From Flavitalea plasmicola (lineage in GTDB: Bacteria; Bacteroidota; Bacteroidia; Chitinophagales; Chitinophagaceae), in the NCBI RefSeq assembly GCF_030546645.1, contig NZ_JAUOTO010000007.1:496001-560000 (forward strand): a DNA stretch of 64,000 nt. The letters run 5' to 3'. Shown here one piece after another: positions 1-64,000 of this stretch (its first letter is position 1; the number at the start of each line of letters is the position of its first letter). Under the pieces are notes generated by a model, which ran no database searches, was not told the DNA's origin, and saw only the letters and a list, made by a program, of their open reading frames with translations. The position numbers and the translations under genes were made by a program.

Positions 1-1202
1 GGCTGATGATGCTGGTCCCCGCCGGGAAGCCTGTAGATGATGTGATCAACGATCTCATCCCCCTGCTGGATAAAGGGGACATCGTCATCGACGGAGGAAA
101 CTCACATTATACAGATACTTTACGTCGCGTCAAACTGCTGCAGGAAAAAGGCTTCCACTTTATGGGTGTAGGCATTTCAGGCGGTGAGCAGGGAGCCCGC
201 ACGGGCCCCAGCATCATGCCCGGCGGAGATCCCGAAGCATATACTCACGTACAACCCCTGCTGGAAGCCGTAGCCGCAAAGGTCAATGGTTCTCCCTGTG
301 TCGCCCACCTGGGCAAAGACGCCGCGGGTCACTATGTAAAAATGGTGCACAATGGGATAGAATACGCCATCATGCAGCTGATCAGCGAAACATATGACCT
401 CCTGCACAGAGGACTGGAACTGGACAATGACGAGCTGTACAAGATCTACAAAAGCTGGAACGAAGGCGAGCTGCAATCCTTCCTCGTGGAGATCACGCGC
501 GATATCTTCCTCAAAAAGGACGAAAAAACCGACAATCGCCTGGTGGACATGATCCTCGACAAGGCCGGCGCCAAAGGCACGGGCAAATGGACATCCCAGG
601 ATGCCATGGACCTGGGCCTGCCCATCCCCGTCATCGACATGGCCGTCTCCATGCGCGAGCTCTCCGCCTATAAGGAGGAAAGAACGAAGGCCGCCACCAT
701 GTATAAGACTTCCACCGTCGACATGCCCATCCCCCAGGAAGTATTTATCCAGCAAGTGCACGACGCCCTTTACTTTGCCACCATCATCAGCTACGCACAA
801 GGCCTGGCCATGCTGCACAAGGCATCCATAGAACTGGGCATGGAGATCCCCATGCCGGAAGTGGTGAGGGTATGGAGAGGCGGTTGTATCATCCGCTCGT
901 CCCTCCTGGAAGTTTTCTATCAGTCCTTCACAAAAAATCCCGACCTGCCCAACATCCTGCTGGATGAAGATATCTGCACGCTGCTGTCCGCCAAAAGGCA
1001 GAACATGCGCAATGTGATCATCCACGCCATCCACATGGGCTATCCCGTGGCCGGCCTGATGGCAGCCCTCAGCTACTTCGATGCCTACCGGAGCGAACGC
1101 ATGCCGACCAACCTTATTCAGGCGCAAAGAGATTATTTTGGCGCCCACACTTACCAGCGCATCGACGAACCAGGGGTCTTCCATTCGGAATGGAACAAAT
1201 AA
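1..1202 (+). CDS. gnd: 6-phosphogluconate dehydrogenase, decarboxylating (5' end outside window)
   Basis: This enzyme oxidatively decarboxylates 6-phosphogluconate to ribulose 5-phosphate with NADP+ in the cytoplasm, the third step of the oxidative pentose phosphate pathway. The frame is open from the first bases and the first ATG lies inside the NADP-binding domain (LVPAGKPVDDVI), so the N-terminal Rossmann segment is missing only because the window cuts it. Visible family marks are ISGGEQGARTGPSIMPGG, the catalytic Lys/Asn region KMVHNGIEYA, and the C-terminal AHTYQRIDEPG tail that closes over the partner subunit. zwf follows 32 bp downstream and pgl after that, so the whole oxidative branch forms one operon. 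The call is secure; only the start is unknown. Confidence 0.96.
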   Translation, partial: LMMLVPAGKPVDDVINDLIPLLDKGDIVIDGGNSHYTDTLRRVKLLQEKGFHFMGVGISGGEQGARTGPSIMPGGDPEAYTHVQPLLEAVAAKVNGSPCVAHLGKDAAGHYVKMVHNGIEYAIMQLISETYDLLHRGLELDNDELYKIYKSWNEGELQSFLVEITRDIFLKKDEKTDNRLVDMILDKAGAKGTGKWTSQDAMDLGLPIPVIDMAVSMRELSAYKEERTKAATMYKTSTVDMPIPQEVFIQQVHDALYFATIISYAQGLAMLHKASIELGMEIPMPEVVRVWRGGCIIRSSLLEVFYQSFTKNPDLPNILLDEDICTLLSAKRQNMRNVIIHAIHMGYPVAGLMAALSYFDAYRSERMPTNLIQAQRDYFGAHTYQRIDEPGVFHSEWNK

Positions 1203-1234
1203 ATATCGCACATTATAGAATCAATAGATAGTAT

Positions 1235-2734
1235 ATGCAAAACCATAAAAGACCGCCCGCCTCCCTCATCTTCATCTTCGGGGGCAGCGGCGACCTGAAC
1301 TTCAGAAAGCTTTCCCCCGCCTTATATAATTTAGCCATCGATAACTGGATGCCGGAGAAATTCGGCATCATCGGCATCGGCCGCAGCAAATACAATGACG
1401 AGGATTACCGCAAACGTCTCTATGAAGGGATCCAGCAATTCAGCCGGCGGAAAGGCGAAGGCAACGGACAATGGGATGAATTCTCCCAACACGTGTCCTA
1501 CCTCCAGATGGACGCGGAAAAAGGGGAGGAGTATCAAAAAATTGCCGATGTGGTGAAGAAAAAAGAAGAAGAGTTCGGCATACACCCCAATGTGATCTTC
1601 TATCTTTCCGTAGCGCCCCAGCTGATGCCCGACATCGCCCAAAAGCTGGGAGGCCTCAACCTCTGCTCCGACACACGCACCACCCGCATTGTGATCGAAA
1701 AACCTTTCGGGCATGACCTTAAAAGCGCGCACGAGCTGAACGAGCTGCTCATGGGTATGTTCAAGGAAGAGCAGATCTACCGCATCGATCACTACCTCGG
1801 TAAAGAGTCGGTCCAGAACATCCTCTCCCTGCGCTTTGCCAATGCCCTCTTCGAACCCATCTGGAATCGCAACTACATCGAATACGTACAGATCACCGCT
1901 GCCGAAACGGTAGGCGTGGAAGGCCGCGGCGGCTATTACGAACAGTCCGGCGCCCTGCGGGACATGGTGCAGAACCATATCCTTCAGCTGATGTGCATGA
2001 TCGCCATGGAAGCCCCTGTATCTTTCGATGCCAACGAGATCCGCAATAAAAAAGTGGACGTGCTCCACGCCATCCGCAAGATCGCAAAAGAGGACGTCAA
2101 TCACTACGCCGTGCGTGGACAATACGCCGAAGGTTGGATGAAAGGACAAAAAGTACCCGGTTACAAACAGGAAAAAAGCGTCAATCCCAGTTCCGCCGTC
2201 GAAACTTTCGCCGCCGTCAAATTTTACATCGACAACTGGCGCTGGCAGGACATACCGTTCTATGTTCGCACAGGCAAACGCATGAACCAGAAGACCACCA
2301 ACATCACCATCCAGTTCAAGACCGCACCCAGCTACGCCTTCCCCCCCGAAGCGGCGGATACATGGAGGGCCAACCGGCTCACCATCAGCATCCAGCCTGA
2401 AATGGAAGTCCGGCTGCGCTTCCAGGCCAAACGCCCCGGCCAGTCCATGAACCTGGACCCCGTGGACATGGTCTTCAGCTCCGAATCCGCACACGAGCCC
2501 GAAGCATACGAGACCCTGCTGCTGGATGTCATGGAAGGCAATCCTACCCTGTTCATGCGCGCCGATCAGGTAGAGGCCGCCTGGAAGATCGTCATGCCCA
2601 TCCTGGAAACCTGGGAAAGCCGCCCTCCGGTGGATTTTCCCAACTATACGCCGGATGCATGGGGACCCGAAGACGCTGAAGCGCTCATCGCCAGGGACGG
2701 GCACAACTGGATCACCATGCCCCCGGCCCAATAG
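1235..2734 (+). CDS. zwf: Glucose-6-phosphate 1-dehydrogenase
   Basis: It oxidises glucose 6-phosphate to 6-phosphogluconolactone with NADP+, the entry step of the oxidative pentose phosphate pathway. The 499-residue product has the normal family length. The N-terminus carries the dinucleotide-binding loop [13 protein letters not shown], followed by [10 protein letters not shown] and the active-site signature [15 protein letters not shown] with its catalytic histidine. The ATG at 1235 lies just before the nucleotide-binding loop, leaving no room for a later start. It sits between gnd and pgl on the same strand, 25 bp before pgl. No promoter of its own was recognised, so transcription with gnd is likely. 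Confidence 0.97.
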
Positions 2735-2759
2735 GTATAACAAATTAAAACTACTACCA

Positions 2760-3482
2760 GTGGAGCTACACAAATTCAGGGATGCCGAAGCCTTAAGTGA
2801 AGCCGTCGCCAAATGGATCGCAGACGTCATCGCGGCGACGCTGAAAAGACAACCCCGGTTCACCATCGCCCTCTCGGGCGGCAGCACGCCGGAACGCCTC
2901 CATAAGATCCTGGCCGCCGCTCCGTATAAAGAGCAGATCGACTGGTCGAAGCTGCACATCTTCTGGGGTGACGAACGGGCCGTTCCTTTCCAGGACAGCC
3001 GCAACAATGCGAAGATGGCTTTCGAGACGCTATTGAACCATGTCCCCGTGCCGGCCGCGCACATCCATGTCATGCGCACCGACATCTCACCCGAGCAGTC
3101 GGCCACCGAATACGAAAAGATCCTGCATCAATATTTTGGAGAGAAAGGCCCCAGCTTCGACCTCGTCCTGCTGGGCATGGGTGACGACGGCCACACCCTC
3201 TCCCTTTTCCCGGGAACAGCCGTGGTGCATGAAGAAAAGGTTTGGGTGACCTCCTTTTTCCTGAAAGCCCAGGACATGCATCGCATCACGCTCACCCGCC
3301 CCATCGTAAACAGGGCGGCACGCATCGCCTTCCTGACGACAGGACCCAAAAAAGCCCACGCTTTAAAAGAAGTATTGAAAGGAGAATATCATCCCGACCT
3401 GTACCCGTCACAAACCATCATGCCGCAGGCCGGCGAGCTTCACTGGTTCGTGGACGACGCGGCAGCAGCAGAATTGTCCTGA
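2760..3482 (+). CDS. pgl: 6-phosphogluconolactonase (DevB type), GTG start
   Basis: It hydrolyses 6-phosphogluconolactone to 6-phosphogluconate and so links the zwf and gnd steps. The frame stays open back to an ATG at 2655, but that would overlap zwf by 80 bp with an unrelated leader. The GTG at 2760, 25 bp after the zwf stop, gives a 240-residue protein, the normal DevB/SOL length, beginning VELHKFRDAE. Motifs are ALSGGSTPERLHKIL, HIFWGDERAVP and LLGMGDDGHTLSLFPGT, which line the sugar-phosphate pocket. The last 43 bp overlap the 3' end of the convergent glycosyltransferase gene. Function is secure; the GTG start is an inference. Confidence 0.94.
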   Translation: MELHKFRDAEALSEAVAKWIADVIAATLKRQPRFTIALSGGSTPERLHKILAAAPYKEQIDWSKLHIFWGDERAVPFQDSRNNAKMAFETLLNHVPVPAAHIHVMRTDISPEQSATEYEKILHQYFGEKGPSFDLVLLGMGDDGHTLSLFPGTAVVHEEKVWVTSFFLKAQDMHRITLTRPIVNRAARIAFLTTGPKKAHALKEVLKGEYHPDLYPSQTIMPQAGELHWFVDDAAAAELS

Positions 3483-4414
3483 TCACCCGCCCACCAGGAC
3501 CACCATCCTCCGCCCAGGGACCGGCGCCGGCAGTCCCCGACCTTGCCCATATGTCCCAACGTCCTGGCCGCCAGGGTAATATGGTATCGGAACATGGGCA
3601 GCTTCAAGGTGCAGATGGCAAGGACTGCCCGCACAGCATGCCGCAACGTACGGCGCGCAATAAAGGCGCGATAGCCCGGCCTGCGGATGTTACACGCATA
3701 GATCAGGATCCTCACCCACTCCTTTTTCATCTGTTGCGGCAAAGTAACAGCGCCGGGACGCGACTCCCGGTCATGACGGATCCGGGCCTTCGTAAAAACG
3801 CCGATGCCAAAATCCCAATAGCGCACACGTTGCGCATAATTGTCGTCCTCCCCATAATGGAAAAAGACAGGATCGAAGCCGCCCGTCCGCCGAAGACAAT
3901 CAGCCGTGATCAACCAGGCAGCCGCATTGACAAAATCCGTCCGCACAAGCGTTTGCTCTCCCTTTTCCAGCAGGATGCCTTCCGCCCAGTCCGTGACAGC
4001 GCTCCGGAGAAAATATTCCAGGAAATTGGCGTCCATCGCAGTACCCTTCCCGTTGAGATGCAGCGGGCTGATGATCCCCAGCGACGGGTCTGCAGCATGC
4101 ACCCCGATCAGGGCCCCGATCGTCTCCGGCTCCACGAAAGCATCCTGGTTCAGCAGGAACACATAGTCCGCCCCCTCGTCCACCGCCTTTTTCATCCCGA
4201 TATTGTTCGCCTGTCCAAACCCGAGATTACGGGGGCTCGCCGTCACCTCCACTTCGGGGTAACGCTCCCGGATAAAATCGATCGTACCATCCGTCGACCC
4301 GTTGTCGATGATATGGATACGGCTGGGATAAATACTGCGCTGAACACTTTTCAGACAATCATCTATCCACTTAAGACCATTGTACGTAACAATGATGGTA
4401 ATTACAGTTTTCAA
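3440..4414 (-). CDS. Glycosyltransferase family 2 (rhamnosyltransferase-like)
   Basis: The 324-residue protein has a GT-A fold nucleotide-sugar transferase domain: N-terminal ITIIVTYNGLKWIDDCL, then HIIDNGSTDGTIDFI, PRNLGFGQANNIG, and LLNQDAF at the position of the metal/sugar-binding acidic motif. This pattern is typical of GT2 enzymes that act on cell-surface polysaccharides. There is no clear membrane helix, so it probably acts at the cytoplasmic face of the membrane. The acceptor cannot be told. It is the last gene of a minus-strand cluster, 38 bp after the Dabb gene, and its tail runs 43 bp into the convergent pgl gene. The C-terminal 25 residues are low complexity. Confidence 0.85.
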   Translation of the reverse strand: MKTVITIIVTYNGLKWIDDCLKSVQRSIYPSRIHIIDNGSTDGTIDFIRERYPEVEVTASPRNLGFGQANNIGMKKAVDEGADYVFLLNQDAFVEPETIGALIGVHAADPSLGIISPLHLNGKGTAMDANFLEYFLRSAVTDWAEGILLEKGEQTLVRTDFVNAAAWLITADCLRRTGGFDPVFFHYGEDDNYAQRVRYWDFGIGVFTKARIRHDRESRPGAVTLPQQMKKEWVRILIYACNIRRPGYRAFIARRTLRHAVRAVLAICTLKLPMFRYHITLAARTLGHMGKVGDCRRRSLGGGWWSWWAGDQDNSAAAASSTNQ

Positions 4415-4452
4415 AATATAACCTTCGGAATAACAAATATTAAGCCATAACC

Positions 4453-4755
4453 TTACGCATCTATCGAGTCGTAAACCACCACCTTACTCCACAAAGGCGA
4501 ACACTCTTTTACAAATTGCAGATGGATAGGGTCCACCTGGTAACTGTCCTGGTCCTCCGGCGTATCGAAGATCAGCATCCAGCTGACGGAATAGCTATTG
4601 TCGATGACACCCCGGTCGGTAGCGGCCGGTACACCGATATGATGCTGCCGTATAGTGCCCACCTTCGACAGCTTCCGCAACCCGGCCACCAACGCTGCAC
4701 GGTCTTCCACCCGCTCCGGGTGCTGCAGCCAGAAATAAACATGATGTACAAACAT
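4453..4755 (-). CDS. Dabb-domain (stress-responsive alpha/beta barrel) protein
   Basis: This 100-residue protein matches the dimeric alpha/beta barrel (Dabb) family: it opens MFVHHVYFWL, has a central region NSYSVSWMLIFDTPEDQDSYQVDPIH, and a histidine-rich first strand. Members are small cytoplasmic ferredoxin-fold proteins, some of which act as cyclases or stress proteins; the activity here is unknown. It lies 10 bp downstream of the DUF2251-like gene in a minus-strand cluster that starts at the amidase. Confidence 0.75.
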   Translation of the reverse strand: MFVHHVYFWLQHPERVEDRAALVAGLRKLSKVGTIRQHHIGVPAATDRGVIDNSYSVSWMLIFDTPEDQDSYQVDPIHLQFVKECSPLWSKVVVYDSIDA

Positions 4756-4765
4756 ATAATGGTAT

Positions 4766-5161
4766 TTAAAACAGCCCCTGGATCAATTCATTCGTCAGCT
4801 TCCTTTCTCCCTTGGTCCATATCGCGTTGGGAGGAGGGAACTCATTGATATTATACCCGCCCTGCGCGACAAAATCAAAGACGGCATGACAATACCCATC
4901 CAGCACCAGGGCGCATTTCAGCCAGTCCTTCGACCATACGATCATCAGCTTGGACCTGCCGATCTCATTGCCTTCATAAATATGCAGCGCATCCAGTATC
5001 CGCAACCCGCCACCTTCCTTATCCTTCTCCACGGCATAGAAATAGCCGGTCTCTCCGTCATCCTCGAAGACCACCCCAAACTGGTTCTCGGGAGAAAAAC
5101 TTTCCAAAAAATTGTCCTCCCCCGGAACAAGGTCCAACTCCTGCATCAGGTATCCGTTCAT
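4766..5161 (-). CDS. Small conserved protein, DUF2251-like
   Basis: The 131-residue soluble protein contains FGVVFEDDGETGYFYA and ILDALHIYEGNE, which recall the uncharacterised DUF2251 family; this is recognition by memory of the motifs and no search was possible. It has no signal peptide and no membrane helix and is acidic overall. It starts 4 bp after the amidase stop, so it is almost certainly co-transcribed with it and may be translationally coupled. No function can be given. Confidence 0.6.
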   Translation of the reverse strand: MNGYLMQELDLVPGEDNFLESFSPENQFGVVFEDDGETGYFYAVEKDKEGGGLRILDALHIYEGNEIGRSKLMIVWSKDWLKCALVLDGYCHAVFDFVAQGGYNINEFPPPNAIWTKGERKLTNELIQGLF

Positions 5162-5165
5162 ACGT

Positions 5166-6347
5166 TTATTTTAATTGGTTCAGCCAGTCCACGATGCCCA
5201 GGTAGATCTTACCCGCCACCGCTTTATGGAATTTCGGGCTCAGGATCTTCTTCTCGTCTTCCGGGTTACTGAGAAAAGCCACTTCCACCAGGGCGTTTGG
5301 AAAGTCCGTGAGCCCGCTGAGCGAAAAATTGAAATTTCCCACATTGCCGTATTCCTTTAGCTTCAAGGAGAGCATTTGATTCAAGATCGTCACGCTCAGG
5401 GGGCGGAAGCCGATATACCGGTAATAGGTACTCGTACCCTGTACGGTATCATGGCTGGCGGAATTGAGGTGGATACTCACCAGCAGATGCGGGTTGAATT
5501 GTTTCAACATTTCCATCCGCTCCGGCATGGACAGGGAAGTATCCTTCGTGCGGGTCATAAAGACGTTCTTTACCCCCATTTTCTTCAATGTTTTCTGCAC
5601 CTCGGTGGCGATCAGCAATGTATAATTCTTCTCCAGGACATGGCTGTTGACGCCGTCGGCGCCTGCATTATCACCCCCATGGCCCGCATCTATGGCGATC
5701 CGTAGCTTTTTGATATCCAGCACCGCGGGCTGACGCTTTACCCTTACCATCAGCCTCCTGCCCGTGCTGTCATATTCCAGGCTGAAACCCCAGTGCTGGC
5801 TATGCTTCAGCTGAATATACACCCGCAATACATCATCCTCCACCTGCTCATACCAGGTGTTCTTTATCTCCTTCACCGTACGCAGCTGCGAGATCCAGTT
5901 GGTATTGCTGGTGACGCCAAAAATATCCACCGCGATCCTGGAAGGATCGATCATTTGAAAAGCATGATAAGGCATCCGCTCGTCCAGGCTGATCGCGACA
6001 AGATCCACAGCGGTATCCCCGTAAACTTTTATATTGCCGCTGAGATGGGTATTGTGCGCCGCACGACGGACAGGCTGCTTGTAGAAAGGGACAACACTCG
6101 TCCTGGCTATATATGCGGAATGCGCGGCAGACAGCTGGATCTTATAATCCGTACCAAAGCTGTCCACGATCTTCACCAGGACATTCGAGTCGAGAAAACC
6201 CAGCTTGGCGCCCCCGAGTCGATCGTCTCCGATGCCATATTCCATAAAAGGGAATTTCCCCGTAGTACGGGCCCACCATACGCTGTCCTGGGAATAGACG
6301 GACAGTCCGCTCAGCAAAAAAAGAAGGTAAAATACGACAAACCGCAT
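5166..6347 (-). CDS. N-acetylmuramoyl-L-alanine amidase (Amidase_3, AmiC-like), secreted
   Basis: It should cleave the amide bond between MurNAc and the stem peptide of peptidoglycan, acting in the periplasm during cell separation. The N-terminus (MRFVVFYLLFLLSGLSVYSQ) is a signal peptide. A roughly 180-residue N-terminal beta region (AMIN-like position) precedes the catalytic domain, which starts at LRIAIDAGHGGDNAG. The zinc ligands are recognisable: His in AGHGG, Glu in VLEKNY, His in SIHLNSAS; the catalytic Glu is in VEVAFLSN. An upstream ATG at 6368 exists, but it abuts a terminator U-tract (6372-6376) and would add seven residues before the signal peptide, so 6347 is preferred. It heads a four-gene cluster with the DUF2251-like, Dabb and glycosyltransferase genes. 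Confidence 0.88.
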   Translation of the reverse strand: MRFVVFYLLFLLSGLSVYSQDSVWWARTTGKFPFMEYGIGDDRLGGAKLGFLDSNVLVKIVDSFGTDYKIQLSAAHSAYIARTSVVPFYKQPVRRAAHNTHLSGNIKVYGDTAVDLVAISLDERMPYHAFQMIDPSRIAVDIFGVTSNTNWISQLRTVKEIKNTWYEQVEDDVLRVYIQLKHSQHWGFSLEYDSTGRRLMVRVKRQPAVLDIKKLRIAIDAGHGGDNAGADGVNSHVLEKNYTLLIATEVQKTLKKMGVKNVFMTRTKDTSLSMPERMEMLKQFNPHLLVSIHLNSASHDTVQGTSTYYRYIGFRPLSVTILNQMLSLKLKEYGNVGNFNFSLSGLTDFPNALVEVAFLSNPEDEKKILSPKFHKAVAGKIYLGIVDWLNQLK

Positions 6348-6371
6348 CTTCAAAGATAATACCTGCAAACG

Positions 6372-6405
6372 AAAAAGGCCGCCCTACTTTATTTAGTAGG
6401 GGGCC
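6372..6405 (-). terminator. Rho-independent terminator after the acyl-CoA dehydrogenase gene
   Basis: Arms at 6377-6388 (GGCCGCCCTACT) and 6395-6405 (AGTAGGGGGCC) pair over 11 bp with one bulged base. On the minus strand the hairpin is followed by a U run (the A run at 6372-6376). It lies 56 bp beyond the acyl-CoA dehydrogenase stop and directly before the amidase gene, separating the two transcripts. Confidence 0.75.
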
Positions 6406-6460
6406 TCATCGCTCTCATGTGTGACTCGCCTATCACCCCGCTCAAAGGGGCGTTAAAAAA

Positions 6461-8254
6461 CTATAAAGGATATTTATTATCCGCTATCAGCTTTGCCGAG
6501 ATCCTCCTCCTGGCTTCCTTGCTGTTGAAAGGCTCCGTCTTGGTGAACCGTTTCAACCCCAATAGCATCATGCGTTGCTCATCTCCATCGGCAAATGCGT
6601 TGATGGCATCCCGGCCGGCCTTATTGATCTGGTCGGCCGCGTCGTACAGGTAGGTGCGCACGATATCCAGCTCGAATGCACAGGCCGCCTCTCCCCGCTG
6701 GTCCACCAGCTTCTCAGCCCTTAACAGGGAGCTTTCGGCGATAAAGGTCGCCATCGCCATGTCCGCTATATTCATCAATACCTCCTGTTCATTTTCCAAC
6801 TTTGTCATCAGCTTCTGCACAGCTCCGCCGGCCGTCATCAAAATAGCTTTCTTGAAGTTGCGGATCGCCTTCTTCTCCCTGGCAAAAGGCGTTTCATCAT
6901 CGTTGCCGAATTCCGGTATGCTCATCAATTCCTTCGACACCGCCATGGCAGGGCCCATGATATCCAATCTGCCCTTCATGGCACGCTTCAGCACCATATC
7001 CACCGTCAGCAGCCGGTTGATCTCGTTCGTACCCTCGTAGATCCGGTTGATCCGGCTGTCACGATAGGCTTTCGAAATGGTATATTCATCGCTGTACCCA
7101 TTGCCACCATGCACCTGCACACCCTCGTCCACGACAAAGTCAAGCGCTTCACTGCCGAATACTTTCAATATGGCGCACTCGATGGCGTACTCCTCCGCGG
7201 CGCCCAGCAGCGCCTCGTTGAACGGCTTGCCCGCAGCCACCAGCTCCACTTCTTTGTCGTCGATCCATTTAGCCGTACGATACAGGGCGCTTTCCCCCGT
7301 CCAGATCTGGATGGCCATCTCCGCCAGCTTATGTTTTATCGCGCCGAAATTGGCGATCGCCGTCTTGAACTGTTCCCGGGTATTGGCGTACTGGACAGTA
7401 ATGCTCAGCGCCCGCTTTGCTCCACCCAGCGCGGCAGCACACAGCTTCAGCCTGCCTATGTTTAAAATATTGAATGCGATGACATGTCCCTTTCCGATCT
7501 CTCCCAAATGGTTTTCCACCGGCACCTTGCAGTCCTGGAAATACAATTGCACCGTGCTGCTGCCCTTGATCCCCATCTTGTGCTCTTCCGGTCCCTGGGT
7601 AAATCCCTCGAAGCCTCTCTCCACGATAAACGCGGAGAACTTGTCCCCGTCGATCTTTGCAAAGACAGTGTATACGTCCGCAAAGCCGCCATTGGTGATC
7701 CAGCATTTTTGACCATTCAGGAGATAGTGCTTCCCGTCGGCAGTAAGCTTCGCCGTGGTCTTGGCGCCCAGCGCGTCACTGCCGCTGTTGGGTTCCGTCA
7801 ATCCATACGAGCCCTTCCATTCACCGCTGGCCAGCTTGGGGATATATTTCTTCTTCTGCTCCGGTGTGCCGAAATAAAGAATGGGTAAAGTGCCGATGCC
7901 CGTATGCGCGGAAACCCCTACGGAAAAAGAAAAGCCGCCGCCCAGTCCTTCATTCACCAGCGTAGCCGTGATAAAATCCTTCCCCAATCCCCCGAACTCC
8001 TCCGGCACCGCCACCCCCAGCAGTCCCTGCTCACCGGCCTTTTGAATGAGCGAAGGCATCAGCCCCTGCTCCAGCTTGTCTATACGATCGATGACAGGCA
8101 AAACTTCCGTATCCAGGAAAGCATTGCACATATCTTTCACCATTTGCTGCTCTTCGTTGAAATCTTCAGGAATGAAGGTCTCAAAAGCATTGCTTTCTTT
8201 TATCAGCCATTCAGCTCCTTTGAGAGCTTGTTTTTTGTCGGTTGAGGCGCCCAT
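6461..8254 (-). CDS. Acyl-CoA dehydrogenase (about 600-residue class)
   Basis: An FAD enzyme that introduces the alpha,beta double bond into acyl-CoA, the first step of fatty-acid beta-oxidation. The 597-residue product carries the ordered ACAD segments: N-terminal helical domain with VPEEFGGLG, the FAD/substrate loop YGLTEPNSGSDA, KCWITNGGFADVYTVFAK, and the C-terminal VQVHGGNGYSDEY. The expected catalytic glutamate lies in RIYEGTNEINR. The extra C-terminal helical domain of about 170 residues is usual in the longer ACADs (VLCAD-like). It follows the marR gene by 41 bp, so it is probably the regulator's target, and is ended by the terminator at 6372-6405. Substrate chain length cannot be told. 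Confidence 0.93.
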   Translation of the reverse strand: MGASTDKKQALKGAEWLIKESNAFETFIPEDFNEEQQMVKDMCNAFLDTEVLPVIDRIDKLEQGLMPSLIQKAGEQGLLGVAVPEEFGGLGKDFITATLVNEGLGGGFSFSVGVSAHTGIGTLPILYFGTPEQKKKYIPKLASGEWKGSYGLTEPNSGSDALGAKTTAKLTADGKHYLLNGQKCWITNGGFADVYTVFAKIDGDKFSAFIVERGFEGFTQGPEEHKMGIKGSSTVQLYFQDCKVPVENHLGEIGKGHVIAFNILNIGRLKLCAAALGGAKRALSITVQYANTREQFKTAIANFGAIKHKLAEMAIQIWTGESALYRTAKWIDDKEVELVAAGKPFNEALLGAAEEYAIECAILKVFGSEALDFVVDEGVQVHGGNGYSDEYTISKAYRDSRINRIYEGTNEINRLLTVDMVLKRAMKGRLDIMGPAMAVSKELMSIPEFGNDDETPFAREKKAIRNFKKAILMTAGGAVQKLMTKLENEQEVLMNIADMAMATFIAESSLLRAEKLVDQRGEAACAFELDIVRTYLYDAADQINKAGRDAINAFADGDEQRMMLLGLKRFTKTEPFNSKEARRRISAKLIADNKYPL

Positions 8255-8295
8255 AAGAAAACAGTTTATTGAATGAAAAAATTGATTCCGATCCT

Positions 8296-8736
8296 TTACC
8301 GAAGGTTATCATACACTACCTGCAGAACCTCTTTACAGATCTCTATCCTGTCCTGCGGCACACCTTCCAACGCCTCGTTCAGCGTGGCCTCCGCCAACCC
8401 CATCGTCTCCTCCTGCAGTTTCTGCGCCTGCTTCGTCAGGTAGATAAGGTTGATCCGGCGATCATTGCCGGAAGGCACCCGCTTCACCAACTGCAGCTTC
8501 TCCAGGTTGTCCACCAGCCGCGTAATGCTGGGCTTGTCCCGGAATGTGGCATTACATAGCTCCTGCTGGCTTTTACCATCCTCCTTCCATAAATGGTACA
8601 ATACGCTCCACTGCTCGATGGTGATCTTCAGGCCCGCCGTATTGAACTTCTTCTGCAGGTTGCGGGCAATGGCCGTGCTGGCCTTCCCCGTAATGAAACT
8701 ATATAATTCACCTTTCTTAAACTGGTTGTTTGGCAT
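8296..8736 (-). CDS. MarR-family transcriptional regulator
   Basis: A dimeric winged-helix repressor. From the ATG at 8736 (MPNNQFKKGEL) the product is 146 residues, the usual MarR size. The frame is open back to 8844, but that extension (CSRGHLQK...) looks non-coding and covers the promoter and operator. The winged helix is visible in TIEQWSVLYHLWKEDGKSQQEL, KPSITRLVDNLEKLQLVKR and the wing SGNDRRINLIYLT. It is the first gene of a two-gene unit with the acyl-CoA dehydrogenase. By analogy with FadR/MarR-type regulators it may sense an acyl-CoA or related ligand, which is inference. A perfect palindrome just upstream (8741-8756) suggests autoregulation. Confidence 0.9.
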   Translation of the reverse strand: MPNNQFKKGELYSFITGKASTAIARNLQKKFNTAGLKITIEQWSVLYHLWKEDGKSQQELCNATFRDKPSITRLVDNLEKLQLVKRVPSGNDRRINLIYLTKQAQKLQEETMGLAEATLNEALEGVPQDRIEICKEVLQVVYDNLR

Positions 8737-8740
8737 ATAG

Positions 8741-8756
8741 TTAGTTAAACAACTAA
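8741..8756. promoter_or_regulatory. Palindromic candidate MarR operator
   Basis: TTAGTT-AAAC-AACTAA is a perfect inverted repeat with a 4-nt spacer, ending 5 bp upstream of the marR start codon. Position and symmetry fit an autoregulatory site for the MarR dimer. Binding itself is inferred. Confidence 0.5.
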
Positions 8757-8827
8757 ATGAAATTACTACTATTTTCCGGATCGGCAAAGTGGTCGAAAAA
8801 ATTTTTTGGAGGTGGCCGCGACTGCAT

Positions 8828-8856
8828 TTTGACTGCGTGGTCAAAGCATATATTTA
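8828..8856 (+). promoter_or_regulatory. Candidate promoter of the SGNH hydrolase gene with overlapping palindrome
   Basis: TTG at 8829-8831, a 17-nt spacer and TATATTTA at 8849-8856 resemble the Bacteroidota promoter TTG-N17-23-TAnnTTTG with one mismatch in the -7 box. A palindrome, TTTGAC-N6-GTCAAA (8828-8845), covers the -33 box and spacer, so a regulator binding there would block polymerase. The start codon is 46 bp downstream. Confidence 0.4.
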
Positions 8857-8901
8857 AATATCCTTCCCTTCTGTTTCTTGCAACCCTAAAAACCTTTCGC
8901 T

Positions 8902-10104
8902 ATGCGTAATTACCTGTACATTATCGCACTAGGCATTATTATGCCCATTTTTTCCTCCGCCCAGACAAAGCTTAGGATCGCTGTCATCGGTTCTTCCACC
9001 GCAGCAGGCACAGGCGCCTCTCCGGCCGATAGTTCCTGGGTCAACCGCTTTAAAGCCTATTGTAAGTCCCTGGGCAGGCTGGACTCCCTGGACAACCGCG
9101 CCCTGGGAGGAACAACTACTTTCAATGGATTGCCTGGCGCCGCCGACACGACCCGTAACATCACCCATGCAGTGAACTTTAATCCGGACATCGTTCTCAT
9201 CAGCTACCCGACCAATGATGCCGTAGCCGACATTCCATTGTCGACGTATCTCGCCAATCTCCGTACGATGTACAACATCGTGGTAGCCGCCGGTAAAAAA
9301 TGTTATGTGTGCTCCACCCAGCCCCGGAACCTTTCCAACCACGGGCAACAGCTCACGCTGCAAATAGGAAAAGACTCCATCCTGGCTGAATTTCCCGGTC
9401 ATAGTTTTGATTTCTTCGATCCGCTGGTAGCCCCGAGTTCATTGGACATTAACCCGATCTATACACCCGATGGCATTCATCCCAACAATGCCGGTCACCG
9501 CCTGCTTTACCAGGTGGTCCTGAGCGCGAATATCCTGCCGCCGATCCCGCCGCTGGCCCTCTTATTCGAAAGCTTCGCCGGCCACCGGACAAAACAAGGC
9601 ATCGAGCTGGACTGGAAAGCCGCCGCCCAGGGCAGCACGGAAGATTTCATCGTACAACGGAGCGAGGACGGATCGCCCTACCGTGATATCGACGATCAAA
9701 AAGCAGTGCCCTCCGCACCCGCACAGGAATATTCCTTTACGGACAAGGTCCCGCTGGCCACCCGGGCTTTCTATCGGCTGAAGATCGTGGTCGATGGAAC
9801 GCCCGCCTTCTCAAATGTTGTCCTTTTTGATCCCGACCATAAAAAATTCGGCATTCAACGTTTTTACACCCGGGATGGATACAGCAGCGTCAACGCCGAG
9901 ATCAGCCTTCCAAAAGACCAGGTGATCCTGCTCACCATTCTCAGCGCCACCGGCCGGCCCGTGAAGCAACAGTCCTACACGTGCAGGGCGCCCTCGGCCA
10001 TGCTCACGGCCTACTTACCGCCGCTCGCCGCCGGCGTTTACTTCCTGAAGATCTCCACGGCCGACGGAGACCAGATCGTACAGTCTTTTGCCTTCCGACC
10101 GTGA
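8902..10104 (+). CDS. Secreted SGNH/GDSL hydrolase with type IX secretion C-terminal domain
   Basis: A predicted secreted esterase or acylhydrolase of 400 residues. A signal peptide (MRNYLYIIALGIIMPIFSSA) leads into the SGNH domain: block I AVIGSSTAAGTGA with the nucleophile serine, block II glycine in ALGGTTT, block III asparagine in PTNDA, and block V DGIHPN with the catalytic Asp and His. After about residue 225 comes a beta-rich segment, and the last 80 residues (EISLPKDQVILLTILSATG ... GVYFLKIST) look like a T9SS type A sorting domain, which predicts export across the outer membrane. The substrate is unknown. It is divergent from marR. Confidence 0.82.
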   Translation: MRNYLYIIALGIIMPIFSSAQTKLRIAVIGSSTAAGTGASPADSSWVNRFKAYCKSLGRLDSLDNRALGGTTTFNGLPGAADTTRNITHAVNFNPDIVLISYPTNDAVADIPLSTYLANLRTMYNIVVAAGKKCYVCSTQPRNLSNHGQQLTLQIGKDSILAEFPGHSFDFFDPLVAPSSLDINPIYTPDGIHPNNAGHRLLYQVVLSANILPPIPPLALLFESFAGHRTKQGIELDWKAAAQGSTEDFIVQRSEDGSPYRDIDDQKAVPSAPAQEYSFTDKVPLATRAFYRLKIVVDGTPAFSNVVLFDPDHKKFGIQRFYTRDGYSSVNAEISLPKDQVILLTILSATGRPVKQQSYTCRAPSAMLTAYLPPLAAGVYFLKISTADGDQIVQSFAFRP

Positions 10105-10151
10105 GCATTTCATTACAAGTATGTAGATTTAACCCGCAGTAACGGTTAAAT

Positions 10152-10964
10152 ATGCATACCTCATTTATCACATTCGGATCATCCAGGGTCAGCTATTCCC
10201 GGTGGGGCAACGGCCCTCAGGTGCTGCTCTGCTTTCACGGCTATGGCGAGTCGGCCGCCGGCTTCTCCTTTCTCGGAGAGGCGCTGGGCGATGCGTTCAC
10301 CGTCTTCGCCATCGATCTTCCCTTTCACGGCTCCACGGAATGGCAGAACGGGCTTTCTTTTACCATCGATGACCTGGTAACGCTCCTCACTGTCATGACG
10401 GCCGGCCAGCCGCTGTCCGCATCATGGTGGCTGATGGGCTATAGCATGGGCGGCCGCATCGCGCTCAGCCTGATGGAGAAAATGCCGGAAAAGATCCAGC
10501 GCCTCATCCTGGTGGCGCCGGATGGACTAAAGCTGAATTTCTGGTACTGGCTGGCCACACAAACAGGCCCGGGACGGCGGCTCTTCCGGTGGACCATCCA
10601 TCACCCCGGCTGGTTCCTGGCAACACTCCGCGCAGGCAATGCCCTTCGGCTGGTGAACCTCAGCATCTACAAGTTCGTCGTCTCCTATATCGGAGATGCA
10701 CAGGTGCGCAGGGACCTTTACAGCCGCTGGATCTCCCTCCACAGCTTCAGACCCCATATCGACACCGTTACAAGCTACATTCGCAGGCAGGAGTTGCCCG
10801 TACGATTGCTGTATGGCCGCTATGACCGTGTCATTCGGGTGGAGACAGGACGGCGTTTTTGTGCAGCCATCGCCCCCTTCTGCAAGCTGGAGGTGCTCGA
10901 CGTCGGCCATCGCCTGCTGCAGGCCCGGCACCTGGAGACGCTGCTTTCCCTCCTAAAAGAATAA
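10152..10964 (+). CDS. Alpha/beta hydrolase
   Basis: A 270-residue alpha/beta-fold hydrolase with the oxyanion motif LLCFHGYGESAAGF, the nucleophile elbow LMGYSMGGR (Ser), an acid-position loop LLYGRYDRVIRV and a late histidine in LDVGHRLLQ. This set matches a Ser-Asp-His triad. There is no signal peptide, so it is probably cytoplasmic. The substrate cannot be inferred. It starts 47 bp after the SGNH hydrolase and 50 bp before the glycosyltransferase on the same strand. Confidence 0.82.
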   Translation: MHTSFITFGSSRVSYSRWGNGPQVLLCFHGYGESAAGFSFLGEALGDAFTVFAIDLPFHGSTEWQNGLSFTIDDLVTLLTVMTAGQPLSASWWLMGYSMGGRIALSLMEKMPEKIQRLILVAPDGLKLNFWYWLATQTGPGRRLFRWTIHHPGWFLATLRAGNALRLVNLSIYKFVVSYIGDAQVRRDLYSRWISLHSFRPHIDTVTSYIRRQELPVRLLYGRYDRVIRVETGRRFCAAIAPFCKLEVLDVGHRLLQARHLETLLSLLKE

Positions 10965-11014
10965 GCCACCCATCCACCTAAGGACAAGTTCGCCTATATT
11001 TACCCCCCGGTAAC

Positions 11015-12181
11015 ATGTTTGTCCTCACCATCATATCCCTGCTGCTGCTAACCCTTTACGGTGGGCTGATCCTGTGGTACCGCCAGGCATGGAGCACCAC
11101 GCCCCAATGGTCGCCGCCGGCCACGGCAAAGCCCCCGCAGACCCGTATCACCGTGCTGGTGCCCGCCCGCAATGAAGAAAAGAATATCCTCACGTGCCTC
11201 CAGTCCCTTTCCCTCCAATCCTACCCCCGCCACCTGTTTGACGTCATTGTCATCGACGATCATTCTGCGGATAGCACCGCGCGGCTGGTAAAGGAATTTG
11301 CCGCCACCGCACCCTTTTCACTCACCTGCCGCTCGCTCTCAGACCATACGGGTCCTGTCCTTGCCTATAAAAAGTTCGCCATCGAGACCGGCGTCCTCGC
11401 CGCCAGGGGCAGCCTCATCGTCACCACCGACGCCGATTGCTGGTTCACCCCCGACTGGCTGAAGACGATCGCCGCTTATCACGAGGCCACCGGCGCAAAA
11501 TTCATAGCCGCTCCCGTCCGCATCGCATACCAGCGCAGCGGCAGGAGCCATTCCGGCTTCCTGTTCCTCCTGCAAACCCTCGACTTCATTACCCTCCAGG
11601 GTATCACCGCAGCCTCCGTGGCCCGCCGGTTCCATTCCATGTGCAATGGCGCCAACCTGGCCTATGAGAAAAAAGCTTTTGAAGAGGTGGAAGGTTTCAG
11701 GGACATCGATCGGCTGCCCTCCGGAGATGATATGCTGTTGATGCATAAGATCTACCTGCGGCATCCTGACAAGGTCTTCTTCCTGAAAAGCCGACCCGCC
11801 ATCGTGTCCACCCAGCCGGAACGAAGCTGGAAAGGCTTCGTCAACCAACGCATCCGCTGGGCAAGCAAAGCCGCCAGCTATGACGACCGGCGGATCTTCT
11901 GGGTGCTGTTGCTGGTGTACCTGATCAACCTGCTTTTCCCTGTCCTCCTGCTGGCCGCCTGGTGGAATACCTGGTATCTATGGCTGCTGCTGCTGCTGGG
12001 CCTGGTAAAGACTTTTCTTGAATACCCTTTCGTCCGCTCCGTCGCAGGCTTCTTCGGACAACAGCGCCTGATGGTCTATTTCCCGGCCTTGCAGCCATTC
12101 CACATAGCCTATACTGTTATCATCGGGTGGCTGGGCCAGTTTGGCAGCTATAAATGGAAAGACCGAAAAGTAAAGAAATGA
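11015..12181 (+). CDS. Membrane-bound glycosyltransferase family 2
   Basis: A 388-residue protein with one N-terminal helix (VLTIISLLLLTLYGGLIL), a GT2 catalytic domain, and two to three C-terminal helices (FWVLLLVYLINLLFPVLLLA and following). The catalytic domain shows TVLVPARNEEKNI, VIVIDDHSADSTARL, the metal-binding TTDADCWF and the QRIRWASK motif, a QxxRW-type site of processive or polymer-linked GT2 enzymes. The chemistry probably takes place on the cytoplasmic face with a lipid or glycan acceptor. Its stop codon overlaps the ABC permease start (ATGA, 12178-12181), so the two are translationally coupled. Confidence 0.85.
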   Translation: MFVLTIISLLLLTLYGGLILWYRQAWSTTPQWSPPATAKPPQTRITVLVPARNEEKNILTCLQSLSLQSYPRHLFDVIVIDDHSADSTARLVKEFAATAPFSLTCRSLSDHTGPVLAYKKFAIETGVLAARGSLIVTTDADCWFTPDWLKTIAAYHEATGAKFIAAPVRIAYQRSGRSHSGFLFLLQTLDFITLQGITAASVARRFHSMCNGANLAYEKKAFEEVEGFRDIDRLPSGDDMLLMHKIYLRHPDKVFFLKSRPAIVSTQPERSWKGFVNQRIRWASKAASYDDRRIFWVLLLVYLINLLFPVLLLAAWWNTWYLWLLLLLGLVKTFLEYPFVRSVAGFFGQQRLMVYFPALQPFHIAYTVIIGWLGQFGSYKWKDRKVKK

Positions 12182-13269
12182 GTGCTAATCGAAATACCTG
12201 GCGCCGCCTGCTCCGCAACAAAGGCGCTATTTTTGGACTGATCATCATCGGTGCCGCCCTTGTCGTGGCGGTCACTGCCTATTTCATCGCCCCTGACTCC
12301 TCTCCCGATGCCAATCGTATGATCGTCGAGATAGGTGGACGCAAACCAGGCTTCCAACAACAATTCCTGCGGCTGCCAAAGGACAGGAGACAGTCTCCCC
12401 CTTCTTTTTTTCAACAGCTGCTCTCCGGCGAGGCGGACCGATATTACTACATCCCCATCAACAGCTACACCGCCCAATCGGACAGCCTCGTGGTGCAGAA
12501 ATACGTGGACGAAGGCGTGGAAGAAAGAATAAGCTTCCCCATGAGCATCATCAGGATCAACAGCGCTCCTTTCCGCAACCCTTACAACGTGGAAACCCGC
12601 ACCTTTCTCCTCGGCACGGATAAGTATGGCCGTGATATTTTAAGCAGGTTGCTCGTTGGCGTCCGGGTAAGCCTCGCCGTAGGACTGGTCACGGTATTGA
12701 TCTCACTCAGCGTCGGCGTGCTGCTGGGCGCCCTGGCAGGCTATTTCCGGGGTAAGGTGGACGAGACCATCCTCTGGCTGATCAATGTCATCTGGAGCAT
12801 CCCCACACTGCTGCTGGTCTTTGCCATCACGCTGATGCTGGGGAAAGGATTCTGGCAGGTGTTCATCGCCATTGGACTGACACTCTGGGTAAATGTGGCC
12901 AGGATCATCCGGGGCCAGGTGCTGGCCGTCAGAGAAAGAGAATTTGTAGAAGCCGCCCGCGCCCTGGGCTATTCCCACAGCCGCATACTCTTTCTTCATA
13001 TCCTGCCCAATGTCATGGGACCCGTTTGGGTCGTATGTGCCTCCAATTTCGCCTCCGCCATCGTCATCGAAGCCGGCCTGAGCTTCTTAGGCGTAGGCGT
13101 ACAGCCCCCTCAACCCAGCTGGGGACTGATGATCAAGGAGAATTATAATTTCATCATCACCCATAACCCCATGCTGGCGCTGGCGCCGGGACTGGCTATC
13201 ATGCTGCTGGTGCTGGCATTCAACCTCCTGGGAAATGGACTGCGCGACGCGCTGGATGTAAGGACCTAA
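12178..13269 (+). CDS. Peptide-type ABC transporter permease (DppC/OppC family)
   Basis: An inner-membrane permease subunit of 363 residues. The N-terminus has a cytoplasmic RRLLRNKGAIFGLIII segment with the first helix, then an unusually long periplasmic stretch of roughly 110 residues, then KYGRDILSRLLVGVRVSLAVG and a BPD_transp domain with the EAA loop EAARALGYSHSRILFLHILPN, which contacts the ATPase. The start is set by the ATGA overlap with the glycosyltransferase stop; an ATG at 12154 is less likely. No ATPase, partner permease or binding protein is nearby, so the rest of the transporter must lie elsewhere. The 3' end overlaps the convergent lipoprotein gene by 4 bp. Confidence 0.86.
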   Translation: MSANRNTWRRLLRNKGAIFGLIIIGAALVVAVTAYFIAPDSSPDANRMIVEIGGRKPGFQQQFLRLPKDRRQSPPSFFQQLLSGEADRYYYIPINSYTAQSDSLVVQKYVDEGVEERISFPMSIIRINSAPFRNPYNVETRTFLLGTDKYGRDILSRLLVGVRVSLAVGLVTVLISLSVGVLLGALAGYFRGKVDETILWLINVIWSIPTLLLVFAITLMLGKGFWQVFIAIGLTLWVNVARIIRGQVLAVREREFVEAARALGYSHSRILFLHILPNVMGPVWVVCASNFASAIVIEAGLSFLGVGVQPPQPSWGLMIKENYNFIITHNPMLALAPGLAIMLLVLAFNLLGNGLRDALDVRT

Positions 13270-13676
13270 CCTTTTTGTGTAAATCGATAGCTGCCCGTCC
13301 ACGTATTGGAAGGCGTACTGTTGGATTTCACCGTGACGGTAACAACATTCAGGTCGCCCAGGGCCTGACCCGTAATGGTAAAATCATTGGAGGCCGTCGT
13401 CGTACTCTTCGAGGTGGAAAAGAAAGTGGTGGAGCTGCCGTCCTTTGCTGCTGCAACGGAAATAGTAACGCCAGCCGCAGGCATCGTGGATGTAATGGTT
13501 ACATTCAGGTTGAAGGGCGCCAGGGCAGGAGCCACAACAGTGCCGTTTGCCGGGTTCATGGTCACTGCCAGGGTAGCTTCAGGGGTGCTTTTACCGCCGC
13601 CACAGCCCCATACCATGGGGACCAGCGCAATGATCAGTAAGGCCAGTATGCCTTTTGAGGCAAATCGTTGCTTCAT
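13266..13676 (-). CDS. Small predicted lipoprotein
   Basis: A 136-residue protein from the ATG at 13676, with a signal peptide and lipobox-like VPMVWGC followed by glycines, so the mature protein would be anchored by Cys. The rest is rich in Thr, Ser and Val with beta-strand character (LAVTMNPANGTVVAPALAPF, VTVTVKSNSTPSNTW), suggesting a single immunoglobulin-like fold. No family was recognised. It follows the Lrp gene by 32 bp on the same strand. Confidence 0.65.
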   Translation of the reverse strand: MKQRFASKGILALLIIALVPMVWGCGGGKSTPEATLAVTMNPANGTVVAPALAPFNLNVTITSTMPAAGVTISVAAAKDGSSTTFFSTSKSTTTASNDFTITGQALGDLNVVTVTVKSNSTPSNTWTGSYRFTQKG

Positions 13677-13708
13677 AAGTGAATCGTATTGATCAGACAA
13701 TTTAACGA

Positions 13709-14179
13709 CTATTCTTTAAAGACCTGTACATTCCGGCTAAAACTTTCGTCGAGGGAAATAAAGGTCTCCGTACGTTCGATACCCTTGATCTTCTGCAGCT
13801 CATCATGCAGCACATAACGCAGCTGGTTGATATCCTTACAGGCGATCTCCGCAAACATGCTGTAATTCCCCGTCGTGTAGTTCAACCGCACGATCTCCGG
13901 TATCTTTTGCAGTTCCCGGGCAACACTGTCATATAAAGAACTCTTTTCCAGGTAGATCCCAATAAAGGCGATGACATCGTACCCCAATTGTTTCAGATCT
14001 ACATGTAATTTTGTACCTTTAACGACAGCCAGCTCCTGTAATTTCTTGATCCGTACATGGATTGTACCTCCCGAAACGAATAGTTTTTTGCCTAATTCCG
14101 CATAGGAGATTTCCGCATTGTCCATCATTTCATGGATTATCTGCAAATCCAATTTGTCGAGATTCAATTTTACCGCCAT
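13709..14179 (-). CDS. Lrp/AsnC-family transcriptional regulator
   Basis: A 156-residue regulator with an N-terminal helix-turn-helix (LDKLDLQIIHEMMDNAEISYAELGKKLFVSGGTIHVRIKKL) and a C-terminal RAM (ligand-binding) domain containing VDLKQLGYDVIAFIGI and TGNYSMFAEIACKDINQL. Family members form octamers and respond to amino acids. The 147-bp gap upstream to the tRNA-like locus is very AT-rich and should contain its promoter, but no clear -7 box was found. It is probably co-transcribed with the small lipoprotein. Confidence 0.92.
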   Translation of the reverse strand: MAVKLNLDKLDLQIIHEMMDNAEISYAELGKKLFVSGGTIHVRIKKLQELAVVKGTKLHVDLKQLGYDVIAFIGIYLEKSSLYDSVARELQKIPEIVRLNYTTGNYSMFAEIACKDINQLRYVLHDELQKIKGIERTETFISLDESFSRNVQVFKE

Positions 14180-14326
14180 CTTGAATAGTGTTTTTAAATT
14201 TTCTCTACAGCAGAATGCAAATATTTGAATAATTTTGAAAACACAAAAATTTTTATTGAAAAAACACGAAAAATTGGCCTATTTCTTTAATTTTACATCA
14301 AAGCAGCTCTTTTTAGAAGCCGATAC

Positions 14327-14500
14327 TGTGGGATGATGGAATCTTTGGCAGACATGCCCTCTTGTCTCGGGGGTGGAGAATCGGGATAAACATAGTGTAA
14401 TGCCGGATCTGGCTCACGCCGGGTTCGACTGGGGTTGACCACCACAGATTGCGCTACAGCTAACCGCTCCGTGGAGGTTCGAGTCCTCCTCCTACAGCCA
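14327..14500 (+). ncRNA. tRNA-like RNA with 99-nt variable domain, copy 1
   Basis: The ends form a tRNA body. The acceptor stem is TGTGGGA (14327-14333) with TCCTACA (14490-14496), then discriminator G and an encoded CCA. U8-G9 are followed by a Leu/Ser-like D-arm (ATG, a loop ending in TTGGCAGA, CAT). The anticodon-like arm is CCCTC / GGGGG with loop TTGTCTC (GUC at 34-36, U33 present, but U37 instead of a purine). The T-arm is GGAGG-TTCGAGT-CCTCC. Between anticodon arm and T-arm lie 99 nt (14374-14472) instead of 4-24. They close with GGAG / CTCC and contain a 9-bp helix, 14393-14401 with 14448-14456, plus two hairpins. An aspartate identity is not claimed. Confidence 0.72.
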
Positions 14501-14502
14501 CC

Positions 14503-14520
14503 GGACCCTCTGCAGGGTCC
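14503..14520 (+). other. Perfect hairpin between the two tRNA-like RNAs
   Basis: GGACCCT-CTGC-AGGGTCC is a perfect 7-bp stem with a 4-nt loop, placed 2 nt after the encoded CCA of copy 1 and 13 nt before copy 2. There is no U run, so it is more likely a processing signal or spacer structure than a terminator. Confidence 0.5.
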
Positions 14521-14533
14521 ACCAATATCACAA

Positions 14534-14702
14534 TGTGGAGTGATGAAACTTGGCAGACATGCCCTCTTGTCTCGGGGGTGGGGATCCAGGATAAACATAG
14601 TGTAATGCCGGGTCCGGCTTCCACCGGATTCGACTGGGGTTGACCACCACAGATTGCGCTACGGCTAACTGCCCCGTGGAGGTTCGAATCCTCCCTCTAC
14701 AG
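14534..14702 (+). ncRNA. tRNA-like RNA with 99-nt variable domain, copy 2
   Basis: A diverged second copy. The acceptor stem is TGTGGAG (14534-14540) with CTCTACA (14695-14701): against copy 1, positions 6-7 changed from GA to AG while the partner changed from TC to CT, a double compensatory change. The variable-domain closing stem is GGGG / CCCC where copy 1 has GGAG / CTCC. An internal hairpin is GCCG-CGGC where copy 1 has GCCG-TGGC. D-arm (ATG/CAT), anticodon-like arm and T-arm (GGAGG-TTCGAAT-CCTCC) are kept, and the insert is again exactly 99 nt. The 3' end reads G-CA, so CCA is not encoded. A terminator follows. Confidence 0.72.
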
Positions 14703-14710
14703 CAAACTTT

Positions 14711-14828
14711 AATCGATAGCCCCGCCTGAAAAGGCGGGGATTTTTCATTCCGGGAGCTGGGTGAGCTCGCTCACCAAAGCGGACGGGATGAAAAATCTCC
14801 AGGCGCGCCAGCGCCTGGGCTATCGATT
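14711..14828. repeat. Cloverleaf-like palindromic element
   Basis: Nested inverted repeats fold the whole segment. A perfect outer stem joins AATCGATAGCCC (14711-14722) and GGGCTATCGATT (14817-14828). Hairpin 1 is 14720-14739. A long arm pairs 14739-14752 with 14784-14797 (one mismatch) and is capped by GGTGAGC-TC-GCTCACC (14760-14775). Hairpin 2 is CCAGGCGC-GCCA-GCGCCTGG (14799-14818). Such multi-arm palindromes resemble REP or MITE-type elements. No coding capacity is seen. The rest of the gap to the sigma gene (14829-15023) is AT-rich with no other feature recognised. Confidence 0.7.
14720..14745 (+). terminator. Rho-independent terminator of the tRNA-like transcript
   Basis: CCCCGCC (14720-14726) pairs with GGCGGGG (14733-14739) around the loop TGAAAA and is followed by ATTTTT. 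It lies 17 nt after the end of copy 2, which shows the tRNA-like pair is read on the plus strand. It is also hairpin 1 of the palindromic element. Confidence 0.75.
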
Positions 14829-15023
14829 GACGTTTAGCCTCCCCCCTAAGAGGATCGCCGAAGGCAATCCTCCCTTGCCCAAACACATTAACATCCCCTC
14901 CACGCACATAATCAAATTTCTCCATATCTTAGCCAAACCATATCCCACATACACTCTTAATATAAACATAACCAAACACGATTGCGAGATCCGGACATTT
15001 GACCAGAACTTTGCGCCACTGCT

Positions 15024-15542
15024 ATGACCCAGGTGAAAGAGATAATAGAAGGCAACAGATTAATCTACAGTAAAGTTTTTGAGGAATACCATCTTAAACT
15101 TTACCAGTACATATATAGATATACCCAATCCGCCTACCTCGCAGAAGAGACAGTCCAGCTTACCTTCGTCAAACTATGGGAAAAAAGAGAAGGTCTGTCA
15201 GAACAATACGACATCTCCACCCAACTGTTCAGGATCGCCAAAAGCACCCTCATCGACCTCCTTCGCAAGGAAAAGGTCCGGGAAACACAGGAACTTTCAG
15301 ATACGTTCATCGCGGGTCCTCAGGAGCATGAAAAGTACTCCTATAAAGAAGAGCTCCAGCATGTCCTTTCCGCTATAGAACAGCTGCCCGCCCAAAGCAG
15401 GCAGGTATTTAAATTAAGCCGCCTCGGCGACCTTTCCCACAAAGAGATCAGCGCGCACCTTTCCATCTCTCCCAAAACCATTGAAGGCCACATCACCAGG
15501 GCGCTGAAATACCTCAGGAAAGGCCTCATTTCCCTTTTTTAA
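15024..15542 (+). CDS. ECF-type RNA polymerase sigma factor
   Basis: A 172-residue sigma-70 family protein of the Bacteroidota ECF type. Region 2 is visible in YHLKLYQYIYRYTQSAYLAEETVQLTFVKLWEKRE, and region 4 in LPAQSRQVFKLSRLGDLSHKEISAHLSISPKTIEGHITRALKYL. It directs core polymerase to a small set of promoters, normally those of the adjacent uptake genes, and is held inactive by the FecR protein encoded 53 bp downstream. The cognate signal would come from the outer-membrane SusC-like receptor. Confidence 0.95.
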   Translation: MTQVKEIIEGNRLIYSKVFEEYHLKLYQYIYRYTQSAYLAEETVQLTFVKLWEKREGLSEQYDISTQLFRIAKSTLIDLLRKEKVRETQELSDTFIAGPQEHEKYSYKEELQHVLSAIEQLPAQSRQVFKLSRLGDLSHKEISAHLSISPKTIEGHITRALKYLRKGLISLF

Positions 15543-15595
15543 AAAAAATCTTCGCAGAGACCGGGGGATATTCCCCGCTCATACGAATACAATAT

Positions 15596-16651
15596 ATGAG
15601 CATCCCAGATCAATTGATAGAGCGTTTTTTCCAGGGCGGCTGCACCGAAGAAGAACGGCAGCAGGTACAGGCGTTTTTCAACGACAACCCTGAAAAGTTA
15701 GCGCAATACCTTACCGAAGACAGCTGGGAAGCTTTCACCCCCAATGCTCTCCACGAAGCGCCAACGGAAAAAATGCGCCAGGCCATCGAAGATGAGATTG
15801 GCAAAATGCCCACGCCGGTGAGAAGGATCGGGTATGGCTGGGTGGCAGCAGCCGCGGTCATTGCCCTGACCGCCCTCTTCTTCCTGCTTTATAAGAATAA
15901 AAGCGACAATACAAAGCCGGAGACCGCATGTGCAACCCCTCCTCCGGCAAAACCACAGCCCCTGCTGAAAGATATACGCAACACCTCGTCTAAAACAAAG
16001 GCCTTCTTCCTGCCCGATGGCAGCAAGGTGGAATTATCCGCCAACAGCACCCTCTCGTTCGACAGCGCGTTCATCAATGGCCAGAGAGACATATTCCTGG
16101 AGGGCACGGCCGTCTTCACAGTAAAGAAAGACAACGTAAGACCGTTTGTCGTTCATTCAAAAGATATCTCCACCACCGCCCTGGGCACCGTCTTCAGCGT
16201 CAGCGATAAAGGCGGCCTGTTTACCACAGTCCACCTGTTCAGCGGAAGGATCGTGATCAAAAAGGAAGAAGGAAAACGCGGCGGTTCATTCGGGAATATT
16301 TACCTGGTCCCCGGTCAGCAGCTGGTTATTAACAAAGAGGATTTTTCCGTGCAGATAAAGAACACCGTTCCCCTCCTGGTCGCTAAAGCTCCCGCAGCTC
16401 CCGTCCAGTCTTCGCCGCAGCAGATCCTGAATTTTACCAACCGTCCTTTGGAAGAGATTTTCTCTCTATTGCAAAAGGAATATAATGTTTCCATTTCTTT
16501 CGATCCGGCAACGTTGCAGAACATGACCTTTACGGGCAGCCTGAACAAGGACAAGGAATCGCTGGAATCATTCTTAAACACCCTTTGCGATCTTAATGAA
16601 CTATCCCTTAAAAAAATCAGCGACAACAGTTTCTCTATTCAGGTAAAATAA
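15596..16651 (+). CDS. FecR-family anti-sigma factor with C-terminal STN-like (DUF4974) domain
   Basis: A single-pass inner-membrane anti-sigma factor of 351 residues. The cytoplasmic N-terminal 80 residues (IERFFQGGCTEEERQQVQAFF) should bind the sigma factor. One helix (WVAAAAVIALTALFFLLY, about residues 82-99) follows. The periplasmic FecR domain includes FFLPDGSKVELSANSTLSFD and VHSKDISTTALGTVFSV. The last 80 residues (NFTNRPLEEIFSLLQKEYNV ... SLKKISDNSFSIQV) match the STN-like DUF4974 module. It sits between the sigma gene and susC and should relay receptor occupancy to the sigma factor. Confidence 0.93.
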   Translation: MSIPDQLIERFFQGGCTEEERQQVQAFFNDNPEKLAQYLTEDSWEAFTPNALHEAPTEKMRQAIEDEIGKMPTPVRRIGYGWVAAAAVIALTALFFLLYKNKSDNTKPETACATPPPAKPQPLLKDIRNTSSKTKAFFLPDGSKVELSANSTLSFDSAFINGQRDIFLEGTAVFTVKKDNVRPFVVHSKDISTTALGTVFSVSDKGGLFTTVHLFSGRIVIKKEEGKRGGSFGNIYLVPGQQLVINKEDFSVQIKNTVPLLVAKAPAAPVQSSPQQILNFTNRPLEEIFSLLQKEYNVSISFDPATLQNMTFTGSLNKDKESLESFLNTLCDLNELSLKKISDNSFSIQVK

Positions 16652-16756
16652 CCCAAACACATATTCAGATCGATGACAAAGCGCATTAAAATATGCGCAA
16701 GGCAGGCTATTGTTCCAACTTTAAAAAACCTAAACATTTAAAACAAACATCAGCTT

Positions 16757-19700
16757 ATGAATCGAATGCTAACATGGGTCTTACTACTGCTCGCCTGCTC
16801 GTTGCAGGCGATGGCCCAGCCCGCCGCCAACATGGCCACGGGCATTGTAAAGAACGAAAAGGGCGAAGCACTGGAGGGCGTCACCGTTCGCCTGGACAAC
16901 GCTTCGAATGCATTTAAAAGCGCCACAACAACCAACAGCAAAGGTATCTTCAGTATCAGCAATGTACCGGCAGGCAGCAACTACCGCTTTATCCTCAGCT
17001 CCATCGGTTATGAAAACGATACCTTATCCGGATATGAAATGAAGGAGAATGGCCGCATCTCTTTAAGCATTGTCCTGCAAAATAAAAATTCAGCCCTGGA
17101 TAGGGTGGTGGTAATTGGATATGGCGCTATACGTAAAAAGGACCTTTCTGCCGCCGTAGCCGAAGTGCCGGACATGGATCAGATCAAAGAGCGACCGGTG
17201 TTGGATGTGGCCAATATGATACAGGGCAAGGTCCCCGGCGTCACCGTGGTCAGCGAGGGAGGACATCCTGACAAGACCCCGAACATCGTCATCAGGGGCA
17301 AAGGCTCCCAGGGGCCCGAAGACGTATTGTTTGTAGTGGACGGCGTTCCGAATGCACCCTATAATCCAGCCGATGTGGTATCAGTCACCATCTTAAAAGA
17401 TGCCGCTTCAGCCGCGATCTATGGAGCATTTTCCGGATCCGCCGGCGTCATCCTGATCACTACCCGCCAGGCTCAATCCACCCAGGGCAAGCCCAGCATA
17501 GAATATTCCGGCTTTGTCGGCGCGAAGACAGCCTGGAGACTGCCCCAGTCGCTGACAGCAGATAAAACAGCCCAGGTGGCCAACCTGGCCTATAACAACG
17601 CCGGCTTAACGCCTCTGGATGGGTGGGATGCTACTAAAAATCCATACGACCAGGTAACCCGCACCGACTGGGTCCACTCCATCTTCAGGACCGGTCTCGT
17701 TCAAAGGCATAACATTGTCATCAATTCAGGTACGGATAAGTTCTCCACCCTCTTCGCAGGCAGGTATGAGGAGAACCAGGGTACGCTGTTGAATACCTAT
17801 AGCAAGAATATCTCCGGTCGCTTCAACGCCTCCTACACATTCAGTCCGAAAATAAAATTCAGGCAGGATGTGTTTTTAAACAACAACGACAACAGGGGCA
17901 CCAGTACGGAAAGCGGTTACGACGGCACCATCCTCTCCGCCATTTACATGCCCCGCTCAGCCACCGTGTATTATCCTGATGGGACTTTCGGAGGCACCGT
18001 CCCCCGGGATGCACTTACCTACGCAGGTATCCATGGCGATGCCGTCAACCCTGTGGCCACCCTGCTGCGCAACAAGCCCTATAACAAGTCCACAGACATG
18101 CAATCTGTTTCAGAGCTAAGGATCGCCAATGTCATCACCGGGCTCTCCTTCTTCACACGCTTCTCCTATCGCCAGGGCAGCTCGCTGTATAAGAACTTCA
18201 CCCCCAAACGTACAGAGCCGGGCAAACCGAACAATAACAACGAGCTGGACTATACCACGCATAAGACCCATAGCTGGATCTGGGAAAACACCGCTAACTA
18301 CAACCGCAACATCGGAAGACATAGCATAGGTGCTATGGCCTCCACCACTTCACAGGAAGTAGCCGACATGGGTTTCTCCGCCTCTGCTAAGACTTTTGAT
18401 AATGAAGCCAACTGGGCACAGTTCTTTGTCAATGCGGGCGACTTTACAGCCATCAACCCCAACGACTGGGATACGAAAGACCGCAACACGTCCTATGTCG
18501 GTAGATTATCCTATAGCTGGGCCGACCGCTACTTCCTGACAGGCAGCTACCGCTATGATATTGCAGGAAGGCTGGCCCCCGGTCATCGGGGCAAAGGACT
18601 TCCCGGCGCCACCGCAGCCTGGAAAATAAGCTCAGAGCCATTCTTTAATGTGCCAATGGTAGACTTGTTAAAAATAAGGGCCAGCTGGGGCCGCATCGGT
18701 AACCTGGGTTCAATCGGTTACTATTATGGCTATCCAACACTTACGCCCGACTATACCTACCAGGTAGGCGATGCCGCGCCCCATACACCGGCTTTTTACA
18801 TGGCACAGGCCGTGAACCCCAATCTCAGCTGGGAAACGTCCGAACAAAAAGACCTGGGTCTGGATATCAGTCTGTTCAAAGAAAGACTGTTATTCACCGT
18901 GGATTATTTTAATAAGCACACTTATGACCTGATACAGACGTTGCCTAACTGGCCCTCTACCATGGGATTAAATCCTCCGTTCATCAATCAGGGAAATATC
19001 AGGAACTCGGGCATTGAGCTCACAGCCACCCTGAAAGGCACAGCCGGGAAATTGGCATATGAGGTCGGCGGCAACATAGCCACGCTGAAGAACAGAGTGG
19101 AGTACATCAATGGGAAACCAGATGGATACTGGGCGCATGGCGACTCCTGGAGAAGTGGCTCGCTTAACCCCTACCGTTCTACTGTTGGACAACCTTACTA
19201 TTCTTACTGGCTGGTGAAAAGTGCCGGCATCTTCCAGACCGATAAGGAAGCCCAGGACTACGTAGGCCCCAATGGTACGCGCATTCAACCCAATGCCAAA
19301 GCAGGTGACCTGAAATTCATCGATCAAAACCACGACGGCAAGATCACCGATTCCGACAGGGTATACATGGGCAGCGCCGCCCCCAAATTCACTTATGGAT
19401 TTACAGTTAACCTGCAATGGAAACGCTTTGACCTCAGCATGTTCCTGCAGGGCGTGGGCGGTGTGAAGCTGTTCCATGCTTTCAAAGAATCCACCCTTAA
19501 TGGCTCGGAGCAAGGCTACAACAGGTGGGATAAGATCCTGGACGCTTGGTCCCCCTCCAACCCTCACTCCAACATCCCCATCATTTCCGCCAGCGACCAC
19601 AATAATAATTTCGGTACCGCTTCCGACTGGTACCTGGAGAATGGGGATTATCTGCGCGTAAAAAGCGTGGTTATCGGGTACAATTTTCCGCAGCTTCTTA

Positions 19701-19855
19701 AGAACTGCAACCTACGGGTCTATGTCAGCGGCGACAACCTGTTGACGTTTACCCATTACAGCGGGATGGACCCCGAAGTAGGCGGTATAGGCCTGGACGG
19801 GGGACAATTCCCCGTATCAAGGATATACGCTGCCGGCGTAAAACTTACTTTTTAA
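16757..19855 (+). CDS. SusC/RagA-type TonB-linked outer-membrane transporter
   Basis: A 1032-residue TonB-dependent beta-barrel that imports a nutrient, usually an oligosaccharide or peptide, through the outer membrane. After a signal peptide (LTWVLLLLACSLQAMAQ) comes a carboxypeptidase-regulatory-like domain (GIVKNEKGEALEGVTVRLDN), then the SusC-specific DRVVVIGYGAIRKKDLSAAV, the plug (VANMIQGKVPGVTVVSEGG, IVIRGKGS, DVLFVVDGVPN) and a long barrel ending KLTF. There is no N-terminal STN signalling domain; the only STN-like module is on FecR. It is paired with the SusD gene 20 bp downstream. The substrate cannot be told from sequence. Confidence 0.96.
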   Translation: MNRMLTWVLLLLACSLQAMAQPAANMATGIVKNEKGEALEGVTVRLDNASNAFKSATTTNSKGIFSISNVPAGSNYRFILSSIGYENDTLSGYEMKENGRISLSIVLQNKNSALDRVVVIGYGAIRKKDLSAAVAEVPDMDQIKERPVLDVANMIQGKVPGVTVVSEGGHPDKTPNIVIRGKGSQGPEDVLFVVDGVPNAPYNPADVVSVTILKDAASAAIYGAFSGSAGVILITTRQAQSTQGKPSIEYSGFVGAKTAWRLPQSLTADKTAQVANLAYNNAGLTPLDGWDATKNPYDQVTRTDWVHSIFRTGLVQRHNIVINSGTDKFSTLFAGRYEENQGTLLNTYSKNISGRFNASYTFSPKIKFRQDVFLNNNDNRGTSTESGYDGTILSAIYMPRSATVYYPDGTFGGTVPRDALTYAGIHGDAVNPVATLLRNKPYNKSTDMQSVSELRIANVITGLSFFTRFSYRQGSSLYKNFTPKRTEPGKPNNNNELDYTTHKTHSWIWENTANYNRNIGRHSIGAMASTTSQEVADMGFSASAKTFDNEANWAQFFVNAGDFTAINPNDWDTKDRNTSYVGRLSYSWADRYFLTGSYRYDIAGRLAPGHRGKGLPGATAAWKISSEPFFNVPMVDLLKIRASWGRIGNLGSIGYYYGYPTLTPDYTYQVGDAAPHTPAFYMAQAVNPNLSWETSEQKDLGLDISLFKERLLFTVDYFNKHTYDLIQTLPNWPSTMGLNPPFINQGNIRNSGIELTATLKGTAGKLAYEVGGNIATLKNRVEYINGKPDGYWAHGDSWRSGSLNPYRSTVGQPYYSYWLVKSAGIFQTDKEAQDYVGPNGTRIQPNAKAGDLKFIDQNHDGKITDSDRVYMGSAAPKFTYGFTVNLQWKRFDLSMFLQGVGGVKLFHAFKESTLNGSEQGYNRWDKILDAWSPSNPHSNIPIISASDHNNNFGTASDWYLENGDYLRVKSVVIGYNFPQLLKNCNLRVYVSGDNLLTFTHYSGMDPEVGGIGLDGGQFPVSRIYAAGVKLTF

Positions 19856-19875
19856 TTTTTATAATCGATCAGGAT

Positions 19876-21471
19876 ATGAAATCGACAATATTAAACTACT
19901 TATTCATTCTATCAGTGCTTGGCCTCGGTTCATGCAGTAAGAGCTGGGTAGATACCAAGCCCAATGGCACCGCATCGTCCGCCTATTTATGGGATAATGA
20001 GTCCGATGCTATTAAAGGTACCGCCGCCCTGTATGTGGCGATGAAGGACGAACCTACGTGGGGCCGCAACCTCTTTTGGATGCAAAACGCCAGCGACGAC
20101 CTCATCGTAGGCAGACCCAAGGCCAAAGCAGAGAATATCAAGAATTTTGTCTGTACAGGCAATGAAGATTATATGGCCGGCGGCTGGAGCGATCTCTACT
20201 CCATGCTCAGCAAAGCCAATCAGGCGGTGGTTGGGATCAAGGCTTCCACCAGCCTGTCCACTGACTTCAAGAATCGCAGTTTAGGCGAAGCCTATTTCAT
20301 GCGTGGCTTTGTCCATTTCTGGATCGCTTACCTCTGGGGCCATAAAAACCAGGGCGTCCCTTACGACAGTGCCGAAGACGTCCATTACGGACTGCGCATC
20401 GCCCCTCAGCTGCCGTCGGTTACGAACGACTATGCCATTATTGCGGCCGACCTGCAAAGGGCAGCAGATCTGCTACCCTTGTTCAGCACCTATGGCGATG
20501 CCGATAAAGGCAGGGCGCATAGAGCAGCCGCCCTTGGCTACCTGGTAAAGACCTATGCCTACTGGGCCCAGTACGACCCCAGCAAATGGGCGCTGATCCC
20601 CGATCTCTGCGACAGGATAAAGAACGAATGCGGTAGGGCATTGATCACCGGAAATGCCAACCCTGCAGACAATTACAAGGCCGTTTTCAAGATCGCCAAC
20701 AACTGGAGCTCCGAATACATCTGGTCCGTCACTTCCGGTACCCAGGGCGGTTCGGAATTCGTGGGTGTAGTGCTGGAAAACACAGGCTGGGGCATTTACA
20801 ACGGTTGGGGTTATTTCCAACCCACGGAAGAGCTCTATGATGAATACGAAGCCACCGATCCCCGGCGGGAAGCCACCATCCTGAAATTCGGAGACCAATT
20901 CACCTACTTCGGGCAAAACCGGAGCTATTATTCCACCAACAGCCTCTCAGGCTTCCAGATCAATAAGTATATGGAGCCCTATAGCTATGGTTCCAATGGA
21001 GATGCGTCCACGAACCCCATGATCAACCAGGACGGCAACTATCCCACCACACGGCTCAACCTGCCGCTGATGCGCTATGCCGAGATCTTGCTATTCAAGG
21101 CCGAAGCCCTTATTCAGCAAGGCAAGAGCGCCGATGCCGCCGCCCCGCTCAATGAAGTACGCGCACGGGTAGGACTTGGCCCCATCGCAGCGCCTACCAT
21201 GGCCGACCTGAAACACGAACGCCGCTGTGAGCTCGCATGCGAATGGACCGATAGGTTCGAAGACCTGAAAAGATGGGGCGATGTTGCCACCATCAATGCC
21301 CCCCTGCACGGCCGCATCCATACTATTAAGACCGATCCAGCCTCTCCTTATACCATTCAGCAGGTCTGGCCCGCACGTAATTTCGACCCAGCCAAACATA
21401 TGGCATGGCCCATCAATCCCGACGAGATTTCCTTAAGCAATGGCGTCTATAAACAAACGCCGGGCTGGTAA
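19876..21471 (+). CDS. SusD/RagB-type outer-membrane nutrient-binding lipoprotein
   Basis: A surface lipoprotein of 531 residues that caps the SusC barrel and captures the substrate. The signal peptide ends in the lipobox LGLGSCSKSW. The SusD helical scaffold is seen in YMAGGWSDLYSMLSKANQAV, GEAYFMRGFVHFWIAYLWG and the C-terminal RYAEILLFKAEALIQQGKSA plus ERRCELACEWTDRFEDLKRWG. Length and C-terminal AWPINPDEISLSNG fit the family. It is the last gene of the sigma-FecR-SusC-SusD unit and is followed by a strong terminator. Confidence 0.95.
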   Translation: MKSTILNYLFILSVLGLGSCSKSWVDTKPNGTASSAYLWDNESDAIKGTAALYVAMKDEPTWGRNLFWMQNASDDLIVGRPKAKAENIKNFVCTGNEDYMAGGWSDLYSMLSKANQAVVGIKASTSLSTDFKNRSLGEAYFMRGFVHFWIAYLWGHKNQGVPYDSAEDVHYGLRIAPQLPSVTNDYAIIAADLQRAADLLPLFSTYGDADKGRAHRAAALGYLVKTYAYWAQYDPSKWALIPDLCDRIKNECGRALITGNANPADNYKAVFKIANNWSSEYIWSVTSGTQGGSEFVGVVLENTGWGIYNGWGYFQPTEELYDEYEATDPRREATILKFGDQFTYFGQNRSYYSTNSLSGFQINKYMEPYSYGSNGDASTNPMINQDGNYPTTRLNLPLMRYAEILLFKAEALIQQGKSADAAAPLNEVRARVGLGPIAAPTMADLKHERRCELACEWTDRFEDLKRWGDVATINAPLHGRIHTIKTDPASPYTIQQVWPARNFDPAKHMAWPINPDEISLSNGVYKQTPGW

Positions 21472-21490
21472 TGAAAACCCCTCTCACAAA

Positions 21491-21517
21491 AACCCCGCAA
21501 TTGCGGGGTTTTTTTTT
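21491..21517 (+). terminator. Rho-independent terminator after susD
   Basis: The perfect palindrome AACCCCGCAATTGCGGGGTT (21491-21510) is followed by an uninterrupted U run to 21517. It ends the SusCD transcript 20 bp after the susD stop. Confidence 0.9.
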
Positions 21518-21566
21518 ATCCTTGGTCAAACCTTGGCCTCCCCCATCGACAGTGCCCAACTTTATT

Positions 21567-21574
21567 TAATTTTG
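21567..21574 (+). promoter_or_regulatory. Candidate -7 box of trmB
   Basis: TAATTTTG matches the Bacteroidota -7 box TAnnTTTG and ends 4 bp before the trmB ATG, so the transcript would be leaderless or nearly so. No TTG -33 box was found at the usual distance. Confidence 0.35.
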
Positions 21575-21578
21575 CCCC

Positions 21579-22301
21579 ATGGGCCAAAAAAAGCTGATCC
21601 GTTTCGCTGCTATCCTCACCTTCCCCAACGTCCTCCAATACCCTGAAGGCATGGCGGGAAAATGGGCGGAATTCTTCAAGAATGATCACCCCCTTACCCT
21701 GGAGCTGGCCTGCGGTAAAGGAGAATACACCGTCGGACTGGCCAGGATGTACCCACAAAGGAATTTTCTGGGCGTAGACCTGAAAGGCAATCGCATCTAC
21801 ATCGGCGCAAAGACAAGCCTGCGGGAAAACCTTACCAACGCCGCCTTTCTCCGTACCCAGATCGATCGCCTTCCCACCTATTTCCAGCCCGGTGAAGTGT
21901 CCGAGATCTGGCTCACCTTCCCGGACCCCCAGCTGCGAAAATCCAAAGCCCGGAAAAGACTGACCCATCCCAAGTTCCTCCGCCTCTATCAACAGATCCT
22001 CGTCCCCGGTGGGCGCATTCACCTGAAAACAGATTCACCCGTCCTCTATAATTTCACCCGCCTCGTCATCGATATGTACGGTCTCACCCTTCTCGAAAGC
22101 TCGGATAATATCCACGCCGGCCCTATCAAAGAAGAACTGAAAATAAAGACCCATTACGAAAGCCTCGACATCGCGCAAAGCAATCGCGTACATTACCTTC
22201 TCTTCACACTTCCCGCAACGCCCCTGCCAGACCTGGATGAAGCATTGCAGGAAAAGGTCCGCGAAATGGAGCCCGATGCACCCCAAATCGCCGGACAATG
22301 A
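21579..22301 (+). CDS. trmB: tRNA (guanine-N7-)-methyltransferase
   Basis: It methylates G46 in the variable loop of tRNAs using S-adenosylmethionine. The 240-residue product carries motif I LELACGKGEYTVGLA, the acidic motif II loop FLGVDLKGNRI, and the TrmB signature EIWLTFPDPQLRKSKARKRL followed by HPKFLRLYQQILVPGGRIHLKTD. The first residues MGQKKLIRFAAILTFPN also fit the family. It overlaps the next gene by 4 bp (ATGA). A -7 box lies immediately before the start codon. Confidence 0.95.
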   Translation: MGQKKLIRFAAILTFPNVLQYPEGMAGKWAEFFKNDHPLTLELACGKGEYTVGLARMYPQRNFLGVDLKGNRIYIGAKTSLRENLTNAAFLRTQIDRLPTYFQPGEVSEIWLTFPDPQLRKSKARKRLTHPKFLRLYQQILVPGGRIHLKTDSPVLYNFTRLVIDMYGLTLLESSDNIHAGPIKEELKIKTHYESLDIAQSNRVHYLLFTLPATPLPDLDEALQEKVREMEPDAPQIAGQ

Positions 22302-22495
22302 ACCAGCTGAAAGAAGGAGAAGACTTCTACTACGATCCCAATGGCCTGATGGTCCTCACCGCAAAATATCACCTGAAAAAAGGATATTGCTGCGGCAATG
22401 GATGCAGGCATTGCCCTTATGATTACAAGAACGTACCGGAACCACGCCGCTCGCAGCTGCTTGCAGAGCGAGGCAAAAGCCGGGACAAGTATTAA
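22298..22495 (+). CDS. DUF5522 cysteine-rich small protein
   Basis: A 65-residue protein with a compact cysteine/histidine cluster, YCCGNGCRHCPYDYKNVP, which would suit a zinc or iron-sulfur site. This matches the small DUF5522 family, whose function is unknown. It begins inside the trmB stop (ATGA, 22298-22301), so the two are translationally coupled, which hints at a link to tRNA or RNA modification (inference). Confidence 0.8.
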   Translation: MNQLKEGEDFYYDPNGLMVLTAKYHLKKGYCCGNGCRHCPYDYKNVPEPRRSQLLAERGKSRDKY

Positions 22496-22510
22496 TCTTA
22501 TCTTGCGTAG

Positions 22511-22558
22511 TTCGTACCTTTGTACGAATCTCACCCAATATTCGCACCTTTATACGAA
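22511..22558. promoter_or_regulatory. Pair of palindromic operator-like sites in an AT-rich 412-bp gap
   Basis: TTCGTACCTTTGTACGAA (22511-22528) is a perfect inverted repeat around CTTT. TTCGCACCTTTATACGAA (22541-22558) is a degenerate copy exactly 30 bp away, about three helical turns, so both face the same side of the DNA. The first contains a -7-like TACCTTTG. The remainder of the gap (22496-22907) is AT-rich with no gene seen. Confidence 0.5.
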
Positions 22559-22719
22559 CCACTAGTCCCCCGAACCTGGATTCCAGTTGCGTCCTTAGTA
22601 TATGTTTTTGCAAGTTATTAAGTATTACTCATTTAAGGTTTGAATCCAATCCGGGAGCGTAAATATTCCTTAATGATAAGCCTTGGGACCGTTATTGCAA
22701 TGGCAAGGGATTTTTAATT

Positions 22720-22746
22720 TTTGGAATATAATTTCTTTTATTTTTG
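22720..22746 (+). promoter_or_regulatory. Candidate promoter of the KilA-N gene
   Basis: TTTG at 22720-22723 and a full-match -7 box TATTTTTG at 22739-22746, with a 15-nt spacer that is slightly short for the Bacteroidota consensus. It would give a leader of about 155 nt before the KilA-N gene. Confidence 0.35.
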
Positions 22747-22907
22747 TACAGTCTCTGCGCTTCTTCTATTGTTGAACTTATTGGGAATTATTCCTGCTTG
22801 TTACTACTCGAAGGCCAAATGCGATGTGGCTTCATGAAAACCTAATTTAAATTTAAACAAGTTCAGGTATAACTTAAGCCTATAGGTCAGGAGGTCGATA
22901 ACCTGAT

Positions 22908-23759
22908 ATGCATTTAAACCCATATTGTATGCCAGAAAAAAAACAAACGATAGAAGTAAAAGGTACGCCCATTACCATAATGCAGGTCAATCAACAGGAC
23001 TATATTTCATTGACTAATATTGCGAGACACAAGAATCCCAATGAGCCCAAAGATATTGTTAAGAACTGGATGCGGTCGAAAACTACCATTGAATTCTTAG
23101 GCCTGTGGGAGAAACTGCATAATCCGAAGTTCAAAGGGGTCGAATTCGACTCCTTTGTTCGGGAAGCAGGCAGCAATGCTTTCGTATTATCACCTACTAA
23201 ATGGATCGAAAATACCCATGCTATCGGAATTATATCCAAGCCCGGTAATACTGGAGGCACATATGCGCACAAGGATATTGCTTTTGAATTTGCAGCTTGG
23301 CTTAGTGCAGAATTCAAGTTATATCTCATTATGGAGTTCCAACGTCTCAAAGACGAAGAAAATAGCGTAAAGAAACAGGAATGGACGCTGCAGCGTACCC
23401 TTTCCAAGATCAATTATCGTATTCATACCGATGCTATCAAAGAAACGCTGATTCCTCCTGTAATTACCAAAGAGCAGAGCACTACAGTATATGCCAGCGA
23501 AGCTGACCTGCTCAATGTAGCTTTGTTCGGCCAAACAGCCAGGCAGTGGCGAGACCAAAATCAGGGTAAACAAGGTAATATCCGCGATGAAGCTTCACTG
23601 GAACAATTGGTGGTATTGACTAACCTGGAAAGCATCAATGCACTTTTAATACGGAAAGGGTATTCGCAAACTGAGAGGTTACAACAACTAAACGAAGTGG
23701 CCATTCAACAAATGAAATCCCTTTTAGCAAACACCGCTGTAAAAAAGCTCTCACGATAA
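22908..23759 (+). CDS. KilA-N domain DNA-binding protein
   Basis: A 283-residue protein with an N-terminal KilA-N domain, a nucleic-acid-binding fold common in phages and large DNA viruses: DYISLTNIARHKNPNEPKDIVKNWMRSKTTIEFLGLWE, VREAGSNAF, KWIENTHAIGI, and GGTYAHKDIAFEFAAWLSAEFKLYLI. The C-terminal half is a charged helical region of unknown role. The first ATG (22908) is preceded by AGGAGG at 22889-22894; an ATG at 22929 (MPEKKQ) is the alternative. Codon use and flanks are clearly more AT-rich than the neighbours, suggesting horizontal acquisition. No other phage genes are near. Confidence 0.85.
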   Translation: MHLNPYCMPEKKQTIEVKGTPITIMQVNQQDYISLTNIARHKNPNEPKDIVKNWMRSKTTIEFLGLWEKLHNPKFKGVEFDSFVREAGSNAFVLSPTKWIENTHAIGIISKPGNTGGTYAHKDIAFEFAAWLSAEFKLYLIMEFQRLKDEENSVKKQEWTLQRTLSKINYRIHTDAIKETLIPPVITKEQSTTVYASEADLLNVALFGQTARQWRDQNQGKQGNIRDEASLEQLVVLTNLESINALLIRKGYSQTERLQQLNEVAIQQMKSLLANTAVKKLSR

Positions 23760-23848
23760 GGAAACAACAGAATACCTTGTGATTGGAACGCTTTTCAGCA
23801 TAGGCATCGCAATAATCACAGGTCAGCTTGTAAAAATATACATGTAAA

Positions 23849-24409
23849 TCAATAATACCTGCTGATCATCAGATAAACCACCACTCCCGTCACCGCCACA
23901 TACAGCCAGATCGGCCAGGTGATCCTCGCCAGCCGGCGATGTTTGTCGAACTTTTCCTGGAAAGCGCGCTGCAAGGTGAACAACACCAAAGGAATGATAA
24001 TACCGGAAAGTATGATGTGTGAGCTGAGGATAAAATAATACACATACCGCAACGGCCCCGCCTGCGCCTTTTCATCGACGCTGACAATGCCGTCATGGTT
24101 CACATCCCCATACAGCGTGGAAGGATTCGAAGCGTGATAGATCACATAGGAGATGAGAAAAATGCTGCTGAGCACGACAGCAGTAAGATTCGCCCGCTTG
24201 TGCGCCGCTACCTGCCCATTCCTGATAAAATACAGGCTGGCCAGCAGCAGGATCGCCGTGCTCGAGTTCAGGATGGCATGGAACAAAGGCAGGAAATGCG
24301 TATTGAACCCAAAGTCGACCTTCACCTGCGGTACCAGGATCAGGAACGCCACAGCCGCCGGAATGGCAATGCTGACGATAATAATGGGTACGGTAAGGTT
24401 GCGATTCAT
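23849..24409 (-). CDS. DUF420 membrane protein with an EF-hand-like loop
   Basis: A 186-residue protein with about five membrane helices, matching DUF420, a family that sits beside cytochrome oxidase and Sco genes and is suspected of a role in oxidase assembly. Conserved histidines appear in FLPLFHAILNSST and FILSSHIILS. Residues 102-113 (DVNHDGIVSVDE) form a textbook calcium-binding EF-hand loop between two helices, with Asp, Asn, Asp, Gly, Val, Ser and Glu at positions 1, 3, 5, 6, 8, 9 and 12. It overlaps sco by 4 bp, so both are translated together. Confidence 0.8.
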   Translation of the reverse strand: MNRNLTVPIIIVSIAIPAAVAFLILVPQVKVDFGFNTHFLPLFHAILNSSTAILLLASLYFIRNGQVAAHKRANLTAVVLSSIFLISYVIYHASNPSTLYGDVNHDGIVSVDEKAQAGPLRYVYYFILSSHIILSGIIIPLVLFTLQRAFQEKFDKHRRLARITWPIWLYVAVTGVVVYLMISRYY

Positions 24410-25209
24410 ATATATTCTCTCTTTTTCTGTTTGCGGGAAAAATACACCACTGCGCCAATGGTTCCCAAAATTACGATGGCAAAGGGGATCATCAGCGGCC
24501 TCAGCTCCGTAAAAATGGACTTTCTTCTTTTATCTTTCTCCAGCATGATAAACACGATGTCCTCCGCCAGCCGGGCCATCTCCACCGTATCCGTCCCATG
24601 ATAGTACCCCCGGACCACCCGGTCCTTGTCCAGCAGAGCCACATAGTCCGTATGCACAAAGTCCGAATCGACACTGACACTGTCCTGCAGTCCCAGCTTC
24701 AGCTCGTTGAGCGCAAAGTCGTAAATAGTCTTCTTCGGGCCCGTCAGCATCCACCAAACCTCCGGGTTGACGCCATATTTATCGGCATATTTCTTTATCA
24801 CCGGCACGCTATCCCTCAGGGGGTCCACCGTCAGGGATAAGAAGCGGACGAAGGTCGTGTCCACCCGCTTCACCTCGTTGCGGATCTTCAACGCATCCTG
24901 CAGCTTCCGCATATTGTGCGTCAGCACCGGGCAAATGCTGGCGCAATGCGTAAAGAAAAAATCGACGATAAAGACCTTCCCATTTTCCTGGTCCAGGGAC
25001 ACCTGCTCGCCCAGTTGGTTCTGCAGGCTGAGATTGGCCACCTGATGCCACAATGTGTCGGAGACCTCCTTGCCGTTCTTTATCTTCGTCACCACCGAGT
25101 CCGGGTAATACCTCCTGGGCATCTCCACATTATAACGGCTGGCCACCGCATAGAACACCAGGGGAAGAAAGACCGCTACCGCTATTGCCAACCACGCTTT
25201 TCTGTTCAT
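24406..25209 (-). CDS. Sco1/SenC-type copper chaperone
   Basis: A membrane-anchored thioredoxin-fold protein that delivers copper to the CuA centre of cytochrome oxidase. The 267-residue product has an N-terminal anchor (WLAIAVAVFLPLVFYAVA), the copper motif FFFTHCASICPVLT (CxxxC), the third ligand histidine in SDFVHTDYVALLD, and an additional C-terminal helix (LMIPFAIVILGTIGAVVYF), so both ends are in the membrane. It lies just past the terminator that ends the act-cox operon and overlaps the DUF420 gene. Confidence 0.9.
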   Translation of the reverse strand: MNRKAWLAIAVAVFLPLVFYAVASRYNVEMPRRYYPDSVVTKIKNGKEVSDTLWHQVANLSLQNQLGEQVSLDQENGKVFIVDFFFTHCASICPVLTHNMRKLQDALKIRNEVKRVDTTFVRFLSLTVDPLRDSVPVIKKYADKYGVNPEVWWMLTGPKKTIYDFALNELKLGLQDSVSVDSDFVHTDYVALLDKDRVVRGYYHGTDTVEMARLAEDIVFIMLEKDKRRKSIFTELRPLMIPFAIVILGTIGAVVYFSRKQKKREYI

Positions 25210-25210
25210 A

Positions 25211-25240
25211 ATAAAAAAACCATCGCTGTTAGCGATGGTT
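25211..25240 (-). terminator. Rho-independent terminator of the act-cox operon
   Basis: Arms AACCATCGCT (25218-25227) and AGCGATGGTT (25231-25240) form a perfect 10-bp stem with loop GTT. On the minus strand the hairpin is followed by a U run (A run 25213-25219). It lies between the subunit IV gene and sco, so sco is either read-through or separately expressed. Confidence 0.85.
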
Positions 25241-25276
25241 ATATAATTTTAATTAATTCTAAACACCGCCGTAGGG

Positions 25277-25720
25277 CTACTCAGCCGCTCCGGGCTTCTT
25301 CGCTGCAGGCTCGTGCCCTTCATGCTCTCCCTCTGCCGCAGGCGCTTTCTCCTTGCTCATCTCCAGGTGATGCCTGTCATACCTGTTGCGCAGGTTCTTG
25401 TACGAATTACCTTCATACAGGAAAGAAATGATGAACCATATAAATAAGGTCGCAGGGACGGCTATCGTCATGATCAGGTTCTTCAGCTCATGACGAAGGT
25501 GCATGAACTCCGCAATAATATAAAATGCCTTCGCACAGGTGAGGATCAGGTAAACCCCATTCAGCACATACTTGGGGGGGAAACCCGTTTTCAGGTGGAT
25601 CGTCGCCAGCACCAGTTCCACCAGCGTGATACCCAGCAATATCCAGAACGTCCTCCAGATGGGCTTCGTGTTGAATTCGGGTTCGTGATGCTGACTGCCG
25701 GCTGTCTGAATATTTTCCAT
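25277..25720 (-). CDS. Cytochrome c oxidase subunit IV family protein
   Basis: A 147-residue membrane protein with three helices (TFWILLGITLVELVLATI, YVLNGVYLILTCAKAFYII, MTIAVPATLFIWFIISFLY), the COX4/CyoD-like subunit that stabilises the oxidase core. FMHLRHELKNL between helices 2 and 3 is typical of the Bacteroidota version. The C-terminal 35 residues are charged and rich in Ala, Glu and Lys. It is the last gene of the operon, before the terminator at 25211-25240. Confidence 0.88.
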   Translation of the reverse strand: MENIQTAGSQHHEPEFNTKPIWRTFWILLGITLVELVLATIHLKTGFPPKYVLNGVYLILTCAKAFYIIAEFMHLRHELKNLIMTIAVPATLFIWFIISFLYEGNSYKNLRNRYDRHHLEMSKEKAPAAEGEHEGHEPAAKKPGAAE

Positions 25721-25793
25721 ACTATTCTATTTTTGTGCGACGGTTATGGTTTATCCTGAAAACTAACCCATCCCCGTCGCACGGCTAATGATG

Positions 25794-25823
25794 GGCCTTC
25801 GGCCAGCGAACCTGTGGTTCGCT
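25794..25823 (-). other. Two intercistronic hairpins between oxidase subunits III and IV
   Basis: GGCC-TTC-GGCC (25794-25804) and AGCGAACC-TGT-GGTTCGCT (25805-25823) lie back to back, the second beginning 9 nt after the subunit III stop codon. On the coding strand no U run follows, so these are more likely mRNA-stability or processing structures than terminators. Confidence 0.45.
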
Positions 25824-25832
25824 ATTATTTTT

Positions 25833-26507
25833 TTAAAGCAGATAAAAACAAGTGAATACAAACACCCATACCAGGTCCACAAAGTGCCAGTAAAGACCAG
25901 CCTTCTCGATCATCAGGTAATGGCCCCTCTTTTCAAAATCACCCCGCAGGTTCTTTATCAGCATGATGATATTGATGATCACCCCCGAGAATACATGGAA
26001 TCCATGGAACCCCGTGATGGTAAAGAAGAAGTTCGTAAAGTTAGTCGTGGCAGCGCTGCCGTCGGCATTCACAAAAGGATTCCTGCCCCACCAGGCGCCC
26101 TCGCTATGCAGGTGCGTCCATTCCCAGGCCTGGCAGCCTAAGAACATAAGTCCGCCAATGATCGTGAGGATCATATAAAAGGTCACTTTCTTCCGGTCGT
26201 TCTGATGGCCCGCAGCCACCGCCAGCACCATGGTCACCGAACTCATTATCAGGATAAACGTCATCAGGCTCACAAACACCAGCGGCAGGTGGGTATCCCC
26301 CATCAGCGGAAAAGCCCTGAAGACCTCGTTGGGGTCAGGCCAGCCATTGGTGGCAAACCGGATAGAGCCATACGATATAAGAAAAGCGCCGAATGTGAAA
26401 GCATCACTCATCAGGAAATACCACATCATCAGCTTCCCATACTCCACATTGAACGGACTCTTCCCGCCGCTCCACCATTTTTGTCCTGCTGGTACACTAT
26501 GTGCCAT
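25833..26507 (-). CDS. coxC: Cytochrome c oxidase subunit III
   Basis: A 224-residue integral membrane subunit of the heme-copper oxidase, with about five helices. Family marks include WYFLMSDAFTFGAFLISYGSIRF near the start, WEWTHLHSEGAWWGRNPFVN, and FHGFHVFSGVIINIIMLIKN ending in GLYWHFVDLVWVFVFTCFYLL. It is immediately preceded by a second, shorter subunit III-like gene, an arrangement usual for this phylum. The two hairpins follow. Confidence 0.9.
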   Translation of the reverse strand: MAHSVPAGQKWWSGGKSPFNVEYGKLMMWYFLMSDAFTFGAFLISYGSIRFATNGWPDPNEVFRAFPLMGDTHLPLVFVSLMTFILIMSSVTMVLAVAAGHQNDRKKVTFYMILTIIGGLMFLGCQAWEWTHLHSEGAWWGRNPFVNADGSAATTNFTNFFFTITGFHGFHVFSGVIINIIMLIKNLRGDFEKRGHYLMIEKAGLYWHFVDLVWVFVFTCFYLL

Positions 26508-26554
26508 GTTGCTATTTTAGTTGGTTTGTAAAGTTATTTAACTATTGACGAATA

Positions 26555-27130
26555 TTATTTTATGCCCATAAAGAAAATGAACAAATAGATCCATAACAAG
26601 TCCACAAAATGCCAATAAGTGCTCATCAACTCAATCGGGATACTGTCATATCGGCGAACCTTTGACGCAAAGGCTTTGATAAACAATATGATCAGCGCAA
26701 CGATCCCACCCAGCACGTGCAGCGCATGCAATCCTGCAATAATGTAGAGGAATTGCCCGCCTCCCGAACCCTTCAGCGTAATACCACTGTTCCAGATGCT
26801 CTTGAACCCTATCCACTGCAGTCCCACAAAAGCCACCCCCAGGAAAGCCGTCAAGGTGATCAGGTTGCGGTACCTCATCATCTCCCGCTCCTTGAACGCC
26901 TTCAGCGCCATCTGCACCGTCACGCTGCTCAGCAGCATGACCCCCGTGGAATACCAGAACGCCCGGGGAATGGAGAACGTCGTCCAGCCCGGTGCATCCC
27001 GCTTGACGATATAGGCGCTGGTGAGCCCCGCAAACATCATGACAATGCTGCCCAGTGCTACCCATAACGTGAATTTATGGGGATGTATTTTCTTTCTCTG
27101 TTCGTTCACTTTTATGTTTGCTTCAATCAC
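26555..27130 (-). CDS. Second cytochrome c oxidase subunit III-like protein
   Basis: A 191-residue membrane protein with five helices and subunit III features: HKFTLWVALGSIVMMFAGLTSAY, LHALHVLGGIVALIILFIK and the closing TYWHFVDLLWIYLFIFF. It is a paralogue of the next gene and probably occupies an additional peripheral position or serves in assembly. It begins 1 bp after the heme o synthase stop, so translation is coupled. Confidence 0.88.
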   Translation of the reverse strand: MIEANIKVNEQRKKIHPHKFTLWVALGSIVMMFAGLTSAYIVKRDAPGWTTFSIPRAFWYSTGVMLLSSVTVQMALKAFKEREMMRYRNLITLTAFLGVAFVGLQWIGFKSIWNSGITLKGSGGGQFLYIIAGLHALHVLGGIVALIILFIKAFASKVRRYDSIPIELMSTYWHFVDLLWIYLFIFFMGIK

Positions 27131-27131
27131 C

Positions 27132-28019
27132 TCAGGAAACTTTATTCGCTAATAAGGCCAGTAATACTACTGGTAAATAAATATAACTGCTGAACATCAC
27201 CCGCCGCGCCGCCTTCACCGTCATCTCCCTGTACAACCTTACACACTGTCCCACCATGAATAGGTTGGCGATCAACACCACCACCAGGCTCACGATCCCG
27301 CTCATCCCCGTGAAGTAAGGCAGTACGCCCACAGGCAGCAGCAGCAACGAATAGATGATGGCCTGTATGGCGGAATACTTCGTCGGCCCTTCATTGGACG
27401 GCAACAGCTTGAAGCCGGCCTTCGTGTAATCCGTATGAGCGATCCAGGCAATTGCCCAGAAATGGGGAAACTGCCAGAAGAACTGGATGGCGAACAGGAC
27501 CCAGCCGCCAACGCTCAGATCATCATTTCCCGCCGCCCAGCCGATCAGGCAGGGTAGGCTACCCGGTACGGCGCCCACCAGCACAGAGATCGAGCTCACT
27601 TTCTTCAGCGGCGTATAAATGAACGCATATACAAAAAGACTGAAGGCAGCCAGTGCGGCGGAAAGCAGGTTGAAATGCCACCAGAGGATCAACACCCCTG
27701 CCAGCCCCGCAAAAACCGCAAAGCCCCAGGCCTCTCCCGTGCTCATCCTTCCGGATGCCACCGGCCGGTTAGCCGTCCGCTTCATCACCGCATCCGTATC
27801 TTTCTCCACCACCTGGTTGATCGTATTGGCGCTGCCCGTCACCAGCATCCCGCCCAAAAAGAACAGCAGGATCGAGACAAGGTCATACTCCTTTACTTTC
27901 GGCGCCAGCAAATAGCTGATCAGCGCCGAGAACACCACCATAAAGCTGAGATTGAACTTGATCAGCAGCTTGTAATCCTGCAGCTTGCCGGATAATTTGA
28001 AAGAGCTTGACGCGCCCAT
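27132..28019 (-). CDS. ctaB: Protoheme IX farnesyltransferase (heme o synthase)
   Basis: A UbiA-superfamily prenyltransferase of 295 residues that converts heme b to heme o, the precursor of heme a for the oxidase encoded upstream. The farnesyl-diphosphate/magnesium site is NTINQVVEKDTDAVMKRTANRPVASGRMS, and the second acidic region is IAHTDYTKAGFKLLPS. About eight to nine helices are present. Its start codon shares a base with the subunit I stop (28019), so production is tied to the catalytic subunit. Confidence 0.94.
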   Translation of the reverse strand: MGASSSFKLSGKLQDYKLLIKFNLSFMVVFSALISYLLAPKVKEYDLVSILLFFLGGMLVTGSANTINQVVEKDTDAVMKRTANRPVASGRMSTGEAWGFAVFAGLAGVLILWWHFNLLSAALAAFSLFVYAFIYTPLKKVSSISVLVGAVPGSLPCLIGWAAGNDDLSVGGWVLFAIQFFWQFPHFWAIAWIAHTDYTKAGFKLLPSNEGPTKYSAIQAIIYSLLLLPVGVLPYFTGMSGIVSLVVVLIANLFMVGQCVRLYREMTVKAARRVMFSSYIYLPVVLLALLANKVS

Positions 28020-29839
28020 TAATGAGCGCTTTCATTGCTGCCCAGCGGCTCGGTCTGGGGAATGAAATCCCTCCCGTCCTTGGCATAATCATAAGCCCAA
28101 CGATGCACTTCGGGGATCTCGCCAGGCCAGTTGCCATGTCCCGGACGGATCGGCGCTGTCCATTCCAGCGTCGTTGCTCCCCAGGGATTTTGCGTGATCA
28201 CTCTCCTTCCCTTGAAAATGGAATAGAAGAAGTTGAACACGAACAGCAGCTGTGCGGCAAAGACGATCATCGCCACCGTGGAGATGAACCTGTTCAGGCC
28301 ACCGAACTGGTTGAACGACAGCCAGCCGCTGTAGTCGAGATAACGGCGCGGCATGCCGGCCAGACCCTCATAGTGCATAGGCCAGAAAATAAGGTACGCA
28401 CCCACCAGCGTGATCCAGAAATGGATGTACGCCATGGTATTGTTCAAATACCTTCCATACATCTTCGGGAACCAATGGTAGATACCGGCAAACATGCCCA
28501 GTATCCCCGAAACCCCCATCACGATGTGGAAGTGCGCGATAACAAAATACGTATCATGTAATTGAATGTCCAGCGTAGAGTTACCCAGGAAGATACCCGT
28601 CAGACCACCGGAGATGAACATGCTTACAAAGCCGATGGCAAAAAGCATGGCCGGCGTAAAGCGGATATTCCCCTTCCACAATGTCGTCAGCCAGTTGAAT
28701 ACCTTGATCGCGGAAGGCACGGCGATCAGCAGCGTCAGCAGCACGAACACCGATCCCAGGAAAGGATTCAACCCCGTTACGAACATATGGTGCGCCCATA
28801 CCAGGAACGCAAGGACGGCAATGGCGAACATGGATCCCACCATGGCCATATAACCGAAGATGGGCTTCCGTGCATTCACGGACATCACCTCGGACACGAG
28901 ACCCATCGCGGGTAATATAATGATATACACTTCCGGATGACCCAGGAACCAGAATAAGTGCTGGTACAGGATAGCGCTGCCCCCTTCGTTGGGCAGTGCC
29001 TTGCCGGAAGCAATATAAATATCGCTCAGGTAGAAGCTGGTGCCGCCATGACGGTCGAACAACAGCAGGATAAAGCCGGACAGCAGTACGGGGAATGAAA
29101 GGACGCCCAGGATGGCGGTGAAGAACAACGCCCAGATCGTCAATGGCATCCGCGTCATGCTCATACCTTTCGTACGCAGGTTGAGGATCGTGGAGATATA
29201 GTTCAGACCTCCCAGCAGCGAAGAGACAACAAACAACGCCATCGAGATGATCCACAGGTCCATCCCTATCTTGGAGCCTTCCGATGCATCACCCAGGGCG
29301 CTTAAAGGAGGATAAGACGTCCATCCACCGCTGGCAGGACCGGTCTCTACGAACAGCGAAGACAGCATCGTCACGCTGGCCAGCCAGAAGAACCAGTAGG
29401 ACAGCATGTTCAGCATGGGAGAAGCCATATCCCTGGCGCCCAGCTGCAGGGGAATGAGGAAGTTGGCGAACGTGCCGCTCAATCCACCCGTCAATACGAA
29501 GAACACCAGTACCGTACCGTGCATAGTCACCAGCGCATAATAGAATTCCGGCTGGATCTGACCGCCTTTGGCCCACTTGCTGCCAAGCAGGTCCTCCAGG
29601 ATCTGGAAATGCGCATCAGGATACCCCAGCTGCAGACGGAACAACACTGACATCAACCCGCCCAGGATCGCCCAGATCATCCCCGTGATGAGGAACTGCT
29701 TGGCGATCATCTTATGATCCTGGCTGAACACATATTTGGTAATAAAGGTTTCTTTGTGGTGATGGCCATGCTCGTCATGGTGCACATCGGCATCATGCGA
29801 TGTAGCTGCGTGTCCGTGTAATGTTGCTTCGTTGCTCAT
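28019..29839 (-). CDS. coxA: Cytochrome c oxidase subunit I (A-type heme-copper oxidase)
   Basis: The catalytic subunit, reducing oxygen to water at a heme a3-CuB site and pumping protons. The 606-residue product has 12 or more helices and the full ligand set: low-spin heme His in TMHGTVLVFFV, CuB site HPEVY with its Tyr for the His-Tyr crosslink and the Glu of the proton channel, the His pair in WAHHMFVTGL, and HDTYFVIAHFHIVMG for heme a3 and low-spin heme. The HPEVY motif places it in the A1 group. The histidine-rich N-terminal 30 residues are unusual but common in this phylum. It is followed directly by ctaB. Confidence 0.97.
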   Translation of the reverse strand: MSNEATLHGHAATSHDADVHHDEHGHHHKETFITKYVFSQDHKMIAKQFLITGMIWAILGGLMSVLFRLQLGYPDAHFQILEDLLGSKWAKGGQIQPEFYYALVTMHGTVLVFFVLTGGLSGTFANFLIPLQLGARDMASPMLNMLSYWFFWLASVTMLSSLFVETGPASGGWTSYPPLSALGDASEGSKIGMDLWIISMALFVVSSLLGGLNYISTILNLRTKGMSMTRMPLTIWALFFTAILGVLSFPVLLSGFILLLFDRHGGTSFYLSDIYIASGKALPNEGGSAILYQHLFWFLGHPEVYIIILPAMGLVSEVMSVNARKPIFGYMAMVGSMFAIAVLAFLVWAHHMFVTGLNPFLGSVFVLLTLLIAVPSAIKVFNWLTTLWKGNIRFTPAMLFAIGFVSMFISGGLTGIFLGNSTLDIQLHDTYFVIAHFHIVMGVSGILGMFAGIYHWFPKMYGRYLNNTMAYIHFWITLVGAYLIFWPMHYEGLAGMPRRYLDYSGWLSFNQFGGLNRFISTVAMIVFAAQLLFVFNFFYSIFKGRRVITQNPWGATTLEWTAPIRPGHGNWPGEIPEVHRWAYDYAKDGRDFIPQTEPLGSNESAH

Positions 29840-29905
29840 GAGAAAAAATTTTATTGATAACCCGTCGCTGCTATGATAGCTTATTCTTTCTTTTTCTTTT
29901 ATTGC

Positions 29906-30952
29906 CTAATTGATCCCCGCAGTGGAAGGGTTCTTCGGCAATGTGTCGATCTTCGGCTGCGCAGAAGGATCCTTATCGGGGAACGCCAGCACATAAGCCG
30001 CCTTTTGCTTGGCCTTCCACAGGATGAGCTCGTCATGCGTCACCACCTTTACGACAGCGCGCATGGTAAAGTGGCCCTTTCCGCACATCTGGTCGCAGGA
30101 AAGCTCATATTCGAAGTCAGGATTGCCCAGCTTCTTCTTCATCTCATCCGTCGTGAACTTGGGAGTGAACCACATCGTCGTGGGCGTGCCAGGCACCGCA
30201 TCCATCTTCTGCCTGAAATGTACCAGGCCTACGTCATGTACCACGTCACGGGAATTGATGATCAGCTTGATCGGCTTGAGTACTTCGATATACATTTCAT
30301 TTCCGACCACCACATCGTCATGCCCGGAAGGATCATCCCAGATAAGTCCCAGGGAATTACCCGCCGCCTCGTCGATGTTCTTATAATATTTCTTTCCGAA
30401 TACGCCGTCCTTGCCCGGATAACGGAAGATCCATCCAAACTGCTTACCCGTTACTTCCACCTGCGCGGCATCGGCAGGAGCCTCGCCCGTGATGCGGAAC
30501 CAGTAGAACAGGCCAAAACCCACCAGGACCGTCAGCGCAATGGCCGGCACCACCGTCCAGATGATCTCCAGGCGGTTGTCATGGGGAAAATAATACGCCG
30601 TCCTTTTCTCGGAATACTGGTATTTATATGCGAACCAGAACAGCAGGATCTGGGTGATGACGAATACCACACCCGTGATGGCGATCGTGATATACATCAT
30701 GGTGTCGATCTGCTCGCCATGTTTGGAGGCGGACTCTCCAAGGATCTTGCCCCTGTACAGCTCGTTGCACCAGTATACTCCGATCAGACCCAGCACCAGG
30801 AATGCGATCATCAGGAAGCCGTTGATACGGTTATTCGCCTCAAAATTTTTCTTTTCGCCCTTCAATACACCCACATACTCACTTGCCTTCGCGATCTGAA
30901 AGGTGATCAGGAAACCTAATAACAGGATCAGTAACAGAAAAAGAGTTGACAT
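29906..30952 (-). CDS. coxB: Cytochrome c oxidase subunit II (CuA)
   Basis: It takes electrons from a cytochrome c domain into the binuclear CuA centre and passes them to subunit I. The 348-residue protein has an extra N-terminal helix before the usual two, then a periplasmic cupredoxin domain. CuA ligands are visible: His in SRDVVHDVGLVHF and the ECDQMCGKGHFTM-like motif (CDQMCGKGHFTM) with two Cys, His and Met. No cytochrome c domain is fused, so the monoheme ActE or ActA domain upstream is the probable donor. It starts 20 bp after actF. Confidence 0.95.
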   Translation of the reverse strand: MSTLFLLLILLLGFLITFQIAKASEYVGVLKGEKKNFEANNRINGFLMIAFLVLGLIGVYWCNELYRGKILGESASKHGEQIDTMMYITIAITGVVFVITQILLFWFAYKYQYSEKRTAYYFPHDNRLEIIWTVVPAIALTVLVGFGLFYWFRITGEAPADAAQVEVTGKQFGWIFRYPGKDGVFGKKYYKNIDEAAGNSLGLIWDDPSGHDDVVVGNEMYIEVLKPIKLIINSRDVVHDVGLVHFRQKMDAVPGTPTTMWFTPKFTTDEMKKKLGNPDFEYELSCDQMCGKGHFTMRAVVKVVTHDELILWKAKQKAAYVLAFPDKDPSAQPKIDTLPKNPSTAGIN

Positions 30953-30972
30953 GATAATCTATTAAACGATTT

Positions 30973-32193
30973 TTAAGTATGGTGGATGATACTTTCTTTC
31001 AGGAAAGGATGATTTCTCGCCAGCAACGGATACTTGGCCAATGCCAGCCCTGTCCGCCACATGATCAGCCCTACGAATCCCAGCGCGATACCGAAATCGA
31101 ACAGGTTCATAGGAACATGGTCGGGATAATGATGCGGAAAAACCATCTGATAAAAATCCAGCCAATGTCCGAAAATGATCAATATCGACATAAAGGTCAC
31201 CGTTGCATAGTTCCGCTTGGCGTTCCTGCTCATGTAGATCAGCAGCGGGGCAAGGAAGTTGATGATAAGGTTCAGATAAAAGATCCCCGTGTACGCACCG
31301 ATCAACCGGGGTTTGAAATAAATAGTCTCTTCGGAAATATTCGCATACCAGGTCAGCATAAACTGCGCGAACCAGAGATAGGTCCAGAAGATCGAAAACG
31401 CAAACTGGAATTTGCCCAGGTCATGCAGGTGTTCCTCATTCACTAATTCCAGGTAGCCTTTATTCTTCAGGTAGATCACAAACAACGTGATCAACGCCAT
31501 GCCGGAAACAAAAGAGCTCGCAAACGTATACCAGCTGTACATCGTGGAGAACCAATGCGCGTCAATGCTCATCAGCCACAACCAGGGTGTCACCGAAGCC
31601 ACGGTCAGGGCAAACCATACGATGTAGATCGCCGCCCATACGGTATTATTGAACATATATTTCTTGCCTTGCTCGATGGTCAGCGGCGTATTGTCGATGC
31701 TGCGGGAAAGACTGCGCATCTTCATCCCCAGAACGATCCACAGTCCGATGGTCAGAATGCTCCAGACAGTGAAGAAGGTAGGGCTGAGAAAGCCGCTCTT
31801 CCCTTTGAGTATCTCGTCATGAGCGACATGATCTCTGTTCAGCCATTCGTAAATGGTTTCCTTACCGCCAACAACAATACACATCAGTATAATGAATGTG
31901 ATTATGCCGATGGGGATCACAGAGATGGAAATGGCTTCCGTCACCCGGCGGAATGTCATCTGGAAACCACCCCAGGCCAGGGTGGTCGCGCAAATGAAGA
32001 ACATGGCCGCATTGACGATCAGCAAAAAGTATACGCTGTTCTGCAGCAATGTAGCCCAGAAACGTGTTCCGTGATCGACATTACCATACATGATGAACCC
32101 AATGATCAGAGAAAGTATACCCACGCCCATCAGACCAAGGGACCACTGTTTGAACCGTCCGGGTATTTCAAAATGCTCTTTAATCGATGACAT
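30973..32193 (-). CDS. actF: Alternative complex III subunit ActF
   Basis: A 406-residue integral membrane subunit of the quinol:cytochrome c oxidoreductase called alternative complex III, with about ten helices and no cofactor motif. Helices such as LGLMGVGILSLIIGFIMYG, YFLLIVNAAMFFICATTLAWG and IFWTYLWFAQFMLTWY, and the position between actE and coxB, identify it. It is a distant relative of the NrfD-type ActC. It helps anchor the complex and possibly conducts protons. Confidence 0.88.
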   Translation of the reverse strand: MSSIKEHFEIPGRFKQWSLGLMGVGILSLIIGFIMYGNVDHGTRFWATLLQNSVYFLLIVNAAMFFICATTLAWGGFQMTFRRVTEAISISVIPIGIITFIILMCIVVGGKETIYEWLNRDHVAHDEILKGKSGFLSPTFFTVWSILTIGLWIVLGMKMRSLSRSIDNTPLTIEQGKKYMFNNTVWAAIYIVWFALTVASVTPWLWLMSIDAHWFSTMYSWYTFASSFVSGMALITLFVIYLKNKGYLELVNEEHLHDLGKFQFAFSIFWTYLWFAQFMLTWYANISEETIYFKPRLIGAYTGIFYLNLIINFLAPLLIYMSRNAKRNYATVTFMSILIIFGHWLDFYQMVFPHHYPDHVPMNLFDFGIALGFVGLIMWRTGLALAKYPLLARNHPFLKESIIHHT

Positions 32194-32226
32194 TCGAGAA
32201 TGTTTTAATGTATTCTTTAATCCTTA

Positions 32227-32895
32227 TTATTTCTTGGCGGCAGTTGAATCGGCATTCTTCACAGGTACGGGCGCATTGGCCGATGCAGCCGTCGTCTTAC
32301 CCGCCCCTTGTCGCGACTTGATATAACCTATCACCATCCACCGTTGCTCCGTGTTCAGCTGCGAAGCATAGCTTCCCATCTTATTCTTTCCGTAAGTAGC
32401 GGAATAGAACATCTGACCTTCGGGCATCGCCTCATAGCGAGCGTCTCCCACCAGTTGCGCCGGCTTGGAAGGGAAAGGACCATCACCGCCTTTGTAAAGC
32501 GGGCCATTGCCGTCCATCTTGGCGCCATGGCAAATAGCGCAGTTCACCAGGTACAGACGGGCAGCTTCCACCGTATCCATGGAGGTCAGCGGGTTCTTCA
32601 CCAGCCGGGAAGCCGCATAGTTCGTGCTATCCCCGTCTGCATCCTTCTTCAGCAGGAAAGGGAACAGCTCGCCTCTCTTGATCGTGCCAGCCACCGGCGC
32701 ATTGCTGAAATGAATGCCTTTCTTTAACAGTTCCGCTTTCACCTCTTCCGTGACGGAATAAGTCTCATAAGCACGGCTGTAGGCCATATCAGGCATATAG
32801 ACTCTACCGGGCTTGCGCCTTACGCCGTCGCAGCTGGCCATCAGCACAACCGCGGCTACTAAAAACGATAAAATGGATATTTTTTTCATCTGCAA
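32227..32895 (-). CDS. actE: Alternative complex III monoheme cytochrome c subunit ActE
   Basis: A 222-residue periplasmic lipoprotein with one c-type heme: the lipobox is VLMASCDGVRR and the heme motif is LVNCAICHGAKMDGNGP, with a distal Met probably in NKMGSYASQL. It would carry electrons from ActA/ActB toward the oxidase. The C-terminus is a flexible Ala/Thr tail. It lies between actD and actF with gaps of 33 bp on each side. Confidence 0.9.
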   Translation of the reverse strand: MQMKKISILSFLVAAVVLMASCDGVRRKPGRVYMPDMAYSRAYETYSVTEEVKAELLKKGIHFSNAPVAGTIKRGELFPFLLKKDADGDSTNYAASRLVKNPLTSMDTVEAARLYLVNCAICHGAKMDGNGPLYKGGDGPFPSKPAQLVGDARYEAMPEGQMFYSATYGKNKMGSYASQLNTEQRWMVIGYIKSRQGAGKTTAASANAPVPVKNADSTAAKK

Positions 32896-32928
32896 TTAAT
32901 GTCTTACTGTCCTTTTTTCAATATTTAC

Positions 32929-33510
32929 TTAAGCTAACGACGTCCCGATCGGCGTCTTATCCTTATCATAACGGCCCAGCCACCAGCCCGACTCCGCCAC
33001 CTGTGTATTGATCCCCTTGGCGCCGATGGATGCCAGAAAGGCCTGGATCTCCCCTTCATTGCTCTTAGCCGTCAGCTCCAGCACCACCGTAAACTGGTCG
33101 TCCGTGCTCCGCAGATTGAAATGATGCTTGCGGACAAAAGGCGCCAGGTTACAGAGATAACAAAATGTCATCACCATCCCTACAGCAGAGAACAATACGG
33201 TCAGCTCGAATGTAATAGGTATCCATGCCGGCAGGTCAAAATGCGACTTACCGCCGAAATTGATAGGCCAGTCGGAATTGAAGATCCACCCGATGCCGCT
33301 CAGCGCTGTCGTAGTCCCGGTGATGCCGTAAATGAATCCCGCCGTATGCAGGCTGGTATCCCGCAGCCCCATCGCTTTGTCCAATCCGTGGATCGGCATG
33401 GGCGTATATACATCATGGATCTTATAGCCAGCGGAACGGATCTTTTTCACTCCGGCGAACAGCTCCGGCTCATCCTCGAAATATCCTACTACAAATTTTT
33501 TTACTGCCAT
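32929..33510 (-). CDS. actD: Alternative complex III subunit ActD (DUF3341)
   Basis: A 193-residue membrane subunit with two central helices and a C-terminal soluble domain. The DUF3341 signature is clear: YFEDEPELFAGVKKIRSAGYKIHDVYTPMPIHGLDKAMG, then GLRDTSLHTAGFIYG and PAWIPITFELTVLFSAVGMV. It has no cofactor motif. It lies between actC and actE. Confidence 0.93.
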   Translation of the reverse strand: MAVKKFVVGYFEDEPELFAGVKKIRSAGYKIHDVYTPMPIHGLDKAMGLRDTSLHTAGFIYGITGTTTALSGIGWIFNSDWPINFGGKSHFDLPAWIPITFELTVLFSAVGMVMTFCYLCNLAPFVRKHHFNLRSTDDQFTVVLELTAKSNEGEIQAFLASIGAKGINTQVAESGWWLGRYDKDKTPIGTSLA

Positions 33511-33555
33511 AATCTTTTATTATATAATGATCATCTTCTTATTTAAGCAAAAGCA

Positions 33556-35028
33556 TTAGTGCGCCGCATGAGGAGCATGCTCATGCACGTGCGCATGCTC
33601 GCTCGCAAACTCTTCCACGGACACCTTTTCGATCCCATCCATCTTTTCCTTGTAGATAGCCCCTGATTTCTTCAGGATATGCTTGATCTCGGCGATGGCG
33701 ATGACAGGGAAGAACTTCGAGAACAGGAAATAACAGGTGAAGAACAACCCGAAAGTTCCCATGTAGAAACCGATCTCCCAAATAGTAGGTCTGTAATACG
33801 TAGACCAGGAGCTGGGAAGATAATCCCGGTAGATGGAAGTAACGATGATCACAAAACGTTCGAACCACATCCCGATGTTCACGATCACGGACATGAAGAA
33901 AGTCACGGTAAGGTTCCTTCTCATCTTCTTGAACCAGAAGATCTGCGGAGACAGCACGTTACAGCCCATCATCAAATAGTAGCTCCAGCCATAGGGACTG
34001 AAGATGTTCACGCGGTTCTGCATGAAGGCCCAGTTCTCGAAGGGGTTCTGGCCATACCAGGCAATGAAAAGCTCCGTCAGGTAGGCAACGCCCACAATAG
34101 AGCCCGTCAGTACAATTACTTTATTCATCACTTCGATATGCTCCAGCGTAATATATTCTTCCAGGCTCAATACCTTCCTGGTCACCAGCAGCAGCGTTTG
34201 CACCATGGCGAACCCGGAGAAGATGGCGCCCGCAACGAAATAAGGCGGGAAGATGGTCGTATGCCAGCCGGGAATGACAGAGGTGGCGAAGTCAAAGGAT
34301 ACGATGGTATGTACGGAAAGTACCAGGGGCGTACTGAGACCCGCCAGCACCAGCGACAAAGCCTCATGACGCTGCCAGTGCTTGGCAGAACCTGTCCAGC
34401 CAAAAGAAGTAAGGCCATAGAACATCTTCCTCCATTTCAGCTTGGCCCTGTCCCGCACCGTTGCCAGGTCAGGCAGCAAGCCGGAATACCAGAACAGCAG
34501 CGATACGGTGAAGTAAGTCGAGATAGCGAATACGTCCCACAGCAGCGGTGAGTTGAAGTTCACCCACAGGGGTCCGCGCGTATTGGGATAAGGCATTACA
34601 AAGAAAGCCATCCACACACGGCCCATGTGCCAGATAGGGAACTGGCCGGCGCACATCACCGCAAAGATCGTCATGGCTTCCGCCGCACGGTTCACCCCTG
34701 TACGCCATCCCTGACGGAACAGCAGCAGGATCGCAGAGATCAGGGTTCCGGCGTGACCGATACCGACCCACCACACGAAGTTGGTGATATCCCAGCCCCA
34801 GCCGATGGTCCTGTTCAGGTTCCACTGACCGACCCCGAAGATCACCTCATGCGTGACGGAGATGATACCGAAAATGAGCAAACCCACCGAGATAAGGAAC
34901 CCGATCCACCATGCACGGGAAGGAGTGGCCTCTATTGGACGCACAATATCTTCCGTGACTTCGTGATAACCTTTCTGACCTTCAACCAAGGCTGGTCTTA
35001 CCTGTGATTCGTACCTTAATGATGCCAT
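33556..35028 (-). CDS. actC: Alternative complex III quinol-binding membrane subunit ActC (NrfD/PsrC family)
   Basis: A 490-residue NrfD-type protein with about ten helices that should form the menaquinol oxidation site next to the iron-sulfur arm of ActB. Recognisable stretches are SRAWWIGFLISVGLLIFGI, VWWVGIGHAGTLISAILLLF (with the histidine typical of the quinol site), WHMGRVWMAFFVMPYPNTRG and SVHTIVSFDFATSVIPGWHTTIFPPYFVAGAI. The tail is histidine-rich (EHAHVHEHAPHAAH). It follows actB by 75 bp. Confidence 0.93.
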   Translation of the reverse strand: MASLRYESQVRPALVEGQKGYHEVTEDIVRPIEATPSRAWWIGFLISVGLLIFGIISVTHEVIFGVGQWNLNRTIGWGWDITNFVWWVGIGHAGTLISAILLLFRQGWRTGVNRAAEAMTIFAVMCAGQFPIWHMGRVWMAFFVMPYPNTRGPLWVNFNSPLLWDVFAISTYFTVSLLFWYSGLLPDLATVRDRAKLKWRKMFYGLTSFGWTGSAKHWQRHEALSLVLAGLSTPLVLSVHTIVSFDFATSVIPGWHTTIFPPYFVAGAIFSGFAMVQTLLLVTRKVLSLEEYITLEHIEVMNKVIVLTGSIVGVAYLTELFIAWYGQNPFENWAFMQNRVNIFSPYGWSYYLMMGCNVLSPQIFWFKKMRRNLTVTFFMSVIVNIGMWFERFVIIVTSIYRDYLPSSWSTYYRPTIWEIGFYMGTFGLFFTCYFLFSKFFPVIAIAEIKHILKKSGAIYKEKMDGIEKVSVEEFASEHAHVHEHAPHAAH

Positions 35029-35103
35029 AGTATTTTGAGCTTTTAGCCAGGCCCGGGGCCCGCTGTTTAATTCTTCTCTGGTTATAATACCTTTTTATAC
35101 TGC

Positions 35104-38100
35104 TTAAGCATGCTTCTCTTCCGCTGCCTGCAGCTCTTCTTTTACGCCCCTGATCACATCCGTATGACGGACCTTGGCCAGGTAGTTGACATTGGGCAAA
35201 GTATGCACTTCCTCGATGACATAGAACAGGCGTTGCGCATTCTCCTTCCTCGTCCGGCTCACCAGGCTCGCATGGTCGTTGACATTGCCGAATACGATGG
35301 CGTCGGAAGAACATGCCTGCTGGCAGGCCGTCCGTACGTCCTCCATATCTTTCAGCTGACGGTTCTCCTTCTTGGCCTTCAGCTTGCCTTCCTGCAAACG
35401 CTGTACGCAGAAGGAACATTTTTCCATCACCCCGCGGCTGCGCACGGTAACATCCGGGTTCAGCACCATGCGGGTCAGGTCGTCGTTCATCTGGAACACT
35501 GTGGGATCCAGCTTGCCGACAGTCGTTTGGTCCTGGTTGTTCGGGAAGCTGTCGGCCCCCGTGTAATCAGCCCAGTTGAAACGACGTACTTTATAAGGAC
35601 AGTTGTTGGCGCAATACCTGGTACCGATACAACGGTTGTAAGCCATCTGGTTCAGCCCTTCGCTGCTGTGGTTCGTTGCAGCCACAGGACATACGTTCTC
35701 GCAGGGGGCATTGTCGCAATGCTGGCAAAGCATCGGCTGGAACACCGTCTGGATACTGTTCGGGTCGTCCAGGTCGCCGCTGAAATAACGGTCGATCCGG
35801 ATCCAGTGCATATCGTGGTAGCGCAGCACCTCGCTTTTGCCGACAACAGAGACGTTGTTCTCCGCATGGCACGCTACCACACAGGCGCCGCAGCCATAGC
35901 AGGCATTCATATCGATGGACATGCCCCATTTAATGCCGGGCTTGTCATACATGGGATACAAAGTCCCCTCTTTATCAAAGTTTTCGATCCCGCCGAAAGG
36001 CTTCAGCTCCTTCTCCCGCTCTTCCTGGAGCTCTTCAGGATGTTTGACGAACTGGTCCAGCGTAATTTCCTTCACCACCTGGGTACGCTCTTCATACGTG
36101 TTGTGCATCTGCGTCTGCGCGATGTCATAGAAACTATCTTTGGGCTTTTCGATACCGGCAATAGGCGCACTCCATTCCACTGTGGTCCCGTTGAAGCTCA
36201 GCAGAGGGAAAGCATTCCAACCCGCACCCACGACAGACTTTCCGATAAAATCAGCGGTATTTTCTGGCTTGGCGCTGCTGCGGCCAAAACCTACTGCCAC
36301 CCCGATCACGTTATTATCCGTGCCGGGCACGACCACCACAGGCAAGGTTATCTCCTTATTGCCTACTTTTATTTTGATCAGCTGTTTTTTCGGATGTACC
36401 TCATACGCGTCGGCCTGGCGACGGTCTGCGAGGTCCATATCTTTCCAGTTCTCCTTGGCAAACTTGGGGGACACGACAGCATAGTTGTCCCAGGTAGCCT
36501 TGGTAACAGGGTCCGGCAGCTCCAGCAGCCAGGGGTTGTTGGCCTGTGCGCCGGTGCCCATGGATATCTTCTGGTAGATCACCAGCTCGAAGCCAGCGCC
36601 TTTTTTAGTATTGCCGATGGCAGCAGCAGCCTCGGCCAGCTTGGCGCCGCTGAAGGCGGCACCGGCAGCAGCAGCAGCCGTGGCAGGCTCCGCCACACCT
36701 TCCTGCAGGGCCTTCTCATACGCCTCGACACTGCCCAGCTTGCTCGTCCAATATTGTGTAAAATAATGTTCGTAAGTAGTGGCGCTTCCACTCCATTTCA
36801 ACAGGGAATCTTCAAAAGCCCTGGTCTTGAACAGGGGAGAGATGGTCGGCTGGATAAAGCTGTAATGACCGGGCTTCGCTTCAGTATCACCCCAGCTTTC
36901 CAGGAAATGAGGGGCAGGCAGCACGAACTTCACCAGTTCGGAAGTCTCATCCAGGCGATCGTTGAAAGATATAGAGACCTTCGCTTTCGCCAGCGCAGCT
37001 TTGAAGCCGGCGCCGTCGTAATAGTCATACACAGGATTGACGCCGTAGATCAGCAGCGCACCGACCCTGCCGCCATTCAGGTCGGCAACCAGCGTGTTCA
37101 TCTCGCTGTCAATACCCTGGCGGGTCTGCAGGGGCGTCGACCAGTCAATGGTCGAACCGCCGGCGCCGATCGCTTCGTTGATGGCATTCACCACCACTTG
37201 TATATCAGGATTATTGCTGCCGCTGACGACCAGGGCCTTGCCCTTGTTCTCCAACAGGTCCTTCGCTGCTTTCTTCACACCCGCTTTTAGCTTCTCATCG
37301 AGAGCAGGAGCAGTAACGCCTACGCCCAGCTCAGCCGCCAGGGCCAACGCCACAGCGCCAGCCTCGGAAGGACGGTGGGTGTAGCGGTCATCCGCATTGG
37401 CGCCCGTCATGGACAGAAGGCTTTCAAACTGGTAGTGCTTGCTCATCGACGGGTTCTTCTCGTCGATCTTCCTGTTCTTGGCATATCCAATGCTATACTC
37501 CAGGTGGGCACCCCAGGTACCGAGGAAATCGGCGCCCAGGCTCACAATGACCTTTGCATTCTCAAATCGGTAGGAAGGCAGCGCCTTTTTACCATAAGTG
37601 GTCTCGTTGGCCAGCAGCATACCGCTGTAGCTGTCAGCATCATACTGCACATGACGGCTGCCGGGATATTTTGCTAAGAATTCACTGATGATCTGTTTGG
37701 TAGTAGGGGAGGTGATGGTTCCTGTCAGCAGGACCAGGGGAGCTCCGGCAGCACCTGCCAGCGCATCGCTCACCAGCTTGTCGAAAGCCTCGAATGTGCT
37801 TACTTCCTGGGGCTTGCCATCGACGATCTGCACGGGGAAGCGGAGACGGGCCGTATCATACAGGTCCAGTACGGCAGCCTGCACACGGGCGGAAGTAGCG
37901 CCTTTGGTAATGGACGACATCTCATTACCCTCCAGCTTGATGGGCCGGCCATCCCTTACCTTGGCGACGACAGGAACGATATCCCCGCCGACGTTGTAAG
38001 TAGTGGCATACCAGTCAGCCACACCAGGCACCATATTCTCGGGCTTGTTCAGGTAGGGTACAACCTTTTTAACAGGGATCTCGCAGCTGGCAGCCAACGT

Positions 38101-38286
38101 CGCAGCAGCCGTGCTGAACCCTAAATATTTCAAGAAATCCCTCCGGGGGGCTTTCGCGTCGAGCAATCCTTTTCCATCCAGGCCTTCCAACGGTAAATCC
38201 TCTTTGAATTCATTCTCCGTTGATTTCTGAAACGCTTCACTGTTATTGCGCTCTCCGAAACTTTGCCAGTACTTTTTGTCGCTCAT
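35104..38286 (-). CDS. actB: Alternative complex III iron-sulfur/molybdopterin-like subunit ActB
   Basis: A 1060-residue peripheral subunit. The N-terminus has a Tat signal (APRRDFLKYLGFSTAAA), so it is exported folded. Residues about 60-720 resemble a molybdopterin oxidoreductase domain, which in this complex is known to lack the cofactor. The C-terminal 300 residues are a ferredoxin-like domain with four cysteine clusters: CYGCGACVVACHAENN, CQHCDNAPCENVCP, CIGTRYCANNCPYKVRR and CSFCVQRLQEGK with ACQQACSSDAIVFG. These carry electrons from menaquinol to the hemes of ActA. An Ala-rich stretch (EPATAAAAAGAAF) lies in the middle. Confidence 0.95.
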   Translation of the reverse strand: MSDKKYWQSFGERNNSEAFQKSTENEFKEDLPLEGLDGKGLLDAKAPRRDFLKYLGFSTAAATLAASCEIPVKKVVPYLNKPENMVPGVADWYATTYNVGGDIVPVVAKVRDGRPIKLEGNEMSSITKGATSARVQAAVLDLYDTARLRFPVQIVDGKPQEVSTFEAFDKLVSDALAGAAGAPLVLLTGTITSPTTKQIISEFLAKYPGSRHVQYDADSYSGMLLANETTYGKKALPSYRFENAKVIVSLGADFLGTWGAHLEYSIGYAKNRKIDEKNPSMSKHYQFESLLSMTGANADDRYTHRPSEAGAVALALAAELGVGVTAPALDEKLKAGVKKAAKDLLENKGKALVVSGSNNPDIQVVVNAINEAIGAGGSTIDWSTPLQTRQGIDSEMNTLVADLNGGRVGALLIYGVNPVYDYYDGAGFKAALAKAKVSISFNDRLDETSELVKFVLPAPHFLESWGDTEAKPGHYSFIQPTISPLFKTRAFEDSLLKWSGSATTYEHYFTQYWTSKLGSVEAYEKALQEGVAEPATAAAAAGAAFSGAKLAEAAAAIGNTKKGAGFELVIYQKISMGTGAQANNPWLLELPDPVTKATWDNYAVVSPKFAKENWKDMDLADRRQADAYEVHPKKQLIKIKVGNKEITLPVVVVPGTDNNVIGVAVGFGRSSAKPENTADFIGKSVVGAGWNAFPLLSFNGTTVEWSAPIAGIEKPKDSFYDIAQTQMHNTYEERTQVVKEITLDQFVKHPEELQEEREKELKPFGGIENFDKEGTLYPMYDKPGIKWGMSIDMNACYGCGACVVACHAENNVSVVGKSEVLRYHDMHWIRIDRYFSGDLDDPNSIQTVFQPMLCQHCDNAPCENVCPVAATNHSSEGLNQMAYNRCIGTRYCANNCPYKVRRFNWADYTGADSFPNNQDQTTVGKLDPTVFQMNDDLTRMVLNPDVTVRSRGVMEKCSFCVQRLQEGKLKAKKENRQLKDMEDVRTACQQACSSDAIVFGNVNDHASLVSRTRKENAQRLFYVIEEVHTLPNVNYLAKVRHTDVIRGVKEELQAAEEKHA

Positions 38287-38401
38287 ATTTGAGAAATTTC
38301 ACCCCGGTCTCCGGACGATCCCGGACAGAGCCTTAAGGGGCTTGAATTTTACATTATATATATAATAGGTCTTGATCTTCTTCTTAAGCTTTGCGCAGAG
38401 A

Positions 38402-39673
38402 CTAATAGTGACATTTCTGGCACTCCGTACCACCGATGTTCTCAACGGTGACACTGTCCATCTTGCCTGTCTTCAAATCCTTATGGAATTTCTCGTAAAT
38501 GCTGTAGAACTTGTTGCCATTGCCCGTGGAATCGCCGAAATTGACTTTCGTGGTACGGTGGCAGTTGATACACCAGCCCATGCTCAGGTCGGCAAATTGC
38601 TTCACCTCGTCCATTTCCTGGATAGGACCATGACAAGTCTGGCATTGTACCTTGCCGGCACGGATATGCTGGGAATGGTTGAAGTATACATGGTCAGGGA
38701 GACTGTGGATCTTCACCCACTCTACAGGCTTGGCGCTTGCCGCATTCGAGTAACGCTGCGTTTTGGGATCATAGCCGGTGTAGCTGTAGAGCTTCTGGAT
38801 CTCATCCGTTCCATTCACTTCGCTGCCGTCCTCACGGTACAGCTTCGGGCCCTTGGTGTAGTCGTTGATCGCCGCGTGACAGTTCATACAAACATTGAGA
38901 GAAGGTACGGTAGCATGCTTGCTCTCCCAGGCATTGGTATGACAGTAAAGACAGCTGATCTGGTTGATCCCCGCATGCACCTTGTGCGAATAGAAGATCG
39001 GCTGCACTGGCTGGTAGTTCTTCGTACGTCCCAGGCCGATGGCGCCCTGAACAACCCAGTATCCACCAAGAATAAAGAGGATGAGTATGACGAAAGTAAT
39101 ATAGACCTTGTTGCGATAGAATGGGATGGGCTCGTGCGCGGGAATGCCTTCCTTATCGTCGGAAAGCTTCTTCAGGCTGCTGTTCACCTGCAACAGCACC
39201 ATCATGATGATGGCCAGGATCAGGGTGAGGATGCCATACAGCAGCGTATTATCCCCTTCTTCCTTCTGGGTGGGCGTGCCCTCTCCCGGTGTTGCAGTAG
39301 GAGCCTGGTACGTTTCCACATACTTCAGAATGTCGTCGATGTCCGCATCAGACAGATTGGGAAAAGTGTTCATCGCCGCCTTATTGAACTGCGCATAGAG
39401 GGCAGTAAAATACGGGTTGCCGCTTTGAAGCACTTTTGAGTTGTTCTTGATCCAGTCATGCAGGAGCTTCTTGTCCGGCACCCGCTCCGTCACTCCTTTC
39501 AGAGCCGGTCCGAGAACTTGCTTTACGGGGCTGTGACAGGAAGCACAATTCGTTTGGAAAAGGGTCTTACCCTTTGTCGCATCCTGTGCATAACCCGTAT
39601 TACCCATTGAAACCAGCGAGGAGAGGAGGATACTGAAGATAAACGTTTTTACAATCGGTCTATGATGGATCAT
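38402..39673 (-). CDS. actA: Alternative complex III multiheme cytochrome c subunit ActA with extra N-terminal monoheme domain
   Basis: A 423-residue multiheme cytochrome. From the ATG at 39673 the product starts with a signal peptide (TFIFSILLSSLVSMGNTGYAQ). The alternative at 39742 lies upstream of the likely promoter. A class I cytochrome c domain (QTNCASCHSPVKQVLGPALKG) is followed by two helices and then the pentaheme ActA domain: CLYCH, CMNCH, CQTCH, CINCH and a final CQKCH at the very C-terminus. Six CxxCH sites in total, one more than the five of classical ActA. It is the first gene of the whole act-cox operon. Confidence 0.94.
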   Translation of the reverse strand: MIHHRPIVKTFIFSILLSSLVSMGNTGYAQDATKGKTLFQTNCASCHSPVKQVLGPALKGVTERVPDKKLLHDWIKNNSKVLQSGNPYFTALYAQFNKAAMNTFPNLSDADIDDILKYVETYQAPTATPGEGTPTQKEEGDNTLLYGILTLILAIIMMVLLQVNSSLKKLSDDKEGIPAHEPIPFYRNKVYITFVILILFILGGYWVVQGAIGLGRTKNYQPVQPIFYSHKVHAGINQISCLYCHTNAWESKHATVPSLNVCMNCHAAINDYTKGPKLYREDGSEVNGTDEIQKLYSYTGYDPKTQRYSNAASAKPVEWVKIHSLPDHVYFNHSQHIRAGKVQCQTCHGPIQEMDEVKQFADLSMGWCINCHRTTKVNFGDSTGNGNKFYSIYEKFHKDLKTGKMDSVTVENIGGTECQKCHY

Positions 39674-39739
39674 ATATACAATCTGTTGTATAATGTGGAA
39701 AAATCTCTTTGCAGAGCCCCAGGCATCTGTAACAGGTTG

Positions 39740-39772
39740 CAAAAATAAGCCAGGATTTTAACAATATATCAA
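39740..39772 (-). promoter_or_regulatory. Candidate promoter of the act-cox operon
   Basis: On the minus strand TTG (39770-39772), a 22-nt spacer and TATTTTTG (39740-39747) match the Bacteroidota promoter TTG-N17-23-TAnnTTTG. It gives a leader of about 60 nt to the ATG at 39673. The rest of the 339-bp divergent gap up to purN (39773-40001) is AT-rich and holds a small hairpin, GGAACT/AGTTCC at 39905-39921; nothing else was recognised. Confidence 0.5.
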
Positions 39773-40001
39773 CATCGTCGAAATTTTTTTTCCCGTATTT
39801 GGCGTGGGTTTCAGCGAATTGTACAAACGATCTATGACCTTCTGTCATATTACTGTCAGCGGGATTTTTGAACAAAATTCAATGTTCAAATCGGGAGGGG
39901 AAGGGGAACTTTTTTAGTTCCGGCAATCGATGAAGCAGTCCCAAAAATACGGGACTTTCCCAGAAACGTTACATAAACGCTTTTATTTTCCGCCTGCTCC
40001 A

Positions 40002-40009
40002 TACATTTG
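40002..40009 (+). promoter_or_regulatory. Candidate -7 box of purN
   Basis: TACATTTG matches TAnnTTTG and ends 3 bp before the purN ATG, so the mRNA would be leaderless or nearly so. A TTG -33 element was not found at the expected spacing. Confidence 0.35.
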
Positions 40010-40012
40010 CAG

Positions 40013-40585
40013 ATGCAGCAGATTGCCATTTTCGCTTCGGGCGCCGGATCAAACGCAGCCCGTATCATAGACCATTTTCGGCATCATTCTTCCATTAAAA
40101 TAAGCCTGGTCGTTTGTAACAAACCTGACGCCGGCGTGTTGAATATTGCCGCCAGGGAGCATATTCCAACGCTGCTGCTCGAAAAGGAAAGGTTCTTCCG
40201 GGGCGATGCGTACGTGCCTGTGCTAAAGGAGCTAAACATCCACTTCATTGTACTAGCAGGTTTTTTGTGGAAGGTTCCCTCCGCGCTCGTACAGTCCTAC
40301 AAAGGCAAAATTGTCAATATCCACCCGGCCCTCCTGCCCAAATACGGAGGGAAAGGAATGTACGGCCGCCTCGTGCACGAAGCCGTCATTGCCGCAAAAG
40401 AGAAAGCATCCGGCATCACCATTCATTATGTCGACGAATTATACGATCATGGCCAGACCATCTTCCAGGCCTCCTGTTCCATCGACGAAGACGATACCCC
40501 CGAGACCCTGGCACAGAAAGTGCACTTGCTGGAGCACGAACATTTTCCCCGGATCATCGAGCAGGTCCTTCTGGGCGACAGCTGA
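40013..40585 (+). CDS. purN: Phosphoribosylglycinamide formyltransferase
   Basis: It transfers the formyl group of 10-formyltetrahydrofolate to glycinamide ribonucleotide, step three of purine synthesis. The 190-residue product carries the substrate loop AIFASGAGSNAARI, CNKPDAGVL, the folate-binding region FIVLAGFLWKVPSALV, and the catalytic segment IVNIHPALLPKYGGKGMYG with Asn-His, plus GITIHYVDELYDHGQTIFQ containing the catalytic Asp. A TTG at 40007 could extend it by two residues; the ATG at 40013 fits the family. Its neighbours are unrelated and it seems to be transcribed alone. Confidence 0.95.
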   Translation: MQQIAIFASGAGSNAARIIDHFRHHSSIKISLVVCNKPDAGVLNIAAREHIPTLLLEKERFFRGDAYVPVLKELNIHFIVLAGFLWKVPSALVQSYKGKIVNIHPALLPKYGGKGMYGRLVHEAVIAAKEKASGITIHYVDELYDHGQTIFQASCSIDEDDTPETLAQKVHLLEHEHFPRIIEQVLLGDS

Positions 40586-40665
40586 TCAAAAAAACGTTAA
40601 ACCAACGACCCCTGCACCATTATTTCCCGATTTGGTAGTAATATCACCGCAAAAATAATCGTCTT

Positions 40666-41418
40666 TTGGCCCATTCTACCCATAAAGCATTACTGGTTCT
40701 GACTTTATCCTTCACCTTCCTCGCCTGTGGGAAGGCTTGGGGCCAACAGGTGACGATCCACGGGACCGTATATAATATGTACAGGACCCGGCCGCTGGAA
40801 AGAGTCAGCGTAATGGCCGCTTCGGGGAAGGGCACGGCTACCGACTCCAACGGCAACTACTCCATCCAGCTCTCGCTCACCGACTCCATCTCTTTCTCCT
40901 ACCTGGGCAGGGCCACGCAGATGTTCCCCGTCAAAGACATCAACAGCATTACAGGCTTCGACATCGCCCTCCACGTGGATCCCCTGGAGCTGAAAGAGGT
41001 CAGGGTCATGCCCCACAACTATCATATGGACTCCCTCCAGAACCGGAAGGATTACGCCAAGGTCTTCGATTTCAGGAAACCCGGCTTCAAGCTCACCAGC
41101 CCCACCACCAGCGGCGGCCTGGGTGCGGGAGTGGACCTCGACGAGCTGATCAACGTCTTTCGCCGCCAGCGCACCCGGCGCATGCTGGCTTTCCAGGGCC
41201 GGCTCGTGGATGAGGAAAAAGAAAAATTTGTGGACCACCGTTTCACCGAATACACCGTCAAAAAGATCACGCATCTCACAGGCGACGAGTTGGACAGCTT
41301 TATGGTAAAATACAGGCCCTCCTATGAATTCTGTGTCAAAGCCACCGATTACGATTTCTTTGACTATATTAAGATCGCATTCAAACAATATAAGGTCGAT
41401 CGAAAAGACCAGCCTTAG
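40666..41418 (+). CDS. Secreted protein with carboxypeptidase-regulatory-like domain (TTG start)
   Basis: A 250-residue exported protein. The signal peptide (LLVLTLSFTFLACGKAWG) is followed by a CarboxypepD_reg-like beta-sandwich: VTIHGTVYNMYRTRPLERVSV, GTATDSNGNYSIQL, SISFSYLGRATQ. The remaining 140 residues are charged and helical with no family recognised. The only start upstream of the signal peptide in this frame is TTG at 40666; an in-frame stop precedes it and there is no ATG or GTG. Similar proteins in this phylum are periplasmic or outer-membrane associated. The serine hydrolase follows by 20 bp. Confidence 0.72.
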   Translation: MAHSTHKALLVLTLSFTFLACGKAWGQQVTIHGTVYNMYRTRPLERVSVMAASGKGTATDSNGNYSIQLSLTDSISFSYLGRATQMFPVKDINSITGFDIALHVDPLELKEVRVMPHNYHMDSLQNRKDYAKVFDFRKPGFKLTSPTTSGGLGAGVDLDELINVFRRQRTRRMLAFQGRLVDEEKEKFVDHRFTEYTVKKITHLTGDELDSFMVKYRPSYEFCVKATDYDFFDYIKIAFKQYKVDRKDQP

Positions 41419-41438
41419 CGAAACCAAAACACTTTCCC

Positions 41439-43034
41439 ATGAACAAGCATTTCTGCCGGCCGCTCCTCACCTTGCTGGTCGCGGCCTGCTTTTACGGCCA
41501 GCCAACCGCCCTTGCCATCCGCTCCTGGTGCAACCCTATCGCTGCCGTTCACTTCTCTTCCCCTGCCACTGACACCCTCCCGTCCTTCCTCCGCGACAGC
41601 CTCGACACCTACGTCGGGCGGGCCCTCACCGACTGGGAGATCCCCGGCGTCGCCGTTTGCGTGGTAAAGGACGGACAGGTAGTGCTGATGAAAGCCTACG
41701 GCGTAAAAGAGCTGGGCAGGCCCGACAAGGTAGACACCAACACTTTATTCATGATCGGCAGCAACACCAAGGCTTTCACGGCCACCGCCCTGGCCATGCT
41801 GGACGCCGGTAAAAAACTTTCGCTGGATGACAAGGTCACCCAATGGCTGCCTGAATTCAGGCTGGACAACAAGGCCGCCGGCGAACAGGCCATCATCCGG
41901 GATCTCCTTTGCCATCGCCTGGGATTTATGACCTTCCAGGGCGATTTCACGTATTGGACCAGCAACCTCACCCGGGAGCAGGTCATCGAAAAGATGTCCC
42001 ATATCAAGGCAGTCTACCCCTTCCGGACCACCTGGGGCTACACCAATGCCGCCTTCCTCACCGCCGGCCAGATCATCCCCAAAGCCTGTGGCCGCACCTG
42101 GGAACAATTCATACAGGACAGCCTCTTCACGCCGCTGGGCATGACCCATTCACTCGCACTTAGTAAAGACCTTCCCGGCGCCCCCAACAAATGCGCCCCC
42201 TATACCATGGCCGATGGAAAGCTAATGCGGATCCCCTATTGCAGCATCGACAACCTCGCCCCGGCAGGCAGCATCAGCTCCTCCGTCAGCGACATGAGTA
42301 AATGGGTCATCATGCAGCTGAACAAAGGGAAATATGAAGGCAGACAGGTGGTTCCCTCCTCGGCCATCGCACAGACCCGCTGGCCCCATTCCATCCTGGG
42401 CAACGGCGGACACCAGTACAATGAAGGACATTTCGCCCTTTATGGCCTGGGCTGGTTCCTGGAAGAATATGACGGGCGAAAGATCGTTTCCCACACGGGC
42501 GGCGTCAACGGCTTCGTCACCAGCGTGACCCTCCTGCCCGAGGAGAACCTCGGCATCGTCGTGCTCACTAACACCGACCAGAATGCTTTCTACGAAGCCT
42601 TGAAATGGGAGATCCTCGACGCCTGGCTCAAATTACCCTATCGCAACTACAGCAAGGTCTACCTGCAGCGCAGCCTGCGGCAAAGAGAGGCCGAGGCGAA
42701 AGAAGATAAAAGCTACCGCGATTCCGTCGCCCTCCACAGATCCCCGGCGCTTCCCCTGGCGGCCTATGCGGGACAATATGCCAGCGAGGTCTATGGGGAC
42801 ATGCAGGTAGTGCTGGAGAAAGGCCAGCTGCGTATGGTGTTTGCCCACCACCCCGACATGTTTGCACGATTGGAACCCCTGGGTGGCAACCGCTTCTACG
42901 CAACATTCTCAGACCCCGAATTCAGCAAAGCCGTCTTCCCCTTTGCTGTAGAGGGCAATAAGGTAAGATCCGTTACCGTGAAAGTGGCCGACTTCGTGGA
43001 GTACACCCCTTACGAATTCATCAAACGCCCCTAG
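41439..43034 (+). CDS. Serine hydrolase, beta-lactamase/penicillin-binding (class C) family
   Basis: A secreted 531-residue enzyme related to class C beta-lactamases, D-aminopeptidases and esterases. After a signal peptide (LLTLLVAACFYGQPTALA) the catalytic domain shows SNTK (SxxK motif with the nucleophile Ser) in FMIGSNTKAFTATALAML, YTN in WGYTNAAFL (YxN motif), and the third motif HTGG in VSHTGGVNGF. The last 130 residues form a separate beta-barrel-like DUF3471-type domain (YAGQYASEVYGDMQVVLEKG). The natural substrate, whether peptidoglycan peptide, D-amino peptide or ester, cannot be decided. Confidence 0.88.
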   Translation: MNKHFCRPLLTLLVAACFYGQPTALAIRSWCNPIAAVHFSSPATDTLPSFLRDSLDTYVGRALTDWEIPGVAVCVVKDGQVVLMKAYGVKELGRPDKVDTNTLFMIGSNTKAFTATALAMLDAGKKLSLDDKVTQWLPEFRLDNKAAGEQAIIRDLLCHRLGFMTFQGDFTYWTSNLTREQVIEKMSHIKAVYPFRTTWGYTNAAFLTAGQIIPKACGRTWEQFIQDSLFTPLGMTHSLALSKDLPGAPNKCAPYTMADGKLMRIPYCSIDNLAPAGSISSSVSDMSKWVIMQLNKGKYEGRQVVPSSAIAQTRWPHSILGNGGHQYNEGHFALYGLGWFLEEYDGRKIVSHTGGVNGFVTSVTLLPEENLGIVVLTNTDQNAFYEALKWEILDAWLKLPYRNYSKVYLQRSLRQREAEAKEDKSYRDSVALHRSPALPLAAYAGQYASEVYGDMQVVLEKGQLRMVFAHHPDMFARLEPLGGNRFYATFSDPEFSKAVFPFAVEGNKVRSVTVKVADFVEYTPYEFIKRP

Positions 43035-43038
43035 CGCT

Positions 43039-43046
43039 TATATTTG
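43039..43046 (+). promoter_or_regulatory. Candidate -7 box
   Basis: TATATTTG matches TAnnTTTG. It lies 22 bp before the ATG at 43069, in the short gap after the serine hydrolase gene. No -33 TTG was seen, so this is a partial promoter call. Confidence 0.35.
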
Positions 43047-43068
43047 TCACAAAAAACCCTCCGAACTT

Positions 43069-43611
43069 ATGGACCAGCTAACCCTCGGCATAGGCACCCG
43101 GCTGCAGCATACCCAGTACGGACCCGGCGTGATCGTCGGCATCCGCTTCGCCACCTATCTCATTTCATTCATCAATCACGGTATCAAGGAAGTCGACAAG
43201 AATGACACCCACCTGGACGAGATCATTCCGGAAAATGTCACCGAAGAGATCGAAACCCATTCCGATGTAGAACGGTCCCTGCTAAAGATCCTGCGCCTCT
43301 GGGGAGGGATCTCCGAGAATGTCCCTCTCGGCGATAAGTGGCGCGGCGGCACCCTGATCCTGAAGTCCTCCGACAATTCCATTAAGCCAAAAGAAGTTCC
43401 CATCGACGCCTTCTTCCATAAGATCGTCATGGCCCGCGACAGGCTCCGGGTCCTGGAGCAGCAGATCAATGGCCACAAAGGATTGAGCGATGAGGAAAAG
43501 ATCAATCTGCAGCAATATATCACACGCATTTACGGCAGTTTCACCACCTTCAATGTGCTGTTTCGTAATAAAGAACAATGGTTCGTGGGAGAGAAGGGGA
43601 GTGGGGAATGA
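43069..43611 (+). CDS. Conserved protein with SH3/tudor-like N-terminus
   Basis: A 180-residue cytoplasmic protein. The first 45 residues, GIGTRLQHTQYGPGVIVGIRFATYLISF, look like the small beta-barrel (SH3/tudor-like) seen in DNA- or protein-binding modules such as the UvrD/PcrA C-terminus. The rest is helical and charged with a short coiled-coil-like stretch (RDRLRVLEQQINGHKGLSDEEKINLQQ). I do not recognise a named family and give no function. A hairpin follows the stop. Confidence 0.7.
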   Translation: MDQLTLGIGTRLQHTQYGPGVIVGIRFATYLISFINHGIKEVDKNDTHLDEIIPENVTEEIETHSDVERSLLKILRLWGGISENVPLGDKWRGGTLILKSSDNSIKPKEVPIDAFFHKIVMARDRLRVLEQQINGHKGLSDEEKINLQQYITRIYGSFTTFNVLFRNKEQWFVGEKGSGE

Positions 43612-43622
43612 TTTTCCGGAAA

Positions 43623-43647
43623 GAAAAACCTCCCCGTTGGGGAGGTT
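43623..43647. terminator. Terminator-like hairpin
   Basis: AACCTCCCC (43627-43635) pairs perfectly with GGGGAGGTT (43639-43647) around GTT. A clean U run exists only for the minus strand (A run 43623-43628). On the plus strand GCTCTAAT follows, so termination of the upstream gene would be weak. It may act in both directions. Confidence 0.5.
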
Positions 43648-43799
43648 GCTCTAATCAGTTCCATTACCATTAAACCTTATCCTATTAGCGTTAAAAATAG
43701 TTGAATTGCAAGAAATTTTCAAGAATTGTGCAAGAAAAGTGCAAAACTTCCACTTATGCAAACGTTTGCTTATTTTTAATGCTACCAAACCTGCGGTTC

Positions 43800-44972
43800 A
43801 TGAACTTTCGCTTCCTCTTCCTTTTGTTCTTCTCCGGACCTATTTCTGCCCAATCTTACCAGAAGCTGCATAATAAAGCCATTCTCGTTGATACCCACAA
43901 TGATGTACTCTCCGGCGTCGTCATGCAGGGAATGGATATCGAAAAGGACCTCACCGGCCGGACCCATTCTGACCTCGCCCGTTTCCGCAAGGGAGGCGTG
44001 GATGTACAGGTATTCTCTGTTTTTTGCGACGACCGCTTCGGTAAAGGCACCGCCTTTCGCCGGGCGCTGCAGGAAATAGACTCCCTGTATGCCATTGCCG
44101 GCCGCAATCCCCGCACCATGGAGATCGTCAAAGATCCCGCAGGCCTCCGGGACGCTATCCGCCACCATAGGCTGGCCGCCATGATGGGCGTTGAGGGCGG
44201 ACACATGATCGAGGACGACCTGGACTACCTGGACAGCCTGTTTAAAAGAGGCGTTCGCTACATGACCCTCACCTGGAACAACAGCACCTCCTGGGCCACC
44301 TCCGCCAGGGACGAGACAAACCACGCATGGACCGTCACCCCTTACGGACTTACCGACAAAGGCAAAAAGATCGTCCGGCGCATGAATGAGCTGGGCATGC
44401 TGGTAGACCTCTCCCACGTCGGCGAACAAACTTTCTGGGATGCCATCCACACCACGACCAAACCCGTCCTGGTATCGCACAGCTCCGTCTACGCCTTGTG
44501 CCCCGTATTCCGCAATCTGAAAGACGACCAGATAAAAGCCATCGGCAAAAATGGAGGCGTGATCCAGGTGAATTTTTATTCCGGCTTCCTCGACAGTACC
44601 TACATGAAAAGAATGCAGGCCTTCACCGCTTCCCACAGGAGAGAGCTGGACTCCCTGACAGCAGCCAGGACGCCCGACTATGCCATCAACGAATACTTCG
44701 CACACACCTATCCACAGGAGAGCAGCGCCCTTAGGCCGCCCTTGTCCCTGCTGATCGATCACATCGATTATATCGTAAAGCTCATCGGCGCAGACCACGT
44801 AGGGCTGGGATCCGATTTCGACGGCATCGAATCCGCCCCCCGCGAGCTGGATGACGTGACGACGTATCCGCTGATCACGCGGGAATTATTAAAGCGCGGT
44901 TATAGTAAAACGGACATAAAGAAAATATTAGGCGGGAACTTTATAAGAGTGTTGCAGGAGAATATGCGCTAA
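43800..44972 (+). CDS. Membrane dipeptidase (peptidase M19, renal dipeptidase family)
   Basis: A zinc dipeptidase, probably periplasmic, that cleaves dipeptides including those with a C-terminal D-residue. From the ATG at 43800 the product has 390 residues and a short signal peptide (MNFRFLFLLFFSGPISAQ). Start codons at 43779 (ATG) and 43701 (TTG) exist but put extra sequence before the signal. Metal and substrate residues are visible: VDTHNDVLSG (HxD), GVEGGHMIEDD (bridging Glu), VLVSHSSVYALCP and DHVGLGSDFDGI. It is convergent with the E1 gene (16 bp gap). Confidence 0.9.
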   Translation: MNFRFLFLLFFSGPISAQSYQKLHNKAILVDTHNDVLSGVVMQGMDIEKDLTGRTHSDLARFRKGGVDVQVFSVFCDDRFGKGTAFRRALQEIDSLYAIAGRNPRTMEIVKDPAGLRDAIRHHRLAAMMGVEGGHMIEDDLDYLDSLFKRGVRYMTLTWNNSTSWATSARDETNHAWTVTPYGLTDKGKKIVRRMNELGMLVDLSHVGEQTFWDAIHTTTKPVLVSHSSVYALCPVFRNLKDDQIKAIGKNGGVIQVNFYSGFLDSTYMKRMQAFTASHRRELDSLTAARTPDYAINEYFAHTYPQESSALRPPLSLLIDHIDYIVKLIGADHVGLGSDFDGIESAPRELDDVTTYPLITRELLKRGYSKTDIKKILGGNFIRVLQENMR

Positions 44973-44988
44973 AGGTCCCCGGCAGGAA

Positions 44989-47304
44989 TTAATACTCCAT
45001 CAACCTCCTCACATACTCATCCAACCTCGACTTCGCCAAAAAATTCCTCTCCAGCTCAATATTGAAAGGCACCGGCGTATCCAACGACGCACATCGCAGC
45101 ACCGGCGCATCCAGCAACGCAAAACAATGCTCCCCGATCCATGCAGCCACCTCCGCACCAACCCCACCCGTAAGGGTATCCTCATGCAACACCAGCACCT
45201 TTCCCGTCACTCCCACCGACGCACGGATCGCATCATGATCCAAAGGCAGCAACGTCCGCAGATCGAGGATCTCGAAAGAAATATCCTGATGCGCCTCCGC
45301 ATATTCCACCGCCCAATGCACCCCCGCACCATAGGTGATGATCGCAATATCCCCACCGGATCGCACCCGCCGGGCCTTCCCGATCGGCGTCTCATAGTAA
45401 GCCTCCGGCACAGGGCCGCTGATGCTACGATACAACATCTTATGCTCGAAATAAAGGACGGGGTTTGGATCATTGATCGCCGCGATCAGCAGGCCCTTGG
45501 CATCCTCCGGCGTAGCCGGGTACACTACCTTCAATCCCGGCGTATGCATAAACCACGCTTCATTGCTCTGCGAATGAAAAGGCCCGGCCCCTACGCCCGC
45601 ACCCGTCGGCATCCGGATCACCGTGTCCGCCTGCTGTCCCCAACGATAGTGTATCTTAGCCAGGTTATTGACGATCTGCGTAAACCCCGATGTCACAAAA
45701 TCGGCAAACTGCATTTCCATCACGCTCTTATATCCTTCCAGGCTTAACCCCAGGGTACAGCCAACGATGGCGCTCTCGCACAGCGGCGTATTCCTCACTC
45801 TTTCCTTCCCGAATTCTTCCAGGAACCCCTCCGTTATCTTGAATGCCCCGCCATATTCGGCAATGTCCTGCCCCATCAATATCAGCCGGGCATGCTGTTG
45901 CATGGACTGACGCAGCCCTTCCCGGACAGCATCCAGCAGGCGCTTCTCGGAAACAGGCCCCATAGGCGACGCAGAAGCCGCCGGCAAAGACTCGACCGCC
46001 AGGGCAGACCTCGGCACGGACGCCGCCGCAACAGCCACAGGTGCGGGCGCCTGCACCGCAGCAGACTTTGCCATCTCCCGGATCGGCTTCCTCCGGAAAG
46101 TCGACCGCTCATAAGGAGACCCGGTCCCCGCCGACAGATCACCTTCATCGCCCTTTATCATACCATCCCCATCCGACGCTTCACTAATCTCCACTTGTAG
46201 CTTGTCGCTTGCAGCTTGCAGCTCCTCTTCCCCTTGCAGCTTGTAGCTTGCAGCTTGTAGCTCCCCTTCCCCTTTCAGCTTGTCGCTTGCAGCTTGTAGC
46301 TCATCGCTCGTCGCTCGCAGCTCCCCCGCATACACATCCCTCAGCTCAGCCCCCGTATCAGGCACCACCACCATCGTATCAGCAGACGCCACGGCCAGCT
46401 CGGTTTCTATATATTGCCGTATCTCCTCGTGTATACTGCCCACCCTATCATCATTCAACACACCTTGCTCCCTTAAAAAACCCTCAAAATTCACCACCGG
46501 ATCCTTACGCCCCCAGTCTTCCAGCAAGGACGGCGGAACATATTTGAGACCACTGGCCTCCTCATGCCCCCGCATCCGGAACGTCATACATTCCACCAGG
46601 TAGGGCCGTTGATATTTTATACAGTATTCCCTGACGCCCCGCAGGGTATCATAGACCGTAAGGATATTGTTCCCGTCGATCCGCACCCCCTGCATCCCAT
46701 ACCCTTCAGCCTTATACACGAGGCTTTCGCAGCGGTATTGCTCCGATACAGGCGTGCTCAGCGCATAGCCGTTATTCTCCACCAGGAAAATGACAGGCAG
46801 GTCCCACACCGATGCCGTATTCAACGCCTCATGAAAATCTCCCTCGCTGGTGCCGCCCTCCCCGGTGAATGCAAGCGCCGCCTTATTCTTTTTGCCAAGC
46901 TTATACGCCAATCCCACGCCGTCCGCAATCCCCAGCTGAGGCCCCAGATGCGAGATCATCCCACAAATAGCATATTCCTTACTGCCAAAATGAAAGCTCC
47001 TCTCCCGGCCCTTGCTATATCCATCCTTGCTTCCCTGCCACTGCAGGAACAGCCTGGCCAATGGCATTTTCCGGGTAGTGAACACCCCCAGGTTCCGGTG
47101 CAAAGGCATGATCCATTCATCCGCCTCCATCGCCATAGTAGCGCCCGTGGCAATGGCTTCCTGCCCGATGCCGCTAAACCATTTGCTGATCTTTCCCTGG
47201 CGCAGCAGCAACAGCATCTTCTCTTCTATCATCCGCGGCAGTAAAATGCTCCTGTAAAAATGAATAAGCTCGTCGTTGTTAAAATTCTTTCTGTCAAAAT
47301 TCAT
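44989..47304 (-). CDS. 2-oxo acid dehydrogenase E1, alpha-beta fusion (branched-chain type)
   Basis: A thiamine-diphosphate enzyme that decarboxylates a branched-chain 2-oxo acid and transfers the acyl group to the lipoyl E2. Alpha and beta subunits are fused in 771 residues. Alpha part (about 1-310): WFSGIGQEAIATGA, the ThDP motif TGEGGTSEGDFHEALN ... VENNGYALST. Beta part (about 440-771): GQDIAEYGGAFKITEGF, CESAIVGCTLGLSLEG, MPTGAGVGAGPFHSQSNEAWF, VLHEDTLTGGVGAEV. The linker of about 130 residues is unusually long and includes near-repeats of ELQAASDKL (residues about 325-371) and an Ala-rich stretch. E2 and E3 are not in the window. Confidence 0.92.
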   Translation of the reverse strand: MNFDRKNFNNDELIHFYRSILLPRMIEEKMLLLLRQGKISKWFSGIGQEAIATGATMAMEADEWIMPLHRNLGVFTTRKMPLARLFLQWQGSKDGYSKGRERSFHFGSKEYAICGMISHLGPQLGIADGVGLAYKLGKKNKAALAFTGEGGTSEGDFHEALNTASVWDLPVIFLVENNGYALSTPVSEQYRCESLVYKAEGYGMQGVRIDGNNILTVYDTLRGVREYCIKYQRPYLVECMTFRMRGHEEASGLKYVPPSLLEDWGRKDPVVNFEGFLREQGVLNDDRVGSIHEEIRQYIETELAVASADTMVVVPDTGAELRDVYAGELRATSDELQAASDKLKGEGELQAASYKLQGEEELQAASDKLQVEISEASDGDGMIKGDEGDLSAGTGSPYERSTFRRKPIREMAKSAAVQAPAPVAVAAASVPRSALAVESLPAASASPMGPVSEKRLLDAVREGLRQSMQQHARLILMGQDIAEYGGAFKITEGFLEEFGKERVRNTPLCESAIVGCTLGLSLEGYKSVMEMQFADFVTSGFTQIVNNLAKIHYRWGQQADTVIRMPTGAGVGAGPFHSQSNEAWFMHTPGLKVVYPATPEDAKGLLIAAINDPNPVLYFEHKMLYRSISGPVPEAYYETPIGKARRVRSGGDIAIITYGAGVHWAVEYAEAHQDISFEILDLRTLLPLDHDAIRASVGVTGKVLVLHEDTLTGGVGAEVAAWIGEHCFALLDAPVLRCASLDTPVPFNIELERNFLAKSRLDEYVRRLMEY
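46191..46325. repeat. AGCTTGY heptanucleotide repeat inside the E1 linker
   Basis: About 135 bp made of degenerate units AGCTTGC / AGCTTGT, grouped into blocks ending AGCTC and separated by CT-rich spacers (CTCTTCCCC, CCCTTCCCC). Three 7-nt units make 21 nt, so the E1 frame is kept and reads as repeated ELQAASDKL on the minus strand. A related array lies at 47843-47898. Confidence 0.75.
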
Positions 47305-47343
47305 ACGATAATTATAAAAGCCGTCTACCAGCCTGCATGGGAC

Positions 47344-47697
47344 CTAATCTTCCCGCCGCTCCCTTCTCGCATCCTTGTACAGAATAGACGTAAGAATAGA
47401 TAATAACAGGCTGAACAAAAGCGCCCACCCAAAGCTGGCGACCCGGAATCCGTTTACAAAATTCCCGGCCAGCAGAACAATGGCGGCATTGATAACAAAG
47501 AGGAACAATCCGAATGTAAAGATCGTGATCGGTAAGGTAAGGATGATCAGGATCGGCTTTAGCAATGCGTTAAGGATGGCCAGCACAAGGGAAAATACCA
47601 GCGCCGTCCAAAAGGTATCTATATAGACACCTCTCATCACCGCAGACAGGCCGAAAGCAACGATGGCCGTTATAAGGATGCGGAGGAGAAAGTTCAT
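47344..47697 (-). CDS. Small four-helix membrane protein (phage holin family IV-like)
   Basis: A 117-residue protein with four hydrophobic helices (LLRILITAIVAFGLSAVM, FWTALVFSLVLAILNALL, ILIILTLPITIFTFGLFLFVINAAIVLLA, WALLFSLLLSILTSIL) and the loop NFVNGFRV, matching the family annotated as phage holin superfamily IV, which is widespread in bacterial chromosomes and usually not phage-linked. The ATG at 47697 begins directly before helix 1; the longer frame to 47736 adds a poor leader. No lysis genes are near, so a holin role is not assumed. Confidence 0.78.
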   Translation of the reverse strand: MNFLLRILITAIVAFGLSAVMRGVYIDTFWTALVFSLVLAILNALLKPILIILTLPITIFTFGLFLFVINAAIVLLAGNFVNGFRVASFGWALLFSLLLSILTSILYKDARRERRED

Positions 47698-47842
47698 GCA
47701 AATCTTATTTGCATTCAATTTAACACTTGTAGGCAATATTCTTCCAATCTATTTGGAAGCAACCAGGAACAGCATCTTAACTATTTCATTTTCAGCACCT
47801 ATCACTTCCTATTCATAACACAACTCACAACTCATAGCCCAC

Positions 47843-47898
47843 CGCTTGCAGCTTGTAGCTTGAAGCTTGCAGCTCACAGCTCGTCGCTTGCCGCTCGC
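47843..47898. repeat. AGCTTGY heptanucleotide repeat in an intergenic gap
   Basis: A second array of the same degenerate unit as in the E1 linker (GCTTGCAGCTTGTAGCTTGA and following, ending GCTCGTCGCTTGCCGCTCG). It lies 11 bp past the M16 stop codon on the coding side, in the 211-bp gap before the small membrane-protein gene. The rest of that gap shows no gene. Confidence 0.7.
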
Positions 47899-47908
47899 CG
47901 GTACCTCC

Positions 47909-49195
47909 TCACACCACCACCAGCTCGAAGAAAGCTTCAGGGTCCAGGTATCGCTGCGCCAGCTCCTGCAGCTCTTCGGGAGTGATCGTCTTGACGATCC
48001 GGATGCCCTCATAGAAATAGTGCTCGTCGAGCCCATTCAGCAGCAGGTTCTTCCATCTGCTGGCCACCTGGAAAGGTCCATCCAGGTCCCCCAGGATGCT
48101 GCCGATCGTGAAGTTGCGGGCCATCGCCAGTTCTTCCTCATCGATCAGTTCCTCCCGTAAGAGCTCCATCTCTTTATATACTTCTTCGATAGTGGCTCTG
48201 CATACTTCTTTTCCCGCCTCCGTCGTGATAAGCAGCGCGCTCTCCTGCCGGTTGTTCAGGAGATAGCTGTGGATGCCATAGGTATATCCTTTATCCTCAC
48301 GGATATTCGTCATCAGCCTGGACCCGAAAAATCCCCCGAAGACATTGTTCAGCACCTGCACCTTTTGAAAGTCCGGATGATGCCTGTTGGGAAAATTCCG
48401 CGCGATCCGGATCGAGGCCTGCACGCCTTCCGGATCATTCACGATATCATACTTCCGCTGCGTCGCCGGCGTAATGACAGGCAATGCGGCAGGGTCCGGG
48501 GCTACAGGGGCACGCAGCGGCAACACCCCGAAATAACGCTCCAGCTCTTCGGAAAGGGTAGGGGGCAGCTTCCCGGCAACAATGATCCGGCAGGCGCCAT
48601 GACTATAGTGCTGGTGGTAAAAGCGCAGCAGTTCGTCGCGTTGCAGGTTTTGGAGGTCCTCCAGCCGGGAATATTTTCCATAGGGATGCTCCGGCCCGTA
48701 TAGATAGGACTCGATCAGCCGGCCCGCGACAAAATCGCTCTTTTTCAGGTTCACCTGGAGACGTTGCTGCCCATTCTTCTTATAGATAGCCACTTCCTCT
48801 TCCGGGAAGACAGAGTCCGAGATCAGCTCCGCCACCACAGGCAATAGCTCGGATACATGCTTGTTCAGGCAATGCAAGGTGATATCCGCCGTCTCATGAT
48901 GGGCGGCACGGCTCAGGTAAGCGCCATAATATTCGAAATGCTCGTTGATGTTAAAAGCGCTGCGGGTAGAAGTGCCGTTCTTCAGTAAGGCGCTGACCGC
49001 CGCAGCCACCCCGTTCCGCGACTCATGCGAGTTGCCCGCATCGAAGATCCAGCCGATCATCAGGGCATCCTCGGTGCCCAGGTCAATGAGATATACCTCC
49101 ACGCCATTGCTTAACACCTGCTTGCGATACAGCGGCAATTGCAAATTGAAATCCTTTGCATCCTTGATAGGGGGTGCGATCGTTCTATTGAGCAT
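47909..49195 (-). CDS. M16 family (insulinase-like) peptidase, non-catalytic partner
   Basis: A 428-residue M16 protein with the two-domain fold (KQVLSNGVEVYLIDLGTEDALMIGWIFDAG near the start; VQASIRIARNFPNRHHPDFQKVQVLNNVFGGFFGSRLMTNIREDKGYTYG in the second half, with the conserved R..Y substrate-gating motif). The zinc motif HxxEH is absent; that position reads VAAAVSALLKNGT. It therefore should be the inactive subunit of a heterodimer with the catalytic M16 gene just upstream, which it overlaps by 11 bp. The ATG at 49195 is preferred over 49258. Confidence 0.88.
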   Translation of the reverse strand: MLNRTIAPPIKDAKDFNLQLPLYRKQVLSNGVEVYLIDLGTEDALMIGWIFDAGNSHESRNGVAAAVSALLKNGTSTRSAFNINEHFEYYGAYLSRAAHHETADITLHCLNKHVSELLPVVAELISDSVFPEEEVAIYKKNGQQRLQVNLKKSDFVAGRLIESYLYGPEHPYGKYSRLEDLQNLQRDELLRFYHQHYSHGACRIIVAGKLPPTLSEELERYFGVLPLRAPVAPDPAALPVITPATQRKYDIVNDPEGVQASIRIARNFPNRHHPDFQKVQVLNNVFGGFFGSRLMTNIREDKGYTYGIHSYLLNNRQESALLITTEAGKEVCRATIEEVYKEMELLREELIDEEELAMARNFTIGSILGDLDGPFQVASRWKNLLLNGLDEHYFYEGIRIVKTITPEELQELAQRYLDPEAFFELVVV

Positions 49196-50450
49196 GGGAA
49201 ACCCCTCCTTTGGGCTGACCACTGTGATAGTAAAGGGTGTTGCTGTTGTTGGGATCAAATAATTGCCGGCTGGTGGAAAGGATCTCTTCGGCTGTGACGG
49301 CCTGGTACCTTCCCAGCTCCGTGTTCATCATCCCTGCGTCGCCCAGCAGCTCATAAATAGCCAGGCTATTGGCGCGGTTCATCACGCTCATGTCTTCAAA
49401 GACAATGGCGGACTCCGTCTTGTTCTTTATTTTCGTCAGCTCTTTTTCAGAGATCTTTTCCGATTGCATCTTCAATAACTCTTCCTCTACCGCCTTATCC
49501 GCGGCTTCCAGGCTCACGCCTTTGATCAGCTTACCCTCGATGACCACCAGGCCCTCATCGACGGAGCCCGTGTGATAACACTCGATCTGGCTGAATAATT
49601 TCTTTTCCTTGATCAAAGCCTGGTGCAGGCGGGAAGAACCTCCTCCACCCAGCACCTCCGTGATCAGGTCTGCCACGTAATAGCCCTGCTCCAGCCGGGA
49701 AGCCATGTGATAGGATTTATACAAGGCGTCCAACGGCACGTCGGCCGTCACTTCCAGCTTTCTTACCTCCTGCTGGCGAGGCTCCTTCGGCAGATTGCGC
49801 ACATACTTCTCTCCGGAAGGAATATCCCCAAACCATTTTTCCGCCAGGGTGCGCACCTGTTCCGTCTTCACTTTACCGGCCACTACCAGGATGGCATTCA
49901 CAGGGCGGTAGTACTTAAAGAAGAATTGCCGCACATCCTCCAGTCGCGCATCTTCGATATGGCTCAGCTTGCTGCCGATGGTCATCCAACGGTAAGGATG
50001 CTGCTTATAGGCCAGCTCCCGCATCTTAAACCATACATCCCCATAGGGCTTGTTGATATAATGCTCCTTGAATTCTTCACAGACCACCTTCCGCTGCACT
50101 TCCAGGCTCTTCTCGCTAAAAGCAAGGGACAGCATCCGGTCACTCTCCAGGTAAAAAGCCGTCTCGATATTTTCTGCGGGCAGCTGGATATAATAGTTGG
50201 TGAAGTCGTTGGTGGTATATGCGTTGTTTTCTCCCCCCGCCAGCTGCAGGGGCGTCTCGAAATCTTCAATGTTCACGGAGCCGCCAAACATCAGGTGCTC
50301 GAATAAATGGGCAAAGCCTGTCTTCTTCGGATCCTCGTCCCGGGCCCCTACATCATACAGCACATTCACTACCGCCATGGGAGTGGAATGATCCTCATGT
50401 ACCAAAACCCTCAGTCCATTGGACAGCTGAAATCGATCGTATTGTATCAT
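49185..50450 (-). CDS. M16 family (insulinase-like) zinc peptidase, catalytic subunit
   Basis: A 421-residue metallopeptidase with the inverted zinc motif HLFEH in GFAHLFEHLMFGGSVN and the downstream Glu ligand in the helix after KVVCEEFKEHY. It pairs with the M16 protein encoded next to form a clam-shell protease that degrades peptides. No signal peptide is visible; the start MIQYDRFQLSNGLRVLVHED is the usual M16 N-terminus, so a cytoplasmic or leaderless periplasmic site is open. Confidence 0.92.
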   Translation of the reverse strand: MIQYDRFQLSNGLRVLVHEDHSTPMAVVNVLYDVGARDEDPKKTGFAHLFEHLMFGGSVNIEDFETPLQLAGGENNAYTTNDFTNYYIQLPAENIETAFYLESDRMLSLAFSEKSLEVQRKVVCEEFKEHYINKPYGDVWFKMRELAYKQHPYRWMTIGSKLSHIEDARLEDVRQFFFKYYRPVNAILVVAGKVKTEQVRTLAEKWFGDIPSGEKYVRNLPKEPRQQEVRKLEVTADVPLDALYKSYHMASRLEQGYYVADLITEVLGGGGSSRLHQALIKEKKLFSQIECYHTGSVDEGLVVIEGKLIKGVSLEAADKAVEEELLKMQSEKISEKELTKIKNKTESAIVFEDMSVMNRANSLAIYELLGDAGMMNTELGRYQAVTAEEILSTSRQLFDPNNSNTLYYHSGQPKGGVSHAQ

Positions 50451-50508
50451 AAATGATTCCTTTCCTTTACCCTTGGTTTGCTAGGGGGAGGGCAAATTTA
50501 CGGAAAGT

Positions 50509-51726
50509 TTAAAGAATACTCTTCACGCGCATGACATGCTCCTGAAGATCCCCATCCCGCTTGATGATGAGCTTCACCTTTTCGCCCACGCTTTGCAGGA
50601 TGTTCTTGTAGACCTGGATATTATTACTGAAGTTGTTGTTCACGGCGATCACCACATCATCCAGCTTCAGGCCCGCTTTCTCCGCGGGCGAATCCGGCAT
50701 GACATCCCCGACCCGGATCTCCCCTTCCAGCCAGTAGATGCCCAGTCCCGTATAGGAATAATCGAACTGATCCCGGTAGTGGCTATTGGGGAACAGGAAG
50801 ATCTCCCTCCGGTCGTAATTCAGGGTCACGTTGAACCGGCGGAGGATATCATTACCCAGCAGGCCCCCCAGGTTGGGATAGGAGGTCACATTATAATCGT
50901 CATCAAAAACATAGGTAGGCACTTTGCGGAACCGGTATGGGCCTAACCTGACCTCCTTCAAAGTGGTAAGCGTCATATTCGCCTTGCCGCCCAGTCCCTG
51001 GGCCTGGGTCTTGAAGAACTTCCGCTTGGGATCGAATACACTGCTGTCATTCACAAAATCGGAAGACAGCAGCATGCAAAGCCCCGCCCCCGTGTCAAAA
51101 TAAAAACGCGCGTCGATGGTCTCTCCATCCCGCACCGTTGCGCCCTGGATCGGCAGGCTGGCAATGACAGGTTTCAGGAGGTGGCCGCCCTTCGGATACT
51201 TGAAAGTCCCTTTGCTGTATACATAGACCTTGGAGCTGTCATAATTGATCTGGACGATAAAACGGGAGAAAAAGCTATAGCCAATGATGCCGTCTACCTT
51301 CTCCCCATATACGCTGCTCAGTATATCGTAATCGTTCACGTGAAAGTTGAGACTGTCCACCCGCAGGCCGGGCAGGTGCAGCGTCTCATTATATATGAAT
51401 TTCACCTGGCGCACGCCGGCAATGCCCAGGATCGTCTTATCGGAAGGCAGAGAAACTATCTTCAGCCGCTGACAGGTAGCCGAATCCAGCGAGATGCCCC
51501 CGCTCCCGGTATCCAGGATGAAATTGAGGCTGTCCGGGAAATCACCGACGCAAGCCCTTATCAGGATCACACCGCCCGTAAATACGGTAAAAGGAAAGCT
51601 GGTGATCAGCTTGGCAGGCGGCGGCACGAATTTCTCCTGTGCCTGCAGGGGACGATTTGAAAAAAAGACCGATGGGATTAAAAAGAACACGAGACACCGG
51701 AAAAATCTGATCGGATGATAAGGCAT
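50509..51726 (-). CDS. Exported aspartyl protease with two DTG motifs and a C-terminal PDZ domain
   Basis: A 405-residue protein with a signal peptide (RFFRCLVFFLIPSVFFSNRPLQAQ), two retropepsin-like domains in tandem and a PDZ domain. The active-site triads are FILDTGSGGISLDS and FYFDTGAGLCMLLS, so a single chain could form the two-lobed site. YSFFSRFIVQINYDSSKVYVY and LLGNDILRRFNVTLNYDRREIFLFP are the matching C-terminal halves of each lobe. The PDZ part includes VMPDSPAEKAGLKLDDVVIAVNN. The ATG at 51726 fits the signal peptide; frames reach back to 51813. Confidence 0.85.
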   Translation of the reverse strand: MPYHPIRFFRCLVFFLIPSVFFSNRPLQAQEKFVPPPAKLITSFPFTVFTGGVILIRACVGDFPDSLNFILDTGSGGISLDSATCQRLKIVSLPSDKTILGIAGVRQVKFIYNETLHLPGLRVDSLNFHVNDYDILSSVYGEKVDGIIGYSFFSRFIVQINYDSSKVYVYSKGTFKYPKGGHLLKPVIASLPIQGATVRDGETIDARFYFDTGAGLCMLLSSDFVNDSSVFDPKRKFFKTQAQGLGGKANMTLTTLKEVRLGPYRFRKVPTYVFDDDYNVTSYPNLGGLLGNDILRRFNVTLNYDRREIFLFPNSHYRDQFDYSYTGLGIYWLEGEIRVGDVMPDSPAEKAGLKLDDVVIAVNNNFSNNIQVYKNILQSVGEKVKLIIKRDGDLQEHVMRVKSIL

Positions 51727-52011
51727 GGAGAAAAGGTGTTTTTTCTGGCAAAGCATAGCTGGCGTGATTCGGAAGACTAAATATATCACCATTTTACCGT
51801 TATGACAAGCCATTCATCCTCTTTTTAAACAGGCGTAAATCGGCCTTCAACCGCGTGCAGCCTGGCTTCAATAAACTTCAGCCGACATGCATTTTTCTAC
51901 GAACTGCTGTTTTCAATGGACACAAGGTTCCCACCCATGGACCAGCCGTCTTTGCCGACACCTTGCAATTCCATATCCCTGCCCTACCTTTACAAAATAA
52001 TTCATCTGGCA

Positions 52012-53136
52012 ATGCATCTTCCCGACCTATATAAAAAAGCCTACGACCGCGAATTCTTAGACATCGAAGAAGGCGTATTCCTTTTTCAGAACGCTCCCCT
52101 CACCGAGCTGATGTACCTGGCAGACGAGCTGCGTAAAATGCAGGTTCCGCACGGAAAGGTCACCTGGCAGATCGACCGTAATGTCAATACCACCAACGTT
52201 TGCATCGCCAACTGCAAATTTTGCAACTTCTACCGCATTCCCGGTCATGCCGATGCCTACATCACCGACATCGCTACCTACAAAAAGAAAATAGAAGAGA
52301 CCTTTCGCTGGGGAGGAGATCAGCTTCTCCTGCAGGGAGGACATCACCCAGGGCTGGGATTGGAATTCTATACGACCCTGTTCCGCCAGCTGAAAGAGCT
52401 TTACCCCACCCTGAAGCTGCATACGCTGGGACCTCCCGAGGTAGCCCACATCTGCAAGAAAGAAAAAATGAGCCACCATGACGTGCTGACTGCCCTGAAA
52501 AAAGCAGGAATGGACTCACTGCCCGGCGCAGGCGCCGAGATCCTCGTGGACAGGGTACGACGCCTCATCAGCAAAGGCAAATGCGGTTCGCAGGAATGGC
52601 TGGACATCATGCACGAAGCCCACAAGCTGCATATCACCACCTCCGCCACCATGATGTTCGGACACGTAGAGACCCTCCACGAACGATTCGAACACCTGGT
52701 GAAGATCCGGGAGGTCCAGTCCAGGAAACCCGCCGAAGCAAAAGGCTTCCTTGCCTTTATACCCTGGACCTTCCAGGACGTCGATACCCTGCTCACCCGC
52801 ATAAGGGGCGTACACAATCTCACTACCCCGGAAGAATACATCCGCATGATCGCGCTCAGCCGCATCATGCTCCCAAATGTTAAGAATATCCAGGCATCCT
52901 GGCTCACTGTAGGCAAGCAGACCGCCCAGCTGTGCCTGCACGCAGGCGCCAACGACTTCGGAAGCATCATGCTGGAAGAAAATGTGGTAAGCGCCGCAGG
53001 CGCCCCTCACCGCTTCACCGCCAAAGGTATCCAGGAGGCTATCCGGGAAGCAGGTTTCGAGCCCCAGCTGCGCAACCAGCAATACGAATGGCGTCCCCTG
53101 CCGGCAGCCATGGAAGAGCAGGTCATAAACTACTAA
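52012..53136 (+). CDS. mqnC: Cyclic dehypoxanthinyl futalosine synthase (MqnC), radical SAM
   Basis: A radical SAM enzyme of the futalosine route to menaquinone, cyclising dehypoxanthinyl futalosine. The 374-residue product from the ATG at 52012 (MHLPDLYKKAYDRE) has the 4Fe-4S motif CIANCKFC after DRNVNTTNV, the GGDQLLLQGGHHP loop, LPGAGAEILVDRVRRLIS and TTSATMMFGHVETLHERFEHL, all typical of MqnC rather than MqnE. A frame reaching back to 51916 adds an unlikely leader. Menaquinone is the electron donor expected for the alternative complex III encoded in this window. Other mqn genes are not here. Confidence 0.92.
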   Translation: MHLPDLYKKAYDREFLDIEEGVFLFQNAPLTELMYLADELRKMQVPHGKVTWQIDRNVNTTNVCIANCKFCNFYRIPGHADAYITDIATYKKKIEETFRWGGDQLLLQGGHHPGLGLEFYTTLFRQLKELYPTLKLHTLGPPEVAHICKKEKMSHHDVLTALKKAGMDSLPGAGAEILVDRVRRLISKGKCGSQEWLDIMHEAHKLHITTSATMMFGHVETLHERFEHLVKIREVQSRKPAEAKGFLAFIPWTFQDVDTLLTRIRGVHNLTTPEEYIRMIALSRIMLPNVKNIQASWLTVGKQTAQLCLHAGANDFGSIMLEENVVSAAGAPHRFTAKGIQEAIREAGFEPQLRNQQYEWRPLPAAMEEQVINY

Positions 53137-53199
53137 CAGTCATGGGCTAAGTATTTACCCTTGTTTTTTTGTAGTTCCGGAAACTTAAACGGAGAATTT

Positions 53200-53207
53200 T
53201 ACGTTTG
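53200..53207 (+). promoter_or_regulatory. Candidate -7 box of the hybrid kinase gene
   Basis: TACGTTTG matches TAnnTTTG and lies 23 bp before the ATG at 53231. The nearest TTG upstream (53169-53171) is 28 nt away, further than the consensus. Confidence 0.35.
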
Positions 53208-53230
53208 TTAAGAACAGCTTTACAATATCC

Positions 53231-56200
53231 ATGAAAAGCCCGTTCCGCAAACTTATACGTATATCGGTCATTTTGTTTGTGCTGGTACTCCTGTTCAATT
53301 TCTTCGGGTACTACATAAATCACCTTAAATCATTAGAAAACAGGGAGTTAACAGAGGCCATCAACCAGTCGGGCCGGCAACAGTCCCTTAGCCAGCTCAT
53401 CACCAGGGAATGCATCCTGCTGCTGAACGATCCCGGGAAAAAAGCGATGCCCGTACTCCGGGATTCTCTTTCCCGCCACCTGGCCGCCTTTCAGGCAGGG
53501 CGGGAGCTCCTGCAAAAGCAAGCCGGCGGCGCCAAGCCGCCCGTCCCGGATAAGATCTTCCAGATCAAGCTGTTATTATCCAGCTCCCAGCAGTCCTATC
53601 AATCCCTGATGGCCGTCGGGCAGGAGCTTGCCCAGGGCGATTCGGCATTGATAGCCATCAACAAACACCTCTACCTGCGCGACCTGCTGCACAGCGAGGA
53701 GCAATACAGCGCCTTGATGGAGCAGGTCACCGCCTACTATTCAGCGCTGGCGAACGATAAGAACAGCGAGGTGTCTACCATCGACACCGGCAAGTTCATT
53801 TCCCTGGTCATCGCCATCATCTGCATGGCCCTCCTGGTACTGGAGCCAGCGTTCAAAAAAGGAGAAACCAATTATAATGAGCTTCAAAAAGCCCGCAATG
53901 AGCTGCTGAATGAAAAGAAATTCCTGGCTTCTATCCTGCAATCCCAAACCAACTATGTCATCCGCATCCACCGGAACGGCCATTTCACCTATACCAATCC
54001 TGCTTTTCGCAAAACCTTCGGATATACGGAACAGGACCTGCAGCATATTCTCTTCTACAACACCATCTTTCCAAAGGATCTGGCCCGCTGCAAGCAGGTT
54101 GCCAACGAATGCTGGAACAATCCCGGGAAGATCTCCCGCCTGCTGATCCGCAAGCCGATCGGCCAGTCCCGCCAGTTCCTCTGGACAGAATGGGAATTCC
54201 TCGCCCTCCAGGACGAAGATGGACAGGTCAACGAGATCCAGGGCATCGGGCTCAATGTCTCGGAAAAGCTGCAAACGCAGCAGGTAAAGGAAGACGCCAT
54301 CCGCACGCTCTCCTACGCCATGACCTACGCAAAAATGGGCTCCTGGAAGCTGGACTTCGTCACCGGCGAGCTTTCCCTCAGCAAGGAATTCAAAGCGCTG
54401 TTGGCCATGGACGAAGAAGATCCCGATAAGATCTCTATGGACACCTTCCTCAACACCTACGTAGTCCCGGAAGACTTCACCCTGGTGTCCGATGAGCTGG
54501 CAAGGGCCATGCAGCACAAAGAGAACACGGGTTACGAGAACGCCCTCTCCTGCCGCATCATCACCAAACAGGGATGGATGCGGTACCTTTCCATAAAAGG
54601 CAGGGTGACGGACGAACAGGTGCAGTTCGGCATCGCACAGGACATCACTTCCCAGAAAGAATCGGAAAATGCCCTGCTCAACAGCGAGCAGAAATTCCGC
54701 CTGCTGGCGGAGAACTCCGAGGACATCATCAGCGTTCATGCCATCGACGGCACCATCTGGTACCTCTCGCCCTCCGTAAAGACCGTCCTGGGCTATGAAG
54801 TGGACGACGTCATCGGAAGGTCCTTCGAATATTATGTCCATCCCGACGACCGCCAGAAATTCCTCAAGGCGGATCAAATGCCCTCCTTCTCCGGCCAGGA
54901 CAGCATCATCGTTCGTTACCGCATTCTCCGCAGTGATGGCAGCTACATCTGGCTCGAGACCATCATCAAGCCCATCGTGGATGAAGAAGAGCTGGTGAAG
55001 GTCATCTGCACCTCCCGCAATATCACGGACCGGAAGATCGCGCAGGAAAAGCTGAAGAAAAAAGATCAGCTGCTGCATGCCGTAGCGCAGGCCACCCACT
55101 CGCTGCTGATCAACACCGACCTGGACCAGGCCATCAAAGAATCCATCCAGACCCTGGGTAACAAAGCCCTTGTCGACAGGGTCTACGTATTCCAGAACCA
55201 TTTCGACGCTCCTCAACAGCAATGGTTCACCACTGAGACTTACGAATGGACGGAAGACCCCGCAAAGCTCCGCATTCACCAGTCCAACGTAAAGGATATC
55301 CCCTTCGACAGCATAAAAATGATCATCCAGCCCCTGCTGGCCAAACGACCCTTCGTCAGCTACAAGAGCAAAGAGGGAGATCCCCAGCTGGTGGAGATCT
55401 ACAACCGCAGCACCGTCCTGTCCTCCGTCGCCGTCCCGATTTTTCTGAAGGACGAGTTCTGGGGCTTTGTAGGTTTCGACGAATTGAAAAAGGAAAGGGA
55501 ATGGTCCGAGGCAGAATTTTCCATCCTCCGCTCTTATGCCTCCTCCCTTGCCGCAGCGATCGAGCGTAAACAGATCGAGGTGGAGCTGGTGCAGGCAAAA
55601 GAGCTGGCCGAATCCGCCAGCCATGCCAAGAGCGAATTCATGGCCAATATGAGCCACGAATTGCGTACGCCCATGAACGGTATCATCGGGTTCACGGACC
55701 TGGTGCTGACCACCGAATTGCAAAAAGCCCAGCGCGATTATCTGCAGAATGTAAAGAAATCGGCGTATGGCCTGCTGGGCATCATCAATGATATCCTGGA
55801 CTTCTCGAAGATCGAAGCCGGCAAGCTGCTCATCGATCATATCCTCTTCAAGCTGGACGAGCTGATAGAAGAGACCATCGACATGCTTACCCTTAAAGCT
55901 TTTGAAAAAAAGCTGGAAATGCTGTACAAGGTCGACCCTTCCATCCCCTCTCAATTCCTGGGTGACCCCGTCCGCATCCGGCAGATCGTGGTAAATCTCC
56001 TGGGCAATGCCATCAAGTTCACCGGCGACGGGGAGATCCTCGTGTCCATCCAAAAGGCAGGGGAGACTTATCAGCACGAAGGCAAACAGTATATGAAGCT
56101 GTCCATCCGGGTACAAGACACCGGCATCGGCATCCGCAAGGAGAAATTGCAGAAGATCTTCGAAAGCTTCACCCAGGCCGACACCTCCACCACCCGCAAA

Positions 56201-57181
56201 TACGGCGGCACGGGATTGGGCCTCACCATCTCCAGGAGCCTCTCGGAGCTGATGGGCGGCCACCTGACAGTGGAAAGCGAGCCCGCTAAAGGCAGCGCGT
56301 TTACGCTGCACCTCACCCTGGAAGTAGCCAACCAGCAGCCCGAAGTCCTCTTGCCGAAAGATCCGCTGCTGAGAAGAGTGCTCATCGTGGATGATAATAG
56401 CTCCAACCGGGAGCTCATGAAAGAGAACTTCGGATATTTCAACATCCCCGCCGATGCGGTCCCCAACGCCGCCGCCGCTCTGGCCTGTATGAAAGAAGCC
56501 ATAGAGAAAAAGGAACCTTATGATCTCGTCGTCACCGACCACCTCATGCAGGGAATGGATGGCATCACCCTGGTGAAAGAAATGAAAAAGGCGTTCCGCG
56601 GCCAGGAACAGTCGTTCATCCTGATGCTGTCATCCCCGGAAAAAAACATCTACCAAAGCGAGGCGGTAAAAGCTGGTATCAATAAATTTCTCTCGAAGCC
56701 CGTGAAAATGCATGAGCTGCACGCCACCCTCCTTTCCCTCTTCGAAAAGAACTTGCAGAACGACAGCCTGCACCCCTCCCTCCCCAACAACGTGGAAAAG
56801 ATCACCGAACCCACCAGCGTTATGGTGGCCGATGACGACCCCATCAATATGCTGCTCATCTCCGAAGTCCTGCGCAGGATGGGTTTCGAGGTCATACAGG
56901 TCAGCAATGGCAGGGACGCTCTCGACAGACTGCCCCACTGTGAGCCCGTCATCATCTTCATGGACGTCAATATGCCCGAAATGGATGGCTATGCCACCAC
57001 CCGCGCCATCCGCAATATGCCGGAGCCTTATTGCAATATCCCCATCGTCGCCCTCACCGCCGATGCGATGAAAGGCGACCGGGAAAAATGTCTGGACGCC
57101 GGCATGAATAACTATATCTCCAAGCCCTTCCGCCTGGAGGAGATCGACGAAGTGCTGCGCGCCTACATCCTCATGGTATGA
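53231..57181 (+). CDS. Hybrid sensor histidine kinase with PAS, GAF and two receiver domains
   Basis: A 1316-residue membrane sensor. Order: helix 1 (IRISVILFVLVLLFNFFGYY), a periplasmic helical sensor (about 30-185, PilJ-like in spacing), helix 2 (FISLVIAIICMALLVL), three PAS/PAC units (about 228-620; ENSEDIISVHAIDGTIWYLSP is the third), a GAF domain (about 625-785; SSVAVPIFLKDEFWGFVGFDE), HisKA with His809 in FMANMSHELRTPMNGIIGF, HATPase (DTGIGIRKEKLQKIFESF, GGTGLGLTIS), receiver 1 (VLIVDDNSSNREL, Asp1103) and receiver 2 (VMVADDDPINM, Asp1245 in FMDVNMPEMDG). No output domain is present, so a separate Hpt or response regulator must complete the relay. Confidence 0.95.
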   Translation: MKSPFRKLIRISVILFVLVLLFNFFGYYINHLKSLENRELTEAINQSGRQQSLSQLITRECILLLNDPGKKAMPVLRDSLSRHLAAFQAGRELLQKQAGGAKPPVPDKIFQIKLLLSSSQQSYQSLMAVGQELAQGDSALIAINKHLYLRDLLHSEEQYSALMEQVTAYYSALANDKNSEVSTIDTGKFISLVIAIICMALLVLEPAFKKGETNYNELQKARNELLNEKKFLASILQSQTNYVIRIHRNGHFTYTNPAFRKTFGYTEQDLQHILFYNTIFPKDLARCKQVANECWNNPGKISRLLIRKPIGQSRQFLWTEWEFLALQDEDGQVNEIQGIGLNVSEKLQTQQVKEDAIRTLSYAMTYAKMGSWKLDFVTGELSLSKEFKALLAMDEEDPDKISMDTFLNTYVVPEDFTLVSDELARAMQHKENTGYENALSCRIITKQGWMRYLSIKGRVTDEQVQFGIAQDITSQKESENALLNSEQKFRLLAENSEDIISVHAIDGTIWYLSPSVKTVLGYEVDDVIGRSFEYYVHPDDRQKFLKADQMPSFSGQDSIIVRYRILRSDGSYIWLETIIKPIVDEEELVKVICTSRNITDRKIAQEKLKKKDQLLHAVAQATHSLLINTDLDQAIKESIQTLGNKALVDRVYVFQNHFDAPQQQWFTTETYEWTEDPAKLRIHQSNVKDIPFDSIKMIIQPLLAKRPFVSYKSKEGDPQLVEIYNRSTVLSSVAVPIFLKDEFWGFVGFDELKKEREWSEAEFSILRSYASSLAAAIERKQIEVELVQAKELAESASHAKSEFMANMSHELRTPMNGIIGFTDLVLTTELQKAQRDYLQNVKKSAYGLLGIINDILDFSKIEAGKLLIDHILFKLDELIEETIDMLTLKAFEKKLEMLYKVDPSIPSQFLGDPVRIRQIVVNLLGNAIKFTGDGEILVSIQKAGETYQHEGKQYMKLSIRVQDTGIGIRKEKLQKIFESFTQADTSTTRKYGGTGLGLTISRSLSELMGGHLTVESEPAKGSAFTLHLTLEVANQQPEVLLPKDPLLRRVLIVDDNSSNRELMKENFGYFNIPADAVPNAAAALACMKEAIEKKEPYDLVVTDHLMQGMDGITLVKEMKKAFRGQEQSFILMLSSPEKNIYQSEAVKAGINKFLSKPVKMHELHATLLSLFEKNLQNDSLHPSLPNNVEKITEPTSVMVADDDPINMLLISEVLRRMGFEVIQVSNGRDALDRLPHCEPVIIFMDVNMPEMDGYATTRAIRNMPEPYCNIPIVALTADAMKGDREKCLDAGMNNYISKPFRLEEIDEVLRAYILMV

Positions 57182-57188
57182 CCGCCGT

Positions 57189-57875
57189 TCATAGTATGAA
57201 CCGGTAGCCTACCCCTTTGATAGTAATGATCTCCAGCGAATCATCCTCTTTCAGGTAGCTTCTTATCTTGGTGATATATACGTCCAGGTTACGGCTGTTG
57301 AAAAAGCTGTCATTGCCCCAGAGCAATTGCAGGACATCTTTCCGGTCGATCACCTTATCCCGGTGCGCATACAGGAATTTCAACAGCTCATTCTCCCGGA
57401 AAGATAGCTTCCGCTCCGCATCACCCAGCGCCAGCACCTGCCGCTTCCAGAGAAACCGGTATTTTCCAATGCTCACCGGGCCATCCGATAACGCAACAGC
57501 AGCACCTCCTTTGCTTCGCAGCGTGTTGTGGATCCGTACGATCATCTCCTCCATGCTGAACGGCTTCCGGATATAATCATTACCCCCCAGGGTAAACCCC
57601 CTCACCACATCCTCTGTCCTCCCCTTGGCCGTAACAAAAAGGATCGGCACTTCCTTGTCCAGGCCGCGGATCTCCTCCGCGATCTCAAAGCCATCCTTAT
57701 TGGGCAGCATGACATCCAGTACGCATACATCGGGACGCAGCTTCGTAAAGGAAGGCAGCACCTTCGCCCCGTCATTTTCCATGACCACCTCGAACCCCCG
57801 GCTTTCCAGGCTCTCTTTTACGATCTTGCCCAGGAATAGCTCGTCTTCAACATACAGCACTTTTATTTTACGCAT
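57189..57875 (-). CDS. OmpR/PhoB-family response regulator
   Basis: A 228-residue two-component regulator. The receiver domain starts KVLYVEDELFLGKIVKESLESRGFEV, with the phospho-acceptor Asp in VCVLDVMLPNKDGFEIAEEI and the conserved Lys in NDYIRKPFSMEEM. The C-terminal winged helix includes LSFRENELLKFLYAHRDKVIDRKDVLQLLWG and RNLDVYITKIRSYLKEDDSLEI. The ATG at 57875 overlaps the kinase stop by 8 bp; the longer frame to 58079 lies inside the kinase gene and is rejected. It acts with the adjacent kinase. Confidence 0.95.
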   Translation of the reverse strand: MRKIKVLYVEDELFLGKIVKESLESRGFEVVMENDGAKVLPSFTKLRPDVCVLDVMLPNKDGFEIAEEIRGLDKEVPILFVTAKGRTEDVVRGFTLGGNDYIRKPFSMEEMIVRIHNTLRSKGGAAVALSDGPVSIGKYRFLWKRQVLALGDAERKLSFRENELLKFLYAHRDKVIDRKDVLQLLWGNDSFFNSRNLDVYITKIRSYLKEDDSLEIITIKGVGYRFIL

Positions 57876-59445
57876 ATCCACGGGGAATTTTAATAGTGAA
57901 CTCACTTCCGACGCCTTCCTTGCTGCGGACCATGATCTCTCCTCCATGCCGCTGTACGACATACGCCACATAGCTGAGGCCGAGACCATACCCTTTGACG
58001 TTATGCTGATCCCCCATCGGCACACGAAAGAATTTTTCAAAGATCCGGTCCTTATAGTCCGCGGGAATGCCGATGCCATTGTCCCCGACGGTCAGCAGAA
58101 GAAAGTCCGGCTCCCAGTGGATATTGATCAGCACCATGATGGGAGCAGCCTTTCCATACTTCAAAGCATTGTCCAGCAGGTTGAAAATGACACTGGTAAA
58201 ATGCAGCTTATCCGCTCGCAGAACGTATTTGTCCGTACGGATATGCGCAGGTTCCACTTTTCCTTTTCCCGTATCGCCGCTCTCTTCAGCGCCTTCCGCC
58301 GCCTTCCCCCCGTCGTCCCCGATCTTATTCCTTCCCGGTCCCACCACTCTGATTCCCGGCTCTTCAGGTCCCGCTGTCAAACGGACCGTGGCCTTGGATT
58401 TCTCGAATTGCAGCCGCATCGAAGTCATTACATCCTTTACCAGCACCTTCATATCGAACTCATCCTTCCTCAGCTCGATCTCCTGCCTTTCATAAAGCGA
58501 CAGCTTCAGCACCTTATCCACCAGCAGGGACAACCGCTGCAGCTCATGCGTACTTATCTCCAGGTATTCCCTGGTACGCACCGGATCCTTCAGGGCATCG
58601 AATTCCTTCAACGCCTCCACCGCCACACTCACCGTCGCAATAGGCGTCTTTAGCTCATGGGTGATATTGCTGATAAAATCATTCTTCAGCAGGATCAGCT
58701 TTTGCTGCCCCCGCCAGTTGCGGTAAAGTAAAAGGAAAGAAAAGATGGTGACTCCCACCAGCACCAGGGAGAACAACGCCTGCGGACCCAGCCGCCGCGC
58801 CGTCAGCCAGAAAGTATCGCCCAGCCGCAGCTGATAGCTCATGGGATTGGCAAATCCAAGGATCACCCGCTGCTCCGCACTGTCCTGAAAAAAAATATTC
58901 TTCTTCCTGTCCACCGGACCCACCAGCACCGTGAAAGGCGTCCGGATACCTTCACGGTCCAGCACCTGTCTGAACTTTGCGTCGATCTCCTTCACCGTAA
59001 CAGAATCCTGCAGCGAATCCACTCCCGACAGGAAGTCGGCGACGCTTATTCCGGCGCCGCCTCCAGGACCGGACGCCCGGTAGAATATCCGGTGCATACC
59101 TGAATCCGGCAGATCATCGACGCCCTCACTCGCCCCGGCCCTTCCACTGACGCTCACCACCACGGCACGACGTTTCTTCCCCGCACTGTCCATCGTCACC
59201 TTGTCCCGTATGACAGTCGCCATATTTTGCAGACCCGAAGGATCCGGCATGATATGGAAGGTAGTATCGAAATGCAGCTTGGTGGCCTGCAGCTTAAATA
59301 GGGTCTCCCGGAAAAGCAGCTGGGTACGCAGGGTCAGCACCTTGCTCTCCTCCGCATAGCTTTTTTTCAGCCAGTATGCCTGGAAAAGCACGATCGCAGC
59401 GATCGTGAGCACCATCAGCGTTATGGATATCCTGAGCTTGTTCAC
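57868..59445 (-). CDS. Sensor histidine kinase, partner of the OmpR-type regulator
   Basis: A 525-residue membrane kinase: helix 1 (ISITLMVLTIAAIVLFQAYWL), a periplasmic domain of about 200 residues, helix 2 (ALFSLVLVGVTIFSFLLLY), HisKA with His263 in FISNITHELKTPIATVSVAVEAL, and HATPase motifs NALKYG, VGDNGIGIPADYKDRIFEKFF and GYGLGLSYVAYVV. An insertion rich in Gly, Glu and Lys (GRNKIGDDGGKAAEGAEESG) interrupts the domain between HisKA and the N-box. The regulator gene overlaps its 3' end by 8 bp. The ligand is unknown; the divergent GLPGLI gene and nearby permeases are candidate targets. Confidence 0.94.
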   Translation of the reverse strand: MNKLRISITLMVLTIAAIVLFQAYWLKKSYAEESKVLTLRTQLLFRETLFKLQATKLHFDTTFHIMPDPSGLQNMATVIRDKVTMDSAGKKRRAVVVSVSGRAGASEGVDDLPDSGMHRIFYRASGPGGGAGISVADFLSGVDSLQDSVTVKEIDAKFRQVLDREGIRTPFTVLVGPVDRKKNIFFQDSAEQRVILGFANPMSYQLRLGDTFWLTARRLGPQALFSLVLVGVTIFSFLLLYRNWRGQQKLILLKNDFISNITHELKTPIATVSVAVEALKEFDALKDPVRTREYLEISTHELQRLSLLVDKVLKLSLYERQEIELRKDEFDMKVLVKDVMTSMRLQFEKSKATVRLTAGPEEPGIRVVGPGRNKIGDDGGKAAEGAEESGDTGKGKVEPAHIRTDKYVLRADKLHFTSVIFNLLDNALKYGKAAPIMVLINIHWEPDFLLLTVGDNGIGIPADYKDRIFEKFFRVPMGDQHNVKGYGLGLSYVAYVVQRHGGEIMVRSKEGVGSEFTIKIPRGYA

Positions 59446-59510
59446 GGGACAACGAACCTACGGTTCCTTTTGCTAAAAGTAGAAAAAAGGCGCTTGCCGC
59501 CGTCAAAGCA

Positions 59511-59530
59511 TTAACCTTAATTAACATTAA
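59511..59530. promoter_or_regulatory. Tandem 10-bp direct repeats, candidate response-regulator site
   Basis: TTAACCTTAA (59511-59520) is followed directly by TTAACATTAA (59521-59530), with a third TTTAACCTCC at 59541. Direct repeats at one helical turn are the usual site form of OmpR/PhoB-type regulators. They lie between the kinase/regulator pair and the divergent GLPGLI gene, about 40-60 bp upstream of the latter's -7 box. Confidence 0.55.
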
Positions 59531-59568
59531 ACCAATGGCCTTTAACCTCCTTTACCCCGTCCCAAAAA

Positions 59569-59576
59569 TAGATTTG
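59569..59576 (+). promoter_or_regulatory. Candidate -7 box of the GLPGLI gene
   Basis: TAGATTTG matches TAnnTTTG and lies 18 bp before the ATG at 59595. No TTG -33 element is present, which suits a promoter that depends on an activator bound at the repeats just upstream. Confidence 0.45.
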
Positions 59577-59594
59577 TGACTTAAAACCACACTC

Positions 59595-60341
59595 ATGACC
59601 CCTGGTAAAAAATTACTGCTGACTGTCCTGTTCTTCCCCAGCCTCCTGGCCGCACACGCCCAGGTAAAAGAAGGCCGCGTCGTATATCAGCGGAAAGTGA
59701 ACATGCACCGCCGCCTGGAAGACCCCAGCATGAAAAGCATGGTGCCGGAATTCAGTATCTCCAAAGTGGAGCTGCTCTTTTCCTCGGATCAATCCCTCTG
59801 GCGCAATATCAAGGAAGAAGAGGACATCCGCGACCAGGCAGGACAGGACAACAACGGCCCCATGATCCGTATGCGCTTCGGCGGCGGCGACGACCAGACA
59901 TACAAAAATTACAGCGAAGAAAAAATGATCCAGCAGCGGGAGATGGGCCCCAAAAAATACATTTTTGAAGACAGCTTCCCCCGCCAAACCTGGAAGCTGG
60001 AGGCCGACACCCAGACCATCCATGGCCATCTCTGCAAGAAAGCCGCCTGCAAGGGTCAGCAAGGCAACGCCATCGTCGCCTGGTACGCCGAAGACCTGCA
60101 GTCACCCTCCGGCCCCGAAGTCTACGGCGGCCTGCCCGGCCTGATCCTTCAGCTTGACAGCAATGACGGAGAAATGGTCTACACGGCCGTGGAGATCAGC
60201 GGCACATTCGACCGCAAGCTGGTGCAGGCGCCTACCGATGGTAAAAAGATCACCCGCGCAGCTTTCAAAAAAATGATGGAAGAGCAGTTCGGCGATGGCG
60301 GACCCGGCGGCAGGCCCACTATCCGCATCATCCGGCAATAA
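59595..60341 (+). CDS. GLPGLI family protein
   Basis: A 248-residue exported protein of the GLPGLI family, found almost only in Bacteroidota and of unknown function. It has a signal peptide (LLLTVLFFPSLLAAHAQ), an early strand VKEGRVVYQRKVNMHRR, the middle block KYIFEDSFPRQTWKLEADTQTIHGHLCKKAACKG, and the signature YGGLPGLILQLDSNDG. It is divergent from the two-component pair, with candidate regulator sites in the gap, and convergent with the permease gene (2 bp gap). It may be a target of that two-component system. Confidence 0.9.
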   Translation: MTPGKKLLLTVLFFPSLLAAHAQVKEGRVVYQRKVNMHRRLEDPSMKSMVPEFSISKVELLFSSDQSLWRNIKEEEDIRDQAGQDNNGPMIRMRFGGGDDQTYKNYSEEKMIQQREMGPKKYIFEDSFPRQTWKLEADTQTIHGHLCKKAACKGQQGNAIVAWYAEDLQSPSGPEVYGGLPGLILQLDSNDGEMVYTAVEISGTFDRKLVQAPTDGKKITRAAFKKMMEEQFGDGGPGGRPTIRIIRQ

Positions 60342-60343
60342 AG

Positions 60344-62800
60344 CTACTCTGTCCGCAGGCTGTCCACGGGATTGGCGACAGCCGCCTTGAAAGCCTGGAA
60401 GCTCACCGTCAACAGCGCTATCAGTACAGTAGCGATTCCCGCCACCCCGAACACCCACCAGGACAGCGGTGTGCGGTAGGCAAAATCCTGCAGCCACTGA
60501 TGCATAAAATACCAGGAGACAGGGGCGGCAATGATAAAGGCGATAATTACCAGGACGACAAAATCCCTGTTCAGCAGGACGGCAATATCCGAAACGCTCG
60601 CCCCCAGCACCTTGCGGATACCTATCTCTTTCGTCCTCCTTTGGGCAGTGAACATCCCCAGCCCGAAGAGGCCCATGCAGGAAATAAAAATGGTGATGCT
60701 CATCGCCACATTGATCAGCCAGGCGGTATTTTCCTCCTGGCCATAAAGAAAGGCGATCGACTCGTTCAGAAAACTATACCGAAAATCATCCGATGGAAAT
60801 ACTTTTTTCCATTCCTTCTCCATGCCGGCCAACAGCGCTTTTACATCCTTCGAATTCCTTTCAGCCGTCGTTAGCTTTATAGCCAGACTATGCTGCTCTT
60901 CTGGCATATTTCCAACAACGGCGGCCTGAATGGCGTCATGGAACGACCCCTGGTAAAAATCAGCGATAACGCCCACGATGGGATAGGACCTGTCTCCCAC
61001 ATTCAGTCGTTTACCCAGCGCTTCCGCGGGATGCTTAAAACCCAGCGTCTTGGTCAGCGTTTCATTCACGACAAATTCTTTCAGGCTATCGCTATGCAAA
61101 AGGTTCCTGCCGGCAATTAATCTCATCTTATAAAAAGGGATATAGCCCTCGTTACCGGATTCTCCCACAGCCTCAAATTTTACTTCCCTTATATCCTTAT
61201 AGGTCAGGCCCATGGTCATTTTCGCAAAACCCATGGGTGCATTTCCCTGTGACACGATCTTATCGATGCCTTTCAGCTTCTGAATATTCGCTGCAAACAT
61301 TTTCAGCCTGCCCTGCTTGTCGCCCCATTTATTAATGGTAATGATCGCATCCGTGTTAAACCCCTTATCCGCATTCTTCATGAAATTCATTTGCTTGCCG
61401 ATGGTCAGCGCGGCTATAATGAAGATCAGGGATATAGTGAACTGAAATACGATCAACGCCTTCCGCAGTCCGACCCTTTCCGTCCCCTTATGCATTCCCG
61501 CCCCTTTCAGGCTCAGCAAGGGCAAATAAGAGGACAAAACCCTGGCAGGATAGAAGCCTGCCATAAGAGCAGTCGCCCCAGTGATGATCAGCAGGAACAA
61601 TAATGTGTTTGTCTGGAAAGGATGAAAGCTCACTCCTTCAGGGACAAAATCCTTAAAAGCATGCAGCACAGGCTTCACCAGCATTACAGACAGCAGCACG
61701 GCAAAAATGGTAAGAACCAGGGTCTCCGCAAGAAATTGGAAAATGATATTTTTTCTCCGGCTGCCCAGCACCTTCCGCACCCCTACCTCCTTGGCCCGTT
61801 GGATGGATTGGGCCGTGGATAAATTGATAAAGTTCACTACCGCGATGACCAGGATAAAAAGTGCCACTCCCATCAACATGTACAAGGTGGGCAGATACGG
61901 CTTGCGAAAATCATCTCCATCATCCCCCCGGTGGAAGGCCCTGGAAAAATGAATATCCGACAAAGGCTGCAGCCACAGGCTTATTTTCGGACCCTGACCA
62001 GGGAAATGATCTTTTACATACGCATTCATGCGGGCATTCACCGTTGCCGCCTTCGTACCCTTTGCCAGCCTGACAAACGCCATGGAAGAGTGGATCCTCA
62101 GGCTGCTCCAATCTTCCGTAGGGATCCGGGCCCTTAAAAAACTATGCGTGGCCGTCCCGATGGAAATAAAATCCGTATAGCCAAAGTCGGTATTCCCGGC
62201 CCAGTCATTCACCACGCCGGCTACTGTCACCTGCAACGAGTCGTCATAGATCACCGTTTTCCCGACAATCTTCTCCGGAGACAGGTCCCCGAAATATTTT
62301 TCCGCCCTTTTTTTGGACAGCACCACCGTGAAAGGGTGATTCAGCACTGCCGCATCGCCCGCCAACCATTGATAGTGAAAAACTTCGAAATAGGAAGGAT
62401 TAGTGATGATCGTGGTGGCCGCATACGAGCCCGCGATGCGGTTGTCGAATCTTTTCGGAGGGTTTTTGCCATCCGGAATGCTCACGCCCGCCGGATAGTC
62501 GTAAAAAGCCGCCTTTGCCTCGAAGCCCGGGATCTGCGTTTCAAGCCCCCCCATGCCCATGTCGCCGAGCACCGAATTCAGAAAAAATGTATTGCCATCG
62601 GGCATTTTCGCCTCCCCCGCGATACGGTAGATCCTGTCGCCATCCGGGTGGTCCCGGTCGAAGCTGAACTCATAAGCCGTTACCAGGTAGATCACCATGC
62701 AGGCACAGATCCCTAAAGCCAGCCCTGTGACATTGATGGCAGTATAAACTTTATGCCGGCTGATATTGCGCCAGGCGATCCTGAAGTAATTTTTAATCAT
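60344..62800 (-). CDS. FtsX/MacB-type ABC transporter permease
   Basis: An 818-residue permease with two repeats of the MacB periplasmic-core plus FtsX layout: N-terminal helix (INVTGLALGICACMVIYLV), a large periplasmic domain, three helices (LPTLYMLMGVALFILVIAVVNFINLSTAQSIQRAKEVGVRKVLGS), a second core after FQFTISLIFIIAALTIG, and a last helical block (INVAMSITIFISCMGLFGLGMFTAQRRTKEIGIRKVLGASV). This class uses ATP hydrolysis for mechanical work at the periplasmic side, such as lipoprotein or peptide export; the ATPase is not in the window. It is a close paralogue of the next gene. Confidence 0.9.
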   Translation of the reverse strand: MIKNYFRIAWRNISRHKVYTAINVTGLALGICACMVIYLVTAYEFSFDRDHPDGDRIYRIAGEAKMPDGNTFFLNSVLGDMGMGGLETQIPGFEAKAAFYDYPAGVSIPDGKNPPKRFDNRIAGSYAATTIITNPSYFEVFHYQWLAGDAAVLNHPFTVVLSKKRAEKYFGDLSPEKIVGKTVIYDDSLQVTVAGVVNDWAGNTDFGYTDFISIGTATHSFLRARIPTEDWSSLRIHSSMAFVRLAKGTKAATVNARMNAYVKDHFPGQGPKISLWLQPLSDIHFSRAFHRGDDGDDFRKPYLPTLYMLMGVALFILVIAVVNFINLSTAQSIQRAKEVGVRKVLGSRRKNIIFQFLAETLVLTIFAVLLSVMLVKPVLHAFKDFVPEGVSFHPFQTNTLLFLLIITGATALMAGFYPARVLSSYLPLLSLKGAGMHKGTERVGLRKALIVFQFTISLIFIIAALTIGKQMNFMKNADKGFNTDAIITINKWGDKQGRLKMFAANIQKLKGIDKIVSQGNAPMGFAKMTMGLTYKDIREVKFEAVGESGNEGYIPFYKMRLIAGRNLLHSDSLKEFVVNETLTKTLGFKHPAEALGKRLNVGDRSYPIVGVIADFYQGSFHDAIQAAVVGNMPEEQHSLAIKLTTAERNSKDVKALLAGMEKEWKKVFPSDDFRYSFLNESIAFLYGQEENTAWLINVAMSITIFISCMGLFGLGMFTAQRRTKEIGIRKVLGASVSDIAVLLNRDFVVLVIIAFIIAAPVSWYFMHQWLQDFAYRTPLSWWVFGVAGIATVLIALLTVSFQAFKAAVANPVDSLRTE

Positions 62801-62962
62801 AGTAGTGGGCTCCCTGCCCAGGTCCCACGAAAAAAATGCCGGATTGGTAGCATCTTGTCCGTCAATGAAATGTGCCGGATCAAATCAAAATACCTGTCCG
62901 CTGGCGATACACTGGCTGTCCGGCTCCCATCATACCAACTAATGAAGACGCCTGCCCGGTCC

Positions 62963-64000
62963 CTACTCCGTGCGCAGACTGTCCACCGGATTGGCCACAG
63001 CCGCTTTCAACGCCTGGAAGCCAACGGTCAGCAATGCGATCGCAAGCGCCGACAGACCAGCCACGGCAAAGATCCACCAGGACATCGACGTCCGGTAGGC
63101 AAAGTCCTGCAGCCACCGGTGCATGAAATACCAGGAAACAGGGGCGGCAATAATAAAGGCAATAAGTACGAGGATCACAAAATCCCGGTTCAGCATAAGG
63201 GCAATATCCGCCACGCTTGCTCCCAGCACCTTGCGGATGCCGATCTCCTTTGTCCTCCTTTCAGCCGTGAACATCCCCAGGCCGAAAAGGCCCATACAGG
63301 AAATAAAAATGGTGATGCCCATGGCCACATTGGTCAGCCATGCCGTCTTTTCTTCCTGCCCATATAAAAAAGCGATCGATTCGTTCAGAAAGCTGCACTG
63401 AAAAGCTTCCTCCGGGAACAGCTGCTTCCATTCCCGCTCCAGGCCGGATAAAACAGCCTTGACGTCCATGGCATTTCTATCGGATGCCGTCAGCCTGATG
63501 GCGACACCGCGTACAAATGCAGGCGCGTGCCCGATCACCACAGGTGCAATGGCATCATGTAGGAACCGCTGATGAAAATCCGCCACGACGCCTACGATCC
63601 GGTGCGTTTTGTGACCTCCATCGGAATGCAGCAGCTGGCCCACGGCATCCTGCGGCCGCCGGAAACCAATGATCCTTGTCAGCGTTTCATTGACCACCAC
63701 TTCCTTCAGGCTGTCGTCATCCGGGAGATTGCTGCCGGCGATCAGCTTCATCCGGTAAAAAGGAATATACCCTTTCTCACTGGCCTCCAGGATCGGTTCC
63801 ACCTCCATTTTCTCCTTTCCGTTATAGCTCATATGCATGATCAATACCCTGTCATGGGTCATGGGGGCATTGCCCTGCAGGAGTACCTGGTCCACCCCTT
63901 TCAGCTGCCGTATGCGTTGTGCCAGCACGGCGAGCTGCCCATACTTACCAAACCCGGCATCGATCGTAATGATCGCATGCGGGCTGAATCCCATGTCGGC
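62963..64000 (-). CDS. FtsX/MacB-type ABC transporter permease (N-terminus outside window)
   Basis: The C-terminal 345 residues or so of a second permease; the frame continues past the window edge. It aligns along its length with the previous permease: RRTKEIGIRKVLGASVADIALMLNRDFVILV against the same block there, and both end AAVANPVDSLRTE. This is a tandem duplication of the operon subunit. The 162-bp gap to the downstream permease (62801-62962) shows no gene, terminator or promoter that I can support. Confidence 0.9.
   Translation of the reverse strand, partial: ADMGFSPHAIITIDAGFGKYGQLAVLAQRIRQLKGVDQVLLQGNAPMTHDRVLIMHMSYNGKEKMEVEPILEASEKGYIPFYRMKLIAGSNLPDDDSLKEVVVNETLTRIIGFRRPQDAVGQLLHSDGGHKTHRIVGVVADFHQRFLHDAIAPVVIGHAPAFVRGVAIRLTASDRNAMDVKAVLSGLEREWKQLFPEEAFQCSFLNESIAFLYGQEEKTAWLTNVAMGITIFISCMGLFGLGMFTAERRTKEIGIRKVLGASVADIALMLNRDFVILVLIAFIIAAPVSWYFMHRWLQDFAYRTSMSWWIFAVAGLSALAIALLTVGFQALKAAVANPVDSLRTE

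Follow-up and report, generated by a model that had tools for sequence, protein, structure and literature searches.

The stretch of DNA analyzed here, 64,000 nucleotides from the 8.7-Mb genome of Flavitalea plasmicola (hereafter the window), carries two tandem tRNA-like RNA genes that are 87% identical to each other, next to a divergently oriented gene for an AsnC/Lrp-family regulator. A gene for TrmB, the tRNA (guanosine-46-N7) methyltransferase with its target site in the variable loop, lies 7 kb beyond the RNAs. The features are as follows.

13709..14179, minus strand: gene for the AsnC/Lrp-family regulator (Pfam PF01037 and PF13404), divergent from the RNAs and tied to them by adjacency and co-occurrence
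14288..14314, plus strand: putative promoter -7 element (TAATTTTA, cf. TAnnTTTG) with a boxA-like GCTCTTT leader, proposed from by-eye comparison across loci; the names TAnnTTTG -7 box and boxA are our presumptive assignments
14327..14498, plus strand: tRNA-like RNA copy 1, body 14327-14497 (G73 at 14497), C74 at 14498; from sequence, copy alignment and covariation
14357..14373, plus strand: anticodon-like arm of copy 1, loop TTGTCTC at 14362-14368, positions 34-36 GTC, position 38 C; from sequence and loop statistics
14375..14470, plus strand: expanded variable arm of copy 1, 96 nt, with base GGAG/CTCC, internal loop GATAAAC/GCTAAC, a 9-bp helix and distal hairpins; from covariation
14473..14489, plus strand: T arm of copy 1, GGAGG-TTCGAGT-CCTCC; from sequence and covarying pairs
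14534..14703, plus strand: tRNA-like RNA copy 2, body 14534-14702 (G73 at 14702), C74 at 14703; from sequence, copy alignment and covariation
14562..14578, plus strand: anticodon-like arm of copy 2, loop TTGTCTC at 14567-14573; from sequence and loop statistics
14580..14675, plus strand: expanded variable arm of copy 2, 96 nt, with base GGGG/CCCC; from covariation
14678..14694, plus strand: T arm of copy 2, GGAGG-TTCGAAT-CCTCC; from sequence and covarying pairs
14720..14739, plus strand: intrinsic-terminator-like hairpin with T tail, 3' of copy 2
21579-22301: TrmB gene

Both copies contain the elements that the initial annotation had listed for them: a 7-bp acceptor stem (TGTGGGA/TCCTACA in copy 1 vs. 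TGTGGAG/CTCTACA in copy 2), U8, a D arm (3-bp stem ATG/CAT with a Leu-like D loop), an anticodon-like arm with a 5-bp stem and a 7-base loop (CCCTC-TTGTCTC-GGGGG), and the T loops TTCGAGT and TTCGAAT. The double swap in the acceptor stem and the change at the base of the variable arm from GGAG/CTCC to GGGG/CCCC, both taken at that stage as signs of a maintained structure, are also seen in the copy alignment; the inserted domain, then given as 99 nt, is counted here as a 96-nt variable arm. ARAGORN calls no tRNA within the window, and nothing there attains the gathering threshold of any Rfam 15 family, the weak matches belonging to unrelated families only. An open reading frame lies antisense to the RNA (14293-14598, minus strand), as at many other loci; such frames probably just reflect conservation of the RNA, and they may be taken for protein genes in automated annotation.

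Two tandem RNAs of this kind are real features of the locus, and it is covariation among homologues that carries most weight. In a structure-blind MAFFT alignment of 32 sequences from the genus, 97.5% of the proposed pairs are standard pairs, compared with 42.7 and 44.7% when partners are slid by one column; 15 pairs changed on both sides, the proposed structure exceeded the slid versions on all five measures used, and none of 500 shuffles reached the observed value on four of these measures (35 of 500 did so on the fifth). Among 72 diverse sequences (71 distinct), double changes occur in 37 of 51 pairs, in an alignment that was fitted to the model and so leans towards the proposed structure. 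Folding of the single copies gave no significant signal (z scores of −0.82 and −0.95), and the minimum-energy fold of a single sequence differs from the cloverleaf; the structure thus rests on covariation. By this measure the acceptor, D, anticodon and T arms of an elongator-type cloverleaf are all present, and the acceptor and T-arm pairings, whose loss in homologues would have spoken against the original proposal, are conserved. The sequences define a conserved RNA family with a predicted class II (tRNA-Leu-like) cloverleaf body: among 125 distinct host sequences the RNA is 109–197 nt long, with a variable arm of 35–120 nt (median 86), and the core of this arm, ATAAAC...GCTAAC, is largely retained in 71 sequences.

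Rfam matches in the host genome number 49 for tRNA and, above the cut-off, one for tmRNA, the latter outside the window; the tRNAs include an ordinary tRNA-Asp(GUC) and five tRNA-Leu. Decoding therefore does not require the RNA, and no tRNA needs to be restored by splicing, which together with the absence of a known Rfam family answers two objections that the initial annotation had raised against itself. In the ordinary host tRNAs C74 follows the discriminator in 48 of 48 genes and CCA is encoded in 5 (by eye); the G73-C74 ending of the RNA is, in sequence, the host's own N73-C74 tRNA format. Its D arm is nearest to that of the host tRNA-Leu(UAG), and its anticodon-like loop is nearest to that of tRNA-Asp, with 5 of 7 bases shared.

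Homologues are widespread in the lineage. A DNA search finds matches in 29 of 33 genomes of the window's genus, including all 18 near-complete ones (at least 90% complete, at most 5% contaminated). Across the family, model R1 at E <= 0.001 matches 213 of 294 genomes, from 73 of 92 genera; removal of six weak cases (G043, G051, G061, G127, G165 and G232), for which model R2 gave only tRNA-Leu-sized or doubtful matches or none, leaves 207/294. The class total is 130 of 396 genomes at E <= 0.001 with tRNA-Leu-sized matches included, and 73 of 396 (13 of them from the window's family) at E <= 1.1e-15 among the matches listed; R1 and R2 matches of about 82–89 nt were read by their length as ordinary tRNA-Leu and left out of counts. 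One short sequence (G451; 109 nt, E 1.6e-11) belongs to the 125 host sequences and falls outside these 73. A sample of the phylum yielded the RNA in 42 of 392 genomes (R2, E <= 1e-18). Three of these 42 (G917, G923 and G963) come from outside the class; two of them carry the RNA as three tandem copies, the third as a single copy. A pattern scan gave 42 named loci, each with an R2 match and none with a tRNA called by ARAGORN, from carriers that include Chitinophaga deserti (L209, with a match of 144 nt), Cyclobacterium, Lunatimonas, Reichenbachiella, Parachryseolinea, Cesiribacter, Saprospiraceae and Cryomorphaceae; the arm portion of the pattern was shifted by one base, and this set understates the spread and favours some genera. 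The window query found no match in plasmid records. As a separate observation, one locus (L215; G232:C20:2399-2524) holds a gene that resembles tRNA-Leu, has a long insertion near the anticodon or variable region and matches R2 weakly; it may contain an intron or be a degenerate relative.

The loop of the RNA was examined in the 125 distinct host sequences, which were collected without any anticodon-loop pattern and are not independent events, since many come from close relatives and 32 from one genus. Position 34 is G in 120, U in 3 and C in 2; U35 and C36 are present in all 125; position 38 is C in 123 and A in 2; and G73, followed by an invariant C74, is found in 125 of 125. The exceptions at position 34 (U34 in G576, G633 and G451; C34 in G471 and G607) make Glu-type anticodons, those at position 38 are G540 and G451, and in total six of the 125 sequences lack one or two of G34, U35, C36, C38 and G73. 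The remaining loop bases behave differently: position 33 is U in 110, C in 7 and G in 8, and position 37 is U in 112, C in 8 and G in 5, never A. Elongator tRNAs have U33, a purine at position 37 and a variable region of at most about 24 nt, and the control set of 48 ordinary tRNAs from the host genome, which omits one tRNA-Leu(CAA) that ARAGORN failed to call, has U33 in 46 and C33 in 2, with A37 in 37, G37 in 10 and U37 in 1. The RNA departs from this format on both counts, its family having no fixed U33 or purine 37 and its variable arm measuring 96 nt in the window and 35–120 nt in hosts; copies from the three loci outside the class (L211-L213) even have A33. The discriminator of tRNA-Leu is A73, and the RNA has G73 throughout.

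According to the available part of one source (PMC9976931), G34, U35, C36, C38 and G73 are strong determinants for AspRS and G2-C71 is a minor bacterial aspartate determinant. All five strong determinants are maintained as a set in the RNA (120, 125, 125, 123 and 125 of 125 sequences, respectively), and G2-C71 is invariant in 71 sequences; the G1-C72 pair of tRNA-Asp is missing, since pair 1-72 is U-A in 71 of 71 sequences and A-U in some viral copies. The loop thus keeps the bases that AspRS reads and loses those that decoding requires: positions 34-36, 38 and 73 are conserved, and positions 33 and 37 are not decoding-like. These departures extend across the homologues the doubt about normal aspartate decoding that was first voiced for the two copies, and the RNA seems unsuited to codon reading.

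In bacteria the RNA tends to accompany one particular regulator protein, of the AsnC/Lrp type. Of the 95 loci that the searches returned, 84 have the regulator gene on the 5' side of the RNA in divergent orientation: 28/28 in the genus, 29/30 in other genera of the family and 27/37 in other families. In a second sample of 45 loci (the 42 named pattern matches plus L211-L213, the loci from another class) it adjoins the RNA in 17, including all three of L211-L213; four of the 28 negative loci have fewer than 600 bases upstream, and the Cyclobacterium, Lunatimonas, Saprospiraceae and Chitinophaga deserti loci are among those without it. Presence in the genome follows the RNA more closely: an orthologue occurs in 40 of 40 RNA-bearing vs. 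3 of 41 RNA-lacking genomes tested, counts that come from related genomes and are not independent trials. Within the family (E <= 1e-20) the figures are 20/20 and 2/21, one of the two (G067) being a contig-edge case; within the class they are 20/20 and 1/20 (G352) at a score of at least 155 bits, a cut chosen after a gap was seen (the next score is 135), and three RNA-lacking class genomes hold relatives of 125–135 bits. The RNA-lacking sample comprised 20 of 81 genomes of the family plus G162, and 20 of the class, drawn from the matches listed, and a recheck of RNA absence with looser filters covered those of the family. A search with filters off found no RNA beside the regulator in G352, G430, G375, G337 or G059. 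Since the orthologue follows the RNA also where the two lie on separate contigs (10/10 such class genomes, and all 11 tested when family and class are taken together), the link does not depend on adjacency. Unlinked regulators are interspersed with linked ones in a tree of 50 proteins, in which many forks have weak support and which also encloses one group of paralogs on long branches. As a separate matter, in a genome that lacks the RNA (G430, L361), an ordinary tRNA-Asn(GUU) at 1383-1457 adjoins an AsnC-type relative.

Other neighbours are less general. TrmB, assigned by an NCBIfam equivalog, is the first gene downstream of the RNA on the same strand in 26 of 58 loci of the family (10/28 in the genus and 16/30 in its other genera; L012, L088 and L092 are examples), and in none of the 37 loci of other families or the 45 of the second sample, in a scan whose flank reached at most about 1.7 kb and was shorter at some loci. 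In the genus, a transport permease-like frame is repeatedly found upstream of AsnC. We read both neighbours as family synteny, and the TrmB adjacency may be a sign that the arm is modified. Among the genes around the RNA we recognized no dedicated acceptor enzyme. A paralog of AspRS was also considered and rejected: none was found among 29 genomes, each of which gave three class IIb matches, presumably the Asp, Asn and Lys enzymes, and partial matches in the two genomes with four (G037 and G072) were read as split genes. A 12-residue insertion in AspRS (NPxIENAxxYLxHP-like) is characteristic of certain family lineages (L340-L359) and is present in 6 of 6 RNA-bearing members among 20 aligned AspRS sequences; it fails as an RNA-linked trait, being found also in the RNA-lacking G057, G063 and G162 and absent from three RNA-bearing genomes of other families.

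Some viruses of environmental origin carry the RNA as well. A scan of viral sequences gave 92 stretches, and among the 80 matches listed R2 confirms 79 (E <= 1e-15), the sole unconfirmed one being cut by a contig end. The loops recovered by this first scan are not independent evidence, because its pattern fixed GTCNC; two scans with loop-free patterns found a GTCTC loop in 32 of 32 places examined by eye, several of them near-copies. In large viral contigs the RNA lies within tRNA arrays: one (L261) has 25 tRNAs and a tmRNA that starts 25 nt after the RNA, a second (L278) likewise places it beside a tmRNA, and an ordinary tRNA-Asp is also present in L254, L261, L274 and L294. In 13 of 16 array-less phage records, which were hand-picked and may all be fragments, no Rfam tRNA match was found at E <= 0.001; the tRNA-free records include contigs of 108, 65, 62 and 54 kb. 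Because phage records carry the RNA with no detected tRNA, a role in infection is suggested. Among the named phage records of INPHARED the window query found none, and four viral copies used as queries found only LR756504.1, a 636-kb uncultured phage with one RNA inside a tRNA cluster. No AsnC relative was recognizable in any of 102 viral loci examined. The hosts of most RNA-bearing viruses are unproven, as the Bacteroidota-type TAnnTTTG box lies upstream of only 7 of 63 viral copies. Viral copies also extend the range of forms: L272 combines A37 with G33, and some forms of 92–95 nt in total approach the variable-region limit of elongator tRNAs. ARAGORN names three short viral forms tRNA-Asp. 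Two further observations concern viral loci: four copies (L262, L274, L281 and L297) have an apparent extra D-loop hairpin by eye, and two phage tmRNAs beside or near the RNA (L261 5143-5517; L297 9574-9957) are predicted to encode long tags (AVELSTMTFEDAMAFVGADYAVAA and AEELSSFTFEDAMAFVGADYAVAA).

These results lead us to propose, with a probability of roughly 0.4, that the RNA is processed as a tRNA, probably charged with aspartate, excluded from decoding and linked in function to the AsnC-type regulator. It would be matured like a tRNA, through 5' trimming and completion of CCA, and the housekeeping AspRS would recognize it through G34-U35-C36, C38 and G73; the unfixed U33 and the U, C or G at position 37 would exclude it from normal decoding. 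The regulator would control the RNA gene, or act jointly with the RNA, in response to the amino-acid state of the cell, and the charged or uncharged RNA would act off the decoding path as a signal or an aspartate donor. Phages would carry their own copy because the function benefits infection. Several findings speak against this proposal: the exceptions at positions 34 and 38, A37 in L272, a pair 1-72 that is not G1-C72, and the lack of an AspRS paralog, of an RNA-linked AspRS insertion and of a recognized dedicated acceptor enzyme. Against the link to AsnC, the regulator adjoins the RNA in only 17 of the 45 loci of the second sample, three RNA-lacking genomes keep it, three more keep a 125–135-bit relative, and the 102 viral loci showed none. 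The restriction of the TrmB adjacency to the family and the three short viral forms that ARAGORN names tRNA-Asp also weigh against the proposal. A further-reaching version, in which AspRS charges the RNA, the AsnC-type regulator senses or governs the pool of charged RNA and phage copies steer the host circuit, some perhaps as the sole tRNA-like gene of the phage, appears doubtful.

The strongest competitor, possible though less probable than the aspartate-charged, non-decoding RNA, is a regulatory RNA or decoy that is never charged, whose tRNA body would confer stability and processing and whose GUCUC loop and arm core would bind AspRS, AsnC, a nuclease or another RNA. It would account for the invariance of U35-C36 in the 125 sequences while positions 34 and 38 vary, for the strong conservation of the internal loop ATAAAC/CTAAC of the variable arm in 71 sequences, and for co-occurrence with AsnC even when the two are unlinked, and the available part of a report on a pseudo-tRNA within a regulatory RNA provides a precedent (PMC3399842). 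The strict G73, C74, T loop and G2-C71, along with the aspartate identity bases, exceed what a docking loop would need. Pairing of the loop GUCU with a D-loop AGAC is not supported: 14 of 71 sequences have C in place of the A, and U35 is unchanged.

It is unlikely that the RNA is a specialized tRNA that decodes Asp codons in a special context or with a dedicated factor, for which the arm would be a handle as in tRNA-Sec. The Asp anticodon with G73, the viral copies in tRNA arrays and beside tmRNA, the three short viral forms called tRNA-Asp and the one viral A37 could all be understood in this way; set against them are a base 33 that can be any of the four nucleotides, a base 37 that is U, C or G in every one of the 125 host sequences, and an ordinary tRNA-Asp that coexists with the RNA in the host and in at least four array-bearing viral contigs. 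Acceptance of serine is less likely again. SerRS recognizes a long arm with G73 in tRNA-Ser and tRNA-Sec, according to the available text of a review (PMC7609411), and would disregard the anticodon; the class II body with G73 has both of these tRNA-Ser features. This would leave the conserved GUC and C38 unexplained, and the D arm and arm junction resemble those of tRNA-Leu.

We consider a tmRNA-like or ribosome-rescue function very improbable: the adjacent tmRNA in two viral contigs (L261 and L278) is outweighed by the ordinary tmRNA of the genome, the anticodon arm and the lack of an RF00023 match in the window. An artefact, a pseudogene or an intron-bearing ordinary tRNA is scarcely credible, despite the non-significant folding of single sequences, given covariation over many genera and the presence of the RNA in 18/18 near-complete genomes of the genus. 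Membership in the ordinary tRNAs, with or without an intron, and in tmRNA was rejected on the strength of the ARAGORN and Rfam negatives and of the ordinary tRNAs and tmRNA encoded elsewhere in the genome.

Comparison with known systems places the RNA between several of them. It shares with class II tRNA-Leu the cloverleaf, U8, the D-loop GG, the TTCGAnT loop, the N73-C74 end and, by eye, U44 and a "GU" around the variable arm, and differs in its 35–120-nt arm in hosts, G73, Asp-type loop and dispensability for decoding. It shares G34-U35-C36, C38, G73 and G2-C71 with tRNA-Asp(GUC), whose host loop is CUGUCAC compared to [C/U]NGUC[U/C/G]C in nearly all copies of the RNA, and differs in its class II body, its long arm, a base 37 that is not A in any of 125 sequences and a U1-A72 pair (A-U in some viral copies) where bacterial tRNA-Asp has G1-C72. 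Like tmRNA it has a tRNA-like end domain, and some phages carry both, but it has an anticodon arm and no Rfam tmRNA match. In the accessible part of its description (PMC3399842), Bacillus cereus tRNA-Other is likewise a tRNA-like RNA with no function in translation, a property we infer for the present RNA; tRNA-Other lies beside a pathogenicity island in one strain, responds to iron and is part of larger transcripts, whereas the present RNA is a lineage-wide family with an expanded arm, an AsnC partner and viral copies. A long variable arm and an unusual cloverleaf also recall tRNA-Sec and other non-canonical tRNAs as covered in the available text of PMC7609411; those RNAs decode, and the present RNA has an acceptor stem of 7 bp, a T stem of 5 bp and a far longer arm.

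As judged from its sequence, the RNA is a new class, falling outside elongator tRNA, tRNA-Leu, tRNA-Asp and tmRNA (Rfam model), and its chemistry may still prove to be tRNA-like. The terms "Bacteroid*" and "Chitinophag*" do not appear in the available text of the review of non-canonical tRNAs (PMC7609411), and in that of a survey of 104 motifs (PMC2864571) the Bacteroidetes motifs are named, most with Rfam numbers, and none is tRNA-like. No description of the RNA was found in the literature searched (PMC, with most subscription papers outside), in keeping with the novelty first suggested for it. What positions 33 and 37 indicate agrees with the initial proposal of either an unusual tRNA or a tRNA mimic whose role lies outside decoding. 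A structured RNA that occurs in most searched genomes of a family, in other families and in viral contigs is overlooked by standard tRNA and RNA annotation, and it would represent a new kind among the tRNA-derived RNAs. If charged, it would point to an unrecognized use of aspartyl-tRNA outside decoding; if uncharged, it would be a new regulator of translation or of the amino-acid response.

On ordinary tRNA genes, we also observed a cluster of seven at G000:C16:546157-546868 (Met, His, Lys, Ile-UAU, Ser, Phe and Trp), several of them low-scoring, which looks like an acquired tRNA set.
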